64,000 nt of DNA from the NCBI RefSeq assembly GCF_004785955.1, contig NZ_ML214300.1, positions 175,223 through 239,222 of the forward strand, given 5' to 3'. The position numbers were made by a program, and so were the translations under genes. Of this stretch, positions 1 through 64,000 are shown piece after piece (position 1 is the first letter of the stretch; each line of letters opens with the position of its first letter). Under the pieces are notes generated by a model, which saw only the letters and a program-made list of their open reading frames with translations, was not told where the DNA came from and did not search any database. The DNA comes from Halostella litorea (GTDB taxonomy: Archaea; Halobacteriota; Halobacteria; Halobacteriales; Natronoarchaeaceae).

Positions 1-81
1 ATCCTCGTCCACGGCACGACGGCGACGCCCGTGGTGAAGTACCTCGAAGCGCGGGCGTCGGCCCGGATGGAAAACGGTTAA
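1..81 (+). CDS. C-terminal end of an unidentified protein (partial)
   Basis: The window opens inside a reading frame that gives 26 residues ending in ARMENG before a TAA stop at 79-81. The next gene starts 25 nt later on the same strand, so the two may be co-transcribed. The visible piece contains HGTTATPVVKYLEARA, which I could not assign to a family with any confidence. The 5' part lies outside the window. Confidence 0.6.
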   Translation: MLVHGTTATPVVKYLEARASARMENG

Positions 82-106
82 CGACAGCGCCCCCCACCGG
101 GGTGTA

Positions 107-937
107 ATGAGCGACGACGCCGCGAGCGCCTTCGTGCCGGGCCACGTCACGGGGTTTTTCACGCCCCACGAGCACGACGACCCGACGAAGGCCGGGTCGC
201 AGGGTGCGGGACTGACGCTGTCGGACGGCGTGACGGTGCGGGTCCGCCCCGCCGACCGGACGGAGGTGTACCTCGACGACGCGAGCATCGGGATGGAGCC
301 CGTCGAGCGGGTGCTGGACGCGCTGGAGGTGTCGGCGCAGGTGTCGGCCGAGTCCGACCTGCCGCTTGGCTCGGGCTTTGGCGTCTCCGGCGCGATGGCG
401 CTGGGGACGGCGCTGGCCGCGAACCGCGCGTTCTCGCGGAAGCTCTCGGAGAACGAGCTGATAACTATCGCCCACGGCGCGGAGGTCCAGTCGGGTACGG
501 GGCTGGGCGACGTGGTCGCACAGGCCCGCGGCGGCGTCCCGCTCCGCCTCGAACCCGGCGCGCCGGCCGAGAACCTGCTGGACGGCATCCCCCGCGAGGC
601 GCGGGTCGAGTACGTCACGTTCGGCGAACTCCCGACCGAGGACGTGATCGGCGGGAACACCGAGGCGCTCGGCGCGGCCGGCGAGCGGGCGCTCTCCCGG
701 GTCGTCCGCGAGCCGACGCTGACGAGTTTCATCTACGCGTCGCGGCGGTTCGCCCGCGAGGCTGGCCTGCTGACCGAGACGGTCCGGGACGCCGTACAGG
801 ACGTGAGCGAGGCCGGCGGCGAGGCGTCGATGGCGATGCTCGGCGAGACGGTGTTCGCGCTCGGCACCGGCCTCTCGGACGCCGGCTACGACCCCGAGGT
901 CTGTAGAACCCATCCCGCCGGTGCGACCGTGCGGTGA
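107..937 (+). CDS. Pantoate kinase (PoK), GHMP kinase family
   Basis: This 276-residue protein matches archaeal pantoate kinase, which phosphorylates pantoate with ATP in the archaeal CoA pathway and so replaces the bacterial order of PanC then CoaA. The N-terminal segment SAFVPGHVTGFF (residues 8-19) and the glycine-rich GHMP motif LPLGSGFGVSGA (85-96) are typical, and HGAEVQSGTGLGDVVAQARGG follows. The start is ATG at 107 with a GGGGTG Shine-Dalgarno-like run just upstream. The partner enzyme, 4-phosphopantoate-beta-alanine ligase, lies 3 kb downstream on the same strand, which supports the call. A T-rich tract around 958-968 probably ends this transcript. Confidence 0.9.
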   Translation: MSDDAASAFVPGHVTGFFTPHEHDDPTKAGSQGAGLTLSDGVTVRVRPADRTEVYLDDASIGMEPVERVLDALEVSAQVSAESDLPLGSGFGVSGAMALGTALAANRAFSRKLSENELITIAHGAEVQSGTGLGDVVAQARGGVPLRLEPGAPAENLLDGIPREARVEYVTFGELPTEDVIGGNTEALGAAGERALSRVVREPTLTSFIYASRRFAREAGLLTETVRDAVQDVSEAGGEASMAMLGETVFALGTGLSDAGYDPEVCRTHPAGATVR

Positions 938-1037
938 ACGACCGAACCGGTCGGTCGCTTTACTTTTCAAAACCTGTTGGTTGAATTATCAACGGGAATT
1001 AATACACCCATACCCGTGACACAACCTGTGAGTCAAC
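938..1037. promoter_or_regulatory. Intergenic terminator/promoter region with a GTTGA-ATTA-TCAAC dyad
   Basis: The gap between pantoate kinase and the repeat protein holds a T-rich tract (about 958-968) suited to archaeal termination. It also holds a perfect 5-bp inverted repeat GTTGA/TCAAC with a 4-nt centre (980-993) and a TATA-like TTAATAC (999-1005) about 35 nt before the GTG start at 1038. The dyad sits directly upstream of the TATA-like box, where a regulator could act. This is inferred from position only. Confidence 0.4.
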
Positions 1038-3836
1038 GTGGCACAGGCTGACGTTCGGCCGGGGCGGCTGTTCCGGCTGTACGAGCGGTACGTGGGGGAA
1101 CCGGATTCCGAGAAGGACGTGTACGGCTACTGGCTGTTCATCGCGGGCTATCTCGTGAGCTTCGCCGGCATCGGGCTGTTCCTGTCCGGCCTGCCGAACC
1201 AGGGGGTAGACGGCGTCAACATCTTCTACTGGCGGCTTTCCGTCTCGCTGGCCGCCTTCGGCATGCCGCTTGCGATGCTCGGCATCGTGTTGCTGTTGCC
1301 CGTGCGGTGGCGGGGCGTCGAGGTGACGCTGGGGGGTGCGGCGATATCGATGGCCGGCGTGCTGGCGTTCGTGTGGGCCTACCCGCAGCACTGGCGGAGC
1401 GGGATGGACTACACCAGCGAGATCGTGGCGGTGTACACCGTCGGGATCGCCGTCATGGCCGGCGTGGCGGTGCTGGTGCCGGTCGTCACCGGCAAGCAGG
1501 GGATGTTCGTCGAGGACGAACTGTTGAACCTCGCGGACCAGCCGCCGGTGATGGTCGGCGAGGCGACCGCGGGCACGCTGTTCAGCGTGTTCCGCACGCC
1601 CGAGAAGGACTGGACGTGGCGCGCGATCCAGCAGGACGCCGTCGCCGACAGCACGCGCGCGGCCGGGAGCCGGACCGCCGCCCGCGAGTCCGTCGAGGAG
1701 GTGCGGGAACTCGTCAACCGGGCGGGGCTGCTGGAGATCACCACCGCCGCCTTCCGGCTGTACGAGGACGACGACGAGTGGCGGTGGGTGCTGATGAGCG
1801 AGGACGGCGGCGTCGTCGCCGAGAGCGGGACCACGTACGGTGCCCGCGACGGCGTCGAGCGGTCGGTGAGCTTCACCAAGGACAGCGCGCCCGACGCGCC
1901 GCTCATCGAGATCGATGGCGCGGCGGTCGACTACTACCGCGAGGGCGACGACTGGCGTTGGCGGCTCGTCGACGAGGACCGCGACCAGCTCGCCACGGAC
2001 GTCGGGCCGCACGCGGACCGCGACGCCGCCGAGGCGGCGGTGGACGGGATGCAGTCGCTGCTGCCCGACGCGCGCGTCCTCGCGCTGGAGGGCGTCGGCG
2101 CGGAGCTGTACGAGGACGGCGACGACTGGCGCTGGCGGCTCGTCGACGACGACGACGAGGAGATCGCCGCCAGCGCGGCGGCGTTCGACGCCCGCCGGCT
2201 CGCCGAGTCGTCGGTCGACGGCCTGCTTGAGGGCGTCGCCGACGCGACGCTGGTCGAGCGGGGCCGCGCCGGCTACGAGGTGTACGCCGACGGCAACGGC
2301 TGGGCGTGGCGGCTGCTCGACGCCGACGACGCGGTCGTCGCCCGCAACCACGAGCGCGCCGAAGACGCCGCGACGCTCTCGGCCCGGGCGCGGGCCATGG
2401 CGAACACGGCGGCCGACGCCGAGGTGGTGACGATAGACGGCGCGGACTACGAGGTGTACCCCGGCGACGACGGCTGGCACTGGCGGTTCGTCACCGAGGA
2501 CCGCACGGTCGTCGCCGACCGCGAGGGCGGCTACGAGACGCCCGAGGAGGCCCGCGAGGTGATCGAGACGGTCCGCGAGCAGGCCTCCGAGGCCGACCTC
2601 ATCGAGTTCGAGACCGCCGCGTTCCAGCAGTACCAGACGGACGACGACCAGTGGCGCTGGCGGCTCATCGACGAGGGCGGCGCGGTGCTGGCCGACAGCG
2701 GTCAGGCCTACGACTCCAAGGCCGGCGCGGGCGACGCGATGCAGACGCTGAAGGACACCGCGCCCGACGCCGAGATCCTGGAGATAGAGACCGCCGCGTT
2801 CGAGCTGATCCGCACCGACGACGGCGGGTGGCGCTGGCGGCTCATCGACGAGGGGGGCTACCTGATCGCCGAGGGCGCGTCGACGCACCCGAGCCGGCAG
2901 GCCGCCCGCGAGGCGATGGACCTGCTGGTCGACCTCTCGCCGGACGCCGCCGTGCGCGAGATGGCCGCCCCCGTCTTCCAGCTGTACGCCGACGACGACT
3001 GGGAGTGGCGGTACGTCACCGTCGACAACCGGACGATCGCCGACGCCGCCGAGTCGCGGGGCACCCGCGACGACGCGGCCGCCCACGTCGAGGAGGTGCG
3101 CGAGGCGGCGGCGGACGCGCCCGTCGACGAGGTCGACGCCTACGCCGTCGAACTCGACCGGGACGGCGAGGAGTGGGCCTGGCGCGTGTTCGACACGGCC
3201 CGCGACGAGGTGGCGACCGGGTCGCGGCGCTACGAGCGCCGGGAGGACGCCGTCGCCGACGTCGAGACCGTCCGCCGCGGCGCGGAGACCGCGCCGATCT
3301 TCGAGATAGAGTCCGCCGCCGTCCGGGTGGTTCAGGACGACGACGGCTACGGCTGGGTGCTCATCGACGCCGAGCGCGAGACGTACGCCCGGAGCGGCCG
3401 GCGCTACGGGACGCGGGCGGACGTGCTCGACGCCGTCGAGCGCCTGCAGGACCTCGCGCCCGAGGCGACCTCGGTGAACTTCGACGACGCCGGCTTCGAG
3501 CCGTTCCGGGCCGACGACGGCTGGCGCTGGCGGCTGCTCGACGAGGACGAGCGGGCCGTCGCGGTTGGTGCGACGCCGTACGACGACCGCGACGCCGCGG
3601 TTGAGCGGATCGAGGAGATCCGCAACCTCGTCGCCGGCGCGAGCGTGCTGGAGATAGACGACCCGGCCTTCGAACTCCACTACAAGGACGACGGCTGGAT
3701 CTGGCGGCTCGTCGACGCCGACGGGAACTCGCTGGCGCGGAGCATCGAGGTGTACCCGACCCGCGGGGAGGCACGCGAGGCGATGCAGACGCTGAAGGAC
3801 CAGGCCCCCGAGGGCCACGTCACCGTCGCGCAGTAG
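1038..3836 (+). CDS. Membrane protein with about 13 tandem YegP/DUF1508-like repeats
   Basis: The 932-residue protein starts with about four membrane helices in residues 28-155, then runs as a string of units of roughly 57 residues from about residue 185 to the end. Each unit carries a W-x-W-R-[LFV]-[VIL]-[DT]-[EDA] core such as DDWRWRLVDED or GGWRWRLIDEG. I count 13 cores; the first and the tenth from the N-terminus (EEWAWRVFD) are among the more divergent. The core resembles the DUF1508/YegP fold found in haloarchaeal HVO_2922-type proteins, and the N-terminal part resembles haloarchaeal DUF7139 proteins. The start is GTG at 1038. The protein lies between the two CoA biosynthesis genes, but nothing in it suggests an enzyme of that pathway. 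The molecular role is unknown. Confidence 0.8.
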   Translation: MAQADVRPGRLFRLYERYVGEPDSEKDVYGYWLFIAGYLVSFAGIGLFLSGLPNQGVDGVNIFYWRLSVSLAAFGMPLAMLGIVLLLPVRWRGVEVTLGGAAISMAGVLAFVWAYPQHWRSGMDYTSEIVAVYTVGIAVMAGVAVLVPVVTGKQGMFVEDELLNLADQPPVMVGEATAGTLFSVFRTPEKDWTWRAIQQDAVADSTRAAGSRTAARESVEEVRELVNRAGLLEITTAAFRLYEDDDEWRWVLMSEDGGVVAESGTTYGARDGVERSVSFTKDSAPDAPLIEIDGAAVDYYREGDDWRWRLVDEDRDQLATDVGPHADRDAAEAAVDGMQSLLPDARVLALEGVGAELYEDGDDWRWRLVDDDDEEIAASAAAFDARRLAESSVDGLLEGVADATLVERGRAGYEVYADGNGWAWRLLDADDAVVARNHERAEDAATLSARARAMANTAADAEVVTIDGADYEVYPGDDGWHWRFVTEDRTVVADREGGYETPEEAREVIETVREQASEADLIEFETAAFQQYQTDDDQWRWRLIDEGGAVLADSGQAYDSKAGAGDAMQTLKDTAPDAEILEIETAAFELIRTDDGGWRWRLIDEGGYLIAEGASTHPSRQAAREAMDLLVDLSPDAAVREMAAPVFQLYADDDWEWRYVTVDNRTIADAAESRGTRDDAAAHVEEVREAAADAPVDEVDAYAVELDRDGEEWAWRVFDTARDEVATGSRRYERREDAVADVETVRRGAETAPIFEIESAAVRVVQDDDGYGWVLIDAERETYARSGRRYGTRADVLDAVERLQDLAPEATSVNFDDAGFEPFRADDGWRWRLLDEDERAVAVGATPYDDRDAAVERIEEIRNLVAGASVLEIDDPAFELHYKDDGWIWRLVDADGNSLARSIEVYPTRGEAREAMQTLKDQAPEGHVTVAQ

Positions 3837-3846
3837 CGCCGGGATC

Positions 3847-3860
3847 GCGGGGCTTTTTTC
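3847..3860 (+). terminator. T-tract terminator after the repeat protein
   Basis: A GC-rich stretch leads into six consecutive T residues (3854-3859), 18 nt after the stop of the repeat protein and 23 nt before the next start. This is the usual archaeal intrinsic terminator form. No strong hairpin is needed or seen. Confidence 0.5.
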
Positions 3861-3882
3861 GGCTGACCGCACACGTTCGCGC

Positions 3883-4662
3883 GTGAGCGACGACAGCGTG
3901 CCCGCGGAGGTCGAGGAGGAGAGCGAGATCCCCGCCGACCACCCGCGGTACGAGGACCTGATCAGCCGCCACCGCATCGAGCGGGGGATCGAGGAGGGCA
4001 TCACCCACCTCCAGGGGATGCACGCGGAGGGCCGGGGGAGCGCCTTCGACTACCTGCTCGGCGAGGAGACGATCCCGACTGCCGACGCCGCCGAGCGGGC
4101 CGCCGCCGCCCACCTCCTGCTGGCCGACCACCCGGTGCTGTCGGTGAACGGCAACGTCGCGGCGCTGGTGCCCGAGGAGATGGTCGACCTGGCCGAGGCC
4201 GTCGACGCCGACCTCGAGGTGAACCTGTTCAACCGGACCGAGGAGCGCGTCGCGGCGATCGCCGACCACCTCCGGGCCCACGGCGCGACCGACGTGAAGG
4301 GGCTGACCGCCGACGCGCGGATCCCCGGGCTGGACCACGAGCGCGCGAAGGTCGACGCCGACGGGATCGCCGCCGCCGACGCGGTGCTCGTCCCGCTGGA
4401 GGACGGCGACCGCGCGGAGGCGCTGGGCGAGATGGGCAAGACCGAGATCGTGATCGACCTGAACCCGCTGTCGCGGTCGCCACAGGTCGCCGCCGTCCCG
4501 ATCGTCGACAACGTGCTCCGGGCGGTGCCGAACATCGCGGCCCACGCCCGCGATCTGGCCGACGCCGGCGAGGACGAACTGCAGGCGATCGTCGCCGAGT
4601 TCGACGCCGACGAGGCGCTCCGGGCCGCCGAGGAGCGCATCCGCTCGGGCGACCTCCGCTGA
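3883..4662 (+). CDS. 4-phosphopantoate-beta-alanine ligase (phosphopantothenate synthetase, DUF137)
   Basis: This 259-residue protein belongs to the archaeal phosphopantothenate synthetase family, which joins 4-phosphopantoate and beta-alanine using ATP. Recognisable segments are SVNGNVAAL (87-95), NLFNRTEER (114-122) and DLNPLSRSP (192-200) followed by VPIVDNVLRAVPN. The start is GTG at 3883, just after a T-tract terminator. Together with the pantoate kinase at 107-937 it supplies the archaeal route to phosphopantothenate. Its 3' end meets the convergent DUF2243 gene with a single base between stops. Confidence 0.92.
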   Translation: MSDDSVPAEVEEESEIPADHPRYEDLISRHRIERGIEEGITHLQGMHAEGRGSAFDYLLGEETIPTADAAERAAAAHLLLADHPVLSVNGNVAALVPEEMVDLAEAVDADLEVNLFNRTEERVAAIADHLRAHGATDVKGLTADARIPGLDHERAKVDADGIAAADAVLVPLEDGDRAEALGEMGKTEIVIDLNPLSRSPQVAAVPIVDNVLRAVPNIAAHARDLADAGEDELQAIVAEFDADEALRAAEERIRSGDLR

Positions 4663-4663
4663 G

Positions 4664-5188
4664 TCACGCCGGGCCGTCGGTTCCCCCACCGCTCGCCGAC
4701 GCGCCGGAGCGGACGAGGAGCCAGCCCCCGGCAAGGAACGCCGCGCCCCACACCAGGAACGCGACGTCCCACAGCAAGGGGCCGCCCGGCCCGTCCGGGC
4801 GGACGTGGTGGACGCCGAGGATCTGGTGGTTCACGGTCCCCTCGACGAGGTTGAACAGCCCCCAGCCCGCGACGACGGCCCCGACCAGCGTCCGGCCGGC
4901 CGGTCGGTCGGGGACGCGACCCCGGGCGCGCCACAGGAGGGCCACACCCGCGACGGTGAACGCGTACGTCGCCGCGTGGAACAGCCCGTCCGCGAGGACG
5001 TTCAGCCGCAGGTCGCGGGCGACCGTCGGGTCGGGATGGGAGGAGAGCATGTGGTGCCACTGGAGTATCTGGTGGACCACGATGCCGTCGAAGAAGCCGC
5101 CCAGCCCGAGGCCGAGAACGACGCCCGCACGGACCAGCGGCTTCGCTGCGGACGGCACGCCGAGCGGTCCGGTCGACGGGCGTCCCAT
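4664..5188 (-). CDS. DUF2243 family membrane protein
   Basis: A 174-residue polytopic protein with four predicted membrane helices. Two histidine-rich repeats, GFFDGIVVHQILQWHH (31-46) and NLVEGTVNHQILGVHH (113-128), identify DUF2243. The duplicated pattern of conserved His within membrane segments suggests metal or haem ligation, but the family has no proven function that I know. I chose the ATG at 5188. The longer frame to 5350 adds a region without helices that runs under the neighbouring promoter. Confidence 0.8.
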   Translation of the reverse strand: MGRPSTGPLGVPSAAKPLVRAGVVLGLGLGGFFDGIVVHQILQWHHMLSSHPDPTVARDLRLNVLADGLFHAATYAFTVAGVALLWRARGRVPDRPAGRTLVGAVVAGWGLFNLVEGTVNHQILGVHHVRPDGPGGPLLWDVAFLVWGAAFLAGGWLLVRSGASASGGGTDGPA

Positions 5189-5361
5189 CGCCCGACGTAC
5201 CACGCGCCGGCGAAAAAGCGTACGCGTTCGCCCGGCCGTCGTTCGGGACGCTCCCGCCGACGCGGCCCCGGTTTCGGTCTCCGTACCGGTATATAGTGTT
5301 AGGGAGAGAACGGTCGAATAATAGAAGGGTTTATCATGTGACCGTCTCACACCATGGCTGC

Positions 5362-7488
5362 ATGCGACGAGTAGCAGTTCTCGCAGTAGTATCGCTTCTG
5401 GTCGTCGCGGGGGCCGCGCCCGCGGCGGCGGCCGCGACGCCGGCCGCGACGGAGCCGGTGGCCACGGGGGACGCCGCCGACTCGCCCGTCGCGAGCACAG
5501 GCGTCGCCGCGAACAACACCACGGTGACGCTGTTGACGTACAACGACATACAGACCGCCGTCGTCCAGAACGGAACGACGCCGCGGATGGTGTCGCTGAT
5601 CGATCAGCGGCGGGCCGCCCACGACAACCCGACCGTGCTGATAGGGGGCGGCGACCAGGTCAGCCCGCACTCGCTGTCGCCGATCAGCCAGTGGCGGACG
5701 CCGGTCGACGTGCTGAACGTCCTCGAACCGGACGCCGAGGTGATCGGGAACCACGACCTCGACTACGGCTTCGAGCCGGTCTCGGAGTTCTCGAACGCCT
5801 CGGAGTTCCCGTGGCTGATGGCGAACATCGTCCAGGAGGACTCGGGCGAACCGATCCCTGGCACCGAGCCGTACACCGTCATCGAGCGTGACGGCGTCCG
5901 CGTCGGCGTGATCGGCGTCGCGGACGAGAAGATCAAGTCCAAGACGGCGGTGGACTTCGACGAGCAGGGGTACGAGCTCCGCGACCACGTCGAGACTTCC
6001 AGCGAGTACGCCACCCAGCTGAAAGAGGAGGAGAACGTCGACGTGGTCGTCGTCTCGGCCCACCTCGGCGTGCCAGTCGCCAAGGAGATAGCCAACGGCA
6101 CCGAGAACGTCGACGCCATCGTCGTCGGCGACGACGAGATAGAGTACCCGCCCCAGGAGACGGGCGGCTCGGTGATCGTCGAGGCCGAGGCCCGCGCACA
6201 GCACGTCGGCGAGGTCAACCTCACCGTCAGCGACGGCGAGGTCGTCGACTGGAACGGCAGCCTGCTCGACGTGACCGAGAACGTCAGCTACGACGAGGAG
6301 ACCGCCCAGCTCATCGAGAGCGCGCGGGCCGACCAGCTCTCGACCGTCCTCGGCGAGACCGACGTCGCGCTCGACGCGCAGTTCTCCTCGAACTACCACG
6401 ACGAGACGAACTACGGCAACCTGATCACCGACGCGTTCCGGTGGAAGACGGACTCGCAGGTCGCCATCACGAACGCCGGCGGCATCCGCTCTGACGGGGT
6501 GTACGGCCCCGGAAACCTGACCGCGGGCGACGTGTACAGCGTCCTGCCGTTCGGCAACACGCTGGTCGAGGTCGAACTCACCGGCGCGGAGATAAAGCAA
6601 CTGCTCGCCAGCCAGGTCATCACCCTGGAGAGCGAGACGGGCCAGCAGTACGGCGCGGAGGCCCAGTTGCAGGTCAGCGGGGTCACCTACGAGTGGGTCG
6701 GCCACGAGAACGCCAGCCCGCAGATCCGCGACGTCCGGATCAACGGTGAGCCCCTGGAGGAAGACGAGACTTACACCGTGACCGTCAACTCCTACATGAA
6801 GGGGTGGGACGGCTCCGTGCTGGAGAACGCGACCGTCGTCGAGGAGACCAAGACCCTCTACGGCACCGCGGTCGCGGAGTACGTCCAGACCCAGGGCACC
6901 GTCGCGCCCGAGGGCAACGACCGCATCCGCCGGCTCGACCGCGAACTCGACACCGCCGAGGCGACGCTCGACGGCGAGGGCGAGGTGACGGTGAGCTACG
7001 ACCTGCCCGAGGCCGTGGAATCCGTCAACGAGAGCACCGTCCGCGCGACGACCGCCGCCAACGCGACGGTCGCACCGACGGACGTCTCCGTCGCCGACGG
7101 CACGCTCGAACTAACCTTCGCCGACGGCGACCTGCAGTCGCTGTCCGAGTACGGCGGCGACGTGCAGGTGTACGCGGCCTACGAGGACGCCGAGTACAAC
7201 CGCTCGTACTTCGACGCCTCGGTGCTGAACGTCGAGATAAACACCACCGTCGACGACGGGAACGACGGGTCGGACGGGAGCGACGAGTCCGATGAAAGCG
7301 ACGGCGGCTCCGAGGACAGCGGGTCCGACGACGGCGACGATAGCGACGAGTCGGACGACTCCTCCGGCGGAAGCGACGAGACCACCACCGAGGAGGCGTC
7401 GACCGACCAGCCCGGGTTCGGGCCGGTCGTCGCCATCGCCGCGCTGGTGCTTTCGCTCGTCGGCCTCTCCGCACGCCGGCGGGACTGA
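5362..7488 (+). CDS. Secreted 5'-nucleotidase/metallophosphatase-like surface protein with PGF-CTERM
   Basis: The 708-residue product begins with a Sec signal (MRRVAVLAVVSLLVVAGAAP). It then has a calcineurin-like phosphoesterase domain (about 54-300) and a 5'-nucleotidase C-terminal domain with NAGGIRSDG near 372 and LPFGNTLV near 394. After these come a beta-rich region, an acidic Ser/Asp linker (about 628-680) and a C-terminal PGF-CTERM signal: PGFGP, a hydrophobic helix and RRRD. PGF-CTERM proteins are processed and lipid-anchored by archaeosortase A, which is encoded at 54044-55006. The metal site looks degenerate: the first motif is NDIQT where NDxHG is usual, and GGHxH is replaced by VGDDE (255-259), while GGD, GNHD and AHLG remain. 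A GTG at 5338 is an alternative start. Confidence 0.85.
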   Translation: MRRVAVLAVVSLLVVAGAAPAAAAATPAATEPVATGDAADSPVASTGVAANNTTVTLLTYNDIQTAVVQNGTTPRMVSLIDQRRAAHDNPTVLIGGGDQVSPHSLSPISQWRTPVDVLNVLEPDAEVIGNHDLDYGFEPVSEFSNASEFPWLMANIVQEDSGEPIPGTEPYTVIERDGVRVGVIGVADEKIKSKTAVDFDEQGYELRDHVETSSEYATQLKEEENVDVVVVSAHLGVPVAKEIANGTENVDAIVVGDDEIEYPPQETGGSVIVEAEARAQHVGEVNLTVSDGEVVDWNGSLLDVTENVSYDEETAQLIESARADQLSTVLGETDVALDAQFSSNYHDETNYGNLITDAFRWKTDSQVAITNAGGIRSDGVYGPGNLTAGDVYSVLPFGNTLVEVELTGAEIKQLLASQVITLESETGQQYGAEAQLQVSGVTYEWVGHENASPQIRDVRINGEPLEEDETYTVTVNSYMKGWDGSVLENATVVEETKTLYGTAVAEYVQTQGTVAPEGNDRIRRLDRELDTAEATLDGEGEVTVSYDLPEAVESVNESTVRATTAANATVAPTDVSVADGTLELTFADGDLQSLSEYGGDVQVYAAYEDAEYNRSYFDASVLNVEINTTVDDGNDGSDGSDESDESDGGSEDSGSDDGDDSDESDDSSGGSDETTTEEASTDQPGFGPVVAIAALVLSLVGLSARRRD

Positions 7489-8538
<1,050 letters not shown>

Positions 8539-8559
8539 CCCGCTAGCTTCTGACCACGG

Positions 8560-10323
8560 TCACCCCGCTGACCCGTCGGCCGACGCGTCGCGCGTCGATC
8601 CGACGGTCGGTTCGGGCTCGTCCGACGCGTCGGGGGCTACCCCCGTGATCTCGAACCGCGCGCCGCCGTCGCGGCCCTCCGTCACGGCGATGGACCAGCC
8701 GTGTGCCGTCGCGATCGATCGGACGATGGCGAGGCCGAAGCCGGTCCCGTCCGGCCGGGTCGAGTAGCCGTGTTCGAAGACGGCCTTGCGCTCGCCCTCG
8801 GGGATCCCATTCCCGTCGTCCGCGACGAAGAAGCCGTCGTCGAGCCGGCCGACCCGGACCGTCTCGCCGCCGTGCTCGACCGCGTTGCGGAACAGGTTCT
8901 CCAGCAGCGTCCGGAGGCGGGACGGGTCGGCGCGGACGTACACGTCCCCTTCGACAGCGTTTTCGAGCACCCCATCCCCGGTGTCGCTGGTCGACCACGC
9001 GTCCGCGACGACCGACCGCAGCGCCACGGTCTCGGGGTCGTCGATCGACTCCCCCTCCCGGGACAGCGTCAGGAGGTCCCCGATCGTCTCGTCGATCCGT
9101 TCGAGCGCGTCGAGGGCCTCCCGGTGGTGCTCCGGGTCCCCCGTCTCCTGGGCGAGTTCGACGTAGCCCGTGGCGACCGAAACCGGGTTCCGGAGGTCGT
9201 GTGAGAGCACGCTGGCGAAGCGTTCGAGCTGGTCGGTCTTGCGTTCGAGGTCGGACGCGTAGGCTTCCAGCTCCGACACGTCGCGGACGATCAGCCCGTA
9301 GCCGCGCGGTTCGCCGCCGCTCGCGACCTCGTGGGCGGTCACGCGCAGCGTCTGCCGCCCGCCGTCCGTCCTCCGGGTGATCGTCCCGGCGAACGGCGAC
9401 CGGTTCTCGACACCGTCCGGGAGCGGGTCGGGGTCGTCGTGCGCAAGCCCCCCGTCGGTCCCGGCGAGAAAGGACGGGTACACCTCCCCGATCCCGTCGC
9501 CCGCCCGGTTGGCCAGCCGCGGGAAGCGCTCCGCGGCGGTCTCGTTGAAGTCGACGATGCGCCCGTCGGCGTCGACGACGACGATGGCGTCGTCGATCGA
9601 GTCGAACAGCACGTCGCGGGCCAGCGGTGCCACGGCGAACACGCCGGTTCGGAACAGCGCGGCCGCGACGAGAACCCCGAAGAGTCCGGCGCCGTACACG
9701 CCGTACGTGAACCCCGGGAGCGGGGCGGCGCCGGTGATCCCGAGGAGGGCGGTGACGACGATGGCGGCCATTCCGACGACCAGCGCGAGCAACTGCCACA
9801 GGACGCCCCGCCGGGAGAACGGCAACGACCGGAACAGCAGGCCGAGGCCGGCCAACAGCTGGAGGTTGGTGACGACGATCAGCGCGTCCATGAGCCCGGA
9901 CCGGTGGTACACCGGATACCGGATCGGCTCGGTGACGACCCGAAAGTCGACGAGCAGCAGGTCGTGGACAGGATTCGTGAGAACCAGGGCGGCCGGGAGG
10001 ACCGCGGCAGCGGCGAGCGCGGTCCACACCGGTCCGGTCAGCCCGCTCTCCCGGCCGGTGTAGAACGCCGTGAACACGAGCCAGAGGGTCGGAGCCGCCA
10101 CCACGAACGCGTAGATCAGGTGGGTCGACGCGACCCGCAACGGCGTGGGCACCGCGCTCGAAAGCACTGCGGCGGCACAGAGCGCCATGAGAACGTGGAC
10201 GGCGAGAAGGACGATCAGCACCGTCCCCGCGCGGTCGTCGGTCCACCGACGGACCCACCACGCCGCGCCGCCCGAGGCGACGACCGTCAGAAGCAGCCCG
10301 AGGAGATGGGCGATATAGATCAC
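8560..10323 (-). CDS. Sensor histidine kinase, 7TM N-terminal domain, PAS, HisKA and HATPase
   Basis: The 587-residue protein has seven hydrophobic helices in the first 220 residues (histidine-kinase N-terminal 7TM type), then a PAS domain (about 235-345). The dimerisation region has the phospho-acceptor His375 in LSHDLRNPVS, followed by the ATPase domain with N box LFRNAVEHGG and the G boxes DDGNGIP and GTGFGLAIV. I prefer the GTG at 10323 because a TATA-like CTCTAACC lies 29 nt upstream and the hydrophobic region starts at once; an ATG at 10395 would add 24 residues. No response regulator gene is adjacent. A perfect inverted repeat lies between TATA and start. The kinase at 29464-31164 has the same domain order. 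Confidence 0.88.
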   Translation of the reverse strand: MIYIAHLLGLLLTVVASGGAAWWVRRWTDDRAGTVLIVLLAVHVLMALCAAAVLSSAVPTPLRVASTHLIYAFVVAAPTLWLVFTAFYTGRESGLTGPVWTALAAAAVLPAALVLTNPVHDLLLVDFRVVTEPIRYPVYHRSGLMDALIVVTNLQLLAGLGLLFRSLPFSRRGVLWQLLALVVGMAAIVVTALLGITGAAPLPGFTYGVYGAGLFGVLVAAALFRTGVFAVAPLARDVLFDSIDDAIVVVDADGRIVDFNETAAERFPRLANRAGDGIGEVYPSFLAGTDGGLAHDDPDPLPDGVENRSPFAGTITRRTDGGRQTLRVTAHEVASGGEPRGYGLIVRDVSELEAYASDLERKTDQLERFASVLSHDLRNPVSVATGYVELAQETGDPEHHREALDALERIDETIGDLLTLSREGESIDDPETVALRSVVADAWSTSDTGDGVLENAVEGDVYVRADPSRLRTLLENLFRNAVEHGGETVRVGRLDDGFFVADDGNGIPEGERKAVFEHGYSTRPDGTGFGLAIVRSIATAHGWSIAVTEGRDGGARFEITGVAPDASDEPEPTVGSTRDASADGSAG

Positions 10324-10327
10324 GGAT

Positions 10328-10346
10328 GTACTGAACCAGTCAGTAC
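10328..10346 (-). promoter_or_regulatory. Perfect inverted repeat at the histidine kinase start
   Basis: GTACTGA and TCAGTAC form a perfect 7-bp inverted repeat separated by ACCAG. It lies between the TATA-like element (about 10349-10355) and the GTG start at 10323 of the kinase read on the minus strand, a usual place for an archaeal repressor site. If translation instead begins at 10395 the repeat would be inside the coding region. Confidence 0.45.
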
Positions 10347-10582
10347 GGTTAGAGCTTGTGGCTCCTCGACCGCCGACGGACGGGCGTATCAGCACTTCTC
10401 GCGCACTGAACGGCCGTCACCCGGTGCGGCTCCGGCCGGTGGTTCATCCCGGACCGGGGGTGGCGGGCCTTCGGGGTCGCCGGCGGCGCGCTGTACGAAC
10501 ACGTGGGCGACGGCGCCCGTGTCTGGCGCTGAGCGGTCCGGCCCGCCGTCCGACCCTCGACCGGCCACCGCAACTCGTTTTT

Positions 10583-10605
10583 ACCCGGTGGTACGACTTG
10601 GTGAT
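10583..10605 (+). promoter_or_regulatory. Second copy of the thi4-type start-proximal motif
   Basis: GGTGGTACGACTTGGTGAT (10587-10605) ends directly at the ATG of the following gene. It matches the thi4 site in 15 of 19 positions, with no gaps and the same distance to the start codon. A TATA-like GTTTTTAC (10577-10584) lies just upstream, giving a leaderless promoter in which the motif covers the start site. Confidence 0.5.
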
Positions 10606-11382
10606 ATGATCGACGACGTGTGCCTCTACCGTCCCCCGGACTACGACGGCGCGCCGCCGGTCGACGCGGACGCCGTCGCCGCGTGGCTCCGGGAGCGCAT
10701 CGACGCCGACGTCCGGATCCGCGAACCGTTCCTCGACGCCCACCGGACCGACGACATCGCCGAGCGCCTCGCCGGGGCCAGGGTCCGGTCGCCCCGCGAG
10801 CGCGACACCGTCGACCCGATGCTCGGGACCGTCCGCTACGAGGAGCGGGCGCTCGACGACCCGGCCCGGGCGGGCGGCGTGCTGTACGACGGCGTCGCGG
10901 TCCAGCGCGCGTTGAACGCCGCGCTGCCGGCCGAGGAGCGGCCGCTGGACCGCCTCCACGTCGCGGTGCTCGACCGCGCGGTCGGCACCTGGGGGAACCA
11001 CGACGGGCGCTGGCACAAGCGCGTGAGCGTCCTCGGCCAGCCGGCCCTGGTGTCGGTGCCGGGGCTGTACGAGGCCCCCGCAAAGCCTGAGTCCTACTAC
11101 CAGGAACAGCAGCGCCACGCCCTGCTGTCCGGTGACGCGCCGCCCCGGGAGGTGCTGGAGAACCGCGTCGACGGCGAGTTCCTCGTCGCGGACGACCCCC
11201 GGACGACCGAGGCGCTGAAGGGGTACGTCCTGAGCGCCGTCCACCTCGCGGCGACCGGCGAGGCCTTCTGCGACGACGAGCGCTGCCGGCTCTCGAACCC
11301 CCACCGCCAGCCGGGCGTGGTCCGGGCACAGCTCCGGGAGCCGGAGTTCTGCGAGGCCCACGCCGAGCGCTACGGCCGGTAG
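10606..11382 (+). CDS. Uncharacterised haloarchaeal protein with C-terminal cysteine cluster
   Basis: A 258-residue soluble protein starting MIDDVCLYRPPDYDG. It has an aromatic and histidine-rich middle (AVGTWGNHDGRWHKRVS) and a C-terminal cluster, CDDERC at 222-227 and C249 in EFCEAHAERYG, that could hold zinc. The layout recalls haloarchaeal DUF6775-type putative metallopeptidases, but I see no HExxH and do not insist on the family. The promoter carries the same motif as thi4 at the same spacing, which suggests control by thiamine status. A thiamine-related role is therefore an inference from regulation only. Confidence 0.7.
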   Translation: MIDDVCLYRPPDYDGAPPVDADAVAAWLRERIDADVRIREPFLDAHRTDDIAERLAGARVRSPRERDTVDPMLGTVRYEERALDDPARAGGVLYDGVAVQRALNAALPAEERPLDRLHVAVLDRAVGTWGNHDGRWHKRVSVLGQPALVSVPGLYEAPAKPESYYQEQQRHALLSGDAPPREVLENRVDGEFLVADDPRTTEALKGYVLSAVHLAATGEAFCDDERCRLSNPHRQPGVVRAQLREPEFCEAHAERYGR

Positions 11383-11386
11383 CGGG

Positions 11387-12613
11387 CTACGCGACGGTCA
11401 CCGTCACGTTCCCGGCGTCGCCCTCAGCCCGCACGTCGACGGGGGCCGGGGCGACGGTCAGCGCGACCGTCTCGTCGGTCGGGCGGTCGACGGCGAACGA
11501 CGCGTCGGCGGCCGCCCCGCGTCGCTCCGCGAACGTCCCCAGCGCAGCTTCGAGTTCGTCGGCCTCGCCCGGGCCGTCCGCCCGGAGCGCCCAGACGTAC
11601 GCGCGGCGGTCGCTCTGCCGGAGCGTGACGACCTCGTCGGTGCCCCAGCCCTCCGCCGCGGCGGCGGCCGTCTCGGGGTCGAGTTCCCCGCGGAGCAGTA
11701 TCCGCGTCGTCAGTTCGCCGAGCGTGTCGTTCGCGCCGACGGTCCAGTTCCCGCCGCGGACGGCGAGCGACAGGTCCCGCGCGGGCTCCTCGTCGGGCGC
11801 GTAACCGTGGAGCACCTGCTCGGTCGTCCGCGGGCGGTCCTCGTAGACGCTCGCCAGGTTCGCGGGGTCGTCGATCCGGTCCGCGACGTAGTCGCTCCCG
11901 ACGTGATACCGGGCGAGAAAGAGCCGTTTCGCGGTGCCGGCGGACTCGTACTCGGCGGCGATCCGCTCCGACTCGGGCGTGACGTTCAGGTGGCGTTCGG
12001 TGTAGGCGTCGGAGACGTACACCGCGCCGCCCTCCACCAGCGCGAGCCGGGTCTGGAGCCGGTCGTACGTCAGCCGCGGCCCGTCGAGCGCGTCGAGCCA
12101 CGGCAGCATGTTCGCCCGGAACTGCGCCGTGTGGACGAACTCGTGGGCGAGCACCTGCTCGACCGCCCCCGGCGAGCCGTTCCCGGGGTGGATGTACACC
12201 GCCCCGCTCTGCGTGGTCAGGCCGCCCGGCCTGTCCCCGTCGAACGTGGCGTTGCCGACGCCGAGATAGTCGAAGAACCGGTACGACGTGGGGTCGTACC
12301 CGCGGTACTCGGTCAGGTTCCGGACCTCGACCGGCCGCGGTTCGACGTCGGTGCCGAGGAGGGCCTGGACCCGGGCGTACGAGGCGTCGGCGTCGACCGG
12401 CAGCGAGCCGTTCCGCACGGTGACGTCGTAGGACCCGCCCGACTCGGTCGCCGTCGTGGTCGAGCCTGTCGACGCCGCCGTCGTCGCGGCGCTCGTCGCC
12501 GTCGTGTCGTTCGTCGACGGTCCGTTCGTGGTCGTCGCGTCGCCGCCGAGAAACGGGGCGGCACAGCCCGACAGGAGGACGAGCGCGACGACGATGGGGA
12601 CGCTGGCGCGCAT
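11387..12613 (-). CDS. HExxH surface lipoprotein, Hvo_1808-like (copy 1)
   Basis: The 408-residue product has a lipoprotein signal with the lipobox LSGC (14-17), a Thr/Ser-rich linker to about residue 60, and a folded domain. The domain carries VLAHEFVHTAQ (HEFVH at 157-161) and, further on, ALVEGGAVYVSD, whose Glu could be the third zinc ligand of a gluzincin-type metallopeptidase. It looks like the haloarchaeal Hvo_1808 family of surface proteins. The gene is followed on the same strand, 62 nt upstream, by a clear paralogue. Peptidase activity is inferred from the motif. Convergent with the gene at 10606, with a 4-nt gap. Confidence 0.75.
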   Translation of the reverse strand: MRASVPIVVALVLLSGCAAPFLGGDATTTNGPSTNDTTATSAATTAASTGSTTTATESGGSYDVTVRNGSLPVDADASYARVQALLGTDVEPRPVEVRNLTEYRGYDPTSYRFFDYLGVGNATFDGDRPGGLTTQSGAVYIHPGNGSPGAVEQVLAHEFVHTAQFRANMLPWLDALDGPRLTYDRLQTRLALVEGGAVYVSDAYTERHLNVTPESERIAAEYESAGTAKRLFLARYHVGSDYVADRIDDPANLASVYEDRPRTTEQVLHGYAPDEEPARDLSLAVRGGNWTVGANDTLGELTTRILLRGELDPETAAAAAEGWGTDEVVTLRQSDRRAYVWALRADGPGEADELEAALGTFAERRGAAADASFAVDRPTDETVALTVAPAPVDVRAEGDAGNVTVTVA

Positions 12614-12675
12614 GTCGGTTCAACGTCACGTGGCGGCGACCAAAACGGTGGCGGGTCCGGCGTGACCGACCGGCT

Positions 12676-14013
12676 TCAGGCCGGCGCGGCGGCGGTGGCG
12701 TCCGGCGCGGCAGCCGCGGCAGCCGACGGGGCGGCGGACGGCGCGAGCGACGTCACCCCCTCGCCGACCGCGACGGATATCTCGCCGTCCGAGCCGGCGG
12801 CGTGGGCGTTCTCGACGAACGCCTCGTCGCCGCCGAACACCACCAGCGTGCGCGGCGTGACGCGCTCGACGCGGTATGCGGCCGCCGACTGGCGCGCGGC
12901 GTACGCCTCGAACGCGTCGACGGCCTCGGTCGCCTCGGCCGCGTCGTCCATCCGCAGGGTCCAGGCGACCCCGCTCGCGTCCCGGCGGGCGTGGTCGTAC
13001 ACGTGGACGCGGTCGTTCCCCCAGCCTGCCGCGGCGGCGGCGGCCCGCTCCCGCGACAGCACGTCGCGCAGGACGATCCGCGTGACGAGTTCCCCCTTCG
13101 TGTCGGCGTCGGTCCGGTACCAGCCGTCGGTCTCGTCGGCGACTTCGAGCGCCGCGGGCGGCTCCTCGTCGGGGCCGTACCCGTGGATCAGCTGTTCGGT
13201 CGTCTCCGGGTAGTCCTCGTAGACGTCGGAAAGCCCGGCCGGCGCGTCGATTGTCTCCTCGACGTACTGGTAGCCGAAGTGGTACGGCGCCCAGAGGTAG
13301 CGGTTGCCGCTCGGGCCGCGCTCGTACCGGCGCTCGACGACCGATGACTGGTACACCGTGCGGTTCTGGAACCGCTCGGCGTACACGTCGGTGACGTACA
13401 CCGCGCCGCCCTCGACGAGCGAGCGCCGGGTCATCGAGTAGTCGGTGGTGCGGTCGCCGTAGACGGCGGCGTCGAGGTCGGCGGTCATCGACGTCCGCAT
13501 CTGGACCGTGTGGGTGAACTCGTGGGCCAGCACCCGCTCGACCTCCGTCGTCGACGCGTTCCGGGTCGTTATCTGCACCTCGCCGTCGCTGTAGGTCACG
13601 CCGCTCGCGCCTGTCGTCGAGTAGTTCGCGTCGGCCAGCCCCATGATCCGGAAGAACGGCCGCCGGTCGTAGTAGCCCGCGTCCGCCGACCGGGTCGACC
13701 CCGACCTGACGGTGACCGGCTGGGGCTCCACGTCGGTGCCGACGAGCGCCTGCACCCGGGCGAACGTCAGGTCGGGGTCGACGGGCAACTCCTCGCCGGC
13801 CACCGGCACGGCGTACTCCTCGGTGACGTCGGCGGTCGTCGTGGTCCGGGTCGTCGTCCCGGCGTCGGTCGTCGGGGCAGACGGGTCGGACGCCGGAGTC
13901 GGAGTCTCGGTCTCCGGCTCGGTCGTCCGGAACGCGCCGGAGTCCGTGCCACAGCCGGCGAGCACGAGGGAAAGCACGAGGGCCAGGGCGGCGAGTCGCC
14001 GACGGGTCGCCAT
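12676..14013 (-). CDS. HExxH surface lipoprotein, Hvo_1808-like (copy 2)
   Basis: A 445-residue paralogue of the preceding protein with the lipobox LAGC (18-21), a Thr/Pro-rich linker, VLAHEFTHTVQ (HEFTH at 164-168) and SLVEGGAVYVTD. The shared LPVD-ADASYARVQALLGTDVEP-type block before the zinc motif shows a tandem duplication. The C-terminus ends in an Ala/Pro-rich tail with no membrane anchor, in keeping with attachment through the N-terminal lipid. A TATA-like TATTTTGG about 23 nt upstream of the ATG at 14013 gives it its own leaderless promoter inside the end of the methyltransferase gene. Confidence 0.75.
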   Translation of the reverse strand: MATRRRLAALALVLSLVLAGCGTDSGAFRTTEPETETPTPASDPSAPTTDAGTTTRTTTTADVTEEYAVPVAGEELPVDPDLTFARVQALVGTDVEPQPVTVRSGSTRSADAGYYDRRPFFRIMGLADANYSTTGASGVTYSDGEVQITTRNASTTEVERVLAHEFTHTVQMRTSMTADLDAAVYGDRTTDYSMTRRSLVEGGAVYVTDVYAERFQNRTVYQSSVVERRYERGPSGNRYLWAPYHFGYQYVEETIDAPAGLSDVYEDYPETTEQLIHGYGPDEEPPAALEVADETDGWYRTDADTKGELVTRIVLRDVLSRERAAAAAAGWGNDRVHVYDHARRDASGVAWTLRMDDAAEATEAVDAFEAYAARQSAAAYRVERVTPRTLVVFGGDEAFVENAHAAGSDGEISVAVGEGVTSLAPSAAPSAAAAAAPDATAAAPA

Positions 14014-14043
14014 ACCTACGATTACGCGAGAGCGACCAAAATA

Positions 14044-14742
14044 CTACCGCTGAGACGGCTGTTCGGCCGGGCGAACCCGCCCGCCGGTCAGGCGGACGAT
14101 GCCGAGCCAGCGCTCCTCGTGGGCGACCGCCGCCGCCCGCCGGCGGAGCGCCGCCCGGGCGGCCGTCATCCGCTCGAACAGGCGCTCGTGCGGCGAGTCG
14201 TCGTAGCGGAGTTGCAGGGTCGACGGCGTCGAGAGGACCGTCACCGCGCGGAACGCGGCGTTGACCGGCGCGGCGACCCGCCGCTCGGAGCGCGCGGCGT
14301 CGAGCAGGACGACGGTGCCGTCCGGCTCCACCAGGTCGCACCAGTCGTCGACCGTTCCGGCCGGGTCGGCGAGCATCCCGACGACGAACGACGCGAGGAC
14401 GCCGTCGACGCCCCCGGCGACCGGCGGCCGCGCGGCGTCCCCGCGGACGACGTGGACGTTCCCCCAGCCGCGGCGCTCGACCAGCCCGCGGGCGCGGTCG
14501 AGGACGGGGCCGGTGAAGTCGACGCCGACGACGGTCCCCTCGGGGCCGACGCGCTCGCGGAGGTACGGCAGGTTCGCGCCGGTGCCACAGCCCATCTCGA
14601 CGACGGTGTCGCCGGGCGAGAGGTCGAGCGCGGCGGCGGCCCGCTCGCGCAGGCGGGCGACGCCGGGCGTGTACCGCGCGATGCCGTCGTACAGCGCCGC
14701 CCAGCGCCCGTAGAACGACTGCGCCGTCGCCGCCCGGCCCAT
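14044..14742 (-). CDS. Class I SAM-dependent methyltransferase
   Basis: The 232-residue protein carries the SAM-binding motif I VVEMGCGTGANLPY (47-60), then VVGVDFTGPVLDRA and a later DGTVVLLDAARS. These are typical of small UbiE/COQ5-like methyltransferases. The substrate cannot be told from the sequence. Its start at 14742 abuts the thiR stop at 14743, so it is the third gene of a dcd-thiR-methyltransferase operon read on the minus strand. Confidence 0.85.
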   Translation of the reverse strand: MGRAATAQSFYGRWAALYDGIARYTPGVARLRERAAAALDLSPGDTVVEMGCGTGANLPYLRERVGPEGTVVGVDFTGPVLDRARGLVERRGWGNVHVVRGDAARPPVAGGVDGVLASFVVGMLADPAGTVDDWCDLVEPDGTVVLLDAARSERRVAAPVNAAFRAVTVLSTPSTLQLRYDDSPHERLFERMTAARAALRRRAAAVAHEERWLGIVRLTGGRVRPAEQPSQR

Positions 14743-15639
14743 CTACACCAGCTCCCCGACGCGCTCGGCGACCGTCTCGGCGTCCGGCCCGAGCAGGTAG
14801 ACGATCGGTTCGACGCCGTAGCCGCCGGTCTGGTACAGCACGTCGGCGCCGGGCGCGTCGCCGAGCGCCGCGGCCACCGCCTCGTCGGTCGGCCGGTCGC
14901 CGTCGAACTCGACGGTCGAAAGCCCCGCGTCCGCCAGCCGGTCGACGATGTCGGGGTCGTAGCGGACGTTCAGCGCCGCCCGGGCGTCGCTCCCGGCGCG
15001 CCGCGCGGAGAGCAACACCGTGGCGACGTGCTCGCTGACGCCGAACTCCGGCTCGCTCGGCACCGTCGCGCGGCCCTTCACGTCGAAGATGCGGCCGGGC
15101 ACGCCCGCCACGTCGTCGAGGTCGGCGGCGTCGGGCGTGCAGACGACGAGGTTCGACCCGACGGCCGGGATCAGCGTGGCGAACCCGCTCGTGTTCTCAA
15201 GCCGACGGAGGCCGCGCCGGAGCGACGAGAGCACGCGCTCGGTCGTCCGCAGTTCGCTCTCGGGGTCGTGGACGCGAAAGGAGCCGTCGTACTCCGCGAG
15301 TTCGGGCATCGCCTCCTCGTGGAGCCGCGCGAGCACGTCGCCGTCCTCCAGCCGGCGGATCAGCACCTCCGCCTCGACGAGCGCCTGCACCGGCGACATC
15401 CCGCCCTCGGTCAGCCCCTCGCCCACGCGCTCGACGAGGTCCTGCACGCGCTCGTCCTCCGTGAACTCCGCGCGACGGGCCACGTCGCCGTGGGCGTACT
15501 TCGACACCGCCGACTGGCTGATGCCGAGCGCCTCGGCCACCTCGCTCTGTGTCAGCCCGCGGTCGCGCAGGTCCTCGGCGAGCATCGACCGGAGCGTCGG
15601 GAGGAACTCCTCGACGACGATCTCCTCGACGAACTTCAT
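14743..15639 (-). CDS. thiR: ThiR-type transcriptional regulator (HTH plus ThiN domain)
   Basis: A 298-residue regulator with an N-terminal Cro/CI-like helix-turn-helix ([23 protein letters not shown], about 29-51), a linker region and a C-terminal ThiN domain ending [25 protein letters not shown]. In haloarchaea HTH-ThiN proteins repress thiamine genes such as thi4 and thiC, with the ThiN domain binding thiamine phosphate. It starts with an ATGA overlap on the dcd stop and is followed directly by the methyltransferase. Two candidate operators are visible at 7584-7602 and 10587-10605; none of that form is seen in front of its own operon. Confidence 0.85.
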
Positions 15640-16223
15640 TGGTCCCCTCCGAACTCGCTGTCGCCACCGATCCGGGAGGCCTGTGGCCCGTCCTGGTCCT
15701 GGTACTTCGAACCGCGGTCGCTCCCGTACGGGCGCTCGGCGGGCGACTTCATCTCCGTGAAGATGAGCTGGGAGATGCGCATGCCCGGCGTCAGCGCGAC
15801 GGGCGCGGTGCCGAGGTTCGACAGTTCGAGCGTGATCTGGCCGCGGTAGCCGGGGTCGACGACGCCCGCCGTCGCGTGGACGACGACGGCCAAGCGGCCC
15901 AGCGACGAGCGCCCCTGGACGTGCGCGAGCAGGTCCGGCGGTATCTCGACCCGCTCTTTCGTCGTCCCGAGCACGAAGTCGCCGGGGTGGAGGACGAACT
16001 CGTCACCCTCGTCGACGACCGTCTCGTCGACGTACTCGTCGACCTCCGCCTCGGCGTCCGGGTGGATGCAGGGGATGTTCGTCCGCTGGAACTCCAGGAA
16101 TTCGCGGCCGAGCCGGAGGTCGACGCTCGCGGGCTGTATCTGCAGGTCCGGGTCGTCGAGCGGCGCGACGACGAGGTCGCCCTCCTCCAGCCGCCGCAGG
16201 ATGTCCGCGTCCGAGAGGATCAT
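15636..16223 (-). CDS. dcd: dCTP deaminase
   Basis: A 195-residue dUTPase-fold protein starting [15 protein letters not shown]. It has the signature [34 protein letters not shown] (split here for reading: QGRSSLGR near 110, then [11 protein letters not shown] and the catalytic Glu in TLELSN). The product converts dCTP to dUTP for dTMP synthesis. The HATAG-DPGYRG form resembles the bifunctional dCTP deaminase/dUTPase of methanogens, so dUTP hydrolysis in the same protein is possible. A TATA-like GCTTTAGGC about 27 nt upstream makes this the first gene of the dcd-thiR-methyltransferase operon. Confidence 0.9.
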
Positions 16224-16298
16224 ACGCGGTAGGAGCGAGGCGAGGGGCCTAAAGCCCCCGGTCCGGGAGCGGTGCGTCCGCGCCGTCGCGCCGGCCTG

Positions 16299-17441
16299 TC
16301 AGCCGTGCAGGTAGATCTCCCGCGCGCTGTCCTGGTCGTCGAGTTCGTAGCCGCAGACGCTGCACGTGTAGGAGCTTCCGGCGACGATGTCCAAGTCGTC
16401 CAGCAGGTCCGAACCGCAGTCCTCGCACTCGTAGATCGAGTATCCGATCGGGCCGCCGGAGTCGTCGTCCTCGGACGCAGTTCGCGCGCTCGACGCGACG
16501 GCGCCCGCGTGTCGGGTGTTGCCCGGTCCGGCGGCGCGGTTCTGGTCCAGCAGGTCGAACCGGCCGTGGGGGTTCTCGTCGTAGAATCGCTTGGCTGCGA
16601 CGGCCGCCTCGCGGACGTTGGGGTTCCGTTCCTTGCCGAGCGTGCGGAGCATCTCGTCGGGCGCGTCGTCGACCGTCGACAGCTCCGCGAGCGCGACCGC
16701 GACGCGCTTGCGGTATTTCGCGTCGCCCGTTTCGGCCGCCGATTCGAGTACTTCGACGAGTTCGGGGACGAAGTCGCGGTTGTTCCGTGCGATGTGCGAC
16801 AGCGCCATCAGGCGGTGGAAGCCCATCTCGGTGGGGTCGCCGAACAGCCGGTCCCAGTACGGCTCGTAAACCTCGGGGTCCGCGAAGGCGAAGCGCTCTA
16901 TCGCGCGCCACGGCGGGTACCCCTGGTCGACCAGGTCAAAACAGAGCGACGCGACCTCCTCGGGAGTGTAGTCGAGGCCGTCGAGGGCCTCCTCCTGATC
17001 CCCGGGATCGACGACGCCGAGTTCCAGCGACATCCTGATCCGTTTGAGTCCCTCGTCGGGCGTGTCGTCGAGGTCCGTGTCGTCGATCATCCGCACCATC
17101 TTCGTGGCGGCGGCCGACGCATTCCCTCGGCCGTTCCGGATCGCTTTGGTGATCTCGATCGGCTCGTCCAGATCTTGCCACGCCGGGTACTCGGCGTTCT
17201 CCTCCCGTCGCCGGGCGAGGACGGCGGCGACGACCGAGAGCGCCATCCACAGCGCCGGCATATTTCCGGTCGACGCCCGGGCAGAGTCGCCGCCGAAGGC
17301 GACGGCCGCGATCAGAATGCCGTTTATCAGAGTCATCGGGAAGACGGAGAGCATCAGCCCCGGGATCCCGAACTCCTTGTACAGCCGCCGCGGGACCCAG
17401 AGGTACGCGTCGTACGGCAGCGCGATGAGGCGGCGGATCAT
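16299..17441 (-). CDS. Membrane/zinc-ribbon protein of unknown function (tandem copy 1)
   Basis: The 380-residue protein has two hydrophobic helices (about 25-51 and 61-75). A helical region follows (about 100-300) in which charged helices recur and which could be HEAT-like (VAVALAELSTVDDAPDEMLRTLGKERNPNVREAAVAAKRFYDE). The C-terminal zinc ribbon has C339, C342, C360 and C363. It is a close paralogue of the next gene. Its ATG overlaps the stop of a 21-codon leader ORF as GGATGATCC. I do not recognise a named family; a membrane-anchored scaffold with a zinc-binding tail is as far as the sequence allows. Confidence 0.7.
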   Translation of the reverse strand: MIRRLIALPYDAYLWVPRRLYKEFGIPGLMLSVFPMTLINGILIAAVAFGGDSARASTGNMPALWMALSVVAAVLARRREENAEYPAWQDLDEPIEITKAIRNGRGNASAAATKMVRMIDDTDLDDTPDEGLKRIRMSLELGVVDPGDQEEALDGLDYTPEEVASLCFDLVDQGYPPWRAIERFAFADPEVYEPYWDRLFGDPTEMGFHRLMALSHIARNNRDFVPELVEVLESAAETGDAKYRKRVAVALAELSTVDDAPDEMLRTLGKERNPNVREAAVAAKRFYDENPHGRFDLLDQNRAAGPGNTRHAGAVASSARTASEDDDSGGPIGYSIYECEDCGSDLLDDLDIVAGSSYTCSVCGYELDDQDSAREIYLHG

Positions 17442-17503
17442 CCTTCGGTACCTCCGCCGGGTCGGTGCGAGCGACAGCGAGCGGTCGGATGCTGGGTCGC
17501 CAT
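17438..17503 (-). CDS. Leader mini-ORF overlapping the zinc-ribbon gene, copy 1 (21 aa)
   Basis: On the minus strand an ATG at 17503 opens a frame starting MATQHPTARCRSHRPG and ending GGTEG. Its TGA stop overlaps the ATG of the downstream gene at 17441. A TATA-like CTTAAT lies about 37 nt upstream. The paralogous gene has a matching mini-ORF in the same place with the shared PTA-CR segment and the same overlap. Translational coupling of the long gene to this leader is the likely purpose, if it is expressed. Confidence 0.45.
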   Translation of the reverse strand: MATQHPTARCRSHRPGGGTEG

Positions 17504-17556
17504 GCGGATCTACCGTGTACTGTAATACTACCGATGATTAAGCGTTCCGGCGGTCG
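17504..17556 (-). promoter_or_regulatory. Promoter block shared by both zinc-ribbon paralogues (copy 1)
   Basis: The stretch read on plus as ATCTACCG-TACTGTAATACT-CCGAT-ATTAAGCGTTCCGGCGG recurs almost unchanged upstream of the paralogue at 18799-18848. On the minus strand it gives GCTTAAT as TATA box followed by AGTATTACAGTA, a partly palindromic element over the expected transcription start. The distance from TATA to the mini-ORF ATG is the same in both copies. Confidence 0.5.
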
Positions 17557-17572
17557 CTGGTGGCCCACCGCT

Positions 17573-18724
17573 TCAGCCGTACATGTAGATCTTCCGCGCG
17601 CCGTCCTGGTCGTCGAGTTCGTGGCCGCAGACGCTACAGGAGTACGAACTCGTGGAGACGATGTCCAAGTCGTCCCACAGGTACGTCCCGCAGTCCTCGC
17701 ACTGGTAGAGCGAGTGGCCGATCCGCCCGCCGGAATCGTCGTCGTCGGGAGCCGTCCGCGTGCTCGGCGCGACGACGCCGGCGTGTGGCGTGCCGCCCGG
17801 CCCCGCGGCGCGGCTCTGGTCCAGTAGGTCGAACCGGCCGTGAGAGTTCTCGTCGTAGAACCGCTTGGCTGCGACGGCGGCCTCGCGCACGTCGGGGTCC
17901 CGGCCCTTGCCGAGCTTTCGAAGGGGTTCGTCGGGCGCGTCGTCGACCGTCGAGAGTTCCGCGAGCGCGACCGCGACGCGCTTGCGGCGCTTCGTGTCGC
18001 CCGTCTCGACGAGCGGTTCGAGCGCCTCGACGAGTTCGGGGACGCGCTCGGGATCGTTGCGTGCGATGTGGCAAAGCGCCATCAGTCGGTGGAACTTCAT
18101 CTCGGCGGGGTCGCCGAACAGGCGGTCCCAGTACGGCTCGTAGACCTCGGGGTCGGCAAAGGCGAAGCGCTCTATTGCGCGCCACGGCGGGTGTCCGCGG
18201 TCCACGAGGTCGAAACAGAGCGACGCGACCTCCTCGGGGCTGTACTCGGCGTTGTGGAGTGCTCGCTCCTGATTCCCGGGGTCGACGACGCCGAGTTCGA
18301 GTGACTTGCTGATCCGTTCGAGTCCCTCGTCGGGCGTGTCGTCGAGGTCCGTTTCGCCCAGGATCCGCAACACGTTGCTCCCGCTCGCCGTCGCGTCCCC
18401 GCTCCCGTCCCGGATGGCGACGCTGATATCGAACGGGTCGTGAAGCTCCGTCCACGCCGGCCGGTCGGCGTGTTCCTCCCGACGGCGGCCGAGGACGACG
18501 GCGACGGCGGTGAGGGCAATCGGCACGGCCAGCATCGGACCGGACCACAGGTTTCCCGCCCGTGAGGGGTCGATGTTGACCGCGGCGTACGCGACGAGAC
18601 CGACGTTGATCATCGCCATCGGGAACAGGGAGATCAGCAGCCCCCAGTTCCCGAACTGGCGGTACAGCCGCCGCGGGATCCAGAGGTACGCGTCGTAGGT
18701 CAGCGCGACGAGGCGGCGGATCAT
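17573..18724 (-). CDS. Membrane/zinc-ribbon protein of unknown function (tandem copy 2)
   Basis: A 383-residue paralogue of the protein at 16299-17441, alike over its whole length: the same MIRRL-AL-YDAYLW-PRRLY start, two membrane helices, the YEPYWDRLFGDP block, the VAVALAELSTVDDAPDE block and a C-terminal ribbon with two CxxC pairs. The start is taken at ATG 18724, which overlaps the stop of a 25-codon mini-ORF, rather than at 18751. The two copies have kept both promoter and leader, so the duplication included the whole transcription unit. Function unknown. Confidence 0.7.
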   Translation of the reverse strand: MIRRLVALTYDAYLWIPRRLYRQFGNWGLLISLFPMAMINVGLVAYAAVNIDPSRAGNLWSGPMLAVPIALTAVAVVLGRRREEHADRPAWTELHDPFDISVAIRDGSGDATASGSNVLRILGETDLDDTPDEGLERISKSLELGVVDPGNQERALHNAEYSPEEVASLCFDLVDRGHPPWRAIERFAFADPEVYEPYWDRLFGDPAEMKFHRLMALCHIARNDPERVPELVEALEPLVETGDTKRRKRVAVALAELSTVDDAPDEPLRKLGKGRDPDVREAAVAAKRFYDENSHGRFDLLDQSRAAGPGGTPHAGVVAPSTRTAPDDDDSGGRIGHSLYQCEDCGTYLWDDLDIVSTSSYSCSVCGHELDDQDGARKIYMYG

Positions 18725-18798
18725 CCGACGGCACCCTCCCCACGGCGGCAAGCGGTCGGACTCCGCGACGCCACTGTGACGGCCCGGACGGTCTCCAT
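18721..18798 (-). CDS. Leader mini-ORF overlapping the zinc-ribbon gene, copy 2 (25 aa)
   Basis: An ATG at 18798 on the minus strand opens a frame starting METVRAVTVASRSPTACRR and ending GEGAVG, with a TGA overlapping the ATG of the long gene at 18724 in the context GGATGATCC. Its place, its spacing to the TATA box and its PTA-CR segment match the mini-ORF of copy 1, although the rest of the peptide differs. Confidence 0.45.
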   Translation of the reverse strand: METVRAVTVASRSPTACRRGEGAVG

Positions 18799-18848
18799 GT
18801 GGGTCTACCGCCTACTGTAATACTGCCGATAATTAAGCGTTCCGGCGG
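18799..18848 (-). promoter_or_regulatory. Promoter block shared by both zinc-ribbon paralogues (copy 2)
   Basis: Near-identical to 17504-17556, with the TATA-like GCTTAAT and the AGTATTACAG element in the same order and distance from the mini-ORF start. It is divergent from the Pth2 promoter (TATA-like GGCTAAAGG near 18866). Confidence 0.5.
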
Positions 18849-18896
18849 CCCCGGGCGATAGTCAGGGCTAAAGGCGCTGCCCCGCACGTACGAGCC

Positions 18897-19235
18897 ATGA
18901 AGCAGGCCATCGTCGCCCGCACCGACATCGGCATGGGGCAGGGGAAACTCGCCGCGCAGGTCGCCCACGCGTCGCTGTCGGCCTACGAGGACGCCGACAG
19001 CAGGACGCAGTCGGAGTGGAAGGGCAGCGGCCAGAAGAAGGTCGTCCTGAAGGCAGACGGCGAGTCCCAGATCTTCGAACTCGCCGACGTGGCGGAGCGC
19101 GAGGGCCTCCCGCACGCGGTCGTCCGCGACGCCGGGCACACGCAACTCGACCCGGGGACCGTCACGGCGCTGGCCGTCGGTCCCGGACACGAGCGCGTCG
19201 TCGACGAGGTGACCGGCGACCTCTCGCTGTTCTGA
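18897..19235 (+). CDS. pth2: Peptidyl-tRNA hydrolase, archaeal type 2
   Basis: The 112-residue protein is a full-length Pth2: [30 protein letters not shown] at the N-terminus (shown as [10 protein letters not shown] then [14 protein letters not shown]), KVVLKADGE, and the C-terminal [18 protein letters not shown]. It frees tRNA from stalled peptidyl-tRNA. A TATA-like element about 27 nt before the ATG gives a leaderless start. The stop overlaps the truD start (TGATG), so the two tRNA-related genes form an operon. Confidence 0.95.
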
Positions 19236-20557
19236 TGCGCCCGGCACACCCCCGCGAGCGCGAAGTCGGGATGGCGTACTACGTCAGCGACGCGGACGGC
19301 ACGGGCGGCCGCCTCCGCGAGGCCGACGGCGACTTCCGGGTCCGGGAACTGGAACGGTTCGACGCGGAGCCGGTCGACGCCGACCCCGGATCGTACAACC
19401 ACCTCGTCCTGCGCGTCACGCTGTCGGGCTGGGACACGAACGACTTCGCGAAGCGGCTGTCGGACGCGCTGGGGATCAGCCGCGAGCGCGTCGCCTGGGC
19501 CGGCACCAAGGACAAGTACGCCGTCACGACCCAGCTGTTCAGCGTCGCCGGGGTCGACCCTGACGACCTCCCCGACGTCCGGGACGCCGACGTGGAGGTG
19601 GTCGGCCGCGCCGGACGGTCGATCGAGTTCGGCGACCTCGCTGGCAACGAGTTCGAGATAGCCGTCACCGACCCGGCGGCCCCGGACAACGCCGAAGCGG
19701 TCGCCGACGACCTCCGGGCGTTCGGCGGCGGCACGGCCGCCGCCCCCAACTTCTTCGGTCAGCAGCGGTTCGGCAGCAAGCGGCCGGTCACCCACGAGGT
19801 CGGCCTCCGCGTCGTCCGCGAGGACTGGGCGGGCGCGGTGATGGCGTACCTCGGCAACCCCCGCGAGAGCGAGCCGGAGGGAACCCGGGAAGCCCGGGAG
19901 TTCGTCGAGGAGACGCGCGACTGGGCGGCCGCTCTGGAGCGGTTTCCCCGCCGCCTCGGCTACGAGCGCTCAATGCTCCACGCGCTCGTCGAGACGGGCG
20001 GGACGGAGCCGGCGGACTTCCGGGCGGCGCTGGAGGAGGTCCCGTCGAACCTCCAGCGGCTGTTCGTCCACGCCGCGCAGTCGTACGCGTTCAACCGGAT
20101 CCTGAGCGAGCGCCTCGACCGGGGGCTCCCGTTCGACCGCCCCGTCGAAGGGGACGTGGTCTGCTTCGCGGACACGGACGCGCCGGACGGGCTCGCGCTC
20201 CCCGACACCGACCGCCTCCAGCGCGTCACCGCGGACCGCGTCGATACCGTCGCCCGCCACTGCGAGCGCGGCCGTGCGTTCGTCACCGCGCCGCTGGTCG
20301 GCACCGAAACGGACCTCGGCGACGGCGAGCCGGGCGATATCGAGCGCGCCGTCCTCGACGACCTGAACCTCTCGCCGGGCGACTTCGACCTCCCGGGGGA
20401 GTTCGGGTCGACGGGGACGCGGCGGGCCGTGCTGGTCCGCACGGACCTGTCCGTCGAGCGCGACCCGCTCCGTTTCTCCTTCACCCTCCCGAAGGGGTCC
20501 TACGCCACGGTGATTCTGCGGGAGTTCCTCAAATGTGACCCGCTGGACCTGGGGTGA
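19235..20557 (+). CDS. truD: tRNA pseudouridine(13) synthase TruD
   Basis: A 440-residue TruD with the catalytic Asp93 in [13 protein letters not shown], the FGQQRFG motif typical of the family and the inserted TruD domain (about 170-330). It makes pseudouridine at position 13 of tRNA. The start ATG at 19235 shares its A with the TGA of pth2. The reading frame is intact, and the length fits archaeal TruD. Confidence 0.95.
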
Positions 20558-20657
20558 GGCTGCGCGACGACCCGTCAGCGCCGTCCAGTCGCGGATGGGT
20601 CAAACGCCCGTCGTACCTTCCACGAAGTATATGCTCGAACGGGACGGACGAGCCACC

Positions 20658-21611
20658 ATGCGACGACGCCGTCTCCTGCGAGCCCTCCCCGCGGCCGCCG
20701 TCGCCGCGACCGCCGGCTGCGGCGCCGCCGGCGGGTTCGGCGGCGACGACCCGACGAGCGGCTCCACGGAGCGCACCGCGACGGACGAACCAGCCGACGA
20801 ACCGGACCCGGGGGCGTTCCCACCCGGCGAAGCCGACGACGTAACGCGCGTCGTCTGGTACGGCAACGCCGGCGACGACCGGATGTCCCTCGAACCCTCG
20901 TCGAGCGAGGGGAGCCTCCCCGCCGAGTTCTCGTTCGCGCTGGAGAACACGTCCGAAACGACGTTCAACTCGAACTTCCACTCGTGGCTCCTGGCCAAGC
21001 AGGTCGGCGACCGGTGGTACCGCGTCGCGCCGCGGTACGTGCCCCAGCCGCTGATGACGCTGCCGCCGGGCGAGCGCCACCGGTGGCACCTCTCGGTCGA
21101 CGGCGAACACCCCAACCCGATACGGGCCTTCTCGGGCGGTACCGAGGAGGTGTCGGTGAGCGGCCTCGGCGGCGGCATCTACGCGTTCGCCATCGACGGC
21201 TGGTTTGAGGATCGGAACCACGAGGACAAGACCGCCTTCGCCGCCCGGATCGAACTCGGCGGCGACGAGATCAGGCCCGTCCCCTCCGCCGCCGTCGAGG
21301 GCACTTCCCGCGACGGAAGCGTAGTGACGGTGCGGGCGGAGGGGTACAACGAGGACAGCGAGGATGCCCGCCCGGCGACGTACGTCCTGCGGCGGGTCGA
21401 CGGGGCGTTCGCCGACGCCCGGCGGTTGATCCCCGAGCAGGTCGTCCGGCGGTGGCCCCTCAACGACGCGCTGGCCCACGTCGGGCCCGACGTCGACGAG
21501 GTGCGGATCGAGGCGAAGACGGCCACACACCCGCCGTTCGGCGTGCAGGAGGACGCGCCGCCGATCCGGTACCGCGGCGGGACGTTCGCGGTGAGCGCGA
21601 CCGAACGCTGA
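20658..21611 (+). CDS. Tat-type lipoprotein of unknown function
   Basis: The 317-residue product starts MRRRRLLRALPAAAVAATAGC, a Tat signal with lipobox TAGC, followed by a Gly/Asp/Thr-rich linker. The mature part is beta-rich with a segment DPGAFPPGEADDVTRVVWYGNAG, then a FALENTSETTFNSNFHSW motif suggesting an immunoglobulin-like fold of the type seen in intracellular proteinase inhibitor or FxLYD-like domains. No catalytic motif is seen. The ATG at 20658 has a TATA-like AAGTATATGC 28 nt upstream. The lipid anchor would place it on the outer face of the membrane. Confidence 0.75.
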   Translation: MRRRRLLRALPAAAVAATAGCGAAGGFGGDDPTSGSTERTATDEPADEPDPGAFPPGEADDVTRVVWYGNAGDDRMSLEPSSSEGSLPAEFSFALENTSETTFNSNFHSWLLAKQVGDRWYRVAPRYVPQPLMTLPPGERHRWHLSVDGEHPNPIRAFSGGTEEVSVSGLGGGIYAFAIDGWFEDRNHEDKTAFAARIELGGDEIRPVPSAAVEGTSRDGSVVTVRAEGYNEDSEDARPATYVLRRVDGAFADARRLIPEQVVRRWPLNDALAHVGPDVDEVRIEAKTATHPPFGVQEDAPPIRYRGGTFAVSATER

Positions 21612-21663
21612 GCGGAGCCGACGGGGTGAACGTTTACGTACGAAGCCGCGGCCACCCCGCGGC

Positions 21664-21996
21664 GTGGTCGACGTACCGACGGCGAAGCGGGCGCTCGCGG
21701 CGCTGGCGCGTGGCGAGCGCGCCGGGGACCGCGAGGTGGTCCGACGCGCGTCCGCCGCGACCGAGGACGTAGCGCACGCCGCGGCGTTCGTCGAGACGGT
21801 GGGGCTCGACAGGTTGCGGGAGGCGGTCCGGGACGCGTCCGACCGGCGGATGCGCCGCCGCGGCGCCCGCGCGCTCGCGGAGTTCGAACGGTTTCGACGG
21901 GCGGCACACGGCGACGGGGACGGCCGCCCCCGCGACGGCAGCGACCGCGCTCGCGGAACCGATATAAGACCCGATCGCCAAGGTCGTGACACATGA
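21664..21996 (+). CDS. Small helical protein upstream of mre11, function unknown
   Basis: A 110-residue protein from GTG 21664 with a TATA-like GTTTACG about 30 nt upstream. The first 80 residues are Ala/Arg-rich helices (VPTAKRALAALARGERAG, EAVRDASDRRMRRRGARAL). The tail is short, charged and probably disordered. Its stop overlaps the mre11 ATG (ATGA), so translation of the two may be coupled. That placement suggests a role with Mre11-Rad50, but nothing in the sequence names it. Confidence 0.65.
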   Translation: MVDVPTAKRALAALARGERAGDREVVRRASAATEDVAHAAAFVETVGLDRLREAVRDASDRRMRRRGARALAEFERFRRAAHGDGDGRPRDGSDRARGTDIRPDRQGRDT

Positions 21997-23327
21997 CACG
22001 GGTGATCCACACGGGCGACACCCACGTTGGGTACCAGCAGTACCACTCGCCCGAGCGCCGCCGGGACTTCCTGCGGGCCTTCGAGCAGGTGCTTTCCGAC
22101 GCCCGCGAGGACGACGTCGACGCCGTCGTCCACGCCGGGGACCTGTTCCACGACCGCCGCCCCGACCTCCGGGACCTCCAGGGCACCGTCGCGGCGCTGC
22201 GCTCGCTCCGGGACGCCGGGATTCCCTTCCTCGCCGTCGTCGGCAACCACGAGGGCAAGCGCGACGGGCAGTGGCTCGACCTCTTCGAGGACCTCGGGCT
22301 GGCGACGCGGCTGGGCGACGCGCCGCACGTCGTCGGCGACACCGCGTTCTACGGGCTTGACTACGTCCCCGAGTCCCGCCGCGACGACCTCGACTACGAC
22401 TTCGAACCGCACGACGCCGACCACGCCGCGCTGGTCGCCCACGGCCTGTTCGAGCCGTTCGGCTACGCCGACTGGGACACCGAGCGCGTGCTGACGGAGG
22501 CGTCTGTCGACTTCGACGCGATGCTGCTCGGCGACAACCACCACCCCGACCGCGCCGAAGTGGCGGACACGTGGGTGACGTACTGCGGGTCGACCGAGCG
22601 CGCGAGCGGGAGCGAACGCGAGGACCGCGGCTACAACATCGTCCGCTTCGGCGACGAGGCCGGCTCCGGCGGCGTCTCGATCACCCGCCGCGGCCTCGAC
22701 GCCACCCGCGACTTCGCGTTCGTCGACGTGGACCTCGCGGACGGCGAGGGCGTCGAGCGCGTCCGCGAGCAGGTGCGCCAGCACGACCTGGAGGACGCCG
22801 TGGTGCTGGTCACGATAGACGGCGACGGCGAGCCGATCACCCCGGCCGCGGTCGAGGAGTTCGCGGCCGAACAGGGCGCGCTCGTCGCCCGGGTCAACGA
22901 CCGGCGCGACCGCGAGACGGAGGAGGCCGAGACGTCTGTCTCCTTCGCCGACCCGGACGACGCCGTCCGCGAGCGCGTCCGCGAACTCGGCATCAGCGAG
23001 GCAGCCCGCGACATCGACGAGACGGTGCGGGCGAGCAAGGTGGCCGACTCGAACGTCCGCGAGGAGGCGTCCCGCCGCGTCCGCGACCTGATCGACGGGG
23101 ACCCGGCGGCGTTCGATCGGGTCCCCGACGAGGACGACGGGGGTGACGGGGCTGCGGACGACACCGCGGCCGAGCGCGACGGTTCGACCGACGGCGACGA
23201 GGCGGCCCGGCCCGAACAGGCGGACGACGCGACGAGCGGGAGCGACGACGGGGCCGCGGCCGACGCGGACGCCGACGAGGCGGTCGCGGACGGCGACGGC
23301 CAGGCGTCGATGGAGGAGTACCTGTGA
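21993..23327 (+). CDS. mre11: DNA double-strand break repair nuclease Mre11
   Basis: The 444-residue protein has the phosphoesterase motifs HTGDTHVGYQQ (6-16), HAGDLFHDRR, VGNHEG and AHGLFE, and a GDNHHPD segment in place of a classic GHxH. It is the Mn-dependent nuclease of the Mre11-Rad50 complex in recombination. The last 75 residues are acidic and low in complexity, and end MEEYL. It has its own TATA-like GATATAAGA 28 nt before the ATG, inside the preceding gene, and its stop overlaps the rad50 GTG. Confidence 0.95.
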   Translation: MTRVIHTGDTHVGYQQYHSPERRRDFLRAFEQVLSDAREDDVDAVVHAGDLFHDRRPDLRDLQGTVAALRSLRDAGIPFLAVVGNHEGKRDGQWLDLFEDLGLATRLGDAPHVVGDTAFYGLDYVPESRRDDLDYDFEPHDADHAALVAHGLFEPFGYADWDTERVLTEASVDFDAMLLGDNHHPDRAEVADTWVTYCGSTERASGSEREDRGYNIVRFGDEAGSGGVSITRRGLDATRDFAFVDVDLADGEGVERVREQVRQHDLEDAVVLVTIDGDGEPITPAAVEEFAAEQGALVARVNDRRDRETEEAETSVSFADPDDAVRERVRELGISEAARDIDETVRASKVADSNVREEASRRVRDLIDGDPAAFDRVPDEDDGGDGAADDTAAERDGSTDGDEAARPEQADDATSGSDDGAAADADADEAVADGDGQASMEEYL

Positions 23328-25990
23328 AGTTCGAGCGCGTCCGCCTCCGGAACTTCAAGTGCTACGGCGACGCCGAACTCCGGCTCGACCCCGGCGTGAC
23401 CGTGATCCACGGCGTCAACGGCAGCGGGAAGTCCTCGCTGCTGGAGGCCTGCTTCTTCGCGCTGTACGGGTCGAAGGCCCTCGACGACCGCACCCTGGAG
23501 GACGTGATCACAAACGGCGAGGAGGAGACGGAGGTCGAACTCGACTTCACGCACGACGGCGGCAGCTACTCCATCGAGCGCCGCGTGCGGCTGTCGGGTG
23601 ACCGCGCCCAGACGGCGACGTGCGTCCTCGAAACCCCCGACGGCACCGTCGAGGGCGCGCGGGCGGTGCGAAGCGAGGTCGCGTCGCTGTTGCGGATGGA
23701 CAACGAGGCGTTCGTCAACTGCGCGTACGTCCGGCAGGGCGAGGTGAACAAGCTCATCCACGCGTCGCCAAGCGACCGGCAGGACATGATCGACGACCTG
23801 CTCCAGCTCGGCAAGTTAGAGGAGTACCGCGAGCGGGCCAGCGAGGCTCGCCTCGGCGTCGACGACGTGCTCGGCGAGCTGCGGGGCGAGCTCTCCGGGC
23901 TGGAGGAGCGGATCGAGTCCAAGGAGGCGAAGGACCTGCCGGCGCGGCTCAACGAACTGGAGACCGAGCGCAACGAGGTGGTCGCCGACGTAGAGCGCTT
24001 CGAGGACCAGCAGGCGCAGGCCGAGGAGTCGCTGGCCGACGCGAAGGAGGTACTCGCGGAACACGAGGAGAAACGCGCGGAGCTCGAAACCGTCGAGGCC
24101 GACATCGAGGACCTGCGCGAGGCCATTGCGGAGACGGAGGGGGAACGCGACGACCTCAAGGAGCGGCTCGCCGAGGAGCGCGAACGGCGCGAGGCGGCCC
24201 GCGAGGAGGGCGACGAGTTCCTCGCGGAGACCGACCTCGCCGAGGCGGACCCGGCGGGCATCGACGACCGGCTGGCCGAACTTGACGCCGACGACGAGGC
24301 GCTCCGCGACGACCTGGAGTCGATCCGCGTGGAGATAAACGACCGCGAGAACGAGGCCGAGACGCTCCGCGAGCGGGCCGACGAGCTGGAGGGCGAGGCC
24401 GACGAGAAGCGCGAGCGGGCCGGCGAACTCGCGGCCGAGATCGAGGAGGCCGAGGCCGCGGTCGCCGACCGGCGCGAGAAGGTCGCCGAGATCGACGACG
24501 AGATCGAGACGAAACGGGCGGCCTTCGACGACGCGCCGGTCGCGTTCGGCGAGGCCGAGGCGCACCTCGCCGAACTGGAGGCCGAGCGCGACGAACTGCG
24601 CGACGAGCGTCAGGAGGTGACGGCGACGCTCTCGGCCAAGCGCGACCGGCTCGACGAGGCCGAGTCGCTGCTCGACGAGGGGAAATGCCCCGAGTGCGGC
24701 CAGCCAGTCGAGGGCTCGCCCCACGTCGAGTCGATCGACGACCTCCGGGAGGCGGTCGCGGCGCTGGAGACCGAGCGCGACGATCTGCAGGAGGAGATCG
24801 CGGCGCTCGACGAGGCCGTCGAGCGCGCCGAGGCGCTCGTCGAGGCCGAGGCCACGGTCGAGCGGCTGGAGGAGAACCGCTCGAACGTGGAGCAGTTGCT
24901 CTCGGAGAAGGAGACGCAGGTCGCGGAGAAGCGGGAGCTCCGCGACGACCTGCGGGAGGAGGCCGACGAGCTGGCGGCGGAAGCCGACGGGAAGCGCGAG
25001 GCCGCGGCGGCGAAGGCCGAAGCGGCCGACGAGAAGCGCGAGGAGATCGCCGAGATAAACAAGCGACGCGGCGAGATCCGCGAGCGGGAGGATCGTCTGG
25101 AGTCGCTCCGCGCGGCTGTCGAGACGGTCGCGGACGCCGAGGACGCGATCGCGGACCTCCGGGGGAAGCGCGAGAGCAAGGCCGAGCTCAACGACGAGCG
25201 CCGCGAGCGGCTGGCGGAGAAACGCGAGCGCAAGCGGGAGCTCGCCGACGCCGTCGACGAGGAGCGCGTCGAGGCGGCCCGGGCCGAGAAGGAGCGCGCC
25301 GAGAACTACCTGGCCGACGTCGAGGAGAAGCTGTCGGAGCTCCGCGAGCGGCGCGACGAACTCGGAAGCCAGATCGGCGGCGTGGAGAACGAACTCGACG
25401 AACTCGACGAGCTGCGGGAGAAGCGCGAATCCCTGGAGGAGCGCCGCGAGCGCCTGGCGAGCTTATACGACGAGACCGAGCGCCTCCAGGAGATGTACGG
25501 CGACCTCCGCGCGGAACTGCGCCAGCGCAACGTCGAGACGTTAGAGCGGATGGTCAACGAGACGTTCGACCTGGTCTACCAGAACGACTCGTACGCGCGC
25601 ATCGAACTGGACGGCGAGTACGAGCTGACGGTGTATCAGAAGGACGGCGAGGCGCTGGAACCGGAACAGCTCTCGGGCGGCGAGCGCGCGCTGTTCAACC
25701 TGAGCCTGCGCTGTGCGATCTACCGCCTGCTGTCCGAGGGGATCGAGGGGACCGCGCCGATGCCGCCGCTCATCCTCGACGAGCCGACGGTGTTTCTCGA
25801 CTCCGGCCACGTCTCCCAGCTGGTCGAACTCATCGAGTCGATGCGGGACCTGGGCGTCGAGCAGATCATCGTCGTCAGCCACGACGACGAACTCGTCGGC
25901 GCGGCCGACGACGTCGTCCGGGTCGAGAAGGACGCGACGAGCAACCGGTCGTCGGTGGCGCGGGAGCGGCGGGCGCTCCCGCTGGACTGA
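23324..25990 (+). CDS. rad50: DNA double-strand break repair ATPase Rad50
   Basis: An 888-residue SMC-like ATPase. Walker A GVNGSGKSS is at 30-38, and two long acidic coiled-coil arms flank the zinc-hook CPEC at 455-458. The signature LSGGERALFNLSLRCA lies near 783, followed by Walker B LILDEPTVFLD and the D-loop. It partners Mre11 from the overlapping upstream gene. GTG start with GTGA overlap. The coiled coil is very rich in Glu/Arg/Ala, so other frames here look open. Confidence 0.96.
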   Translation: MKFERVRLRNFKCYGDAELRLDPGVTVIHGVNGSGKSSLLEACFFALYGSKALDDRTLEDVITNGEEETEVELDFTHDGGSYSIERRVRLSGDRAQTATCVLETPDGTVEGARAVRSEVASLLRMDNEAFVNCAYVRQGEVNKLIHASPSDRQDMIDDLLQLGKLEEYRERASEARLGVDDVLGELRGELSGLEERIESKEAKDLPARLNELETERNEVVADVERFEDQQAQAEESLADAKEVLAEHEEKRAELETVEADIEDLREAIAETEGERDDLKERLAEERERREAAREEGDEFLAETDLAEADPAGIDDRLAELDADDEALRDDLESIRVEINDRENEAETLRERADELEGEADEKRERAGELAAEIEEAEAAVADRREKVAEIDDEIETKRAAFDDAPVAFGEAEAHLAELEAERDELRDERQEVTATLSAKRDRLDEAESLLDEGKCPECGQPVEGSPHVESIDDLREAVAALETERDDLQEEIAALDEAVERAEALVEAEATVERLEENRSNVEQLLSEKETQVAEKRELRDDLREEADELAAEADGKREAAAAKAEAADEKREEIAEINKRRGEIREREDRLESLRAAVETVADAEDAIADLRGKRESKAELNDERRERLAEKRERKRELADAVDEERVEAARAEKERAENYLADVEEKLSELRERRDELGSQIGGVENELDELDELREKRESLEERRERLASLYDETERLQEMYGDLRAELRQRNVETLERMVNETFDLVYQNDSYARIELDGEYELTVYQKDGEALEPEQLSGGERALFNLSLRCAIYRLLSEGIEGTAPMPPLILDEPTVFLDSGHVSQLVELIESMRDLGVEQIIVVSHDDELVGAADDVVRVEKDATSNRSSVARERRALPLD

Positions 25991-26009
25991 CCCGGCGGGC
26001 GGCGTTGAG

Positions 26010-26438
26010 TCAGTCGCCGCCCCGGAGCGCGTCGAGCGCCTCGGCCGCGGTTTCGGTCGCGGCGTAGCCGCGCTCGCCGCCGACGCGAGCCTCCTCGACC
26101 AGCCCGGCGGCGCGGAACTCCGCGAGCAGGCCGTGCAGGTCGCTCTCGCAGAGGTCGTACGCGCCGAGGAGGTCGCGGATGGCGACCGGGCCGCGGTCCG
26201 CCAGTTCGGCGAGCAGCCCCAGCGATCGGTCGTCGTGGGCCGCGGCGACGACGCGCCGGACGGCGGGCGGGACGCCGGCCGCCGCGGTTTCGAGCGGCGA
26301 AACGTCGTCAAGGGGTGCGATGGCGTCGTTATCGACGTAGCGCTCCTCCCCGGTGGCGGGGTCGCGGACGAGGCTGCTCTCGGCCGACTGCTTGACCAGC
26401 AGGTAGCGGTCGCCGGACTCGTCGCGAACTGTTCGCAT
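26010..26438 (-). CDS. Small winged-helix-like haloarchaeal protein (DUF7346-like)
   Basis: The 142-residue protein begins MRTVRDESGDRYLLVKQSAESSLVRDP, with a short beta-rich N-terminal part. A C-terminal winged-helix-like region follows (GLLAELADRGPVAIRDLLGAYDLCESDLHGLLAEFRAAGLVE). The family is common and uncharacterised in haloarchaea. A regulatory or DNA-binding role is likely from the fold alone. I chose ATG 26438, with a TATA-like GCCTAACC about 27 nt upstream, over the longer frame to 26669, whose extension is the shadow of the neighbouring small gene. Confidence 0.7.
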   Translation of the reverse strand: MRTVRDESGDRYLLVKQSAESSLVRDPATGEERYVDNDAIAPLDDVSPLETAAAGVPPAVRRVVAAAHDDRSLGLLAELADRGPVAIRDLLGAYDLCESDLHGLLAEFRAAGLVEEARVGGERGYAATETAAEALDALRGGD

Positions 26439-26482
26439 GAACTGAGGGTTGGTCGGTCCCGCGGTTAGGCGTTGCGGGACGG

Positions 26483-26656
26483 TCAGACCTGCTCGCGCAG
26501 CGACAGCGTCTTCGACGTCTCGAGCCACGCGAGCGGGTTCTCCGCGTCGTAAAACACGACGCCCCCCTCGGTCTCGTAGGCCTCGACCGAGTCGATACCG
26601 TCCGGTTCGGGCAGGTCCCGGCTGTGCTCGCCGTGAGCGCTCGCGTGGTCGGTCAT
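26483..26656 (-). CDS. 57-residue haloarchaeal protein (DUF7331-like)
   Basis: The peptide begins MTDHASAHGEHSRD and contains VEAYETEGGVVFYDAENPLAWL, a small beta motif seen in short conserved haloarchaeal proteins found next to DUF7346-like genes. The start ATG at 26656 is placed by a TATA-like AAATATAAC about 25 nt upstream; an ATG at 26674 lies too close to that box. The gap to the next gene on the strand is 44 nt. Function unknown. Confidence 0.65.
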   Translation of the reverse strand: MTDHASAHGEHSRDLPEPDGIDSVEAYETEGGVVFYDAENPLAWLETSKTLSLREQV

Positions 26657-26774
26657 CGTTGTGCTCCAACCCATGTTATATTTTCACACACTAAATGTCT
26701 TGTTGCTGGCGCGGTGTCACGTCCGCCGACCGGGTAACCCAGACGTTTTTATCGGCGGGTGCCAACCGGCGTCC

Positions 26775-29471
26775 ATGACTGATTCGGGCCAGACGGGGCT
26801 CGGCGACTTCGGGGACGGCGGCGACGAGCGGCCCGCCGAGGAGGCGGCGGCCGTCGCCGGCAACGGCGGCGGGTCGTCCGTCGAGGTCGTCAACCCGCTG
26901 GAGGAGGCGGTACCGGAGGCCGACGGAACGGTCGACCTCACGGTGATGCAGGTCGACTACACCATCGTCGGGAGCGGGGAGGACGAGCGACCGATCATCC
27001 ACGTGTTCGGGCGCACCGCCGACGACGAACTGGAGCACGTCCGCGTGCTCGGCTTTCGGCCGTACTTCTACGCGCCGACCGCGAACCTCGACGCGGAGAA
27101 ACTGGACGACGACCGCATCACCGGCACGGAGGCGGGCCACGAGAGCATCCGGGGGGAGGAACTGACGAAGGTGTTCGGCCGGACGCCGCGGGACGTCGGG
27201 AACATCCGCGACCGGTTCGACCACTACGAGGCGGACATCCTGTTCCCGAGTCGCTTTCTCATCGACAAGGACGTCGGTAGCGGGATCCGCGTGCCCGAGC
27301 GGCGGGCCGACGACGGCAGCCTGCTCGTGCCACACGACGAGGTCGAGCCCGTCGAGGGCGAGGCGACGCCGCGGGTCAACACCTTCGACATCGAGGTCGA
27401 CGACCGCTCGGGCTTCCCCGAGGACGGCGAGGAGCCGATCGTCTGCCTGACGAGCTACGACTCCTACGACGAGCAGTACGTCGCGTGGCTGTACGACGCG
27501 CCGGTCGGCGGCGTCGACGCGCCCGAGGCGCTGTCCGAGTACGAGCCGATCGGCGACGACGCCGACATCGAGGTGCGCACCTTCGACGAGGAGGAGGCGA
27601 TGCTCGACGCGTTCGTCGGGTACATCGAGCGGACCGACCCCGACGTGCTAACGGGGTGGAACTTCGAGGACTTCGACGCGCCGTACTTCCTCGACCGGCT
27701 GGAGACGCTCGCGAGCTACGACCACGACTACGACCTCTCGATCGAGCGCCTCTCGCGCGTCGGCGAGGTGTGGCGCAGCGACTGGGGCGGGCCGGACGTG
27801 AAGGGCCGGGTGGTGTTCGACCTGCTGTACGCCTACAAGCGGACGCAGTTCACCGAACTGGAGTCCTACCGGCTGGACGCCGTCGGCGAGCAGGAACTGG
27901 GCGTCGGCAAGGAGCGCTACCCCGGCGACATCGGCGACCTCTGGGAGGACGACCCCGAGCGCCTGCTGGAGTACAACGTCAGGGACGTGGAACTCTGCGT
28001 CGAACTCGACCGCAAGCAGAACATCGTCGACTTCTGGGACGAGGTGCGTTCGTTCGTCGGCTGCAAGCTAGAGGACGCGACGACGCCCGGCGACGCGGTC
28101 GACCTGTACGTCCTCCACAAGGTCCACGGCGACTTCGCGCTCCCCTCCAAGGGCAAACAGGAGAGCGAGGACTACGAGGGCGGCGCGGTGTTCGACCCGA
28201 TCACGGGCGTCCGGGAGAACGTGACGGTGCTGGACCTGAAGTCGCTGTACCCGATGTGCATGGTGACGACGAACGCCAGCCCCGAGACCAAGGTCGACCC
28301 CGAGACGTACGACGGCGACACGTACGTCGCACCCAACGGGACCCACTTCCGGAAGGAGCCGGACGGCATCATCCGGGAGATGGTCGACGAACTGCTCGCC
28401 GAGCGCGAGGCGAAAAAGGAGCGCCGGAACGAGTACGACCCGAACAGCCAGGCCTACGAGCGGTTCGACCGCCAGCAGGCCGCGGTGAAGGTCATCATGA
28501 ACTCGCTGTACGGCGTGCTGGGCTGGGACCGGTTCCGGCTCTACGACAAGGAGATGGGCGCTGCCGTAACCGCCACCGGCCGCGAGGTGATCAACTTCAC
28601 CGAGTCCGCCGCCAACGAGGTAGGTCACGAGGTTGCCTACGGCGACACGGACAGCGTCATGCTCGAACTCGGGGGCGACGTCTCCGTCGACGAGGCCATC
28701 GAGCAGTCCTTCGAGATAGAGGAACACATCAACGCCTCGTACGACGAGTTCGCCAGCGAGGAACTGAACGCCGATGAGCACCGCTTCCAGATCGAGTTCG
28801 AGAAGCTGTACCGGCGGTTCTTCCAGGCCGGCAAGAAAAAGCGGTACGCCGGCCACATCGTCTGGAAGGAGGGCAAGGAGGTCGACGACGTCGACATCAC
28901 GGGGTTCGAATACCAGCGCTCGGACATCGCACCGATCACCAAGCGCGTCCAGAAGGAGGTCATCGACCGGATCGTCCACGGGGAGGACCGGGAGGCGATC
29001 AAGGAGTACGTCCACGACGTGATCGAGGACTTCCAGCGCGGCAACGTCGACCTGGACGACGTGGGCATCCCCGGCGGCATCGGCAAGCGCCTCGACAACT
29101 ACGACACCGACACGGCGCAGGTCCGAGGCGCGAAGTACGCCAACGCCTTCCTCGGGACGAACTTCGCGCGCGGGAGCAAGCCCAAGCGGCTCTACCTGAA
29201 GAAGGTCCACCCCGCCTTCTTCCGCCGGATGGAGGACGAGGAGGGGTTCGACCCGCAGCACGACCCGCTGTACGGCGAGTTCAAGCGTGACCCCGACGTC
29301 GTCTGCTTCGAGTTCGCCGACCAGGTGCCCGAGGAGTTCGAAGTCGACTGGGACAAGATGCTCGACAAGACGCTGAAGGGGCCGATCGCCCGCATTCTGG
29401 AGGCGCTCGACGTCTCCTGGGAGGAGGTCAAGTCGGGGCAGGAACAGACCGGACTCAGCAGCTTCATGTAG
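26775..29471 (+). CDS. polB: Family B DNA polymerase (PolB)
   Basis: An 898-residue replicative-type polymerase. The 3'-5' exonuclease motifs are NTFDIEV (near 203), TGWNFEDFD (near 294) and YNVRDVELC (near 400). The polymerase motifs are DLKSLYPMC (near 489), KVIMNSLYGVLGW (near 575) and YGDTDSV (near 622), and KKRYAG follows. All three polymerase motifs are uninterrupted, so there is no intein, although polB is a common intein site in haloarchaea. The start ATG at 26775 has a TATA-like GTTTTTATC 27 nt upstream. The C-terminus ends TGLSSFM, close to a PCNA-binding pattern. Its last 8 nt overlap the convergent kinase gene. Confidence 0.96.
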   Translation: MTDSGQTGLGDFGDGGDERPAEEAAAVAGNGGGSSVEVVNPLEEAVPEADGTVDLTVMQVDYTIVGSGEDERPIIHVFGRTADDELEHVRVLGFRPYFYAPTANLDAEKLDDDRITGTEAGHESIRGEELTKVFGRTPRDVGNIRDRFDHYEADILFPSRFLIDKDVGSGIRVPERRADDGSLLVPHDEVEPVEGEATPRVNTFDIEVDDRSGFPEDGEEPIVCLTSYDSYDEQYVAWLYDAPVGGVDAPEALSEYEPIGDDADIEVRTFDEEEAMLDAFVGYIERTDPDVLTGWNFEDFDAPYFLDRLETLASYDHDYDLSIERLSRVGEVWRSDWGGPDVKGRVVFDLLYAYKRTQFTELESYRLDAVGEQELGVGKERYPGDIGDLWEDDPERLLEYNVRDVELCVELDRKQNIVDFWDEVRSFVGCKLEDATTPGDAVDLYVLHKVHGDFALPSKGKQESEDYEGGAVFDPITGVRENVTVLDLKSLYPMCMVTTNASPETKVDPETYDGDTYVAPNGTHFRKEPDGIIREMVDELLAEREAKKERRNEYDPNSQAYERFDRQQAAVKVIMNSLYGVLGWDRFRLYDKEMGAAVTATGREVINFTESAANEVGHEVAYGDTDSVMLELGGDVSVDEAIEQSFEIEEHINASYDEFASEELNADEHRFQIEFEKLYRRFFQAGKKKRYAGHIVWKEGKEVDDVDITGFEYQRSDIAPITKRVQKEVIDRIVHGEDREAIKEYVHDVIEDFQRGNVDLDDVGIPGGIGKRLDNYDTDTAQVRGAKYANAFLGTNFARGSKPKRLYLKKVHPAFFRRMEDEEGFDPQHDPLYGEFKRDPDVVCFEFADQVPEEFEVDWDKMLDKTLKGPIARILEALDVSWEEVKSGQEQTGLSSFM

Positions 29472-31164
29472 ACTCACCGGTCGCTATCTCGAACCGCGCG
29501 CCGCCGTCCGTCCCTTCAGTCACGGTGATGCGCCAGTCGTGTGCCTCGACCGCCATCCGGACGATCGAGAGTCCGAATCCGGTCCCGTCGTCCGCCGACG
29601 TGTGGCCTCGGTCGAAGACCGCCTCGCGGTCCGCCGTGGGGATGCCGGGGCCGTTGTCCTCGACAAAGAAACCGTCGGCCGTCGTACCGACCCGGACCGT
29701 AACGTCGTCCCCACCGTGTTCGATCGCGTTTCGATAGAGGTTCTCGAAGATCTGCAGCAGTTGGGAGCGGTCGGCCCTCACCTGCTTTCGAACGTCGTTC
29801 TCCAGGGTCGCTTCCCGCGTGTCGACGTAGTTCCACGCCTCGTCGGCGACCCGAGAGAGGGCCACGTCCTCGGGGTCGTCGACGCTCCGACCCTGCTTCG
29901 CCATCGTCAGCATCTCGTCTATTATCCCTTCCATCCTGTCGAGGCTCTCCTCCATCTCGTCGAAGTGCCGAGGGTCGCCGGTCTCTCGCGCCAGGTCTAG
30001 GTAGCCGTCGATCACGTTGAGCGGGTTCCGGAGGTCGTGGCTGACGATGGAGGCGACCTCTTCGAGCCGTTCGTTCTTGCGCTCCAGTTCCGTCGACCGG
30101 CGTTCGAGCGCGCGCTGGCGCAGGACCTGGTCGGTGACGTCGGTGAACATGATGAGCCGGCCGACGCCCCGGTCCTCGTCGACCCGGATCGGGGAGATGG
30201 TGACGTCGAACCAGCGCTGCTCGGTCCCGCAGTCGTGAGAGAGACGCGTCCGCGTGTCGAATTCGTCCACGAGTGGTTCCGCCGACGGGACGTGGTCCGA
30301 GACCAGCGTCGACAGCTTCGTCCCCACGAGCGCGGACGGATCCGGGCCGACGATGGCTGCGCCGCGCTCGTTCGCGTCGACGATCGTATCCTCGGTGTCC
30401 ACGACGAGCACGCCGGCTTCGACGCTATCGAACACCGTGCTACGGGCGATCGGAATGAGGTCTAACAACCGGTAACGGTACACCGCGGTCGCGAGCATCA
30501 CCCCGGCGACAGCGAAGGCGAAGGGCGTCCCGTCGACCGCCGTCACCCCGACGAAGTACGCGGCGTTGGTCACCACCGGGACCGTGATCGCGACGAGTAC
30601 CGTCGCCGCCTGACCGCGGTACCGTTCGTCCCGGCGACGGCGGAACGACGCGACGAACAGGTAGATCGCGGCGACGATGAGCGCGTAGTCGTAGACGCTG
30701 TACACCACCGCCCACGGTCCCGGGGTTACCTCGGTGAACAGGCCGCCCGCCTGCCCGATGTCCCGTCGCACGAGGTGGTGAAGGTGATTCGTCCAGGTGA
30801 GGACGTTAGTCAGCGCCGGAATCACGAACAGGGCGGCGATCCGGCGGGGTCGCCGCCAGTCGTCGCGCCCCGTGTACTCCGCCGCGAACAGGAACAGCAG
30901 CGGCGAGATGAGCGTGGGACCCAGCACACGAACGTTGTTCCAGAAGGCGGCGGTCGCCGCTCCCGAACTAGTGATCTGGAGCGCGTACGCGCAACACCAC
31001 ACGGCCGTGGCGACTAGGATAGTTCCGAGGAGCCGCGCGACGCGCTCCGACCACCGTCGGAGCGTCGACAGGAACACCAACACCATGGCAACACCGGACA
31101 CGAACAGCAGGGCCACGTACGACGCCGACAGCGTGATCGATCCCCCGGGAGCGGCCCAACTCAC
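29464..31164 (-). CDS. Sensor histidine kinase, 7TM N-terminal domain, PAS, HisKA and HATPase
   Basis: The 566-residue protein has seven hydrophobic segments (about 12-230), a PAS domain (about 240-345) and the phospho-acceptor His376 in IVSHDLRNPLNVIDGY. The ATPase motifs are LYRNAIEHGGDD, VEDNGPGIP and GTGFGLSIV. It shares its whole layout with the kinase at 8560-10323. The start is GTG at 31164, with a TATA-like AAATATACC about 45 nt upstream. It overlaps the 3' end of polB by 8 nt. No response regulator is adjacent, as is usual for haloarchaeal kinases of this type. Confidence 0.88.
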   Translation of the reverse strand: MSWAAPGGSITLSASYVALLFVSGVAMVLVFLSTLRRWSERVARLLGTILVATAVWCCAYALQITSSGAATAAFWNNVRVLGPTLISPLLFLFAAEYTGRDDWRRPRRIAALFVIPALTNVLTWTNHLHHLVRRDIGQAGGLFTEVTPGPWAVVYSVYDYALIVAAIYLFVASFRRRRDERYRGQAATVLVAITVPVVTNAAYFVGVTAVDGTPFAFAVAGVMLATAVYRYRLLDLIPIARSTVFDSVEAGVLVVDTEDTIVDANERGAAIVGPDPSALVGTKLSTLVSDHVPSAEPLVDEFDTRTRLSHDCGTEQRWFDVTISPIRVDEDRGVGRLIMFTDVTDQVLRQRALERRSTELERKNERLEEVASIVSHDLRNPLNVIDGYLDLARETGDPRHFDEMEESLDRMEGIIDEMLTMAKQGRSVDDPEDVALSRVADEAWNYVDTREATLENDVRKQVRADRSQLLQIFENLYRNAIEHGGDDVTVRVGTTADGFFVEDNGPGIPTADREAVFDRGHTSADDGTGFGLSIVRMAVEAHDWRITVTEGTDGGARFEIATGEST

Positions 31165-31220
31165 GGTTCGTTCGTCACCAAGATAGGTCCGTCCTTTCGA
31201 CTGATCTGGTATATTTGTTT

Positions 31221-31236
31221 GGGCTACACATAGCCC
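31221..31236. promoter_or_regulatory. Perfect inverted repeat upstream of the kinase TATA box
   Basis: GGGCTA and TAGCCC pair perfectly around CACA. The repeat abuts the TATA-like element of the minus-strand kinase gene on its upstream side, where archaeal activators or a modified BRE may act. The role is inferred from position. Confidence 0.3.
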
Positions 31237-31448
31237 GTAGTCGACGGAGCAGCCATCCAGGCCGCGGGTAGCGGCGCGGCCGGGAAGAGCAGTACTAACA
31301 GCGATCTATCGGCGAGTTAACCGACACTGATCCCTGGATCCGGCACTCCATCATCTGCGCTCTTGACGGTCATCGGCAGCGCTGATCCCCCGCGGTTGTT
31401 TCTGGTTCTGAAAATCTATTTCCCACAGGACGAAAACGAATACGGCGA

Positions 31449-31462
31449 AATGCGAAAGCATT
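31449..31462 (+). promoter_or_regulatory. AATGC-GAAA-GCATT dyad in the suf promoter region
   Basis: A perfect 5-bp inverted repeat with a GAAA centre sits 46 nt before the sufC ATG, near the expected transcription start. It could be an operator for an iron or redox regulator, or a GNRA-capped hairpin in the 5' leader of the mRNA. Confidence 0.35.
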
Positions 31463-31507
31463 ATGCGTGGTACGGGCCTTGATAGAGGTACCAGAGGAGT
31501 ACCCAGT

Positions 31508-32422
31508 ATGGCACAATTAGAGCTCAGCAATCTCCACGCGGAAGTCGCCGAAGAGGGCGTAGACGAGCAGATTCTCAAGGGTGTCGACCTCACGGTCGAG
31601 TCCGGCGAGATCCACGCGCTGATGGGACCGAACGGCAGCGGGAAGTCCACGACAGCGAAGGTCATCGCGGGTCACCCCGCCTACGAGGTCACCGACGGCG
31701 AGGTGCTGCTCCACCTCGAGGAGGGTGACTTCGGCGGGGACTTCGATATCCCCGAGGACAAGCGCACGTGGGACCTGCTCGACCTCGAACCGAACGAGCG
31801 CGCCGCGCTCGGTATCTTCCTCGGCTTCCAGTACCCTGCCGAGATCGAGGGCGTCACGATGACGAACTTCCTCCGGACGGCGCTGAACGCCAAGCTCGAG
31901 GAGCGCGAGGAGCTCTTCGAGGACGAGGACGACGAGGACGAATCCGAGGAGGAAGCCGGCTACGAGTCCTCCCCGATGGAGGGCCCCGCCGACGAGGGCG
32001 AGGTCGGCGTCGCCGAGTTCCAGCAGATCCTCTCCGAGAAGATGGAGCAACTGGACATGGACGAGCGGTTCGCCCAGCGCTACCTCAACGCCGGCTTCTC
32101 CGGCGGCGAGAAGAAACAGAACGAGGTGCTTCAGGCCGCCATCCTCGAGCCGTCGATCGCCGTCCTCGACGAGATCGACTCCGGGCTCGACATCGACCGC
32201 CTGCAGGACGTCTCGAAGGGGATCAACGCGCTCCGCGACGAGCAGGGCACCGGCGTCCTCCAGATCACGCACTACCAGCGCATCCTCGACTACGTCGAAC
32301 CCGACCGCGTCCACGTCATGCTCGACGGCGAAGTCGCCGAGAGCGGCGGCGCGGAACTGGCCGAGAAGCTCGAGGACGAGGGGTACGACTGGGTCCGCGA
32401 GCAGGTGTACGGCACCGCGTAA
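31508..32422 (+). CDS. sufC: Fe-S cluster assembly ATPase SufC
   Basis: A 304-residue ABC-type ATPase with Walker A GPNGSGKSTT (40-49), signature FSGGEKKQNEVLQAA and Walker B IAVLDEIDSGLD. It powers the SufBCD scaffold in iron-sulfur cluster assembly. Compared with bacterial SufC (about 250 residues) it carries an acidic insertion (about 137-178, many Glu/Asp) between the Q-loop region and the signature, a halophilic feature. The ATG at 31508 follows a clear Shine-Dalgarno sequence, unlike most genes here. First gene of the suf cluster. Confidence 0.95.
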   Translation: MAQLELSNLHAEVAEEGVDEQILKGVDLTVESGEIHALMGPNGSGKSTTAKVIAGHPAYEVTDGEVLLHLEEGDFGGDFDIPEDKRTWDLLDLEPNERAALGIFLGFQYPAEIEGVTMTNFLRTALNAKLEEREELFEDEDDEDESEEEAGYESSPMEGPADEGEVGVAEFQQILSEKMEQLDMDERFAQRYLNAGFSGGEKKQNEVLQAAILEPSIAVLDEIDSGLDIDRLQDVSKGINALRDEQGTGVLQITHYQRILDYVEPDRVHVMLDGEVAESGGAELAEKLEDEGYDWVREQVYGTA

Positions 32423-32480
32423 CCGGATTCAACTAGAACCAACGCTATAAGGCCAGGACGGTAACCAACGAACAACAACA

Positions 32481-33911
32481 ATGAGTTCAGATCAAGACCA
32501 CCTGAAAGAGACGGACACCGAGAAGCGCTTCGAGTTCAAGAAAGAGGAGAGCGCTGCGGTGACGTCCGACAAGGGACTGACCGAGGAAGTCGTCCGCATG
32601 ATAAGCGACGACAAGGACGAACCGGAGTGGATGCTCGAGCGGCGCCTCCGCGCGCTCAAGCAGTACCAGGAGATGCCGATGCCGACCGACTGGCCCGGCC
32701 AGCCGGACCTGTCGGAGCTGGACGTCGAGGAGATCGTTCCCTACATCCGCCCCGACGTCGACAAGCGCGAGGGCGCGGACAGCTGGGACGACCTCCCCGA
32801 GGACATCCAGGACACGTTCGAGAAGCTGGGCATCCCGGAGGCCGAGCGGAAGGCGCTCTCGGGCGTCGGCGCGCAGTACGAGTCCGAGGTCGTCTACCAG
32901 AACATGCAGGAGCAGTGGGAGGAGAAGGGCGTCATCTTCTGCAACATGGACGAGGCCGTCCAGGAACACGAGGACCTCGTGAAGGAGCACTTCATGACGA
33001 AGTGCGTCCCCCCGAGCGACAACAAGTTCGCCGCGCTCCACGGCGCCGTCTGGTCGGGCGGCTCGTTCGTGTACGTCCCCGAGGGCGTCACCGTCGAGAT
33101 GCCCGTTCAGGCGTACTTCCGCATGAACAGCGAGGGGATGGGCCAGTTCGAGCACACCCTCATCATCGCCGAGGAGGGCTCGGAGGTCCACTACATCGAG
33201 GGCTGTTCGGCCCCGAAGTACGGCACCCACAACCTCCACGCCGGCGGCGTCGAGGTGTTCGTCGGCGAGGACGCCCACGTCCAGTACTCGACCGTCCAGA
33301 ACTGGTCGAAGAACACGTTCAACCTGAACACCAAGCGCGCCATCGCCGAGAAGGGCGGCACGATGGAGTGGGTGTCGGGCAGCATGGGCTCGAAGGCCAC
33401 GATGCTGTACCCGTCGACCATCCTCAAGGGGCGGGGCGCGACGGACAACCACATCACCATCGCCTTCGCGGGCGAGGGCCAGGACATCGACACCGGCGCG
33501 AAGGTGTACCACAACGCGCCGAACACGAAGTCGACAATCGAGTCCAAGTCCATCGCGAAGGACGGCGGCCGCACGAACTACCGCGGCCTCGTCCAGATCG
33601 CCGACGGCGCGGAGGGCTCGTCGACCGCCGTCGAATGCGACGCGCTGATGTTCGACAACGAGTCGACCTCCGACACCATGCCGTACATGGAGATCCAGGA
33701 GTCGAAGGTCGACGTCGCCCACGAGGCGACCGTCGGGAAGATCGGCGACGAGGACGTGTTCTATCTCCAGAGCCGCGGCCTCGACGACGACGACGCCAAG
33801 CAGATGATCGTCTCCGGCTTCATCGAGCCGATCACGGAGGAACTGCCCATCGAGTACGCGGTCGAACTGAACCGCCTCATCGAGCTGGAGATGGAGGGGA
33901 GCCTCGGATAA
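32481..33911 (+). CDS. sufB: Fe-S cluster assembly scaffold SufB
   Basis: The 476-residue SufB has the family blocks EKGVIFCNMDEAVQEHEDLVK, HYIEGCSAPKYG and the C-terminal STAVECDALMFDNESTSDT with the Cys and the Glu of EIQESKVDVAHEATVGK that are used for cluster building in SufB-SufD. A TATA-like CGCTATAAGG at 32442-32451, 30-38 nt before the ATG, suggests a second promoter besides that of sufC. The sufD gene follows with a 1-nt gap. Confidence 0.95.
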   Translation: MSSDQDHLKETDTEKRFEFKKEESAAVTSDKGLTEEVVRMISDDKDEPEWMLERRLRALKQYQEMPMPTDWPGQPDLSELDVEEIVPYIRPDVDKREGADSWDDLPEDIQDTFEKLGIPEAERKALSGVGAQYESEVVYQNMQEQWEEKGVIFCNMDEAVQEHEDLVKEHFMTKCVPPSDNKFAALHGAVWSGGSFVYVPEGVTVEMPVQAYFRMNSEGMGQFEHTLIIAEEGSEVHYIEGCSAPKYGTHNLHAGGVEVFVGEDAHVQYSTVQNWSKNTFNLNTKRAIAEKGGTMEWVSGSMGSKATMLYPSTILKGRGATDNHITIAFAGEGQDIDTGAKVYHNAPNTKSTIESKSIAKDGGRTNYRGLVQIADGAEGSSTAVECDALMFDNESTSDTMPYMEIQESKVDVAHEATVGKIGDEDVFYLQSRGLDDDDAKQMIVSGFIEPITEELPIEYAVELNRLIELEMEGSLG

Positions 33912-33912
33912 C

Positions 33913-35124
33913 ATGAGCACGCAGGTACACGCAACCATCGACGAGGGGACGGTACGGGAGCTCTCGGACTCGCTCGACGAGCCCGAGTGGCTCCTCGAAA
34001 CACGGCTGGAGGCGCTGGAGGCGCTCGACGACCTCGACATGCCGTCGGTCATCCGGACGCCCGGCCGCGAGTGGACGAACCTCCACGACCTGGACTTCGA
34101 GGGCTTCGTCGACCCGCTGAACGCCGCGGAGGACAAGGACCAGGTCGGCCCCGACGAGGTCGAGGTCCTGCCCTTCGCCGACGCGGTCGACGAACGCGAG
34201 GACCTCGTCAAGGAGCACTTCGGCTCCGTCGTCGACCCGCAGGAGGACTACCTGACGGCGCTGTCGACGGCGCTGTTTAGCACCGGGACGGTCGTCCACG
34301 TCCCTGAGGGCGTCGACGCGGAGGACGTGACGGTCCGCACCGAGATGAACAGCCGGTCGCTGTTCAACTACACGCTGGTCGTCACCGAGGAGTCCTCGTC
34401 GGTCACGATCCTCGAACGGCAGTCCACCGGCGACGACGTCGACGGCGAGCGCTACTACAGCGGGATCGTCGAGGTCGACGCCGCCGAGAACAGCAACGTC
34501 CAGTACGGCTCGCTCCAGAACCTGGACGAGGAGACGTACAACTACACGCTCAAGCGCGGCTACGCCGACACGTACGCCACGATCGACTGGATCGAGGGCA
34601 ACATCGGCTCGCGCCTGACCAAGAGCTCCGTCGAGACGTACCTCCAGGGCGACTCCTCGGAGAGCCAGATCGTCGGCGCGTTCTTCGGCCACGAGGACCA
34701 GCACTTCGACGTGAACGCCCGCGTCTGGCACGAGGCCGAGCACACCACCGCCGACCTCGTCACGCGCGGCGTCCTCGACGACGAGGCACGCTCCGTGTAC
34801 GAGGGCGTCCAGGACGTCGGGACCGACGCGTGGGACACCAACTCCTACCAGCGCGAGAACACGCTGATGCTCTCCGACGAGAGCGAGGCCGACGCCTCCC
34901 CGAAGCTGATCATCAACAACCACGACACCGAGGCGTCCCACAGCGCCACGGTGGGACAGGTCGACGAGGAGGACCTGTTCTACATGGAAGCACGGGGCAC
35001 CGACCCCGAGAGCGCGAAGAACATGCTCGTCGAGGGCTTCTTCGTGCCGGTGCTGGAGGAGGTCGCGGTCGACGAACTCCGCGACGACCTGCGGGACCTC
35101 GTCGCCGCGCGGCTGCGCCAGTAG
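33913..35124 (+). CDS. sufD: Fe-S cluster assembly protein SufD
   Basis: A 403-residue SufD, paralogous to SufB, with the right-handed beta-helix core and the conserved EASHSATVGQVDEEDLFYMEARG region, whose His corresponds to the functional His of bacterial SufD. SufB and SufD form the heterodimer on which clusters are made. Its ATG lies 1 nt after the sufB stop. No SufS or SufU gene is in the window; haloarchaea may supply sulfur from elsewhere. Confidence 0.95.
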   Translation: MSTQVHATIDEGTVRELSDSLDEPEWLLETRLEALEALDDLDMPSVIRTPGREWTNLHDLDFEGFVDPLNAAEDKDQVGPDEVEVLPFADAVDEREDLVKEHFGSVVDPQEDYLTALSTALFSTGTVVHVPEGVDAEDVTVRTEMNSRSLFNYTLVVTEESSSVTILERQSTGDDVDGERYYSGIVEVDAAENSNVQYGSLQNLDEETYNYTLKRGYADTYATIDWIEGNIGSRLTKSSVETYLQGDSSESQIVGAFFGHEDQHFDVNARVWHEAEHTTADLVTRGVLDDEARSVYEGVQDVGTDAWDTNSYQRENTLMLSDESEADASPKLIINNHDTEASHSATVGQVDEEDLFYMEARGTDPESAKNMLVEGFFVPVLEEVAVDELRDDLRDLVAARLRQ

Positions 35125-35246
35125 CGAGGCGCGCCCGAGCGCCTCGGAAAGCGAGCGGCGACGCCGCGAGTATTGCGACGGAATCGACTTTTGCGCCGTC
35201 CGCCGGAGTAGGGAGGGTTAAGTGACCCCGGGCCGGAACCGTTGGT

Positions 35247-35747
35247 ATGAGCCTGGGTCAACGCGTCTCGACCGACCACCAGCTCGCCCGGCTCCTGCAG
35301 ATCGGGGTCGTGCTGGAGGAGGTCGTCGAGGCGCGCGCCTACCGCCACCTCGACTCCCTCTCGCCGGCCGAACGGGAGGAGCTCGACGACGAGATAGCCG
35401 AACTGCTGGAGGACGCCGCCGAGGAGTCCGAGGACCACCGGGAGCGCCTGGAGCGGCTCGTCACGGAACTCGACGCCGAAACCGTCGCCTACGAGGAGAT
35501 AGAGAAGCTGGTTGAGGCCCAGTACGCCCAGACGAGTCCGGACGACTTCGACGGCGTGCTGTACGACGCGCTGTGTAACGAGGAGACCGCCTACAAGTTC
35601 TACGACGACCTCATCGAGGCCGTCGAGGCGAGCGACGCCGACTACGCGATCGACCGCGGCCGCCTGCTCGACACGCTGCGGACGATCCGCGCGGAGGAGG
35701 AGGAGGGCGTCGAAGAAGTCACCGCGATCATGGAGCGCCGAGCATGA
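35247..35747 (+). CDS. Ferritin-like/rubrerythrin-like four-helix protein
   Basis: A 166-residue all-helical protein with possible di-iron ligands in QIGVVLEEVVEARAYRHL (Glu near 24-28 and His), EESEDHRERL, YEEIEKLVEAQ and NEETAYKFYDDLIEAVE. These are spaced as in the ferritin-like superfamily. A TATA-like GGTTAAGTG 27 nt upstream gives it its own leaderless promoter. It stands between the SUF genes and an iron-type DtxR regulator, which fits a role in iron storage or in protecting iron-sulfur assembly from oxidants. Iron binding is inferred. Confidence 0.75.
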   Translation: MSLGQRVSTDHQLARLLQIGVVLEEVVEARAYRHLDSLSPAEREELDDEIAELLEDAAEESEDHRERLERLVTELDAETVAYEEIEKLVEAQYAQTSPDDFDGVLYDALCNEETAYKFYDDLIEAVEASDADYAIDRGRLLDTLRTIRAEEEEGVEEVTAIMERRA

Positions 35748-35778
35748 CCTGGCACACGCATTCGACGGGGGGTATCGT

Positions 35779-36210
35779 ATGAACACCGGCGACCAGTACC
35801 TCAAGGCGATCTACCTCGCGCAGCGCCTGGAGGACGGACCGGCCGCGACCGGCACGCTCGCGGACATGCTGGAGGTCAGCCCCGCGAGCGTCAACGAGAT
35901 GATCGGCAAGCTGGAGGACCGCGGCCTCGCCGACCACGAGAAGTACAAGGGCGTCACCCTCACCGACGAGGGGATCGTCCGCGCCGAGGACGCGCTCCAG
36001 ACGTACTGCATCATCGAGCGGTTCCTCGCCAACGTGCTCGAAGTCCAGGAGTACCGCGAAGAGGCCCGCGCCCTGGAGAGCGTCATCGACGACACCGTCG
36101 CCGAGCGGCTCGACACCATCATCGACCGCCGCAGCGAGTGTCCCGACTGCTTCGACGCCGAGGAGGACAAGTGCGAGTACCTGGAGCCGGTGGTCGAAGG
36201 GGCCGACTGA
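35779..36210 (+). CDS. DtxR/SirR family metal-dependent regulator (short form)
   Basis: A 143-residue regulator. The winged helix-turn-helix (GTLADMLEVSPASVNEMIGKLEDRGLADHEKYKGVTLTDEG) is followed by a dimerisation/metal domain with two Cys pairs, CPDCFDAEEDKCEYLEP near the end. There is no SH3/FeoA domain. It is 31 nt after the ferritin-like gene and probably in its operon. Iron-responsive control of SUF and the ferritin-like gene is a reasonable inference. Confidence 0.85.
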   Translation: MNTGDQYLKAIYLAQRLEDGPAATGTLADMLEVSPASVNEMIGKLEDRGLADHEKYKGVTLTDEGIVRAEDALQTYCIIERFLANVLEVQEYREEARALESVIDDTVAERLDTIIDRRSECPDCFDAEEDKCEYLEPVVEGAD

Positions 36211-36342
36211 CCGGCCGCGATATCGAACGATAAGCCATAAGCCCGTCTGGCGAATATTCGGTAGCACGCTCGAGACGAGCGACGTCCCTGCCGGTGACCG
36301 GTCCGACGGACCGCGGATACCGGGAGCGAACGCCGCGAGCGA

Positions 36343-36415
36343 AGTCCCGTGGTGTAGTGGCCAATCATATGGGCCTTTGGAGCCCATGACGGCGGTTCGA
36401 ATCCGCCCGGGACTA
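36343..36415 (+). tRNA. tRNA-Gln (UUG anticodon)
   Basis: A complete 73-nt cloverleaf. The acceptor AGTCCCG pairs with CGGGACT, the anticodon stem TGGGC/GCCCA encloses CTTTGGA with anticodon TTG, and the T arm is GGCGG-TTCGAAT-CCGCC. The discriminator base is A and CCA is not encoded. No intron. The GATC restriction-modification genes lie just downstream, which makes this a possible past integration site. Confidence 0.92.
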
Positions 36416-36456
36416 CTAAAATATCTCACATTAAAACCGGCTAGCTCCGGCTGCGG

Positions 36457-36476
36457 GTGTCCGAGGGAAAGGACAC
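36457..36476 (-). terminator. Hairpin after the unknown gene next to the restriction system
   Basis: GTGTCC and GGACAC pair perfectly around an 8-nt loop, 3 nt beyond the stop of the minus-strand gene 36480-37121. Its place suggests a 3'-end hairpin, though no T run follows on the minus strand apart from short TTTTAA near 36435. Confidence 0.35.
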
Positions 36477-36479
36477 GAG

Positions 36480-37121
36480 CTACGTCCGGCTCCGAATGGA
36501 CAGCTCGGACCGGTTGATTTCGGGGAGCGGCTGGAGGTCGTCGATCTCGTCGATCGGGTCGCCATCGTACAGCGACTCGATCGTCCCCATCGTTCGGTCA
36601 CGGCCGTCCCCGTGCCAGTAGCGGATGTCCTGCTCAATGAGCAGCCACGGGAGCGGTCGAAGTAGCGCCTCCGGAACGCGGCCCTCGGTGAAGTCAAACC
36701 GATCGGCGTACTCCCGGATCGCCTCGTCGGGAGCCTTGCCGGCGTGAATGTCGAAGGCTGTCCGACAGAGCGCTTCGAAAGCCTCCTGCGGGGCGTGTTC
36801 GCGCTTGTGAGCGAAGTCCGAGTAGATCTCGTCGTGCGATGGCCGCATCGTCGCGCTGTCGTCCCAGCCCTCTACGCGGACCTGATAGTCGAACCCGTTG
36901 TTGAGCTGCCCCGGGTGCTGGAGGTAGACCTCGTGGCCCGTCGACAGTCGGTCGACGTAGAAGCGGTGCGACCCCCCGTGGTAGGGGACGGTCGTTGCGA
37001 AGGTCAACACCACGCCCATCCGCTGCCTGTTCAGTGGCTCTTCCCATTCGTGTGCGTCCAGCATCGCCTCGACCGGTTCGGGATAGTCCTCGAATCCGAG
37101 TACGCGGCTTTCGGTGGTCAC
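36480..37121 (-). CDS. Unknown protein divergent from the GATC restriction gene
   Basis: A 213-residue soluble protein from GTG 37121, with a TATA-like ACTATCAG about 27 nt upstream. Segments include VVLTFATTVPYHGGSHRFYVDRLSTGHEVYLQHPG, NNGFDYQVRVEGWDD and LPWLLIEQDIRYWHGDGRDRT. I recognise no domain. The longer frame to 37460 is rejected because its extension has the composition of a shadow and crosses the restriction gene's promoter. Position between tRNA-Gln and a restriction-modification pair suggests an accessory or defence-linked gene, by context only. Confidence 0.65.
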   Translation of the reverse strand: MTTESRVLGFEDYPEPVEAMLDAHEWEEPLNRQRMGVVLTFATTVPYHGGSHRFYVDRLSTGHEVYLQHPGQLNNGFDYQVRVEGWDDSATMRPSHDEIYSDFAHKREHAPQEAFEALCRTAFDIHAGKAPDEAIREYADRFDFTEGRVPEALLRPLPWLLIEQDIRYWHGDGRDRTMGTIESLYDGDPIDEIDDLQPLPEINRSELSIRSRT

Positions 37122-37287
37122 GATACCTGTGACCGGCCCCGTACTGATAGTCCGTTCGACACGTCTCCCAACTACCGCCCGCTCAGATCCGACCGCCCCC
37201 GCCAAACGAGCGTTCGCACGAATGGACGGCAGTCCTACCAGTCGGCGAACGGTACTGTTATCCCACGGTGATGTCTCGTTCCGCCGT

Positions 37288-38187
37288 ATGCCGATTCGCC
37301 AACACCGTCCGCCCACGGACGAGTTCGTGGAGGACTTCATCGAGCACGCCGTTCCCTCGGCGATCCCGAACGACCGGTTCATCGACTGGGACTCGATCGA
37401 CGACGATGTCGACAAGTACGAGAAACAGATCGAGGCCATCGCCGGCCTCGAAAACGCCACCGAGTCGGAGTTCGTGGAGGGGGTGGCGGACGCGCTGATG
37501 GCGGCCGACGATACCCGCGAGTGGATCGACTTCTACTTCGAACTCGTCGGCGAACGCGGCAACAAGTACAGTTCCCTCGAAGGGGTCTGGAAGTTCTATC
37601 CCGTCCAGCGGGCCATCGACGGGGGGGACCGGGAAGAGGCGCTCGACCTCGCCGGCGTACTCCAGAACGTCGGCCTCCAGTACATCGTCGACGAGGGGAA
37701 CGTCCGCGACCACTACCGCGGGATGCTCGTCGGGATGGAGAGCCACGCGCGGAAGAACCGACAGGGGCTCTGTTTCGAGGACGAAGTCGAAAAGCGGGTC
37801 GCGGAAGTGACCGACCGTCTCGGGGAGGATGGATACGACGTGGAGTACGACGACGAATACACGACGGCGTACGACGACGATACGGGGCAGGAGAAGACGG
37901 TCGACTTCGCTATCTTCGAAGACGGCGACCTCGCCGTCGCCTTCGAGGCGAACTGTTACAAGGTACAGGGAAGCAAGCCGTCGGAAATCCGCCGGTCGTA
38001 CAACCACGTCGCCCAGCGAATGCGGAACGACGGGGTCGTCTTCGTTTGGATCACCGACGGACAGGGGTGGGAATCGATGGAGAACGTTCTCGCCGAATCC
38101 TACAACGACATCGTGGACGTGTACAACCTCCATCAAGCCGACGAACACCTCGCCGCCGATCTTGTCGACGATTTCGACGACGAGTAG
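37288..38187 (+). CDS. DpnII-family type II restriction endonuclease (predicted GATC)
   Basis: A 299-residue protein of the DpnII/MboI family. The conserved C-terminal half has KTVDFAIFEDGDLAVAFEANCYKVQGSKPSEIRRSY (in pieces: VDFAIF near 205, FEANCY near 220, QGSKPSEI), giving the Asp and Glu of a PD-(D/E)xK-type site. The start ATG at 37288 follows a TATA-like TGTTATCC about 28 nt upstream. A longer frame to 37114 is rejected. The adjacent Dam-type methyltransferase gives protection. Recognition of GATC is inferred from the family. Confidence 0.85.
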   Translation: MPIRQHRPPTDEFVEDFIEHAVPSAIPNDRFIDWDSIDDDVDKYEKQIEAIAGLENATESEFVEGVADALMAADDTREWIDFYFELVGERGNKYSSLEGVWKFYPVQRAIDGGDREEALDLAGVLQNVGLQYIVDEGNVRDHYRGMLVGMESHARKNRQGLCFEDEVEKRVAEVTDRLGEDGYDVEYDDEYTTAYDDDTGQEKTVDFAIFEDGDLAVAFEANCYKVQGSKPSEIRRSYNHVAQRMRNDGVVFVWITDGQGWESMENVLAESYNDIVDVYNLHQADEHLAADLVDDFDDE

Positions 38188-38233
38188 CCTGCAACAGGAC
38201 CTTTATAACCCAGAACTGGTCATGCAACAGTAG
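38187..38233 (+). promoter_or_regulatory. dam promoter with flanking TGCAACAG direct repeats
   Basis: TGCAACAG occurs at 38190-38197 and 38223-38230, on either side of the TATA-like CTTTATAACC (38201-38208) that serves the methyltransferase start at 38234. Paired direct repeats around a promoter suggest a regulator site; no controller gene is visible nearby. Confidence 0.4.
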
Positions 38234-39172
38234 ATGGTCAAACCCGTTCTCAAGTGGGCGGGCGGCAAGCGACAGCTGCTCGACGAGATATACTCCCGCT
38301 TCCCTGCCGACTACGGACGCTATCACGAGCCGTTCTTCGGCGGCGGTGCCGTCTTCTTCGACCTGGAACCGGCCGACGGGACGGTCAACGACACGAACCC
38401 CCGCCTCGTCAACTTCTACCGGGTGGTGCGTGACGAACCCGACGCGTTGATTTCGCGCCTCCGGGAGTTCCGGGACCCCGAAGCCGACCCCGACGACAGT
38501 GAGGCGTTCGCCGACGAGAACTGGAAGGGGAAGGCGGTCGAGCAGTACTTCTACCAGCAGCGCGCCCGCTTCAACCGGCGCGCGTACGCCGACGAGGAGT
38601 GGCCGGCGACCGAGGCCGACCGCGTCGAGGAGGCAGCGCTCCTCCTCTATCTCAACCGGACGTGCTACAACGGCCTCTACCGGGAGAACAGCAGCGGGGG
38701 GTTCAACGTCCCCATCGGGCGGTACGCCGACCCGGACTGGGTGATGGCCGACCGCGTCCGGGCGGCGAGTCGCGCGCTCGACGGCACCGACATCCGAAAC
38801 GCTGACTTCGAGTACGTCCTCGACGCGGCGGGGGAGGGCGACCTCGTCTACCTGGACCCGCCCTACCAGCCGATGAGCGCGACCGCCAACTTCGCCGAGT
38901 ACTCCGCCGAGGGGTTCGACCGGAGCGACCAGGAACGGTTGCTCGCGACGGTCGAACGACTCGACGACGCCGGCGTTTACTTCGTCCTGAGCAACAGCGG
39001 CGTGATGTACGAACTGTACGACGACGCCGGGTTCGCCGTCGAGAAGGAGGGGGCGACCCGGAGCATCAACAGCGACGAAACCGCCCGCGGGGAAGTTGAC
39101 GAGATCGTCGCCACGAACGTTCCGGAAGGCGAACGCGGGGAGCAGGGGCAGGCGTCCATCGCGGACTTCTGA
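38234..39172 (+). CDS. dam: Dam-type DNA adenine-N6 methyltransferase (predicted GATC)
   Basis: The 312-residue D12-class enzyme has the SAM motif KWAGGKRQLLDEI (7-19), FFGGGAVFFDL and the catalytic DPPY at 208-211. It methylates adenine, most likely in GATC, matching the DpnII-family endonuclease 46 nt upstream. It has its own TATA-like promoter between two short direct repeats. The frame is intact and full length, so the pair looks functional. Confidence 0.92.
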   Translation: MVKPVLKWAGGKRQLLDEIYSRFPADYGRYHEPFFGGGAVFFDLEPADGTVNDTNPRLVNFYRVVRDEPDALISRLREFRDPEADPDDSEAFADENWKGKAVEQYFYQQRARFNRRAYADEEWPATEADRVEEAALLLYLNRTCYNGLYRENSSGGFNVPIGRYADPDWVMADRVRAASRALDGTDIRNADFEYVLDAAGEGDLVYLDPPYQPMSATANFAEYSAEGFDRSDQERLLATVERLDDAGVYFVLSNSGVMYELYDDAGFAVEKEGATRSINSDETARGEVDEIVATNVPEGERGEQGQASIADF

Positions 39173-39236
39173 CGCCGGCCCGCCCCGGGACCGCGGCCCA
39201 CTCCACCTTTATCCGGCAGCGAGTGGTTGATTCACC

Positions 39237-39347
39237 ATGCCGAAGTGGCAAGCGCCGCCTCCGGAGGCGTCGCGCGTCGCGGCACCGCTCGTGCTCGCAC
39301 CGTCGTGGACGAACCGACCGCCGCGGACCGCGTCAATCCCCGCATGA
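39237..39347 (+). CDS. Leader mini-ORF overlapping the ion-channel gene (36 aa)
   Basis: A TATA-like TTTAT (39208-39212) centred 27 nt upstream makes ATG 39237 a good leaderless start. The frame begins MPKWQAPPPEASRV, is Pro/Ala-rich, ends ASIPA, and its TGA (39345-39347) overlaps the ATG of the channel gene. A 14-bp palindrome CGCCTCCGGAGGCG lies within it (39256-39269). It may exist for translational coupling. The channel frame has no ATG before 39344, so the promoter otherwise implies a leader of about 107 nt. Confidence 0.4.
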   Translation: MPKWQAPPPEASRVAAPLVLAPSWTNRPPRTASIPA

Positions 39348-40345
39348 GACCCCTCTACCTCGTTCTGGGTGTAGTGATACTGGTCGTCGTGGTCGTCGAC
39401 ATCCTCTGGACGACGCTCTGGGTCGACGGGGGAGCCGGCCCGCTCTCCTCGCGCCTGTCGACGTGGGTGTGGCACGGGCTCCGGGCGGTGGGCGGGAACC
39501 GGACGAAGGTGCTGAGCCTCTCGGGGCCGATCATCCTCGTCGTCACGCTGGTCGCGTGGGTCGGGCTCCTCTGGGCGGGCTGGACGCTCGTGTTCGCCGG
39601 CGGGGAGAGCTCGCTCATCGACGCGCGAAGCGGGGGACCGCTCGGCTGGACCGACTGGGCCTGGTACGTCGCGTACACGATGTTCACCGACGGGAACGGC
39701 GACTTCACGCCCAACGGGGGAGTGTGGCAGATGGCCTCGTCGCTGACGACCGCCAGCGGGATGCTGTTCGTCACGCTCGGCGTCTCCTACGTCCTCTCGA
39801 TCCTGGGGGCGGTCGCCGACAAGCGGGCGTTCGCCAAGAGCGTCACCGGGATCGGCGACCGGGGCGAGGCGTTCGTCCGGGCCGGCTGGGACGGCGAGGG
39901 GTTCCGCGACCTCGACCTCCCGCTCAACGAGATATCGTCGGACCTGGGCCTGCTCGCGGAGCAGCACAAGTCGTACCCGATCCTCCACTACTACCACAGC
40001 GAGGACGCCTCGGACTCGTCGCCGCTGGCCGTCGCGGTCCTCGACGAGGCGCTTACGGTCCTCGAGTTCGGCGTCCCGGACGACGAGATGCCGAACGCCG
40101 CGCTCGTCAAGAGCGCCCGGTCGAGCACGGAGGACTACCTCGAGACGCTGACCGCTGCGTTCATCCAGCCCGCCGACGAGACGCCGCCGCCCCCGGCCCT
40201 CGACAGGCTCCGCGAGGCGGACGTTCCCATGGTCCCGGACGGGCAGTTCGACGAGTCGCTTGCGGGGGTAGACGATCGGCGGCGGAAGCTGCTCGCCGCC
40301 GTCGAAGCCGACGCGGTGGACTGGCCGCCAGCGGACGACGAGTAG
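39344..40345 (+). CDS. Two-helix ion-channel-like membrane protein
   Basis: A 333-residue protein with membrane helices at about 4-27 and 62-86. A pore-like region follows, AWYVAYTMFTDGNGDFTPNGG with TDGNGDFTP at 115-123, and then another helix (137-155) and a soluble C-terminal domain of about 175 residues. The pore segment resembles the T-x-GYGD-x-P filter of two-pore-helix potassium channels, but Tyr is replaced by Asn, so ion choice is uncertain. The start ATG overlaps the stop of a mini-ORF. The soluble part has no domain that I know. Confidence 0.65.
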   Translation: MRPLYLVLGVVILVVVVVDILWTTLWVDGGAGPLSSRLSTWVWHGLRAVGGNRTKVLSLSGPIILVVTLVAWVGLLWAGWTLVFAGGESSLIDARSGGPLGWTDWAWYVAYTMFTDGNGDFTPNGGVWQMASSLTTASGMLFVTLGVSYVLSILGAVADKRAFAKSVTGIGDRGEAFVRAGWDGEGFRDLDLPLNEISSDLGLLAEQHKSYPILHYYHSEDASDSSPLAVAVLDEALTVLEFGVPDDEMPNAALVKSARSSTEDYLETLTAAFIQPADETPPPPALDRLREADVPMVPDGQFDESLAGVDDRRRKLLAAVEADAVDWPPADDE

Positions 40346-40369
40346 GGCGTCTCACGGCCGGTTCCGCCG

Positions 40370-40852
40370 TCACTCGGGGAGGCCGAACACCGCGGCGTCG
40401 TAGGCCGCGATGTCCGCGGCCGACGCGAGGAGGATCGCCTCGAACCGCCACCGCGTGTCGGGGGGGATGTCCCCGGTGGTGGCGAGGTAGCGGCCGAGCT
40501 GTGCGCCGCCGTCGTCGTACACCCGGACGCGGACCTCGGCGTAGTCGACGGTGGACTCGCCGCCGTTCTCGACGACCCCCTGCACCGTCGGTCCCTTGTA
40601 CCCGTCGACCAGCACGAACTCGTGCTCGACGAGCGAGAGCGCGTCGAGGGCGCTCGCGCCGTCGTTCGCCGTCCGCTGGGCCAGCGCCGCCGCGGCGGCC
40701 ATCTCGGCGGCCGACCGCGGATCGCCGCCCGACGCGTCGACCGTCCGCCGCTCGTACTCCGGTTCGTCGCTCGTCGCGGCACAGCCGGCCGCGAGCGCCG
40801 CCGCTCCCGTGCCGAGCGTCGCCAGCAGGCTCCGGCGCGTCGAACGCCCCAT
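40370..40852 (-). CDS. Tat-type lipoprotein with FxLYD-like domain
   Basis: A 160-residue product starting MGRSTRRSLLATLGTGAAALAAGC, with a Tat signal (RRSLLA) and lipobox AAGC at about 21-24. The mature part has EHEFVLVDGYKGPTVQGVVENGGESTVDYAEVRVRVYDDGG, in the pattern of FxLYD/DUF3426-type beta domains (VxGxVxNxS-x-VxxVxVxxxxYD). This suggests an extracellular lipid-anchored binding domain. ATG 40852 is preferred over the GTG one codon earlier. Confidence 0.75.
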   Translation of the reverse strand: MGRSTRRSLLATLGTGAAALAAGCAATSDEPEYERRTVDASGGDPRSAAEMAAAAALAQRTANDGASALDALSLVEHEFVLVDGYKGPTVQGVVENGGESTVDYAEVRVRVYDDGGAQLGRYLATTGDIPPDTRWRFEAILLASAADIAAYDAAVFGLPE

Positions 40853-41023
40853 CACCGTCGAGCCGTGCGGAAGGTGCGGTTACTGTCTGCCGTCACGGTA
40901 GCAAACGGACGTCGAGGAAGCATTTCAAGATACGCCCCGGCCGCGGAGTCCATCGACGAACGTGGACCCCAGAGGAGTGTCGCGCGGGACAACGCTCTTT
41001 GGAGCGGTGACTGTTGAGGGACC

Positions 41024-42073
41024 ATGGGGGCTGCCGGCGCTGGGGACACGGGGGAGTCGTCGGACGGGAACATCGCCAGTCGGACGCGGTCGCGGAACCG
41101 CCTCGTCGAGTGGGTGCTGGTCGACGGGAACCGGCTCCACGTCACCGCGGTCACGTCCGCGGGGGTATTCGCGGTGCTGCTCGCCTGCCACCACCTCGGA
41201 GTCATCGCGTTCACGAACCCCAACTCGGTCACGCGGATGGCCAGCGGGATGGTCGCGGGGTCGTTCTCGCTGGTCACCATCGTCGTCTCGGTGAACCAGC
41301 TCATCCTCTCCCAGGAGTTCTCGCCGGCCGGCGAGTTCCGCGACCGGCTGGAGGGCGTGCTGTCGTTCCGCCGGGACGTCGAGGATGAGACGGAGGTCCC
41401 GGCGGCCCCGGCGGAGCCGACGCGGCTTCTCGAACTGGTCGCCGAGAACGTCCGCGTCCGCGCGAACGGCCTCGCCGACGCCGCGGCCGACATCGACGAC
41501 GAGGACCACCGGGAGCTAACCGTCAGGTACGCCCGCGGCGTCAGGGAGCGGACCGAGGAGGTGGACGAGGCCCTCGGGCGCAAGGGGGCGAACACGTTCG
41601 ACGCCCTGTCCACGGCCGTCGACTACGACGACGGGTGGCAGCTGTACGCCGCGAGGCATCTCCGCAACGACGCGCCCGCGCTGTCGGAGGGGACGCGCCG
41701 GGCGTTCGACGATCTGATCGAGGCGATCCGCCTGTTCAGCACGGCGCAAGGCCACTTCAAGACCGTCTACCTCCAGCGGGAGCTCACCCGCTTCTCGCAG
41801 CTGGTGATCCTCTTCGGATTACCCGCTATCGGCGCGGCCGCCCTCATCGGCCCGCTGTACGGCGGGCTCGGCGGCGCGACGGTCCCGGTCAAGTACCTCC
41901 CGTACGCGGTCGCCGCGCTCGCGACGGTCGTCTCCATCCCGGTGAGCCTGCTCGCGTCGTACATCCTGCGGACCGCGACGCTGACCCGCCGGACCGCGGC
42001 GATCGGGCCGATGCTCCCCAAGCGGGACGCCGACGACGGCCCGTTTACGGTCACGCACGGCGATCTGGAGTGA
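41024..42073 (+). CDS. Four-helix membrane protein of unknown function
   Basis: The 349-residue protein has a charged N-terminus and two helices near 38-60 and 72-96 (LHVTAVTSAGVFAVLLACHH and MVAGSFSLVTIVVSVNQLIL). A soluble helical region (about 105-250) follows, then two further helices (LVILFGLPAIGAAALIGPLYG and AVAALATVVSIPVSLLASYIL). I recognise no named family. It might pair with the channel-like protein 0.7 kb upstream, but a minus-strand lipoprotein gene lies between. ATG 41024 is the first start after the TATA-like GCTCTTTGG. Confidence 0.65.
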   Translation: MGAAGAGDTGESSDGNIASRTRSRNRLVEWVLVDGNRLHVTAVTSAGVFAVLLACHHLGVIAFTNPNSVTRMASGMVAGSFSLVTIVVSVNQLILSQEFSPAGEFRDRLEGVLSFRRDVEDETEVPAAPAEPTRLLELVAENVRVRANGLADAAADIDDEDHRELTVRYARGVRERTEEVDEALGRKGANTFDALSTAVDYDDGWQLYAARHLRNDAPALSEGTRRAFDDLIEAIRLFSTAQGHFKTVYLQRELTRFSQLVILFGLPAIGAAALIGPLYGGLGGATVPVKYLPYAVAALATVVSIPVSLLASYILRTATLTRRTAAIGPMLPKRDADDGPFTVTHGDLE

Positions 42074-42185
42074 CCGGGCCGAACGCGCGAACGGGCCGGA
42101 GTCGACGCCCGCTGCCGCGGCGGCCCGGAAGCCGCCGGCGGACATGCAAAGTCCCTATTACGAAGGCACGGGGAACAGGCGGGTA

Positions 42186-43238
42186 ATGGAGACGCAGCAC
42201 CGCGTCGTGGTCGGCGACTCCCGCGACCTCGCCGAACTCGACGACGACGCCGTCGAACTCGTCGTCACGTCGCCGCCGTACCCGATGATCGAGATGTGGG
42301 ACGACGTGTTCGCCGAACTCGACCCAGCGGTCGGCGAGGCGCTGGACGCCGGCGCGGGGCAGGCGGCGTTCGACCTGATGCACGAGACGCTGGCCGAGGT
42401 GTGGGCGGAGGTCGAGCGCGTCCTCGTCGACGGCGGGATCGCCTGCGTCAACGTCGGCGACGCGACGCGGACGGTGGACGGGAGCTTCCGCGTCTACCAG
42501 AACCACTCCCGGGTCGTCGACGACTTCGAGGCCCTCGGGTTCGACCCGCTGCCGGAACTGCTGTGGCGGAAGCCGAGCAACTCCGCGGCCAAGTTCATGG
42601 GGTCGGGCATGCTGCCGCCCAACGCCTACGTCACGCTGGAACACGAGTACGTCCTCGTCTTCCGCAACGGCGGCGAGTCGCGGGCGTTCGAACCCGGGGC
42701 GACCCGCCGGTACGAGGCGGCGTACTTCTGGGAGGAGCGAAACCGGTGGTTCTCGGACGTGTGGGCCGACGTCAAAGGCGAGTTCCAGACGCTCGACGGG
42801 AGCGAACTCCGCGACCGGTCCGCGGCGTTCCCCTTCGAGATCCCTTACCGCCTCATCAACATGTACAGCGCGTACGGCGACACGGTCCTCGACCCGTTCT
42901 GGGGGACGGGCACCACGTCGCTCGCCGCGCTCGTCGCCGGCCGCGACTCCGTCGGCTACGAGCGCGAACCGGCGTTCGCGTCCGTGTTCGAGGACCGCGT
43001 CGAGGACGCCCCCACCCTCTCCAGGGACGTGGTCCAGCGACGGCTGGCCGACCACCGCGAGTTCGTGCGCGAGGAGCGCGATGCCGGCGGATCCTTCGAC
43101 TACGAGGCCGACCACTACGACTTCCCGGTCACGACGAAACAGGAGCAATCGATCCGGCTGTACGCCGTCGACGGCGTCGAGGCCGACGGCGACGGCTACC
43201 GCGCGGTCCACGACCCGGTCGGCGACGGGAGCGCGTAA
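42186..43238 (+). CDS. Orphan beta-class DNA methyltransferase (candidate CTAG methylase)
   Basis: A 350-residue enzyme with the catalytic TSPPY at 28-32 near the N-terminus and the SAM motif LDPFWGTGTTSLAAL near 234-248, the order of beta-class N4-cytosine or N6-adenine methyltransferases. TSPPY favours N4-cytosine. No restriction gene is adjacent. It resembles the conserved orphan methylase of haloarchaea (Zim in Haloferax volcanii) that acts on CTAG, and CTAG is rare in this window. ATG 42186 follows a TATA-like CCTATTACG 27-30 nt upstream. Confidence 0.82.
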   Translation: METQHRVVVGDSRDLAELDDDAVELVVTSPPYPMIEMWDDVFAELDPAVGEALDAGAGQAAFDLMHETLAEVWAEVERVLVDGGIACVNVGDATRTVDGSFRVYQNHSRVVDDFEALGFDPLPELLWRKPSNSAAKFMGSGMLPPNAYVTLEHEYVLVFRNGGESRAFEPGATRRYEAAYFWEERNRWFSDVWADVKGEFQTLDGSELRDRSAAFPFEIPYRLINMYSAYGDTVLDPFWGTGTTSLAALVAGRDSVGYEREPAFASVFEDRVEDAPTLSRDVVQRRLADHREFVREERDAGGSFDYEADHYDFPVTTKQEQSIRLYAVDGVEADGDGYRAVHDPVGDGSA

Positions 43239-43320
43239 CGGCCGGCCGCGAAGGCCGGCGACGGCCGGACGCGGACCGACCTGACAAGATTCATTACGCC
43301 GCCCGCAAGACGGCCGATGT

Positions 43321-44694
43321 ATGCGTCGGTCCACGCTCGTTGTTTTGGTCGCGTTGACGCTCCCGGCGATGGCGATGCCAGGCCTCGTCGCCGCCGACGG
43401 GATGCAGGAAGGGAACGGGACGAACCCCTGCGTCGGGACGATGGAGGAACGCCCCGACGAGAACACGGTCGTCAGCATGCAGGGGACGCGACTGACCGAC
43501 GACGGGTACGAGAAGTGGCCCGCGATGTTGATGTCCTACGAGCCGAACGGCTCGTTCGACTGGGCGCACAACGCCTCGCTGCGCGGGCGCTGGTTCGCGT
43601 ACGACGTGGACCGCACCCCGGACGGCGACCTGCTGTTCGTCACCACGGAGAGCGGCAACACGAAGATCGGGAAGCTGGACCCCGGGCGAAACGAGTACGA
43701 GTGGGTGCGTGACTTCGACGGCGACCCCGACGACGAGTCGACGCCGCAGGTCGACGACGCCCACGACGCCGACCGGCTCAACGACCACGAGATAGTCATC
43801 GCGGACAAGGGCGAGGGCCACGAGCGCCTACTCGTGTACAACGTCACGAGCGACGAGGTGGTCTGGGAGTGGCGCTTCGAGGACCACGCCGAGCAGTTCC
43901 CCGAGAGCGGCGGCGGCCCCGAGGGCGACTGGACGCACGTCAACGACGTCGACCCCGTCGGCGACCACCTCTTCATGATCTCGCCGCGGAACTTCGACAA
44001 GGTCGTCTTCGTCAACCGGACGACCGGCGACGTCGAGGAGAACCTCACGCTCGGCGAGGACGACAACTACGACATCCTGAACGAGCAGCACAACCCCGAC
44101 CACCTGCGCGGCCCGGACGGCCAGCGGACGATCCTCGTCGGCGACAGCGAGAACGACCGCGTCGTCGAGTACGCCTACGACGCCGAGAGCGAGGAGTGGG
44201 AGCGGGTCTGGACGGTGACGGGGCTGAACGAGCCCCGCGACGCGGACCGCCTGCCCAACGGCAACACGCTGGTCAGCGACCGGATGGGCCACCGCACCGT
44301 CGAGATCACGCCGGAGGGCCGGATCGTCTGGGAGATATACACGCCCTACGAGACGTACGACGCCGAGCGCGGCGGCCCGGGCTCCGAAGGGCCGACGATG
44401 CGCGAGGTCGGCGTCAACGGGACGTACGAGGCCCACAACTCGGCCAACTTCACGACCGAGGAGATCGAGACCTGCGCCGCGGCGATGTACGACTTCGCGC
44501 CGTCCGAACTCGACAGCGGCGGGTCGGGCGGCGACGGGGACGGTGACGGCGACGGCGGTATCGTCGGCGGCACGGACGGTGTCGCCGGGGTCGGCGGCGA
44601 CGACGGCGTCTCCATGGCCGTCGTGGCCGGCGTCGGCGGCGCAGTCGTCGTCGCCCTCGGCGCGGCGGCGCTGGCGTACCGCCGCCGGGACTGA
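43321..44694 (+). CDS. Arylsulfotransferase-like secreted beta-propeller with C-terminal anchor
   Basis: The 457-residue product has a signal peptide (1-25). A propeller-like domain follows with repeated HD/N-ADRL motifs (DAHDADRLNDHEIVIADK, EQHNPDHLRG, EPRDADRLPNGNTLVSDRMGHR), as in ASST-family proteins. Then come a Gly/Asp-rich linker, a hydrophobic helix and AYRRRD at the end. The C-terminus is not a PGF-CTERM. The ASST family includes sulfotransferases, but whether this one transfers sulfate is unknown. A convergent paralogue lies at 44833-46275. Confidence 0.78.
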   Translation: MRRSTLVVLVALTLPAMAMPGLVAADGMQEGNGTNPCVGTMEERPDENTVVSMQGTRLTDDGYEKWPAMLMSYEPNGSFDWAHNASLRGRWFAYDVDRTPDGDLLFVTTESGNTKIGKLDPGRNEYEWVRDFDGDPDDESTPQVDDAHDADRLNDHEIVIADKGEGHERLLVYNVTSDEVVWEWRFEDHAEQFPESGGGPEGDWTHVNDVDPVGDHLFMISPRNFDKVVFVNRTTGDVEENLTLGEDDNYDILNEQHNPDHLRGPDGQRTILVGDSENDRVVEYAYDAESEEWERVWTVTGLNEPRDADRLPNGNTLVSDRMGHRTVEITPEGRIVWEIYTPYETYDAERGGPGSEGPTMREVGVNGTYEAHNSANFTTEEIETCAAAMYDFAPSELDSGGSGGDGDGDGDGGIVGGTDGVAGVGGDDGVSMAVVAGVGGAVVVALGAAALAYRRRD

Positions 44695-44710
44695 GGACGC
44701 TCCCCTGTCG

Positions 44711-44721
44711 GGCTGTTTTTC
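44711..44721 (+). terminator. T-tract terminator
   Basis: GGGCTG followed by five T residues, 22 nt after the stop of the arylsulfotransferase-like gene. Confidence 0.45.
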
Positions 44722-44832
44722 ACTCGTCGTGTCGGCCACTCCCGGGAGAATAGCGTACTGCGGGACGTCCGAGGAAGGGAAGCGGATCGAAACGGGGGCG
44801 GAGGATGCCGAAACAGTTCGCGACGGCCGGGA

Positions 44833-46275
44833 TCAGTCGCCGCGGAGCCGCCGGCCGACGCCGTCGACGCCGTTCCGCACGCCGGCGGCGACGCGCTGCC
44901 GGTTGACTATCAGTTCCGCGCCGCCCCAGACAAGCGCGACGAGCAGCCCGGCCAGCGCCGAGACCAGCGTCCACGACCCCATCCACACCGGGCGGATCCA
45001 GGGCTCGAAGTGCGCCCACCGCGACGCCAGTTCCTCCGCGTTGCCGAGGCCGACGGCGCTGCCGCCGTCGGCGATGGCGTCCGCGACGGTGTAGCGGTTG
45101 GCCGGCCCGGAGACGTCGCCGCCGTAGACGGTCGCGTTGCCGCCGGTCCCCGCGTCGGCCATCGTCGGGCCGTTCGAGGCCCGCTCACCGCGCTCGGCGT
45201 CGTACGGTGCCCAGGGCGCATGGAACTCCCAGACGACCTCGCCCTGCGGCGTGATCTCGACGACGCGGTGGTTGAGGGTGTCCGCGACGAGCGTGTTGCC
45301 GTTGGGCAGGCGGTCGGCGTCCCGTGGCCAGTTGAACCCGTCGACGGACCAGACGAGGTTCCACTCGCACTTCGAGGGCGGCGTCCCGGCGCCGAGCCGC
45401 GGGTCGGCGTCGCCGCAGTCGCGCTCGTACTCGACGACGCGGTCGTTCTCACTGTCCGCGACGACCATCACCGGCGTCCCGTCCTCGCGCTCCATGTAGT
45501 CCGGGTTGTGCTGGGCGTACAGCGTGTCGTGGTCGCCGTCCTCGCCGAGCCGCATGACTATCTCGTCGGTCTCCCGGTCGATGACGATCGCCTGGTCGAA
45601 GTTCCGCGGCGAGGCGAGCACGTAGCGCTCGCCGTCGCCGATGAACTCGGCGTCGTTGACGTGCGTCCAGTCCTCGCCGAACCCGCCGGCCGTGTCGTTG
45701 GCGTAGTGTTCGTGGAAGGTCCACTCCCACTCGGTCTCGCCGGCGGTGACGTTCCGGATGTAGAGGCGGTCGTTGCTGACGCCGTCCTCGTACTGGCGCA
45801 TGTTGGCGATCAGCATTCGGTCCTCGTCGAGCCGGTTGATGTTGTGCGTGTCCTTCAGGTCGAACTCCTCGGTTCGGACCGGCTCCTGCTTCTCGGGGTC
45901 GAACTCCATGGCGATCGTTCCCCCAGCGTTGGTCGCGGTGACGAACAGGTCGCCGTTTTCCATCGGGTCGACGTCGTAGAACCAGCGCGCGCCGACGGCG
46001 TCGCCGTCGAACGACCAGCGGAGGTCGCCGTTCTCGTCGGCCGCGGCGAGCCGGGCCGGTTTCTTCGCGTTCCCGTAGCCGTCGAAGTGGAAGCCCTGGC
46101 TCGTGACGTAGGTCACGTTGTCGGCCGGTTCCTCCACGGTTCCGGACCCGAGCCCCACCGTCTGCGGGTTGACGGCGGCGTAGGCCGCGGGGGCGAGGAG
46201 CACGCAGATCAGCGCTGCGAGCCCGCCGCGGAGGAGCCAGCGGCGGGGTGGCAGGGAGTCGCGGTCGAAGTCCAT
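44833..46275 (-). CDS. Arylsulfotransferase-like membrane-bound beta-propeller (paralogue)
   Basis: A 480-residue paralogue of the protein at 43321-44694. An N-terminal helix (WLLRGGLAALICVLLAPAAYA) serves as signal or anchor. The propeller has the same motif set (KDTHNINRLDEDRMLIANMRQ, AQHNPDYMERED, WPRDADRLPNGNTLVADTLNHR), and a C-terminal helix (WTLVSALAGLLVALVWGGAEL) precedes a basic tail. DWTHVNDAEFIGDGERYVLASPRNFDQ matches DWTHVNDVDPVGDHLFMISPRNFDK in the first copy. The two genes converge, so this is an inverted duplication with a different mode of anchoring. Confidence 0.78.
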   Translation of the reverse strand: MDFDRDSLPPRRWLLRGGLAALICVLLAPAAYAAVNPQTVGLGSGTVEEPADNVTYVTSQGFHFDGYGNAKKPARLAAADENGDLRWSFDGDAVGARWFYDVDPMENGDLFVTATNAGGTIAMEFDPEKQEPVRTEEFDLKDTHNINRLDEDRMLIANMRQYEDGVSNDRLYIRNVTAGETEWEWTFHEHYANDTAGGFGEDWTHVNDAEFIGDGERYVLASPRNFDQAIVIDRETDEIVMRLGEDGDHDTLYAQHNPDYMEREDGTPVMVVADSENDRVVEYERDCGDADPRLGAGTPPSKCEWNLVWSVDGFNWPRDADRLPNGNTLVADTLNHRVVEITPQGEVVWEFHAPWAPYDAERGERASNGPTMADAGTGGNATVYGGDVSGPANRYTVADAIADGGSAVGLGNAEELASRWAHFEPWIRPVWMGSWTLVSALAGLLVALVWGGAELIVNRQRVAAGVRNGVDGVGRRLRGD

Positions 46276-46384
46276 ATCGCGAGTGGGAAGAGGCGATACG
46301 AAACCCTTGTGGTGTCGGCGGCGCGGGGGCGGGTGACCGGCAGACTACGGACGGTGACTCGGGGAAACTCGTCGCCGAAGGAAA

Positions 46385-46466
46385 CGCCGCGGGTAGGAGT
46401 CGAACCTACAACCCGTCTCCGGGGCCGGCCGAAGCCGGTGGGCTCGCGCTCGTGCCCAGCCACGGC
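46385..46466 (-). ncRNA. tRNA-like structure without a normal anticodon loop
   Basis: Read on the minus strand, GCCGTGG pairs over 7 bp (one G-U) with CCGCGGC. Also present are a 4-bp D-like stem GGGC/GCCC, a hairpin CCGGC-TTCG-GCCGG where the anticodon arm should be, a variable-arm-like hairpin CCCG-GAGA-CGGG, and a perfect T arm GTAGG-TTCGACT-CCTAC. The T arm, acceptor strand and long variable arm look like a type II (Leu/Ser) tRNA. The anticodon position has a 4-nt TTCG loop instead of 7 nt, and the D loop lacks the usual GG. It may be a tRNA remnant, a recombined tRNA 3' half or a real tRNA-like RNA. Confidence 0.45.
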
Positions 46467-46563
46467 ACAGTTCGTCCGAGGCGCGGCAGGGAGGTAGTAA
46501 TGTGCCGGCTACGGGCCGGGAACGCACCGGCTACGGCGGGGGACGACCCCAGTACCCGTACGG

Positions 46564-47271
46564 TCAGTCGGACAGCTCGAACGAGAGCCGCTCCTCCTCG
46601 GGGCCTTTCGTCTCCCGCCCGGTCGCGGTGAACTCGCCTATCGCGTCGGTGTTCGAGACGTGCGTGCCGGCGCAGGCGGTGCGGTCGTAGTCGCCGACCT
46701 CGACGATCCGGACCTCGGTGATGCTGTCGGGGAGCAGGTGGATCCGCGTCCGGTCGGGGTCGAGCGTCTCCTCCGCCGTCTCGCGGTCCAGTTCGTACCA
46801 CTCGACCGGCATCGACCGCTCGATCAGTTCGTTCATCCGGGCCGTGACGTCCGCCAGGTCCGTCTCCGTGAACCGGTCGTAGCCGCAGTCGATGCGCGCC
46901 CGGTCGGCATAAAGCTGGTTTCCGGTGGTCTCGGCGTCGTACTCGTCGAGCAGGAGCGCCGAGAGGAGGTGCTGGGCGGTGTGATAGCGCATGTGTGCCT
47001 CGCGGCGCTCCCAGTCGAGTTCGCCCCGCACCGTCGTCCCCGCCGGCGGCGGGTCGCCGTCGAGCGCGTGGTAGATCGTGTCGCGCTTTTGCACGTCGGT
47101 CACCCGCCACGTCTCCCCGTCAGCCGTGAGCGTCCCGGCGTCGGCGGGCTGGCCGCCGCCCTCCGGGTAGAACAGTGTCCGGTCGAGAACGGCGCGGTCG
47201 CCGGCCACCCGTTCGACGGTTGCCTCGAACGACCGCCGGTCGGAGTCGTCCAGATAGATCGCTTCGGTCAC
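46564..47271 (-). CDS. AlaX-type alanyl-tRNA editing hydrolase
   Basis: A 235-residue stand-alone editing domain related to AlaRS, with the zinc ligands H97 and H101 (YHTAQHLLSAL) and C200 and H204 (TACAGTHVSNT), plus YPEGGGQPAD near the N-terminus. It removes serine or glycine wrongly attached to tRNA-Ala. The length and the N-terminal GGGQPAD domain fit AlaX-M. GTG start at 47271 with a TATA-like GAATTAAG about 25 nt upstream. Confidence 0.9.
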   Translation of the reverse strand: MTEAIYLDDSDRRSFEATVERVAGDRAVLDRTLFYPEGGGQPADAGTLTADGETWRVTDVQKRDTIYHALDGDPPPAGTTVRGELDWERREAHMRYHTAQHLLSALLLDEYDAETTGNQLYADRARIDCGYDRFTETDLADVTARMNELIERSMPVEWYELDRETAEETLDPDRTRIHLLPDSITEVRIVEVGDYDRTACAGTHVSNTDAIGEFTATGRETKGPEEERLSFELSD

Positions 47272-47327
47272 GGTGGCAACTGACGGCGCGGGAACTTAAT
47301 TCGCGGTGTCGTAACGCTAAAGAGTCG

Positions 47328-47341
47328 AACAAACGTTTGTT
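47328..47341. promoter_or_regulatory. Perfect 14-bp palindrome AACAAACGTTTGTT
   Basis: It lies in the 113-nt divergent gap between alaX and the HD-domain gene, between a TATA-like CGCTAAAG (47315-47322) and the mini-ORF ATG at 47351. An AT-rich perfect palindrome of this length in GC-rich DNA is a strong candidate operator. Confidence 0.5.
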
Positions 47342-47350
47342 GACGTAGCA

Positions 47351-47395
47351 ATGAACACCGGATCTACGCTCTGGGGGTGGTGGTGTGGGGGTTGA
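47351..47395 (+). CDS. Trp-rich leader mini-ORF (14 aa)
   Basis: ATG 47351 opens MNTGSTLWGWWCGG and stops at TGA 47393-47395, overlapping the GTG start of the HD gene (47385) by 11 nt. It lies about 30 nt after a TATA-like element and so could be the leaderless first cistron. Three Trp and one Cys in 14 codons are unusual. Expression is not proven; the G-rich stretch also provides a Shine-Dalgarno-like GGGGGTGG for the HD gene. Confidence 0.35.
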   Translation: MNTGSTLWGWWCGG

Positions 47396-48068
47396 AATAA
47401 AGGAGTCCCGCGTCACCGACGAGGAGTTCGAGGAGATGGCGGCCTTCGTCTTCGAGTATCTCGCGGCCAGCGTCGAAAACGAGGACGAGGGCGGCCGCAT
47501 GCGGTGGTACCCGTGGCACTCCGCGGACTACCGCCACAACCACATCCTCAACGTGGTCGACCTCGCCGAGGAGATCGCAAAACGCGAGGGGGCCGACGTC
47601 GACGTGACCCGGGTCGCCGCGCTGTTTCACGACATCGCCAAACTGGACGCCGAGCAGGACGTCCACGCCGAGGAGGGCGCTCGCGTCGCCCGCGAGTATC
47701 TGGAGACCCGCGGGGAGTACCCCCCGTCGTTCGTCGACGCCGTCTGTAGCTCCGTGGCCGACCACTCCTACCAGGGCGACCTGACCGACCTGCCGCTGGA
47801 GACCCGCTGTCTCATCGAGGCCGACCTGCTCGACAAGGTTGGGGCGAACGGCACGGCGCTGATGCTCCTGCGGATGGGCTACGAGGCCCGGACCCACATG
47901 GACGCCGCCGAGATGGTCGAACGCGTCCTAGAGCGCGGCCGCGACGCCGCCGACCGCGTGCAGTCCGACACCGCGGAGGGGATCGCCCACCGCCGGCTGA
48001 AGCGGGTCAAGTGGTTCCGGGAGTGGCTCTCCGAGGAGGTCGCCGGGATGGACGAGTTCGACAGTTAG
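47385..48068 (+). CDS. HD-domain metal-dependent phosphohydrolase
   Basis: The 227-residue protein has the HD signature: H53 (RHNHILNVVDLA), H82-D83 (LFHDIAKLD) and a later Asp in IEADLLDKVG. Members act on nucleotides or other phosphates; the substrate here is unknown. GTG 47385 gives MGVEIKES, the expected N-terminus of this haloarchaeal family. The end overlaps the convergent LysE gene by 4 nt. Confidence 0.85.
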   Translation: MGVEIKESRVTDEEFEEMAAFVFEYLAASVENEDEGGRMRWYPWHSADYRHNHILNVVDLAEEIAKREGADVDVTRVAALFHDIAKLDAEQDVHAEEGARVAREYLETRGEYPPSFVDAVCSSVADHSYQGDLTDLPLETRCLIEADLLDKVGANGTALMLLRMGYEARTHMDAAEMVERVLERGRDAADRVQSDTAEGIAHRRLKRVKWFREWLSEEVAGMDEFDS

Positions 48069-48742
48069 AGCAGCGTGCCGGCGGCGTCCGAGAGGAAGAC
48101 GACGCCGAAGATGGCGAGGACGCCGGCGCTCGCGTAGGCCACCGCCGGCGCGAACGCGTCGATCCGCCGCCCCGCGCCGACGAGCGTCGCGGGGAACCCG
48201 ACGATCCAGAGGAGGATGCCGCCGAAGAAGCCGACCAGCAGCGTCGGCGACCCGGTCTCGACGACGAACGTGCCCGCGAGCGCCGACCCGAGATACGGCA
48301 TCGGCTCGAACACGTCGAGCGTCCCCGGTTCGAGCAGGCCGACCCCGAGCGTCAGCCAGAAGATGACCTGATACGGGTTCGTCAGCGCGAGGACGAACGC
48401 CTTCCGGAACCCGCGGTCGTCGGCCACCTCACCCTCGTCGACGAACCCCTCCGTCGCGTCGGCGAACGCGTCGTAGGCGAAGTACAGCATCAACACGCCG
48501 CCGACCCCGACCATGACGGCCCGGAGCGTCGGCAGCCGGTCGACGACGGCGACGGCGCCGAACAGGGCGAGCACGAAGAAGATGGCGTCGGCGGTCATCG
48601 CACCCAGCCCCGCCTTGAACCCCGCGACCCACCCCCGCAGGACGCTCTCCTCGGCGATGATCGCGTTCATCGGGCCGGGCGGCGCGGCCAGCGCCAGCCC
48701 GAAGGCGACCCCGGCGACGGCGGAAGTCAGCACGTTCGACAC
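48065..48742 (-). CDS. LysE/RhtB family exporter
   Basis: A 225-residue protein with six hydrophobic helices and the LysE features GLALAAPPGPMNAIIAEESVLRGW near the N-terminus and FVLALTNPYQVIFWLTLGVGL in the middle. These proteins export amino acids or related solutes. Start GTG 48742 is set by a TATA-like GATTTTT 28 nt upstream; the longer frame to 48832 would add a non-membrane extension. Confidence 0.85.
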   Translation of the reverse strand: MSNVLTSAVAGVAFGLALAAPPGPMNAIIAEESVLRGWVAGFKAGLGAMTADAIFFVLALFGAVAVVDRLPTLRAVMVGVGGVLMLYFAYDAFADATEGFVDEGEVADDRGFRKAFVLALTNPYQVIFWLTLGVGLLEPGTLDVFEPMPYLGSALAGTFVVETGSPTLLVGFFGGILLWIVGFPATLVGAGRRIDAFAPAVAYASAGVLAIFGVVFLSDAAGTLL

Positions 48743-48828
48743 GTCGCCATCTGGGAAGCGGACCGACAAAAATCGCTCGACAGCGGCGAGCACGGCGGAG
48801 GCGGCGGCTCCGGGCGGCGACCGGCACC

Positions 48829-49473
48829 TCACAGCGGGAGGAAGGAGGTCCCGAACGCGTACGACGCCGCGATGTCGGCGGCGAACAGCAGGAAGATGGC
48901 CGCCGAAGCCAGGTAGAGGTACCGCTTGACGTCGTACTCCGCCAGCGCGTCGGCAAAGCGGTGGAAGAAGTACGCGTTCGCCAGGCTCACCGGGACGATG
49001 GCGAGCATCTCGCCGGCCCAGATCGCCGACCCGGCCGCGTACTGGGTTGCCAGCCCGATGGTGATGAGCTGGGTCTTGTCGCCGAACTCGCCAAACGCCA
49101 TCACCGAAAACGAGGGGACGAAGCCCGCCATCCGGCCGTCGCCGGCGACCTCGACCTCGGAGAGCAGGCCGCCGTCCGTGACCGCCGGGGCGTCCTTCTC
49201 GGGCAGCGAGTACAACAGCATCCCGGCGAACAGCACGAACAGGACGGCGGTCGCGGCGTCCAGATAGAACTCCGGGAGCGCGCCCTGGAGCGCCTGCCCG
49301 AGGGCGATCTCCAGGACCGTCCAGCCGCCGAACGCGCAGGCCGCGCCCGCGACGACGACCGCCGGCCGGTACTTCGTCGCGAGCCCGGCGATCACGAACT
49401 GGCCCTTCTCGCCGGGCAGGGCGAGCAACTGCGCGGTGAAGGCGATCGTCAGGACCTCGACCCAGCCGGTCAT
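48829..49473 (-). CDS. TMEM165/GDT1 (UPF0016) family cation transporter
   Basis: A 214-residue protein with six or seven helices in two halves. The second half has the classic EFGDKTQL (129-136), while the first has PGEKGQF (20-26) in place of E-x-G-D-K-[TS]. The family moves Mn2+ or Ca2+. It starts with an ATGA overlap after a DtxR/MntR-type regulator, which favours manganese or another divalent metal. Confidence 0.85.
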   Translation of the reverse strand: MTGWVEVLTIAFTAQLLALPGEKGQFVIAGLATKYRPAVVVAGAACAFGGWTVLEIALGQALQGALPEFYLDAATAVLFVLFAGMLLYSLPEKDAPAVTDGGLLSEVEVAGDGRMAGFVPSFSVMAFGEFGDKTQLITIGLATQYAAGSAIWAGEMLAIVPVSLANAYFFHRFADALAEYDVKRYLYLASAAIFLLFAADIAASYAFGTSFLPL

Positions 49474-50159
49474 GCTTCCTCGACGACGAGTTCGTCGCGC
49501 TCCTCGGCCGGCGCGACGCGGATCGACCGCGCGACCGACTCGGGCAGGCTCTGCTCGTCGCCGGCGACGGCGACGGTCACCATCCCGAACGGCGCGACGT
49601 CCGTCACCTCAACGACGGTGCCCGGCACCACCCCGGCGTCCTGCAGGTAGGCCAGTTCCTCGGCGTCGCGGTCGCTGACGCGCTCGACGCGGACGCGGTC
49701 GCCGGTCCCGTGCTGGTCGAGGCGCGTCCCGCCGCCCTCGTCCGGCGGCGTCAGGTCGGCCCCCGGGATGGGGTCGCCGTGCGGGTCGACCTCGGGGTCG
49801 CCGAGCGCCTCAGCGACGCGGCGCTCGAACTCCTCGCTGATGTGGTGTTCGAGCGCGTCGGCCTCCTCGTGGACCTCGCTCCAGTCGTAGTCGAGGTGTT
49901 CGGTGAGATACGCCTCCAGCAGCCGGTGGTGGCGCACCACCTCGACGGCGACCGTCTCGCCCTCCGCGGTCAGTTCGACGCCCTTGTACTTCTCGCGCTC
50001 GACGAGGCCCCGTTCGCCGAGGCTGTCGAGCATGCTCGTCACCGTCGGCGAGGTCACGTCGAGGTACTCCGCGATCCGCGAGGTGCCCACCGGCGCACCC
50101 TCGTCGCGCTCGAGGTAGTAGATCGCCTTCAGATAGTCCTCCATCACGTCGCTCAACAT
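49470..50159 (-). CDS. DtxR/MntR family metal-dependent regulator with FeoA-like domain
   Basis: The 229-residue regulator has an N-terminal winged helix (TSRIAEYLDVTSPTVTSMLDSLGERGLVEREKYKG) and a metal/dimer domain with RHHRLLEAYL and ALEHHISEEFE. A C-terminal SH3/FeoA-like domain follows (about 155-225, DAGVVPGTVVEVTDVAPFG). It probably controls itself and the transporter downstream, since an inverted repeat covers its own start region. Start ATG 50159; a GTG one codon earlier is possible. Confidence 0.88.
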   Translation of the reverse strand: MLSDVMEDYLKAIYYLERDEGAPVGTSRIAEYLDVTSPTVTSMLDSLGERGLVEREKYKGVELTAEGETVAVEVVRHHRLLEAYLTEHLDYDWSEVHEEADALEHHISEEFERRVAEALGDPEVDPHGDPIPGADLTPPDEGGGTRLDQHGTGDRVRVERVSDRDAEELAYLQDAGVVPGTVVEVTDVAPFGMVTVAVAGDEQSLPESVARSIRVAPAEERDELVVEEA

Positions 50160-50170
50160 CACGACGAGGA

Positions 50171-50206
50171 TTAGATGGGTCTAAACCTTATACCTGGCGC
50201 GTCTAA
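50171..50206 (-). promoter_or_regulatory. TTAGA-TGGG-TCTAA operator with an extra TCTAA half-site
   Basis: A perfect 5-bp inverted repeat TTAGA/TCTAA (50171-50184) lies 12-25 nt upstream of the regulator's ATG. It is next to the TATA-like GGTATAAGG (about 50186-50194). A further TCTAA stands at 50202-50206 on the other side of the TATA box. The TTAG-n-CTAA form resembles DtxR/MntR-type operators, so autorepression by metal is likely. Confidence 0.55.
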
Positions 50207-50275
50207 TTCGTCGTCGGCCGCGTGCCCAATCCTGAGTCGTTCTCCGGGCTAAAACTGAACGACTGTACGGTTCCG

Positions 50276-51469
50276 CTACACCCCCTGGCCCATCAGGTGG
50301 CTCCGGAGGATGTCGTCGTCCTTGTTGCCCGCGCCGGTGTTCAGCAGGACGACGGTGTCGTCGGGGCCGAACTCGCCGCGGTCGGCAAGCGCCATCGCGC
50401 CGCTCGCCGCCGCCGCGCAGGTCGCGCCCATCTCGACCCCCTCGTTCTGGGCGACGGTGATCGCGCTCGCCAGTATCTCGTCGTCGTCCGTGGCGACCGC
50501 ACCGCCGTCGCTCTCGCGGAGCGCCTCCAAGATCAGCGGGCTCGCGCCGGGGTCGGGTATCTCGATCCCGCCGCAGATGGTGTCGGGCGTCTCCACCGGC
50601 TCGTGGCGCTCCCGGCCCGCCTCGAACGCCTCGACGATGGGCGCACACCCGGAGGCCTGCGCGGCGTACATCGACGGCAGTTCGTCGGTCAGGCCGAGGT
50701 CGCGCAGTTCCGTCGCGGCCTTGTGCATGCCGACGAGGCCGACGCCGCCCCCAGTCGGGTAGACGACGGCGTCGGGCACGTCCCAGTCCTCCTGCTCGAC
50801 TATCTCGTACAGCATCGTCTTCTTCCCCTCGTGGCGGTACGGCGTGACGAACGTCTGGAGGGGGTACCAGTCGTCGTGCTCGTCCAGCGCGTCCTCGTAG
50901 GCCGCCCCGGCGTCGCCGATGCGGCCGCCGACGACCGTCATCTCGCCGCCGTGGACGTTCACCATCGCCTTGTTCGTGAAGCCCGCCCGCGAGGGCAGGA
51001 AGACGTGCGAGTCGAGGTCGGCCCGCGCCGCGTAGGCCGAGGCGGCCTGCCCCGCGTTGCCGGCGGAGGCCAGAGCCACCTCGTCGGCCCCGTGCTGGAC
51101 GGCGGCGGTGACGGCGACGGTCTGTCCGCGGTCCTTGAACGTCCCCGTCGGGTTCCGCCCCTCGTCTTTGATCAGCACGCGGCCGACGCCCAGTTCGTCG
51201 GCGAGGTCGGGACACTCCACGAGTTGCGTCGCGCCCTCGCCCATCGACACCGCCGCGTCGGCCGGAAACGGCAGCAGTTCCTGATAGCGCCACATCGTCT
51301 CGAACGGCCGCTCCGCGAGCGTCTCGCGGTCCAGATCGACCGCGTCGTAGTCGTACGCCGGGTCGAGGATCCCCCCGCAGTCCGGACAGCGGTGGGACGC
51401 CGTCGCCGCGTCGTGTCGCTCGCCGCAGTCCACGCAGTCGAGTCCGAGAAACGCGTCCGTCGTCTCCAT
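50276..51469 (-). CDS. thrC: Threonine synthase
   Basis: A 397-residue PLP enzyme with an N-terminal zinc ribbon (C12, C15, C28, C31), the PLP lysine K112 in NPTGTFKDRGQ, SAGNAGQAASAYAARA and PTGGGVGLVGMHKA. It converts O-phosphohomoserine to threonine. The ribbon and length fit archaeal ThrC. The start is ATG 51469 (METTDAFLGLDC). Confidence 0.92.
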   Translation of the reverse strand: METTDAFLGLDCVDCGERHDAATASHRCPDCGGILDPAYDYDAVDLDRETLAERPFETMWRYQELLPFPADAAVSMGEGATQLVECPDLADELGVGRVLIKDEGRNPTGTFKDRGQTVAVTAAVQHGADEVALASAGNAGQAASAYAARADLDSHVFLPSRAGFTNKAMVNVHGGEMTVVGGRIGDAGAAYEDALDEHDDWYPLQTFVTPYRHEGKKTMLYEIVEQEDWDVPDAVVYPTGGGVGLVGMHKAATELRDLGLTDELPSMYAAQASGCAPIVEAFEAGRERHEPVETPDTICGGIEIPDPGASPLILEALRESDGGAVATDDDEILASAITVAQNEGVEMGATCAAAASGAMALADRGEFGPDDTVVLLNTGAGNKDDDILRSHLMGQGV

Positions 51470-51551
51470 GGGCGGACCTCCGGGCGGCCGGACCAAATGC
51501 CTGTCTCTCCGGCCGCGGCGGCCGGCCCCGCGGGATGTCGTCCGGGTTCGC

Positions 51552-51938
51552 CTACAGCGCCGCCCTGACCGCGTCCTCGGCGTCGGGGGAAAGCGCCACC
51601 ATGGTGCTCGTCGGATCGTACTCCAGCAGCCCGGCGTCGGCGAGCTTCGGCAGGTGGTTGTGCCGGAGCCGGACCTCGACGCGCTTTCGACGCCGGTCGT
51701 CGACCGCCTCCCGGATCCCGTCGCCCCTTCGGGCGGCGACCTCCGCGGCCACGTCGGCCCGCGACACCATGTAGCGGTTCAGCAGCAGGTACTCCAGCAG
51801 ATACCGCCGGTCGGGGTCCGACACGGCGTCCCGAGCCGCCGACTCGGCGACGGCAACCTCGTGCTCCTGGCCGTCGGTTGTTCCATCCTGCGAGTCGTCG
51901 TTCGCTTCCTCCCACCGTTCCGCGCGTGCGATTCTCAT
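51552..51938 (-). CDS. Small winged-helix regulator (DUF7344-like)
   Basis: A 128-residue protein with a charged N-terminal tail. The core is DPDRRYLLEYLLLNRYMVSRADVAAEVAARR and RKRVEVRLRHNHLPKLADAGLLEYDPTSTMVALS, the pattern of the large haloarchaeal DUF7344 family of putative transcription regulators. ATG 51938 is the first in-frame start before the core. Targets unknown. Confidence 0.8.
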   Translation of the reverse strand: MRIARAERWEEANDDSQDGTTDGQEHEVAVAESAARDAVSDPDRRYLLEYLLLNRYMVSRADVAAEVAARRGDGIREAVDDRRRKRVEVRLRHNHLPKLADAGLLEYDPTSTMVALSPDAEDAVRAAL

Positions 51939-52091
51939 CGTCCGTACCGAACGGCCGGACGGGGTTAACCGGCGCCCCAAACCGTTTTGGGTCGGACCGG
52001 CCGTCGCCGGCCGGCCGGTCGCCCGCGCCGCGTCGCCGGCGGAGGGAGCCGTCTCGCAGTCGTTTAGTGTGGCGCGCCCCACCGTTCGGGC

Positions 52092-53363
52092 ATGTCGAAG
52101 GACGCGACCGTCGCCGTGGTCGGCGGCGGCCTGGCCGGACTGGTCGCCGCGCGCCGCCTCGCCGAGGCCGGCGTCGACGTACAGCTGTTCGAGCGCGAGG
52201 CCGAGGTCGGCGGCCGGGTCCGCACGACCCGCGAGGACGGGTTCGTCTTCGACCGCGGGTTCCAGGTGCTGTTTACGGCCTACCCCGCGGCGGAGCGCGA
52301 ACTCGACCTCGACGCGCTCTCGCTTCGCCGGTTCACTCCCGGCGCGTGCATCGCCCGCCCGGGCGAGCGGTCGATCCTCTCGGACCCGTTCCGGGACCCC
52401 GGAACGTTCACCGACTCGCTGTTCAACCGCGAGGTGACGACGCGGGACAAGCTGCTGACGCTGAAGCTCCGGCGCGAACTGGGGAACAAACCCCGCCGCG
52501 AGATATTCGAGGGGTCGGACCGCTCGATCCGGGCGTACCTCCGCGACTACGGCTTCTCGGAGGCGTTCGTCGAGAACTTCGCCGCGCCGTTCTACGGCGG
52601 GATCACGCTGGACCGGTCGCTGGAGACGTCCAGCCGCGTGTTCGAGTACACCTTCCGCGCGCTCTCGTCGGGCGCCATCGCCGTCCCGGCCGAGGGGATG
52701 GCGGCGATCCCCGAACAGCTCGCAGCGGCGGCCCGGGACGCCGGCGCGGCCGTCGAGACGGACGCGACCGTCGACGCGGTCGAGCCCGCGGGCGACAGGG
52801 CGACCGTCTCCGTGGGCGGCGAGACGGTGACCGCCGACGCGGCAATCGTCGCCGCCGACCCGCCGTCCGCCCGTGAGCTGACCGGGGTCGACCCCGTCCC
52901 GACCGACGCGCGGGCCTGCGTCACGCAGTACTACGCCTATCCCGCGGCCAAGCGACTGGACGCCGGCAAGCGGCTCATCCTGAACGCCGCCGACGCGGAC
53001 CCGAACCACGTCGTCGACCTGACGGCCGTCGCGCCGGAGTACGCGCCCGACGACACGACGCTGCTCTCGGCGACGTTCCTCGGCGAGCGCTCGGAGAGCG
53101 ACGCCGAACTCGCCGACCTGACCCACGAGGCGCTGGCGTCGTGGTACCCCGAACACAGCTTCGCCGACCTCGAACGCGTCCGCACGGAGCGCGTCCCGTT
53201 CGCGCAGTTCGCCCAGCCGCCGGGGTTCCGCGAGTCGCTGCCCGGCGTTCGCGCGCCCGACGGCCCCGTCTACCTCGCCGGCGACTACACCGCGTGGTCG
53301 TCGATAAACGGGGCGATGGAGAGCGGCCGCCGCGCCGCCGAGGCGGCCGTCGAGGACCTATAG
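52092..53363 (+). CDS. FAD-dependent amine oxidase/phytoene desaturase-like oxidoreductase
   Basis: A 423-residue flavoprotein with the dinucleotide motif VAVVGGGLAGLVAARRLAEAG, then EVGGRVRT and FDRGFQVLF, and a C-terminal FAD contact VYLAGDYTAWSSINGAMESG. This is the layout of protoporphyrinogen oxidase and carotenoid desaturase relatives. The substrate cannot be named, and no carotenoid genes are nearby. The TATA-like CGTTTAGTG lies 27 nt before the ATG. Its end overlaps the convergent phosphoesterase by 6 nt. Confidence 0.88.
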   Translation: MSKDATVAVVGGGLAGLVAARRLAEAGVDVQLFEREAEVGGRVRTTREDGFVFDRGFQVLFTAYPAAERELDLDALSLRRFTPGACIARPGERSILSDPFRDPGTFTDSLFNREVTTRDKLLTLKLRRELGNKPRREIFEGSDRSIRAYLRDYGFSEAFVENFAAPFYGGITLDRSLETSSRVFEYTFRALSSGAIAVPAEGMAAIPEQLAAAARDAGAAVETDATVDAVEPAGDRATVSVGGETVTADAAIVAADPPSARELTGVDPVPTDARACVTQYYAYPAAKRLDAGKRLILNAADADPNHVVDLTAVAPEYAPDDTTLLSATFLGERSESDAELADLTHEALASWYPEHSFADLERVRTERVPFAQFAQPPGFRESLPGVRAPDGPVYLAGDYTAWSSINGAMESGRRAAEAAVEDL

Positions 53364-54044
53364 GAAGCGCCGAAGCTCGCCCAGCGGCGGGAAGTCGAGC
53401 GCCTCGCCGGCGTCCTCGTCCCACACCACCGGGCGGAACACGTCCGGGTCGGTCACGAGCGGCGAGGCGAAGTCGGCCGCGCCCATTCCGTTGACCGCGA
53501 CGCCGGCCGCGAGGCGGGTGAACGCTGGCAGCATCACCACGTCCGCGCCGCGGTACGCGCCCTCGCCGACGAGGTAGCAGGGGCGCTTTCGGCCCTCTAT
53601 CTCGACCGCGGGGTGGTCGTGGCCGACCACGTAGCGGTCGGCGTCGGCGTCGGGCAGTTCGTGGCCGTGACAGACGACCGTCCCGCCGTCAGCGAGTCGG
53701 TACTCCGCGGGCGCGGGGCCGTCGTACACCGCCGATAGCTGGCTGTCGTGGTTGCCGGGAGTGACGACGAGGTCCGCCCCGGCGCCGTCGGCGGTCGCCC
53801 GGAGGCGGTCGACGGTCTCTCCGACGCCGTGCGGGACGCGGTCGAACGCCTGCAACAGGTCGCCGCCGACCACCACCTCCGCGGGCGCGAACTCGTCGAG
53901 GAGCGCGGCCACGCGCCCGGTCAGGTCCGACCGCTCGCCGAGCGGGAACTCGACGTTGGAGGCGGCGGCGCGGCCGGCGTGGAGGTCCGTCAGCACGAGC
54001 GCGTCGGCCGCCGGGAGGTAGCAGGCGCGGTCGCGAAGGCGCAT
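53358..54044 (-). CDS. Calcineurin-like metallophosphoesterase (archaeal ICC-like)
   Basis: The 228-residue protein has a full set of metal motifs: LTDLHAG (18-24), VVGGDLLQAFD, TPGNHDS, CHGHEL and VVGHDHPA. It belongs to the small archaeal phosphoesterases often annotated as ICC-like, which are frequently found next to Lhr helicase, though here it follows artA. The TGATG overlap with artA shows translational coupling. Substrate unknown. Confidence 0.88.
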   Translation of the reverse strand: MRLRDRACYLPAADALVLTDLHAGRAAASNVEFPLGERSDLTGRVAALLDEFAPAEVVVGGDLLQAFDRVPHGVGETVDRLRATADGAGADLVVTPGNHDSQLSAVYDGPAPAEYRLADGGTVVCHGHELPDADADRYVVGHDHPAVEIEGRKRPCYLVGEGAYRGADVVMLPAFTRLAAGVAVNGMGAADFASPLVTDPDVFRPVVWDEDAGEALDFPPLGELRRFL

Positions 54045-55006
54045 CACTCGCCGCCGTCGGCCCGGACCGGCTGGCCGAGCGCCTCGGCGAGGTCGTACTC
54101 CGTGCCCGTCAGCACGAACAGCGCCTCCTCGATCACGTCGAGCAGTTCGGGGAGTTCGCGGACGACGAGCCACGTGATCCCGACCAGGGCGACGACCGAG
54201 AGGCTCTGGCTGATCACGCGGTCGGCGATGAAGAAAGAGGTGAGGTTCGGGTCCTGGTAGCCGGCGAACTCCGTGGCGACGTACACGAGCGCGTCCTGCT
54301 GGAACCACTGGTTGCCGAACGCGACGGCGATGAACACGTTGCGGGCGACGTTCAGCACCCAGATGATGGCCACCGCGAGCCCGAGCGCCTTCGCCTTCCG
54401 GCGCACCGGCGCACGCACCGCGGCGATCAGCCCGCCGAAGATGGCCATGCTCCCGATGCCGGTGCAGGCGGTGACGATGTGGGTCGTGTACGTGTGGCCA
54501 GCGCCGTCCTCGAAGACGAACATGCTCAGATACCCCTGCACGGCGACGTCCTTGTCGACGGGGACGAGTTCCGGGGAGTAGCCAAGCGCCGTGATGACGG
54601 CGTACGTCTGGCCCGCGACAGTCTCGACGAGGAACCGCCGGAAGAGCGGGATCGTCTCGGCCGGCAGGTAGATGAGACCCATCGCCCCGACGGCGTGGGA
54701 AAGGGTCAGCAGCGACTCCCGGCCGTCGTACAGCAGGTAGCCGGTGTAGATGCAGGCGGGGACGGCAACGAGCGAGAGCGTCCCCTCGATGAGGCTGCGC
54801 ATCTCGAACCAGAACGTCGGGAACACGGAGAGCCAGAAGACGCCGAACAGGCCCCACGTCCCGCTGGCGACGTAGCGGGCGACCGTCCGGCGGCCGGCCC
54901 AGGTGAGCGCGGACGCGAGCACGAATGCCGCGACCACGACCCAGGCGAGCGCGTCGGAGACGGCCGCGAGGGGGGCGAAGGCGTCGGCGACGGAGAGGGC
55001 GATCAC
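54044..55006 (-). CDS. artA: Archaeosortase A (ArtA)
   Basis: A 320-residue membrane protein with about eight helices. The exosortase/archaeosortase catalytic residues are Cys181 (TACTGIGSMAIFGG), Arg222 (LNVARNVFIAVAFG) and Arg263 (FIADRVISQSL). ArtA cleaves PGF-CTERM proteins and helps to join them to an archaeol lipid; a PGF-CTERM protein is encoded at 5362-7488. I set the start at GTG 55006, with a TATA-like CTTTATTCC 28 nt upstream; the ATG-initiated longer frame runs into shadow sequence. Confidence 0.93.
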   Translation of the reverse strand: MIALSVADAFAPLAAVSDALAWVVVAAFVLASALTWAGRRTVARYVASGTWGLFGVFWLSVFPTFWFEMRSLIEGTLSLVAVPACIYTGYLLYDGRESLLTLSHAVGAMGLIYLPAETIPLFRRFLVETVAGQTYAVITALGYSPELVPVDKDVAVQGYLSMFVFEDGAGHTYTTHIVTACTGIGSMAIFGGLIAAVRAPVRRKAKALGLAVAIIWVLNVARNVFIAVAFGNQWFQQDALVYVATEFAGYQDPNLTSFFIADRVISQSLSVVALVGITWLVVRELPELLDVIEEALFVLTGTEYDLAEALGQPVRADGGE

Positions 55007-55160
55007 GTTCGGGTATCTGGTAGCGTCGGAATAAAGAGTTGACGGCATCCCGTCGGGCGCACACGAGCGCGGGTACGTCGGCCGCGGCCCGCCCCGCCGG
55101 AACGGTCCCGAGACGGCGGCCGTCGGGGGGTTTTTTATCCGCGCGGCCGACCGTGGCCAC

Positions 55161-55943
55161 ATGGCCGACGTCCTCGAGAACAAACGCGCCGCGACGCGGT
55201 TTCGCATCCTCGTCGAGATCGCCGACCGGCAGCCCGCCGTGAGCCAGGGGGAGATCGCCGACGCCGTCGGCGTCACCAGCCAGGCCGTCAGCGAGTACAT
55301 CCGCGAACTGGTCGACGACGCGCTCGTCGAGAAGGAGGGGCGGTCGCGCTACCGCGTCACCAAGGAGGGCGTCGACTGGCTCCTCCGGGAGGCGACCGAC
55401 GTCCGGCGCTTCGCCGACCACGTCACCGACGACATCCTCGGGAGCGTCGGGGAGGACGCCGCCGTCGCGACCGACCGCATCGCGGAGGGCGACGCCGTGA
55501 CGCTCTCGCTCGTCGACGGCCTGCTCCACGCGACCCCCGGCGAGGCGGGACCGGCGACCGGCGTCGCGACGACCGACGCCGAGGCGGGCGGCGACGTGGG
55601 CGTCACCGGCTTCGAGGGGATCATCGACCTGGACCCCGGCTCGGTCACCGTGTTGCAGGTGCCGCCGGTGCGCTCGGGCGGGAGCGGGGCCGTCGACGCC
55701 GACGCGCTCGCGGCGGCCTGTGCCGACGCCGGCGTCGTCACCGCGTCGGGCGTCGAGGCGGTCGTCGCGCTGGACCGGGCCGGCGTCGACCCGGACACGA
55801 CGTTCGCCGCGGGCGAGGTTGCGGCCGACGCCGCCGGGCGGGGGATCGACCCCGTCGTCGTCGCCACCGCGGACAGGGTCGGCCGGGTGACCGACGCGCT
55901 GCGGGACGCCGACGCGTCGTACGAAGTGACGGACGCCGCGTAG
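55161..55943 (+). CDS. Winged-helix transcriptional regulator (DUF7839-like)
   Basis: A 260-residue protein with an N-terminal HTH (QGEIADAVGVTSQAVSEYIRELVDDALVEKEGRSRYRVTKEG). A larger C-terminal domain contains DIDLDPGSV-like (FEGIIDLDPGSVTVLQVPPV) and Val/Asp/Ala-rich segments that may bind a ligand. It is divergent from artA with a shared 154-nt gap. A TATA-like GTTTTTTATCC lies 27 nt before the ATG. Control of artA is possible but is only inferred from the arrangement. Confidence 0.8.
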   Translation: MADVLENKRAATRFRILVEIADRQPAVSQGEIADAVGVTSQAVSEYIRELVDDALVEKEGRSRYRVTKEGVDWLLREATDVRRFADHVTDDILGSVGEDAAVATDRIAEGDAVTLSLVDGLLHATPGEAGPATGVATTDAEAGGDVGVTGFEGIIDLDPGSVTVLQVPPVRSGGSGAVDADALAAACADAGVVTASGVEAVVALDRAGVDPDTTFAAGEVAADAAGRGIDPVVVATADRVGRVTDALRDADASYEVTDAA

Positions 55944-55965
55944 CCTCGCCCGGGGGAGCCGAGCG

Positions 55966-56574
55966 TCAGGTCGTCCCCGAGTGTTCGCTGGCGAGCGCGT
56001 ACGCCTCCCGCACCCGCCGGAACGACTCCTCGTCGCCGCCGTGGTCCGGGTGGACGTCCTTGACGCGGTCGCGGTACGCCGACTTGACGTCGTCCGCGGT
56101 GGCGTCGGGCGGGAGGCCGAGCGTGTCGAACGCGGCGGCGACCGGGTCGTGTTCGTCAGTTTCGAGGGTCAGTTCCGGCGTCTCGAACGGCAGTCGCTCC
56201 CCGAGGTGGACGCCGGGCATCTCGTGTTCGATGAGCACGGCGTGGGTCGCCGACCCCTCGATCCGGAAGTACGCCTGCGCGTCGAACGTCACCGCGACGC
56301 CGCGCCGCGGCAGGTAGAAGGCGACGTGTTGCCCCTCGACGAAGTGGTCCTCCGCGTACGGCTCGTCGATCCGCTGGAGGTACTCGCGGATCTCCGCGCG
56401 GCGCTTGCTCTCGCCGGTGAAGCCGTCGCTCGCGTCGGCCGTGTACTCCCGGGACGCCGGGAACAGTCGGGCACCTGCGGCGAACACGCCCGCGGCGACG
56501 AGCGTGAACGCCCCGCCGATCGCCAGGCCGACGACCAGCCAGTTCGGCAGCGACCAGAGCCAGTCGGACACCAC
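55966..56574 (-). CDS. Membrane-anchored J-domain protein
   Basis: A 202-residue protein with one N-terminal helix (LPNWLVVGLAIGGAFTLVAAGVFAAGARLF), a middle beta-rich domain (VEGQHVAFYLPRRGVAVTFDAQAYFRIEG) and a C-terminal J domain with the HPD motif (VKDVHPDHGGDEESFRRVREAY). It could bring DnaK to the membrane. GTG start; two GTG codons stand in tandem at 56569-56574. Confidence 0.82.
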   Translation of the reverse strand: MVSDWLWSLPNWLVVGLAIGGAFTLVAAGVFAAGARLFPASREYTADASDGFTGESKRRAEIREYLQRIDEPYAEDHFVEGQHVAFYLPRRGVAVTFDAQAYFRIEGSATHAVLIEHEMPGVHLGERLPFETPELTLETDEHDPVAAAFDTLGLPPDATADDVKSAYRDRVKDVHPDHGGDEESFRRVREAYALASEHSGTT

Positions 56575-56611
56575 GCCGCGCGCTACGGGTTCGCGCTCAA
56601 AGAACCTGCCG

Positions 56612-57388
56612 CTAGTACGCCGCCACGTCGTCGAAGGCGCCGTCGTAGGCGATGTGGCGCGGATGCGTCGGCTCCGTCCCCGAGAGGAACACCCGGTCTA
56701 TCTTCCCCCACGTGTTCTCCCAGGCGAGGTGGGCCTGCTCGGCGAACCGGCGGCGGCGGTGGGCGAACCCGTGCCGGTGCTCGACGCGCCGGGGCGCGCC
56801 CCCCTGCAGCGCCGCGACGACCGACTGGCCCGTCACCTCGCCGTCAAGCGCCTCGCGGTCGAACGCCGTCCACGCCTCGCCGACGGTCGCCACGCGGTGC
56901 GCGTACGACGAGCCATACGGCGGCAGGTCCTGCCGGACCGCGACGGTGCGTGCCCGCCGGTTCCCGCGGTCGGTCATCTTCGGGTTGTACGTCTCGACGC
57001 CGTCGATCGCGTCGCGGTACTGCCGGATCGACGACTCGCTGAGGCTGACGTTGAGAAACTCCGGGTGCGGGACGAGCACCGCCGCGTCTTGGCGCCGCAG
57101 TTCCGCGATCGCTCCTTCGAGCGTGATGAAATCCGGGATCGGGTCGGTGAGGCCGACCGCGAGCAGGTGCTGACGGTTCCGCCAGTCCCCGGTGAACACC
57201 TCGCGGCCGGGGATCACCGTCAGGTCGTCGTCGGAGTACGCGTCCGCGGCGGCTTCGATGTCCGGAAGGCGGGTGAAATGCGGGGCGTACACCAGCGCGT
57301 CCAGCCCGCGCTCCTTCGCGCGGCGGACGACGCGCTCGTCGAGTACCTTCACGTGCATGTCGACCCGAACCTCGTCGCGCTCCGTCAC
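56612..57388 (-). CDS. PHP-domain protein
   Basis: The 258-residue protein has the PHP-type order RVDMHVKVLDE near the start, YAPHFTRL, VIPGREVFTGD, LVPHPEFLN and a C-terminal HPRHIAY. PHP proteins are metal-dependent phosphoesterases. The first motif reads DMHVK, where the usual HxH has lost its second His, so metal binding may differ. GTG 57388 has a TATA-like ATAATTAGG about 24-28 nt upstream. Confidence 0.75.
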   Translation of the reverse strand: MTERDEVRVDMHVKVLDERVVRRAKERGLDALVYAPHFTRLPDIEAAADAYSDDDLTVIPGREVFTGDWRNRQHLLAVGLTDPIPDFITLEGAIAELRRQDAAVLVPHPEFLNVSLSESSIRQYRDAIDGVETYNPKMTDRGNRRARTVAVRQDLPPYGSSYAHRVATVGEAWTAFDREALDGEVTGQSVVAALQGGAPRRVEHRHGFAHRRRRFAEQAHLAWENTWGKIDRVFLSGTEPTHPRHIAYDGAFDDVAAY

Positions 57389-57482
57389 AGAGTGGGGTTT
57401 TCGGAGCGCCTAATTATGGGTTCTGATTCGACCCGTCGGCGGTCGGAAAAGTCTATACGGCGTGACGCACATCCCCCTTGCA

Positions 57483-57782
57483 ATGGCCTGGGAATGCGGC
57501 ATCGACGGGTGCGGGGAGCAGTTCGCCGACGCGGAGAGCGCCATCGTCCACCAGACGAACGACCACGAGCGCCGCGAGTGCAAGGTGTGTGGCGTCGTCG
57601 TGCCGGACGGCTACCTCGCCATCCGCCACGCGTTCGACGAGCACACCCGCGCCGAGTACGTCCGCGCGTACGGCGCGGACTCCGAGGCGGTCCGCCAGCG
57701 CGAGCAGGTCAAGGAGGCGATAGAGGCCGAGGCCGACCTCCAGCAGGTCGTCGACCGACTGAACGAGGAAGGGACCGCGTAG
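57483..57782 (+). CDS. Small zinc-finger protein (99 aa)
   Basis: Two C2H2-like fingers stand in the first half: C-x4-C with H-x4-H (ECGIDGCGEQFADAESAIVHQTNDH), then CKVCGVVVPDGYLAIRHAFDEH. A helical acidic tail follows. Small haloarchaeal zinc-finger proteins of this kind are mostly uncharacterised and may bind nucleic acid or protein. ATG 57483 follows a TATA-like GTCTATACGG 28 nt upstream. A T tract (57853-57857) lies downstream. Confidence 0.8.
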   Translation: MAWECGIDGCGEQFADAESAIVHQTNDHERRECKVCGVVVPDGYLAIRHAFDEHTRAEYVRAYGADSEAVRQREQVKEAIEAEADLQQVVDRLNEEGTA

Positions 57783-57847
57783 CGGTCAGCACCGGACCGT
57801 ATGAGGGACGGGGAGGCATCGCTATTCGTTTACGCGGCGTGAAGAAC

Positions 57848-57857
57848 TATCCTTTTT
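57848..57857 (+). terminator. T-tract terminator after the zinc-finger gene
   Basis: ATCC followed by five T residues, 70 nt after the stop at 57782 and before the convergent spt5 gene. Confidence 0.35.
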
Positions 57858-57892
57858 GTGCGTCTCGCGGGTCGCTTCGCTCCCCGCTCGAC

Positions 57893-57928
57893 CGTTCCGA
57901 GGAACGCTTCGCGTTGCTCAGCGTTCCT
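57893..57928 (-). repeat. Overlapping inverted repeats at the 3' end of spt5
   Basis: CGTTCC-GA-GGAACG (57893-57906) and AGGAACGC (57900-57907) with GCGTTCCT (57921-57928) share one arm, so two hairpins exclude each other. The second arm lies in the last codons of spt5. They may shape the 3' end of the secE-spt5 mRNA. Confidence 0.4.
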
Positions 57929-58355
57929 CGCTATCCAGCACGCGGATCTGGTCGCCGCGCACGGTGACCGGGATCGGAACCGTCGCCTCGTACAGTTCGA
58001 CGGTGACCTGGTCCTTGCCCTCGTCGATGCGCTGGACCTGCGCCTTCTCGCCCTTGAACGGACCGGCGATGAGTTCGACGATGTCGCCCTCGGCGATCCC
58101 CTCGACGTCGGGCTTGGGCGAGAGGAAGTGCTCGACCTCCGAGATACCGCTCTCGCCGGGGACCATGCTGCGGGCGTGGGGGATCTCCTCCAGCACGCGG
58201 GAGATGATCCCGTCGTTCTCGGCCTCGACCATCACGTAGCTCGTCAGCGAGTCGGGCGCCAGCGCGGCGTGGATGTCGTCCTCCTCGCGGTTCATGATCA
58301 TGTCCGCGACGGTGCGCTCCTGGCTCGCCGTGGTTTTGACTGCGTAGATCGGCAT
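57918..58355 (-). CDS. spt5: Transcription elongation factor Spt5 (NusG family)
   Basis: A 145-residue protein with an NGN domain (about 1-85, [20 protein letters not shown]) and a KOW domain ([26 protein letters not shown]). It binds the RNA polymerase clamp together with Spt4 and promotes elongation. Its ATG is 3 nt after the secE stop; the secE-spt5 order after ftsZ1 is conserved in haloarchaea. Confidence 0.95.
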
Positions 58356-58358
58356 CGG

Positions 58359-58529
58359 TCAGGCCCCCGGAACGAACGTCATCACGATGTAGATCAGGAA
58401 GCCGAGCAGACCGACGAGCAGGATGCCTGCCCCGGCGATCTTGGCGATCTGGGAGAACTCCTCCCAGGACGGGGTGCTGGCCATCTTCAGCACCCGCACG
58501 TACGAGGTGAGGTCGTATGGGACTTTCAT
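58359..58529 (-). CDS. secE: Preprotein translocase subunit SecE (Sec61 gamma)
   Basis: A 56-residue protein, easily missed by size. It begins MKVPYDLTSYVRVLKMAS, has an amphipathic stretch PSWEEFSQIAKIAG, then one membrane helix GAGILLVGLLGFLIYIVMTF, and ends VPGA. This is the archaeal SecE/Sec61-gamma layout. It clamps SecY in the translocon. The gene lies between ftsZ1 and spt5, the standard place. ATG 58529; stop TGA at 58359-58361. Confidence 0.93.
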   Translation of the reverse strand: MKVPYDLTSYVRVLKMASTPSWEEFSQIAKIAGAGILLVGLLGFLIYIVMTFVPGA

Positions 58530-58613
58530 ACCGGCCAGTAACGCGTGGGCCTTTTTCTATCTATTGCTCCGGGCCGCGCCGGTCGTTTGCGAAAAAAGCG
58601 TCGGACGGCGTCG

Positions 58614-59750
58614 CTATTCGACGTAGTCGATGTCCTCGGCGCGCTGGGACGCCTGCTCCTGTGCGGCCTCGTTGCGGCCGTAGATCTGGGGCGACTCGAC
58701 GCCGGTGACGACGATCATCGTCCGCATCGACCCCTCCAGGGTCTCGTCGATGGAGGTGCCCCAGATGATCCGGGCGTCGGGGTCGATCCGGTCGTATATC
58801 TCCTCGACGACGCCCTCCGCCTCCTCGATGGACATGTCGTTGCCGCCGGTGACGTTGACCAGCGCGGAGTTCGCGCCGGAGATGTCCACGTCGAGCAGCG
58901 GCGAGCGCAGCGCCGTCTTCACGGAGTCCTGGGCCTTCGCGTCGGAGTCGGACTCACCGAGGCCGATCATCGCGACGCCGCCCCGCTCCATCACGGTGCG
59001 GACGTCGGCGAAGTCGAGGTTGACGAGGCCGGGCTTGGTGATGAGTTCGGTGATCCCCTTGACCGAGCGCATCAGCACCTCGTCGGCCACCTTGAACGCC
59101 TGCCGGACGGGCAGTTTGCCCACGGAGTCAAGCAGGCGGTCGTTCGGCACGACGATGACCGTGTCGCTCACGTCGCGCAGGCGCTCCAGGCCGGCCTCCG
59201 CGTTGGTGCGGCGGACCTCGCCCTCGGCGGTAAAGGGCGTCGTGACGATGGAGATAGTGAGCGCGCCGGACTCGCGGGCCGCCTTGGCGACGACCGGGGC
59301 GGAGCCGGTGCCGGTGCCGCCGCCGAGGCCGGCCGTGACGAAGACCATGTCCGAGCCCTCGATGGAGTCCATGATCTCGTCCTGCGATTCGAGGGCGGCC
59401 TCCTCGCCGACCTGCGGGAGCGAACCGGCCCCGCGGCCCTCGGTCTTCTGTTCGCCCATCAGGATCTTCGTGTCGGCCTCGATGCCGACCAGGTGCTGGA
59501 CGTCAGTGTTCGCCGCCACGAGCTTCGCACCGTGGATGCCCTCCTCGGCCATCCGGTCGACGGTGTTGCCGCCCGCGCCGCCGCAGCCGACGACCGTGAT
59601 GTTCGTCTGGAGGTCCTCGAGGACGTCCTTCAGCTCGTCGTCCGTCATCTTCCCCGTCGCGTTCACGTCGTCGTGGGCCGCCGGGTCCCGCGGGTCAGCC
59701 GCCCCCTCCTCCTCGGCCTCGTCGATTGCCTCGTCTACGATCGAATCCAT
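58614..59750 (-). CDS. ftsZ1: Cell division protein FtsZ1
   Basis: A 378-residue tubulin-like GTPase with the GTP-binding motif GGGTGTG at 143-149, preceded by [18 protein letters not shown], and the T7 loop [11 protein letters not shown]. The N-terminal extension [14 protein letters not shown] with [16 protein letters not shown] is typical of haloarchaeal FtsZ1, which assembles and stabilises the division ring before FtsZ2. ATG 59750 has a TATA-like AATTAACC about 30 nt upstream. Confidence 0.95.
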
Positions 59751-59829
59751 TCTTGGAACCACCTATTTGATGCAGGTTAATTACCTTTCCCCCAAGCGGA
59801 CGACGCGCGTCAGACGGGGTAGGAACGGC

Positions 59830-61149
59830 CTAGAGGTCGAAACGGCGCGTTCGCTCCGTGCGGACGTCAGCGGGCCGTATCGTCTCGCCGTCGACGGTGA
59901 CCGACTCGCCGGCCGAGAGCTTCCCGAACGCCGGCCCCTCGGGGACGCCGGCCTCGCGGGCCAGCGACGGGTCGAACGCCGTCTCCTGCGCGACGACCGC
60001 GCCGTCCTCGCGGCCCACCTCGTCGTACCCCTCGGCCAGCACCGCGACCAGCGCGTCGACGACGGCGTCGCGGCTCCCGTCGGCGGGGACGGCCGCGCCC
60101 GCGCCGAGGCGGTTGCCGTTCTCGCTCGTCTCGAACGCGACGGTCTCGCCGGCGACCGCTGCGCGTGCCGCCGCTTGGTCGATCCCCTGGGCCTCGTCGA
60201 CCAGGTCCGCTGGCAGGGAGACGACGTCGAACCCGTCGGCCGCCGACCGGTCGCCGAACCGCAGGCCGTCGTCGACCGTCGTCAGCGCGTCCTCGACCGC
60301 CTCGACGGCGTCGAGCGGCCGGTCGTCGACCTCCCGGACCCACGTCTCGCTCACGACGCGGTAGCCAAGGTCGGCGACGACGCGCTCCAGGTCGGGGTAG
60401 TCGCCGTCGAGGACCGCGTACGACGCGCCGCTTCGCTCGAACGCGCGCCGGACCACCTCGCGGTTCGCCGCGGGGTCGCCCATCGCGTCGAGACACCAGT
60501 CGGCAGCGATGTGGCCGACGGCCCAGTCGGTCTCCCGGACGATGCGGGTGAACCGCGGCCCGTAGTGGCCGCCGCCGAACCCGACGAGCGTGCGCTCGCG
60601 GTCGGGGGCGACGCCCCGCAGGTCGAGGATGGCCCGGGCGACGGCGCGCGCCCCCTCGGGGTCGGCCCACTGTGCCTCGTCGCTTCCCAGTTCGACGAAC
60701 ATCGACGGGACGCCGACCCGGCTGGGGCCGTGGTGGGTACACTCCATCCCGGCGTCGTAGCCGTCGGGCGCGTGCTCGGCGAAGGCGGCGACCACCTCGG
60801 CGTGGGCGTTCGGGCAGGCCGCCGCGAGGTCGCCGGACTCCCCGCCGTACTCCGCGGGGCCGAAGTTCCCGGTGAAGTGGGCCGTCAGCAGCGGCCCGGT
60901 CTCCCCGGAGTGGCGCGACGCGAACACGAGGAGGTCCGGGTCGTCGAACGCCGCGGCCGCGTCGTCGACGTGCAGGTGGAGGTCGTCGAACGTCCGCAGT
61001 TCGAAGCCGTCGGTCCGGTGGTACTCGCCGCCGCCCGCGGCATCGGGGCGGGCGTCGTCGGTCAGGCGGTCCCAGTCGGCCAGTTCCAGCAGATGCTCGC
61101 CGAGGTGCTCGGAGGCCGAGTCGGCGCGGCTGACGACGATCGCTATCAC
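59830..61149 (-). CDS. D-aminoacyl-tRNA deacylase DTD2 (GEK1 family) with C-terminal extension
   Basis: The 439-residue protein has the archaeal DTD2 motifs TGNFGPAEYGG, GMECTHHGPSRVGVPSMFVELGS and VGFGGGHYGPRFT in its first 250 residues. It removes D-amino acids from mischarged tRNA. The usual archaeal enzyme is near 270 residues, so about 170 residues are extra here; they contain FDVVSLPADLVDEAQGID and a DPSLAREAGVPEGPAFGKLSAGESV motif. Start GTG 61149, with TATA-like CTTTTTTCC 29 nt upstream that is also the terminator of the next gene. Confidence 0.9.
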   Translation of the reverse strand: MIAIVVSRADSASEHLGEHLLELADWDRLTDDARPDAAGGGEYHRTDGFELRTFDDLHLHVDDAAAAFDDPDLLVFASRHSGETGPLLTAHFTGNFGPAEYGGESGDLAAACPNAHAEVVAAFAEHAPDGYDAGMECTHHGPSRVGVPSMFVELGSDEAQWADPEGARAVARAILDLRGVAPDRERTLVGFGGGHYGPRFTRIVRETDWAVGHIAADWCLDAMGDPAANREVVRRAFERSGASYAVLDGDYPDLERVVADLGYRVVSETWVREVDDRPLDAVEAVEDALTTVDDGLRFGDRSAADGFDVVSLPADLVDEAQGIDQAAARAAVAGETVAFETSENGNRLGAGAAVPADGSRDAVVDALVAVLAEGYDEVGREDGAVVAQETAFDPSLAREAGVPEGPAFGKLSAGESVTVDGETIRPADVRTERTRRFDL

Positions 61150-61174
61150 TGGAGGTGGGTCGGCGGGGGTCGGA

Positions 61175-61183
61175 AAAAAGCGT
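61175..61183 (-). terminator. T tract serving as terminator and as TATA-like element
   Basis: On the minus strand GCTTTTTTCC lies 11 nt after the exchanger stop at 61194 and 26-34 nt before the DTD2 GTG at 61149. One short tract may thus end one transcript and place the next. Confidence 0.4.
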
Positions 61184-61193
61184 GTCGAAGCCG

Positions 61194-62501
61194 TCAGTCG
61201 GACTCGGCGGCGGGCTGGCTGTTCGTCGCGTCGGCCTTCGCGAGCCTGCCGACCGTGCGGACGTCGTCGAGGCGCGTCGCGAACATCGCGAGGCCGATGG
61301 CTATGTAGAGGACCGTGTACGCGATCAGCAGGTCGTACGTGGTGATGAACTCCACCACGCCCTGGATGTGCAGGTACTCGACGAGCACCTGCGAGACGAA
61401 CAGGACGAGCAGGGCGACGGCCTCGCGCATCGAGATGCGGAAGTTGATCAGCACCGCGAGCGCGAAGAAGCTCTGTGCGGCCGTGATCCATATCTCGGCG
61501 GCCTGCTTCTGGTTGAACTCCAGCACGCCGTACGCGCCCTGCGAGATGCTGAAGACGACGCCCAGCGTCCCGATGAGCAGCGTCCACTGGTTCAGCTTCG
61601 AGGAGATGAGCGCGTTGAACGCCGCGGTCGTCCGCGCCTTGTTCACGAGGTACGCGGTCACGATCAGCTCCGGGCTCTCGCTGGCGAGCGGCGCGACCCA
61701 CTGGATCATGAAGAACTCGGGGATGCCGTACTGGATGCCGATGTTCTCCAGCCCGTGAGCGAACGGCTCGACGGCCGTGAAGATGAGGAACCCGGAGTAG
61801 CCAAACAGCACGAGCACCGAGGGGATCCGGACGCGCGCCGGCGTCCGCTGGAGGTACGCCGGCACGCCGACGTGGGCCTCGTCCTCCTCCGGTTCCCCGC
61901 GTATCACGATGCCGATGTAGACGACGTAGATGCCGACGAGGATCAGCATGTCGAGCGCGTCGATGCCGCCGTTCATCGGGACGAAGAAGGCCCACAGCGT
62001 CGCCAGCGCGAGGAAACACACCTCCGTCGCGATGCTGCGGTCCAGCAGAACGGTGTCGGTCAGGAAGCCGTCGTTGTGCTCGACGGCGACGTCCCCGCTG
62101 GCCTTCGCGCGGTAGATCGAGAACAGCGCGATGCCGGACCACCCGAGGCCGATGAGGATGCGGTTCGCGCCGGTCATGTTGGCGACCGCGAGGTCGCCCG
62201 CGCCGGTCCGGCCCTGCCCCGCCTGCCAGGCGTACAGCGCGTCGACCGCGTACTCCGGGGCGACCGCGAGGATGGCGAGCACCGCGATGGCGAACGCGCG
62301 CGGCACGTCCTTCTCTGCCGTCTCGGCTCCCCAGGCGAGCAGGAACGACGCCGCGAGGACCGAGAGGCCGCTGACGGCGACGGTTCCGACGTTGCCGAGC
62401 GATTCAGCGCCGCCGGTGAAGTAGACGCCGAGCCACGGGAACGTCAGCAGCGTCGTCACTGCGACGGCGGCGAGCGGATGTCGTAGCCGACTGGTCATCA
62501 T
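61194..62501 (-). CDS. Sodium/calcium exchanger (CaCA) family transporter
   Basis: A 435-residue protein with about eleven helices and the two alpha-repeats of cation/Ca2+ exchangers: AVAPEYAVDALYAWQAG in the first half and PLASESPELIVTAYLVNKARTTAAFNALISSKLNQW in the second. It exchanges Ca2+ or another cation for Na+ or H+ at the cytoplasmic membrane. Two ATG codons in tandem (62498 and 62501) serve as start. The long frame to 63191 is shadow of aroE. Confidence 0.88.
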   Translation of the reverse strand: MMTSRLRHPLAAVAVTTLLTFPWLGVYFTGGAESLGNVGTVAVSGLSVLAASFLLAWGAETAEKDVPRAFAIAVLAILAVAPEYAVDALYAWQAGQGRTGAGDLAVANMTGANRILIGLGWSGIALFSIYRAKASGDVAVEHNDGFLTDTVLLDRSIATEVCFLALATLWAFFVPMNGGIDALDMLILVGIYVVYIGIVIRGEPEEDEAHVGVPAYLQRTPARVRIPSVLVLFGYSGFLIFTAVEPFAHGLENIGIQYGIPEFFMIQWVAPLASESPELIVTAYLVNKARTTAAFNALISSKLNQWTLLIGTLGVVFSISQGAYGVLEFNQKQAAEIWITAAQSFFALAVLINFRISMREAVALLVLFVSQVLVEYLHIQGVVEFITTYDLLIAYTVLYIAIGLAMFATRLDDVRTVGRLAKADATNSQPAAESD

Positions 62502-62585
62502 GGGGAATCTGAGCCACGGTACAGGTAGTTCTTGCGTTGTCGGGAGAGCGGACCAGTTATTGTCACACGGCCCCCCGTACGAGCC

Positions 62586-63386
62586 ATGCAGGTGTTCGGA
62601 CTGGTCGGCAACCCCGTCGGTCACTCGCTGTCGCCGCCGATGCATGAGGCGGCCTACGATGCGCTCGGGATAGACGCCCGCTACGTCACGTTCGAACCGG
62701 CGAAAGACGAGGCCGAAGCGGCGGTCCGCGGAGCCGACGCGCTCGGCGTCGCGGGGCTGAACGTCACGATCCCGTTCAAGCAGTCCGTGCTGGACGCCGT
62801 CGACCCGGACGGGATGGCGGCGCGGATCGGCGCGGTGAACACGGTCGACTTCGGCGGCGAGCGCCCGACCGGCCACAACACCGACGCCGAGGGGGCACGC
62901 CGGGCGCTCGCCGAGGCCGGAGCCGACCTGGAGGGCGCGACCGCCGTCGTCGTCGGCGCGGGCGGCGCGGGGCGCGCGGTGGCGTTCGGGCTCTCGGACG
63001 CCGGCGCGAGCGTCAGAGTCGCAAACCGCACGGAATCGACGGCACACGACCTGGCGGACGCCGTGCCGGGCGCGTCCGGTCACGGCCTCGACGCGCTGGC
63101 CGACCTGCTCGGGGACGCCGACGTGCTCGTCAACGCGACGAGCGTCGGGATGGAGGAAAACGCCACGCCGGTGCCCGCCGACGCGCTCCACGGCGGCCTG
63201 ACGGTGCTCGACGCCGTCTACACGCCGCTTGAGACGCGCCTGCTGCGTGACGCCGCCGCGGCCGGCGCGACGACGGTCGACGGCGCGCGGATGTTGCTGT
63301 ACCAGGGCGCGGCCGCGTTCGAGCGGTGGACCGGCCGCGACGCGCCGGTCGCCGCGATGGACGACGCGCTCCGCTCGCAGCTCTGA
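62586..63386 (+). CDS. aroE: Shikimate dehydrogenase
   Basis: A 266-residue AroE with Ser14 and Ser16 ([13 protein letters not shown]), the catalytic Lys65 ([11 protein letters not shown]), [11 protein letters not shown] and the NADP-binding [13 protein letters not shown] with ANRT. It reduces 3-dehydroshikimate in the aromatic amino acid pathway. ATG 62586 has a TATA-like GTTATTG 27 nt upstream. No other shikimate gene is in the window. Confidence 0.93.
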
Positions 63387-63431
63387 CCCGGGCGGACGAG
63401 TTTAAGTAGTGCGACTATCTATTGTCAGGCA

Positions 63432-63980
63432 ATGGTACTGAAAAAGCTGAAATCGTTGCTGGGGTTCGACGACGACGACGATGCCGACCGGCAGCGCGAC
63501 ATCGGCGTGACGGTCGAGCGCGAGCCGGCGGAGTCGCCGGACGCCGAGACGGAAGCGGCGGTGAAAGGGACGGACACGGCGACCGAACCGGACGACGCCG
63601 ACGCCGACGAACTGGATGATACCGACGAGCAGGACGACGCCGACGAGGCGGACGACGAGTCCGACGAAGCGGCGTCCGAGCCGGAGGTCGAGGAGGAACC
63701 GGAAGAGGCGGAGGACGACTCCGAGGATGACGAGGCGGACGCAGAGGGGGAGCCCGCCGAGACAGAGGACGAGGACGAGGCGGAGGCCGACGCGGAGCCG
63801 ACCGGCGACCCCGTCGACGAGATCAAGGGCATCGGCCCGGCCTACGCGGAACGGCTGGCCGACGCCGGCGTCGAGACGATACCGCAACTGGCGGAGGCCG
63901 ACGCCGAGTCCCTGGCCGAGGAGACCGACCTCTCCCCGAAGCGCGTCGGCGAGTGGATCGAGCGGGCGAAGGTCCGGTAA
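63432..63980 (+). CDS. Acidic protein with C-terminal helix-hairpin-helix domain
   Basis: A 182-residue protein. The N-terminal MVLKKLKSLLGFDDDDD is followed by about 100 residues of nearly pure Asp/Glu/Ala and then a DUF4332/HhH-like domain (DEIKGIGPAYAERLADAGVETIPQLAEAD near 127-155). HhH domains of this form bind DNA or nucleotides; the acidic linker is probably disordered. A TATA-like GTTTAAGTAG lies about 29 nt before the ATG. Confidence 0.85.
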   Translation: MVLKKLKSLLGFDDDDDADRQRDIGVTVEREPAESPDAETEAAVKGTDTATEPDDADADELDDTDEQDDADEADDESDEAASEPEVEEEPEEAEDDSEDDEADAEGEPAETEDEDEAEADAEPTGDPVDEIKGIGPAYAERLADAGVETIPQLAEADAESLAEETDLSPKRVGEWIERAKVR

Positions 63981-64000
63981 ACCGCAAGCGACTCGGCGCG

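Follow-up and report, generated by a model that had tools for sequence, protein, structure and literature searches.

Short upstream ORFs that end on the start codons of tandem zinc-ribbon genes may deliver ribosomes to them in haloarchaea

Two tandem paralogous genes of Halostella litorea, which we call Z1 and Z2, are each preceded by the same promoter and by a short upstream ORF (uORF) whose stop codon overlaps the start codon of the gene in the tetranucleotide ATGA, at position -4. The explanation that we prefer, with a probability of roughly 0.8 and from sequence comparison, is that a leaderless or near-leaderless uORF loads ribosomes that would reinitiate at the ATGA, the start, frame and overlap of the uORF being selected and its peptide being free to vary. 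The anatomy of the two leaders, its retention in one orthologue, a genome-wide excess of the same arrangement and its nearly two-state conservation in other genes are directly established. The coordinates, the lengths of 21 and 25 codons, the identical distance from promoter to upstream ATG (uATG) and the ATGA overlap had all been described correctly in a first-pass annotation.

Both genes lie on the minus strand of the 64,000-nucleotide stretch that was analyzed (the window). The upstream copy Z2 (17573..18724) encodes a 383-amino acid protein and the downstream copy Z1 (16299..17441) a 380-amino acid paralogue with 71% amino acid identity and a dS of 0.36. Because they are duplicates, the two copies are not independent cases. 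In each protein a hydrophobic N terminus is followed by a HEAT-like middle region and, at the C terminus, by a CxxC...CxxC zinc ribbon. In Z2 the N terminus is predicted to contain two probable membrane helices, the middle matches HEAT_2 with an E value of 0.0028, under the curated cut-off, the zinc-ribbon cysteines were identified by reading the sequence, and NCBIfam returned nothing above its cut-off. An AlphaFold model of Z1 built from a two-sequence alignment was unusable for a fold search (mean pLDDT 43).

The genes occupy the gap between dcd and pth2 (window 16224-18896), which is a variable insertion site across genomes. It holds zinc-ribbon genes here and in the same-genus genome G003, a PAS-domain sensor kinase-like gene in G001 and a TrmB-like regulator in G004, and is almost empty in G005 and G006; the sister genomes examined are without a Z gene and have other genes or nothing at this position. 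Contig C1 of G003 also encodes an otherwise different membrane protein (L006:4005-4955) with a similar C-terminal zinc ribbon and an ELDDQ-type tail, and the shared zinc ribbon hints at a mobile or shared module.

Promoters were located with a weight matrix trained on gene starts of the H. litorea genome as its single source (consensus CGAAAGGTTTTTA), which recovers the haloarchaeal BRE and TATA elements, with GAA around -34 and TTWW around -28. The predicted BRE plus TATA core, CGGAACGCTTAAT, lies on the minus strand at 18832..18844 for Z2 and at 17537..17549 for Z1, with predicted transcript starts near 18807 and 17512. The promoters of Z1, Z2 and the G003 orthologue each score 13.7 bits and each place the start 9 nt 5' of the uATG, which corresponds to 71, 83 and 95 nt 5' of the main ATG among the three. 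Neither Z1 nor Z2 has a promoter at its main ATG (scores -9.8 and -6.4). A weaker second match in both copies (6.8 and 6.2 bits), with a start 7 nt inside the uORF, is missing from the orthologue. Transcription from downstream of the uATG had been named as a refutation of leader translation; the predicted start sits 5' of the uATG instead. By the same promoter model the 5' UTR would be about 9 nt for the three Z genes and 0-3 nt for the HEAT and PfkB genes described below. Strictly leaderless transcripts typically have a 5' UTR of 0-5 nt (PMC4983044), and the predicted Z leader exceeds this range, which, like the weaker promoter match inside the uORF of Z1 and Z2, counts against our main explanation.

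The promoter forms part of a near-identical block ahead of Z1 and Z2, CGGAACGCTTAATYATCGG...TACAGTA..CGGTAGAYCCRC, which leads directly into the uATG. Its TACAGTA..CGGTAGA stretch between TATA box and transcript start (17513-17536 and 18808-18831) is kept in both copies and in the orthologue, and the G003 version, GTACAGTAC, is palindromic; it is possibly a regulator site. We abandoned the idea of a shared regulon, as the Z promoter core was found genome-wide at Z1 and Z2 alone and this stretch was not matched well anywhere else in 1.26 Mb of genome.

The uORF of Z2 (18721..18798, minus strand) has 25 codons, METVRAVTVASRSPTACRRGEGAVG, and that of Z1 (17438..17503, minus strand) has 21, MATQHPTARCRSHRPGGGTEG; the overlaps of uORF stop and gene start are at 18721..18724 and 17438..17441. 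Within each uORF there is a Shine-Dalgarno (SD) motif, absent from the first-pass description: GGAGG at 18735..18739 for Z2 (length 5, spacing 10) and GGAGGT at 17450..17455 for Z1 (length 6, spacing 9). With GGAGGTGA in the orthologue (L002), an SD precedes the main ATG in all three, inside the 3' end of the upstream frame, a position that is usual and not essential in -4 coupling. The common GGATGATCC context of the overlaps, to which attention had been drawn, is indeed present in both copies and is partly forced: it is main-gene coding sequence, and a second codon ATC after ATG makes TGA unavoidable. The informative feature of the sequence is an upstream ATG in the +1 frame with no stop before the overlap. 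The uORFs themselves are unlike haloarchaeal proteins, as their GC3 is 0.75 (Z2) and 0.60 (Z1) compared with 0.89 in the genes and their peptides are basic, with a pI of about 10 (10.2 for Z2).

A single-copy orthologue of the Z genes exists in G003 at the same dcd-pth2 position, and Z1 is 80.5% identical to it. This sole orthologue that we found retains the promoter, the uATG distance and the -4 ATGA overlap, whose persistence among orthologues had been proposed as a check, and its uORF of 29 codons encodes an unrelated peptide. The uORF lengths of 21, 25 and 29 codons thus differ by whole codons despite indels. Cys-Arg makes up nearly all of the peptide likeness among the three; of the PTA-CR segment reported previously, which is common to the paralogues, the orthologue has Cys-Arg alone. 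Divergence of the three main genes is moderate (dS 0.35-0.44), so that the three Z sequences by themselves are suggestive and not decisive; a hand estimate puts the probability of their pattern arising by chance at roughly 2%, which is moderate evidence. No other full-length homologue appeared in the genome contigs, viral contigs and plasmids searched, and five loci with short zinc-ribbon or HEAT matches (L004 and L009-L012) were excluded as orthologues.

Exact coupling is over-represented in genome scans. In 1.26 Mb of the H. litorea genome (G000) we scanned 643 ATG-start leading genes, their starts called with a simple codon model, for an ATG uORF that spans 8-45 codons, follows a promoter and stops exactly at -4. 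Among leading genes that begin with ATGA and have no promoter of their own, 14 of 77 have a promoter-placed uORF that ends exactly at -4. The controls gave 1/77 for the +2 frame of the same genes and, for non-ATGA genes, 0/116 (+1) and 5/116 (+2), and the difference from the pooled controls (6/309) is significant at p = 7.8e-7, or 9.7e-6 without Z1 and Z2. Among leading genes with an ATGA start, the presence of an SD is associated with -4 uORFs (p = 0.004), with the same trend in a smaller set. Promoter-placed uATGs that are out of frame number 24 in H. litorea, of which 13 end at -4 and two at -1; in 1.2 Mb of G004, scanned in the same way, there are 37, of which 10 end at -4, three at -8 and the remainder nearly all at singleton positions. 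Promoter-placed upstream ATGs that are in frame number 29 (G000) and 22 (G004) and are probably mis-called gene starts, the called start being too far downstream of the true one. Two short candidates (C1:877696 and C1:563370) showed no conservation in G004, so some of the scan candidates are not real. In the two cases compared between species, promoter-placed uATGs not linked at -4 drift, from a gap of 25 to 31 (C1:206730) and from -20 to -19 or -23 (C1:315182). As a class the -4 arrangement is far above chance in both the genome-wide and the cross-species tests.

The same architecture stands before a HEAT-repeat gene, a PfkB-family kinase gene, an MrpE-family antiporter gene and other genes, and so is not peculiar to membrane or zinc-ribbon proteins as had been supposed. 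A search of 59 haloarchaeal genomes gave matches to the HEAT-repeat gene (G000 C1:518141-519385, L051:18141-19385, minus strand; orthologues L089-L097 and L176-L197) in every one. Among 31 orthologue starts, 16 show a promoter-placed uORF that ends exactly at -4, 14 are leaderless and one was not assigned to either class; these start codons, like those of the other orthologues, were picked by scanning in-frame candidates, which may somewhat favor -4 matches. The -4 uORFs, with lengths of 25, 23, 21, 17, 14 and 11 codons, occur in 9/9 genomes of the own family and in seven genomes from two further families, and the leaderless starts in 14 genomes of other families. The PfkB gene (G000 C1:345678-346631, L043:5678-6631, minus strand; orthologues L098-L106 and L198-L220) has a -4 uORF in seven of nine own-family genomes, G005 and G007 having instead a promoter directly at the gene ATG. 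Elsewhere the PfkB uORF is found in 5/5 genomes of family f7, 2/2 of f10 and, with a weak promoter, one of f5; inspection of the sequence revealed -4 uORFs of 12-13 codons in three further f5 genomes, where promoter scores are below threshold. Leaderless starts predominate among the PfkB orthologues of families f14 and f17 and of one f4 genome. Nearly all HEAT and PfkB orthologues therefore occur in one of two states, either leaderless or with a promoter-proximal -4 uORF of 11-33 codons. The MrpE gene (G000 C1:323503-324534, L042:3503-4534, minus strand) has a -4 uORF of 12-15 codons with a strong promoter in 5/5 members of the genus. Nucleotide differences are spread evenly over the codon positions of the HEAT (39/39/29) and MrpE (26/24/29) uORFs, so their peptides are not conserved as proteins, which bears out the earlier proposal that the arrangement is kept rather than the peptide. 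Across the Z, HEAT, PfkB and MrpE comparisons the linkage is kept while the peptide varies.

We propose that transcription begins a few nucleotides before the uORF, so that each Z gene would be expressed from a message with two ORFs. A ribosome would enter at the uATG near the 5' end by leaderless or near-leaderless initiation, make a throw-away peptide, terminate at the ATGA and reinitiate on the main ATG, aided by the SD just upstream. The uORF would then be a device for ribosome delivery, with selection acting on where it starts, on its frame and on the 4-nt overlap and with a dispensable peptide sequence. It may stand in for leaderless initiation where the promoter lies upstream, in keeping with the pair of states found among the HEAT and PfkB orthologues. 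We infer the transcript start, the translation of the uORF, reinitiation and its necessity, and the effects on expression. That leader translation is required, as the first-pass annotation suggested, would follow by analogy with reporter tests on other -4 pairs in Haloferax volcanii (PMC6728339).

It is unlikely that the main genes are started de novo at their own SD within a 5' UTR of 70-95 nt, the uORF being untranslated or incidental, even though a good SD at normal spacing is present in all three Z sequences. According to the statement in PMC6728339 that cites Kramer 2014, SD motifs do not function in de novo initiation in 5' UTRs of H. volcanii, and the same paper reports that they aid reinitiation to varying degrees; de novo initiation would also leave unexplained the excess of exact -4 stops and the retention of frame over varying uORF lengths. 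Still less credible is that the uORFs are a coincidence of homologous promoters and a second codon that begins with A. The forced TGA, the duplicate nature of Z1 and Z2 and the hand-estimated 2% for three sequences alone would allow it, but the genome-wide controls and the independent conserved cases weigh against it.

We give equally little credence to two functions for the encoded peptide. The uORF could be an attenuator whose common Cys-Arg codons respond to the status of cysteine, arginine or metal and adjust the coupling of the zinc-ribbon gene, and each of the three peptides does have a single Cys with Arg directly after it, the codons varying synonymously (TGT/TGC and CGC/CGT). Single Cys codons are, however, predicted by chance alone in GC-rich DNA, and the motif is missing from most other uORFs of the class. 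Instead of a regulatory codon run with a conserved alternative RNA structure we found one Cys and scattered Arg, no significant fold in the three Z leaders (z 1.65, 0.80 and -1.50) and no match for them in Rfam. Many small proteins exist in haloarchaea (PMC4983044), and the uORFs could be genuine small-protein genes in an operon with Z1 and Z2, a very improbable reading given that the Z peptides lack conservation and a coding signal, that their GC3 and pI are as described above, and that codon-position differences are even in other class members.

We think it probable on balance that there is a haloarchaea-wide class of promoter-proximal -4 uORFs free in sequence, of which those of Z1, Z2 and the orthologue would be members, with orthologues that switch between leaderless and uORF-coupled states and avoid uncoupled leaders. 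The class would number 15 in 1.26 Mb, which extrapolates to perhaps 30-45 per genome. Termination-reinitiation in H. volcanii (Huber et al. 2019, PMC6728339; 2023, PMC10666635) resembles it in the ATGA overlap, the SD in the upstream frame, the haloarchaeal host and a downstream gene that has no leaderless start itself; all of the -4 pairs tested there (9/9) showed strict coupling (PMC6728339). Those pairs, however, are two real genes, whereas the Z case is an ORF of 21-29 codons with an unconserved peptide, placed directly behind the promoter that serves a single gene. By analogy, the archaeal class is nearer to the leaderless RTGA-coupled small ORFs of mycobacteria (Shell et al. 2015, PMC4633059), which share a promoter-proximal short ORF, an RTGA linkage above chance, and conservation of the linkage and not of the peptide. 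The mycobacterial system is bacterial and backed by transcript starts and ribosome profiling; the Z case is archaeal and has a predicted 9-nt leader. The alternation of orthologues between uORF-coupled and directly leaderless states sets the archaeal class apart from the mycobacterial one. ORFs of 15-31 amino acids also lie upstream of H. volcanii genes with long 5' UTRs (Babski et al. 2016, PMC4983044), but these are reported only for leaders of 150-250 nt, are acidic likely proteins and are described without overlap of the gene start, unlike the basic Z peptides and leaders of about 70-95 nt. The literature searched, which excluded the two main H. volcanii Ribo-seq papers (Gelsinger 2020, Hadjeras 2023), does not describe the class in Archaea.

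Leaderless transcripts make up 72% of the total in H. volcanii (PMC4983044). Haloarchaea mostly initiate at the very 5' end and seemingly not from SDs in leaders, which raises the question of how leadered genes are translated. If our explanation is true, part of the answer would be that leaders contain an expendable uORF whose end coincides exactly with the start codon of the gene. The annotation of start sites and of small proteins would change as well, since such uORFs would not be expected to encode functional proteins. The parallel with mycobacteria, which are also rich in leaderless transcripts, suggests that leaderless translation independently favors uORF coupling.
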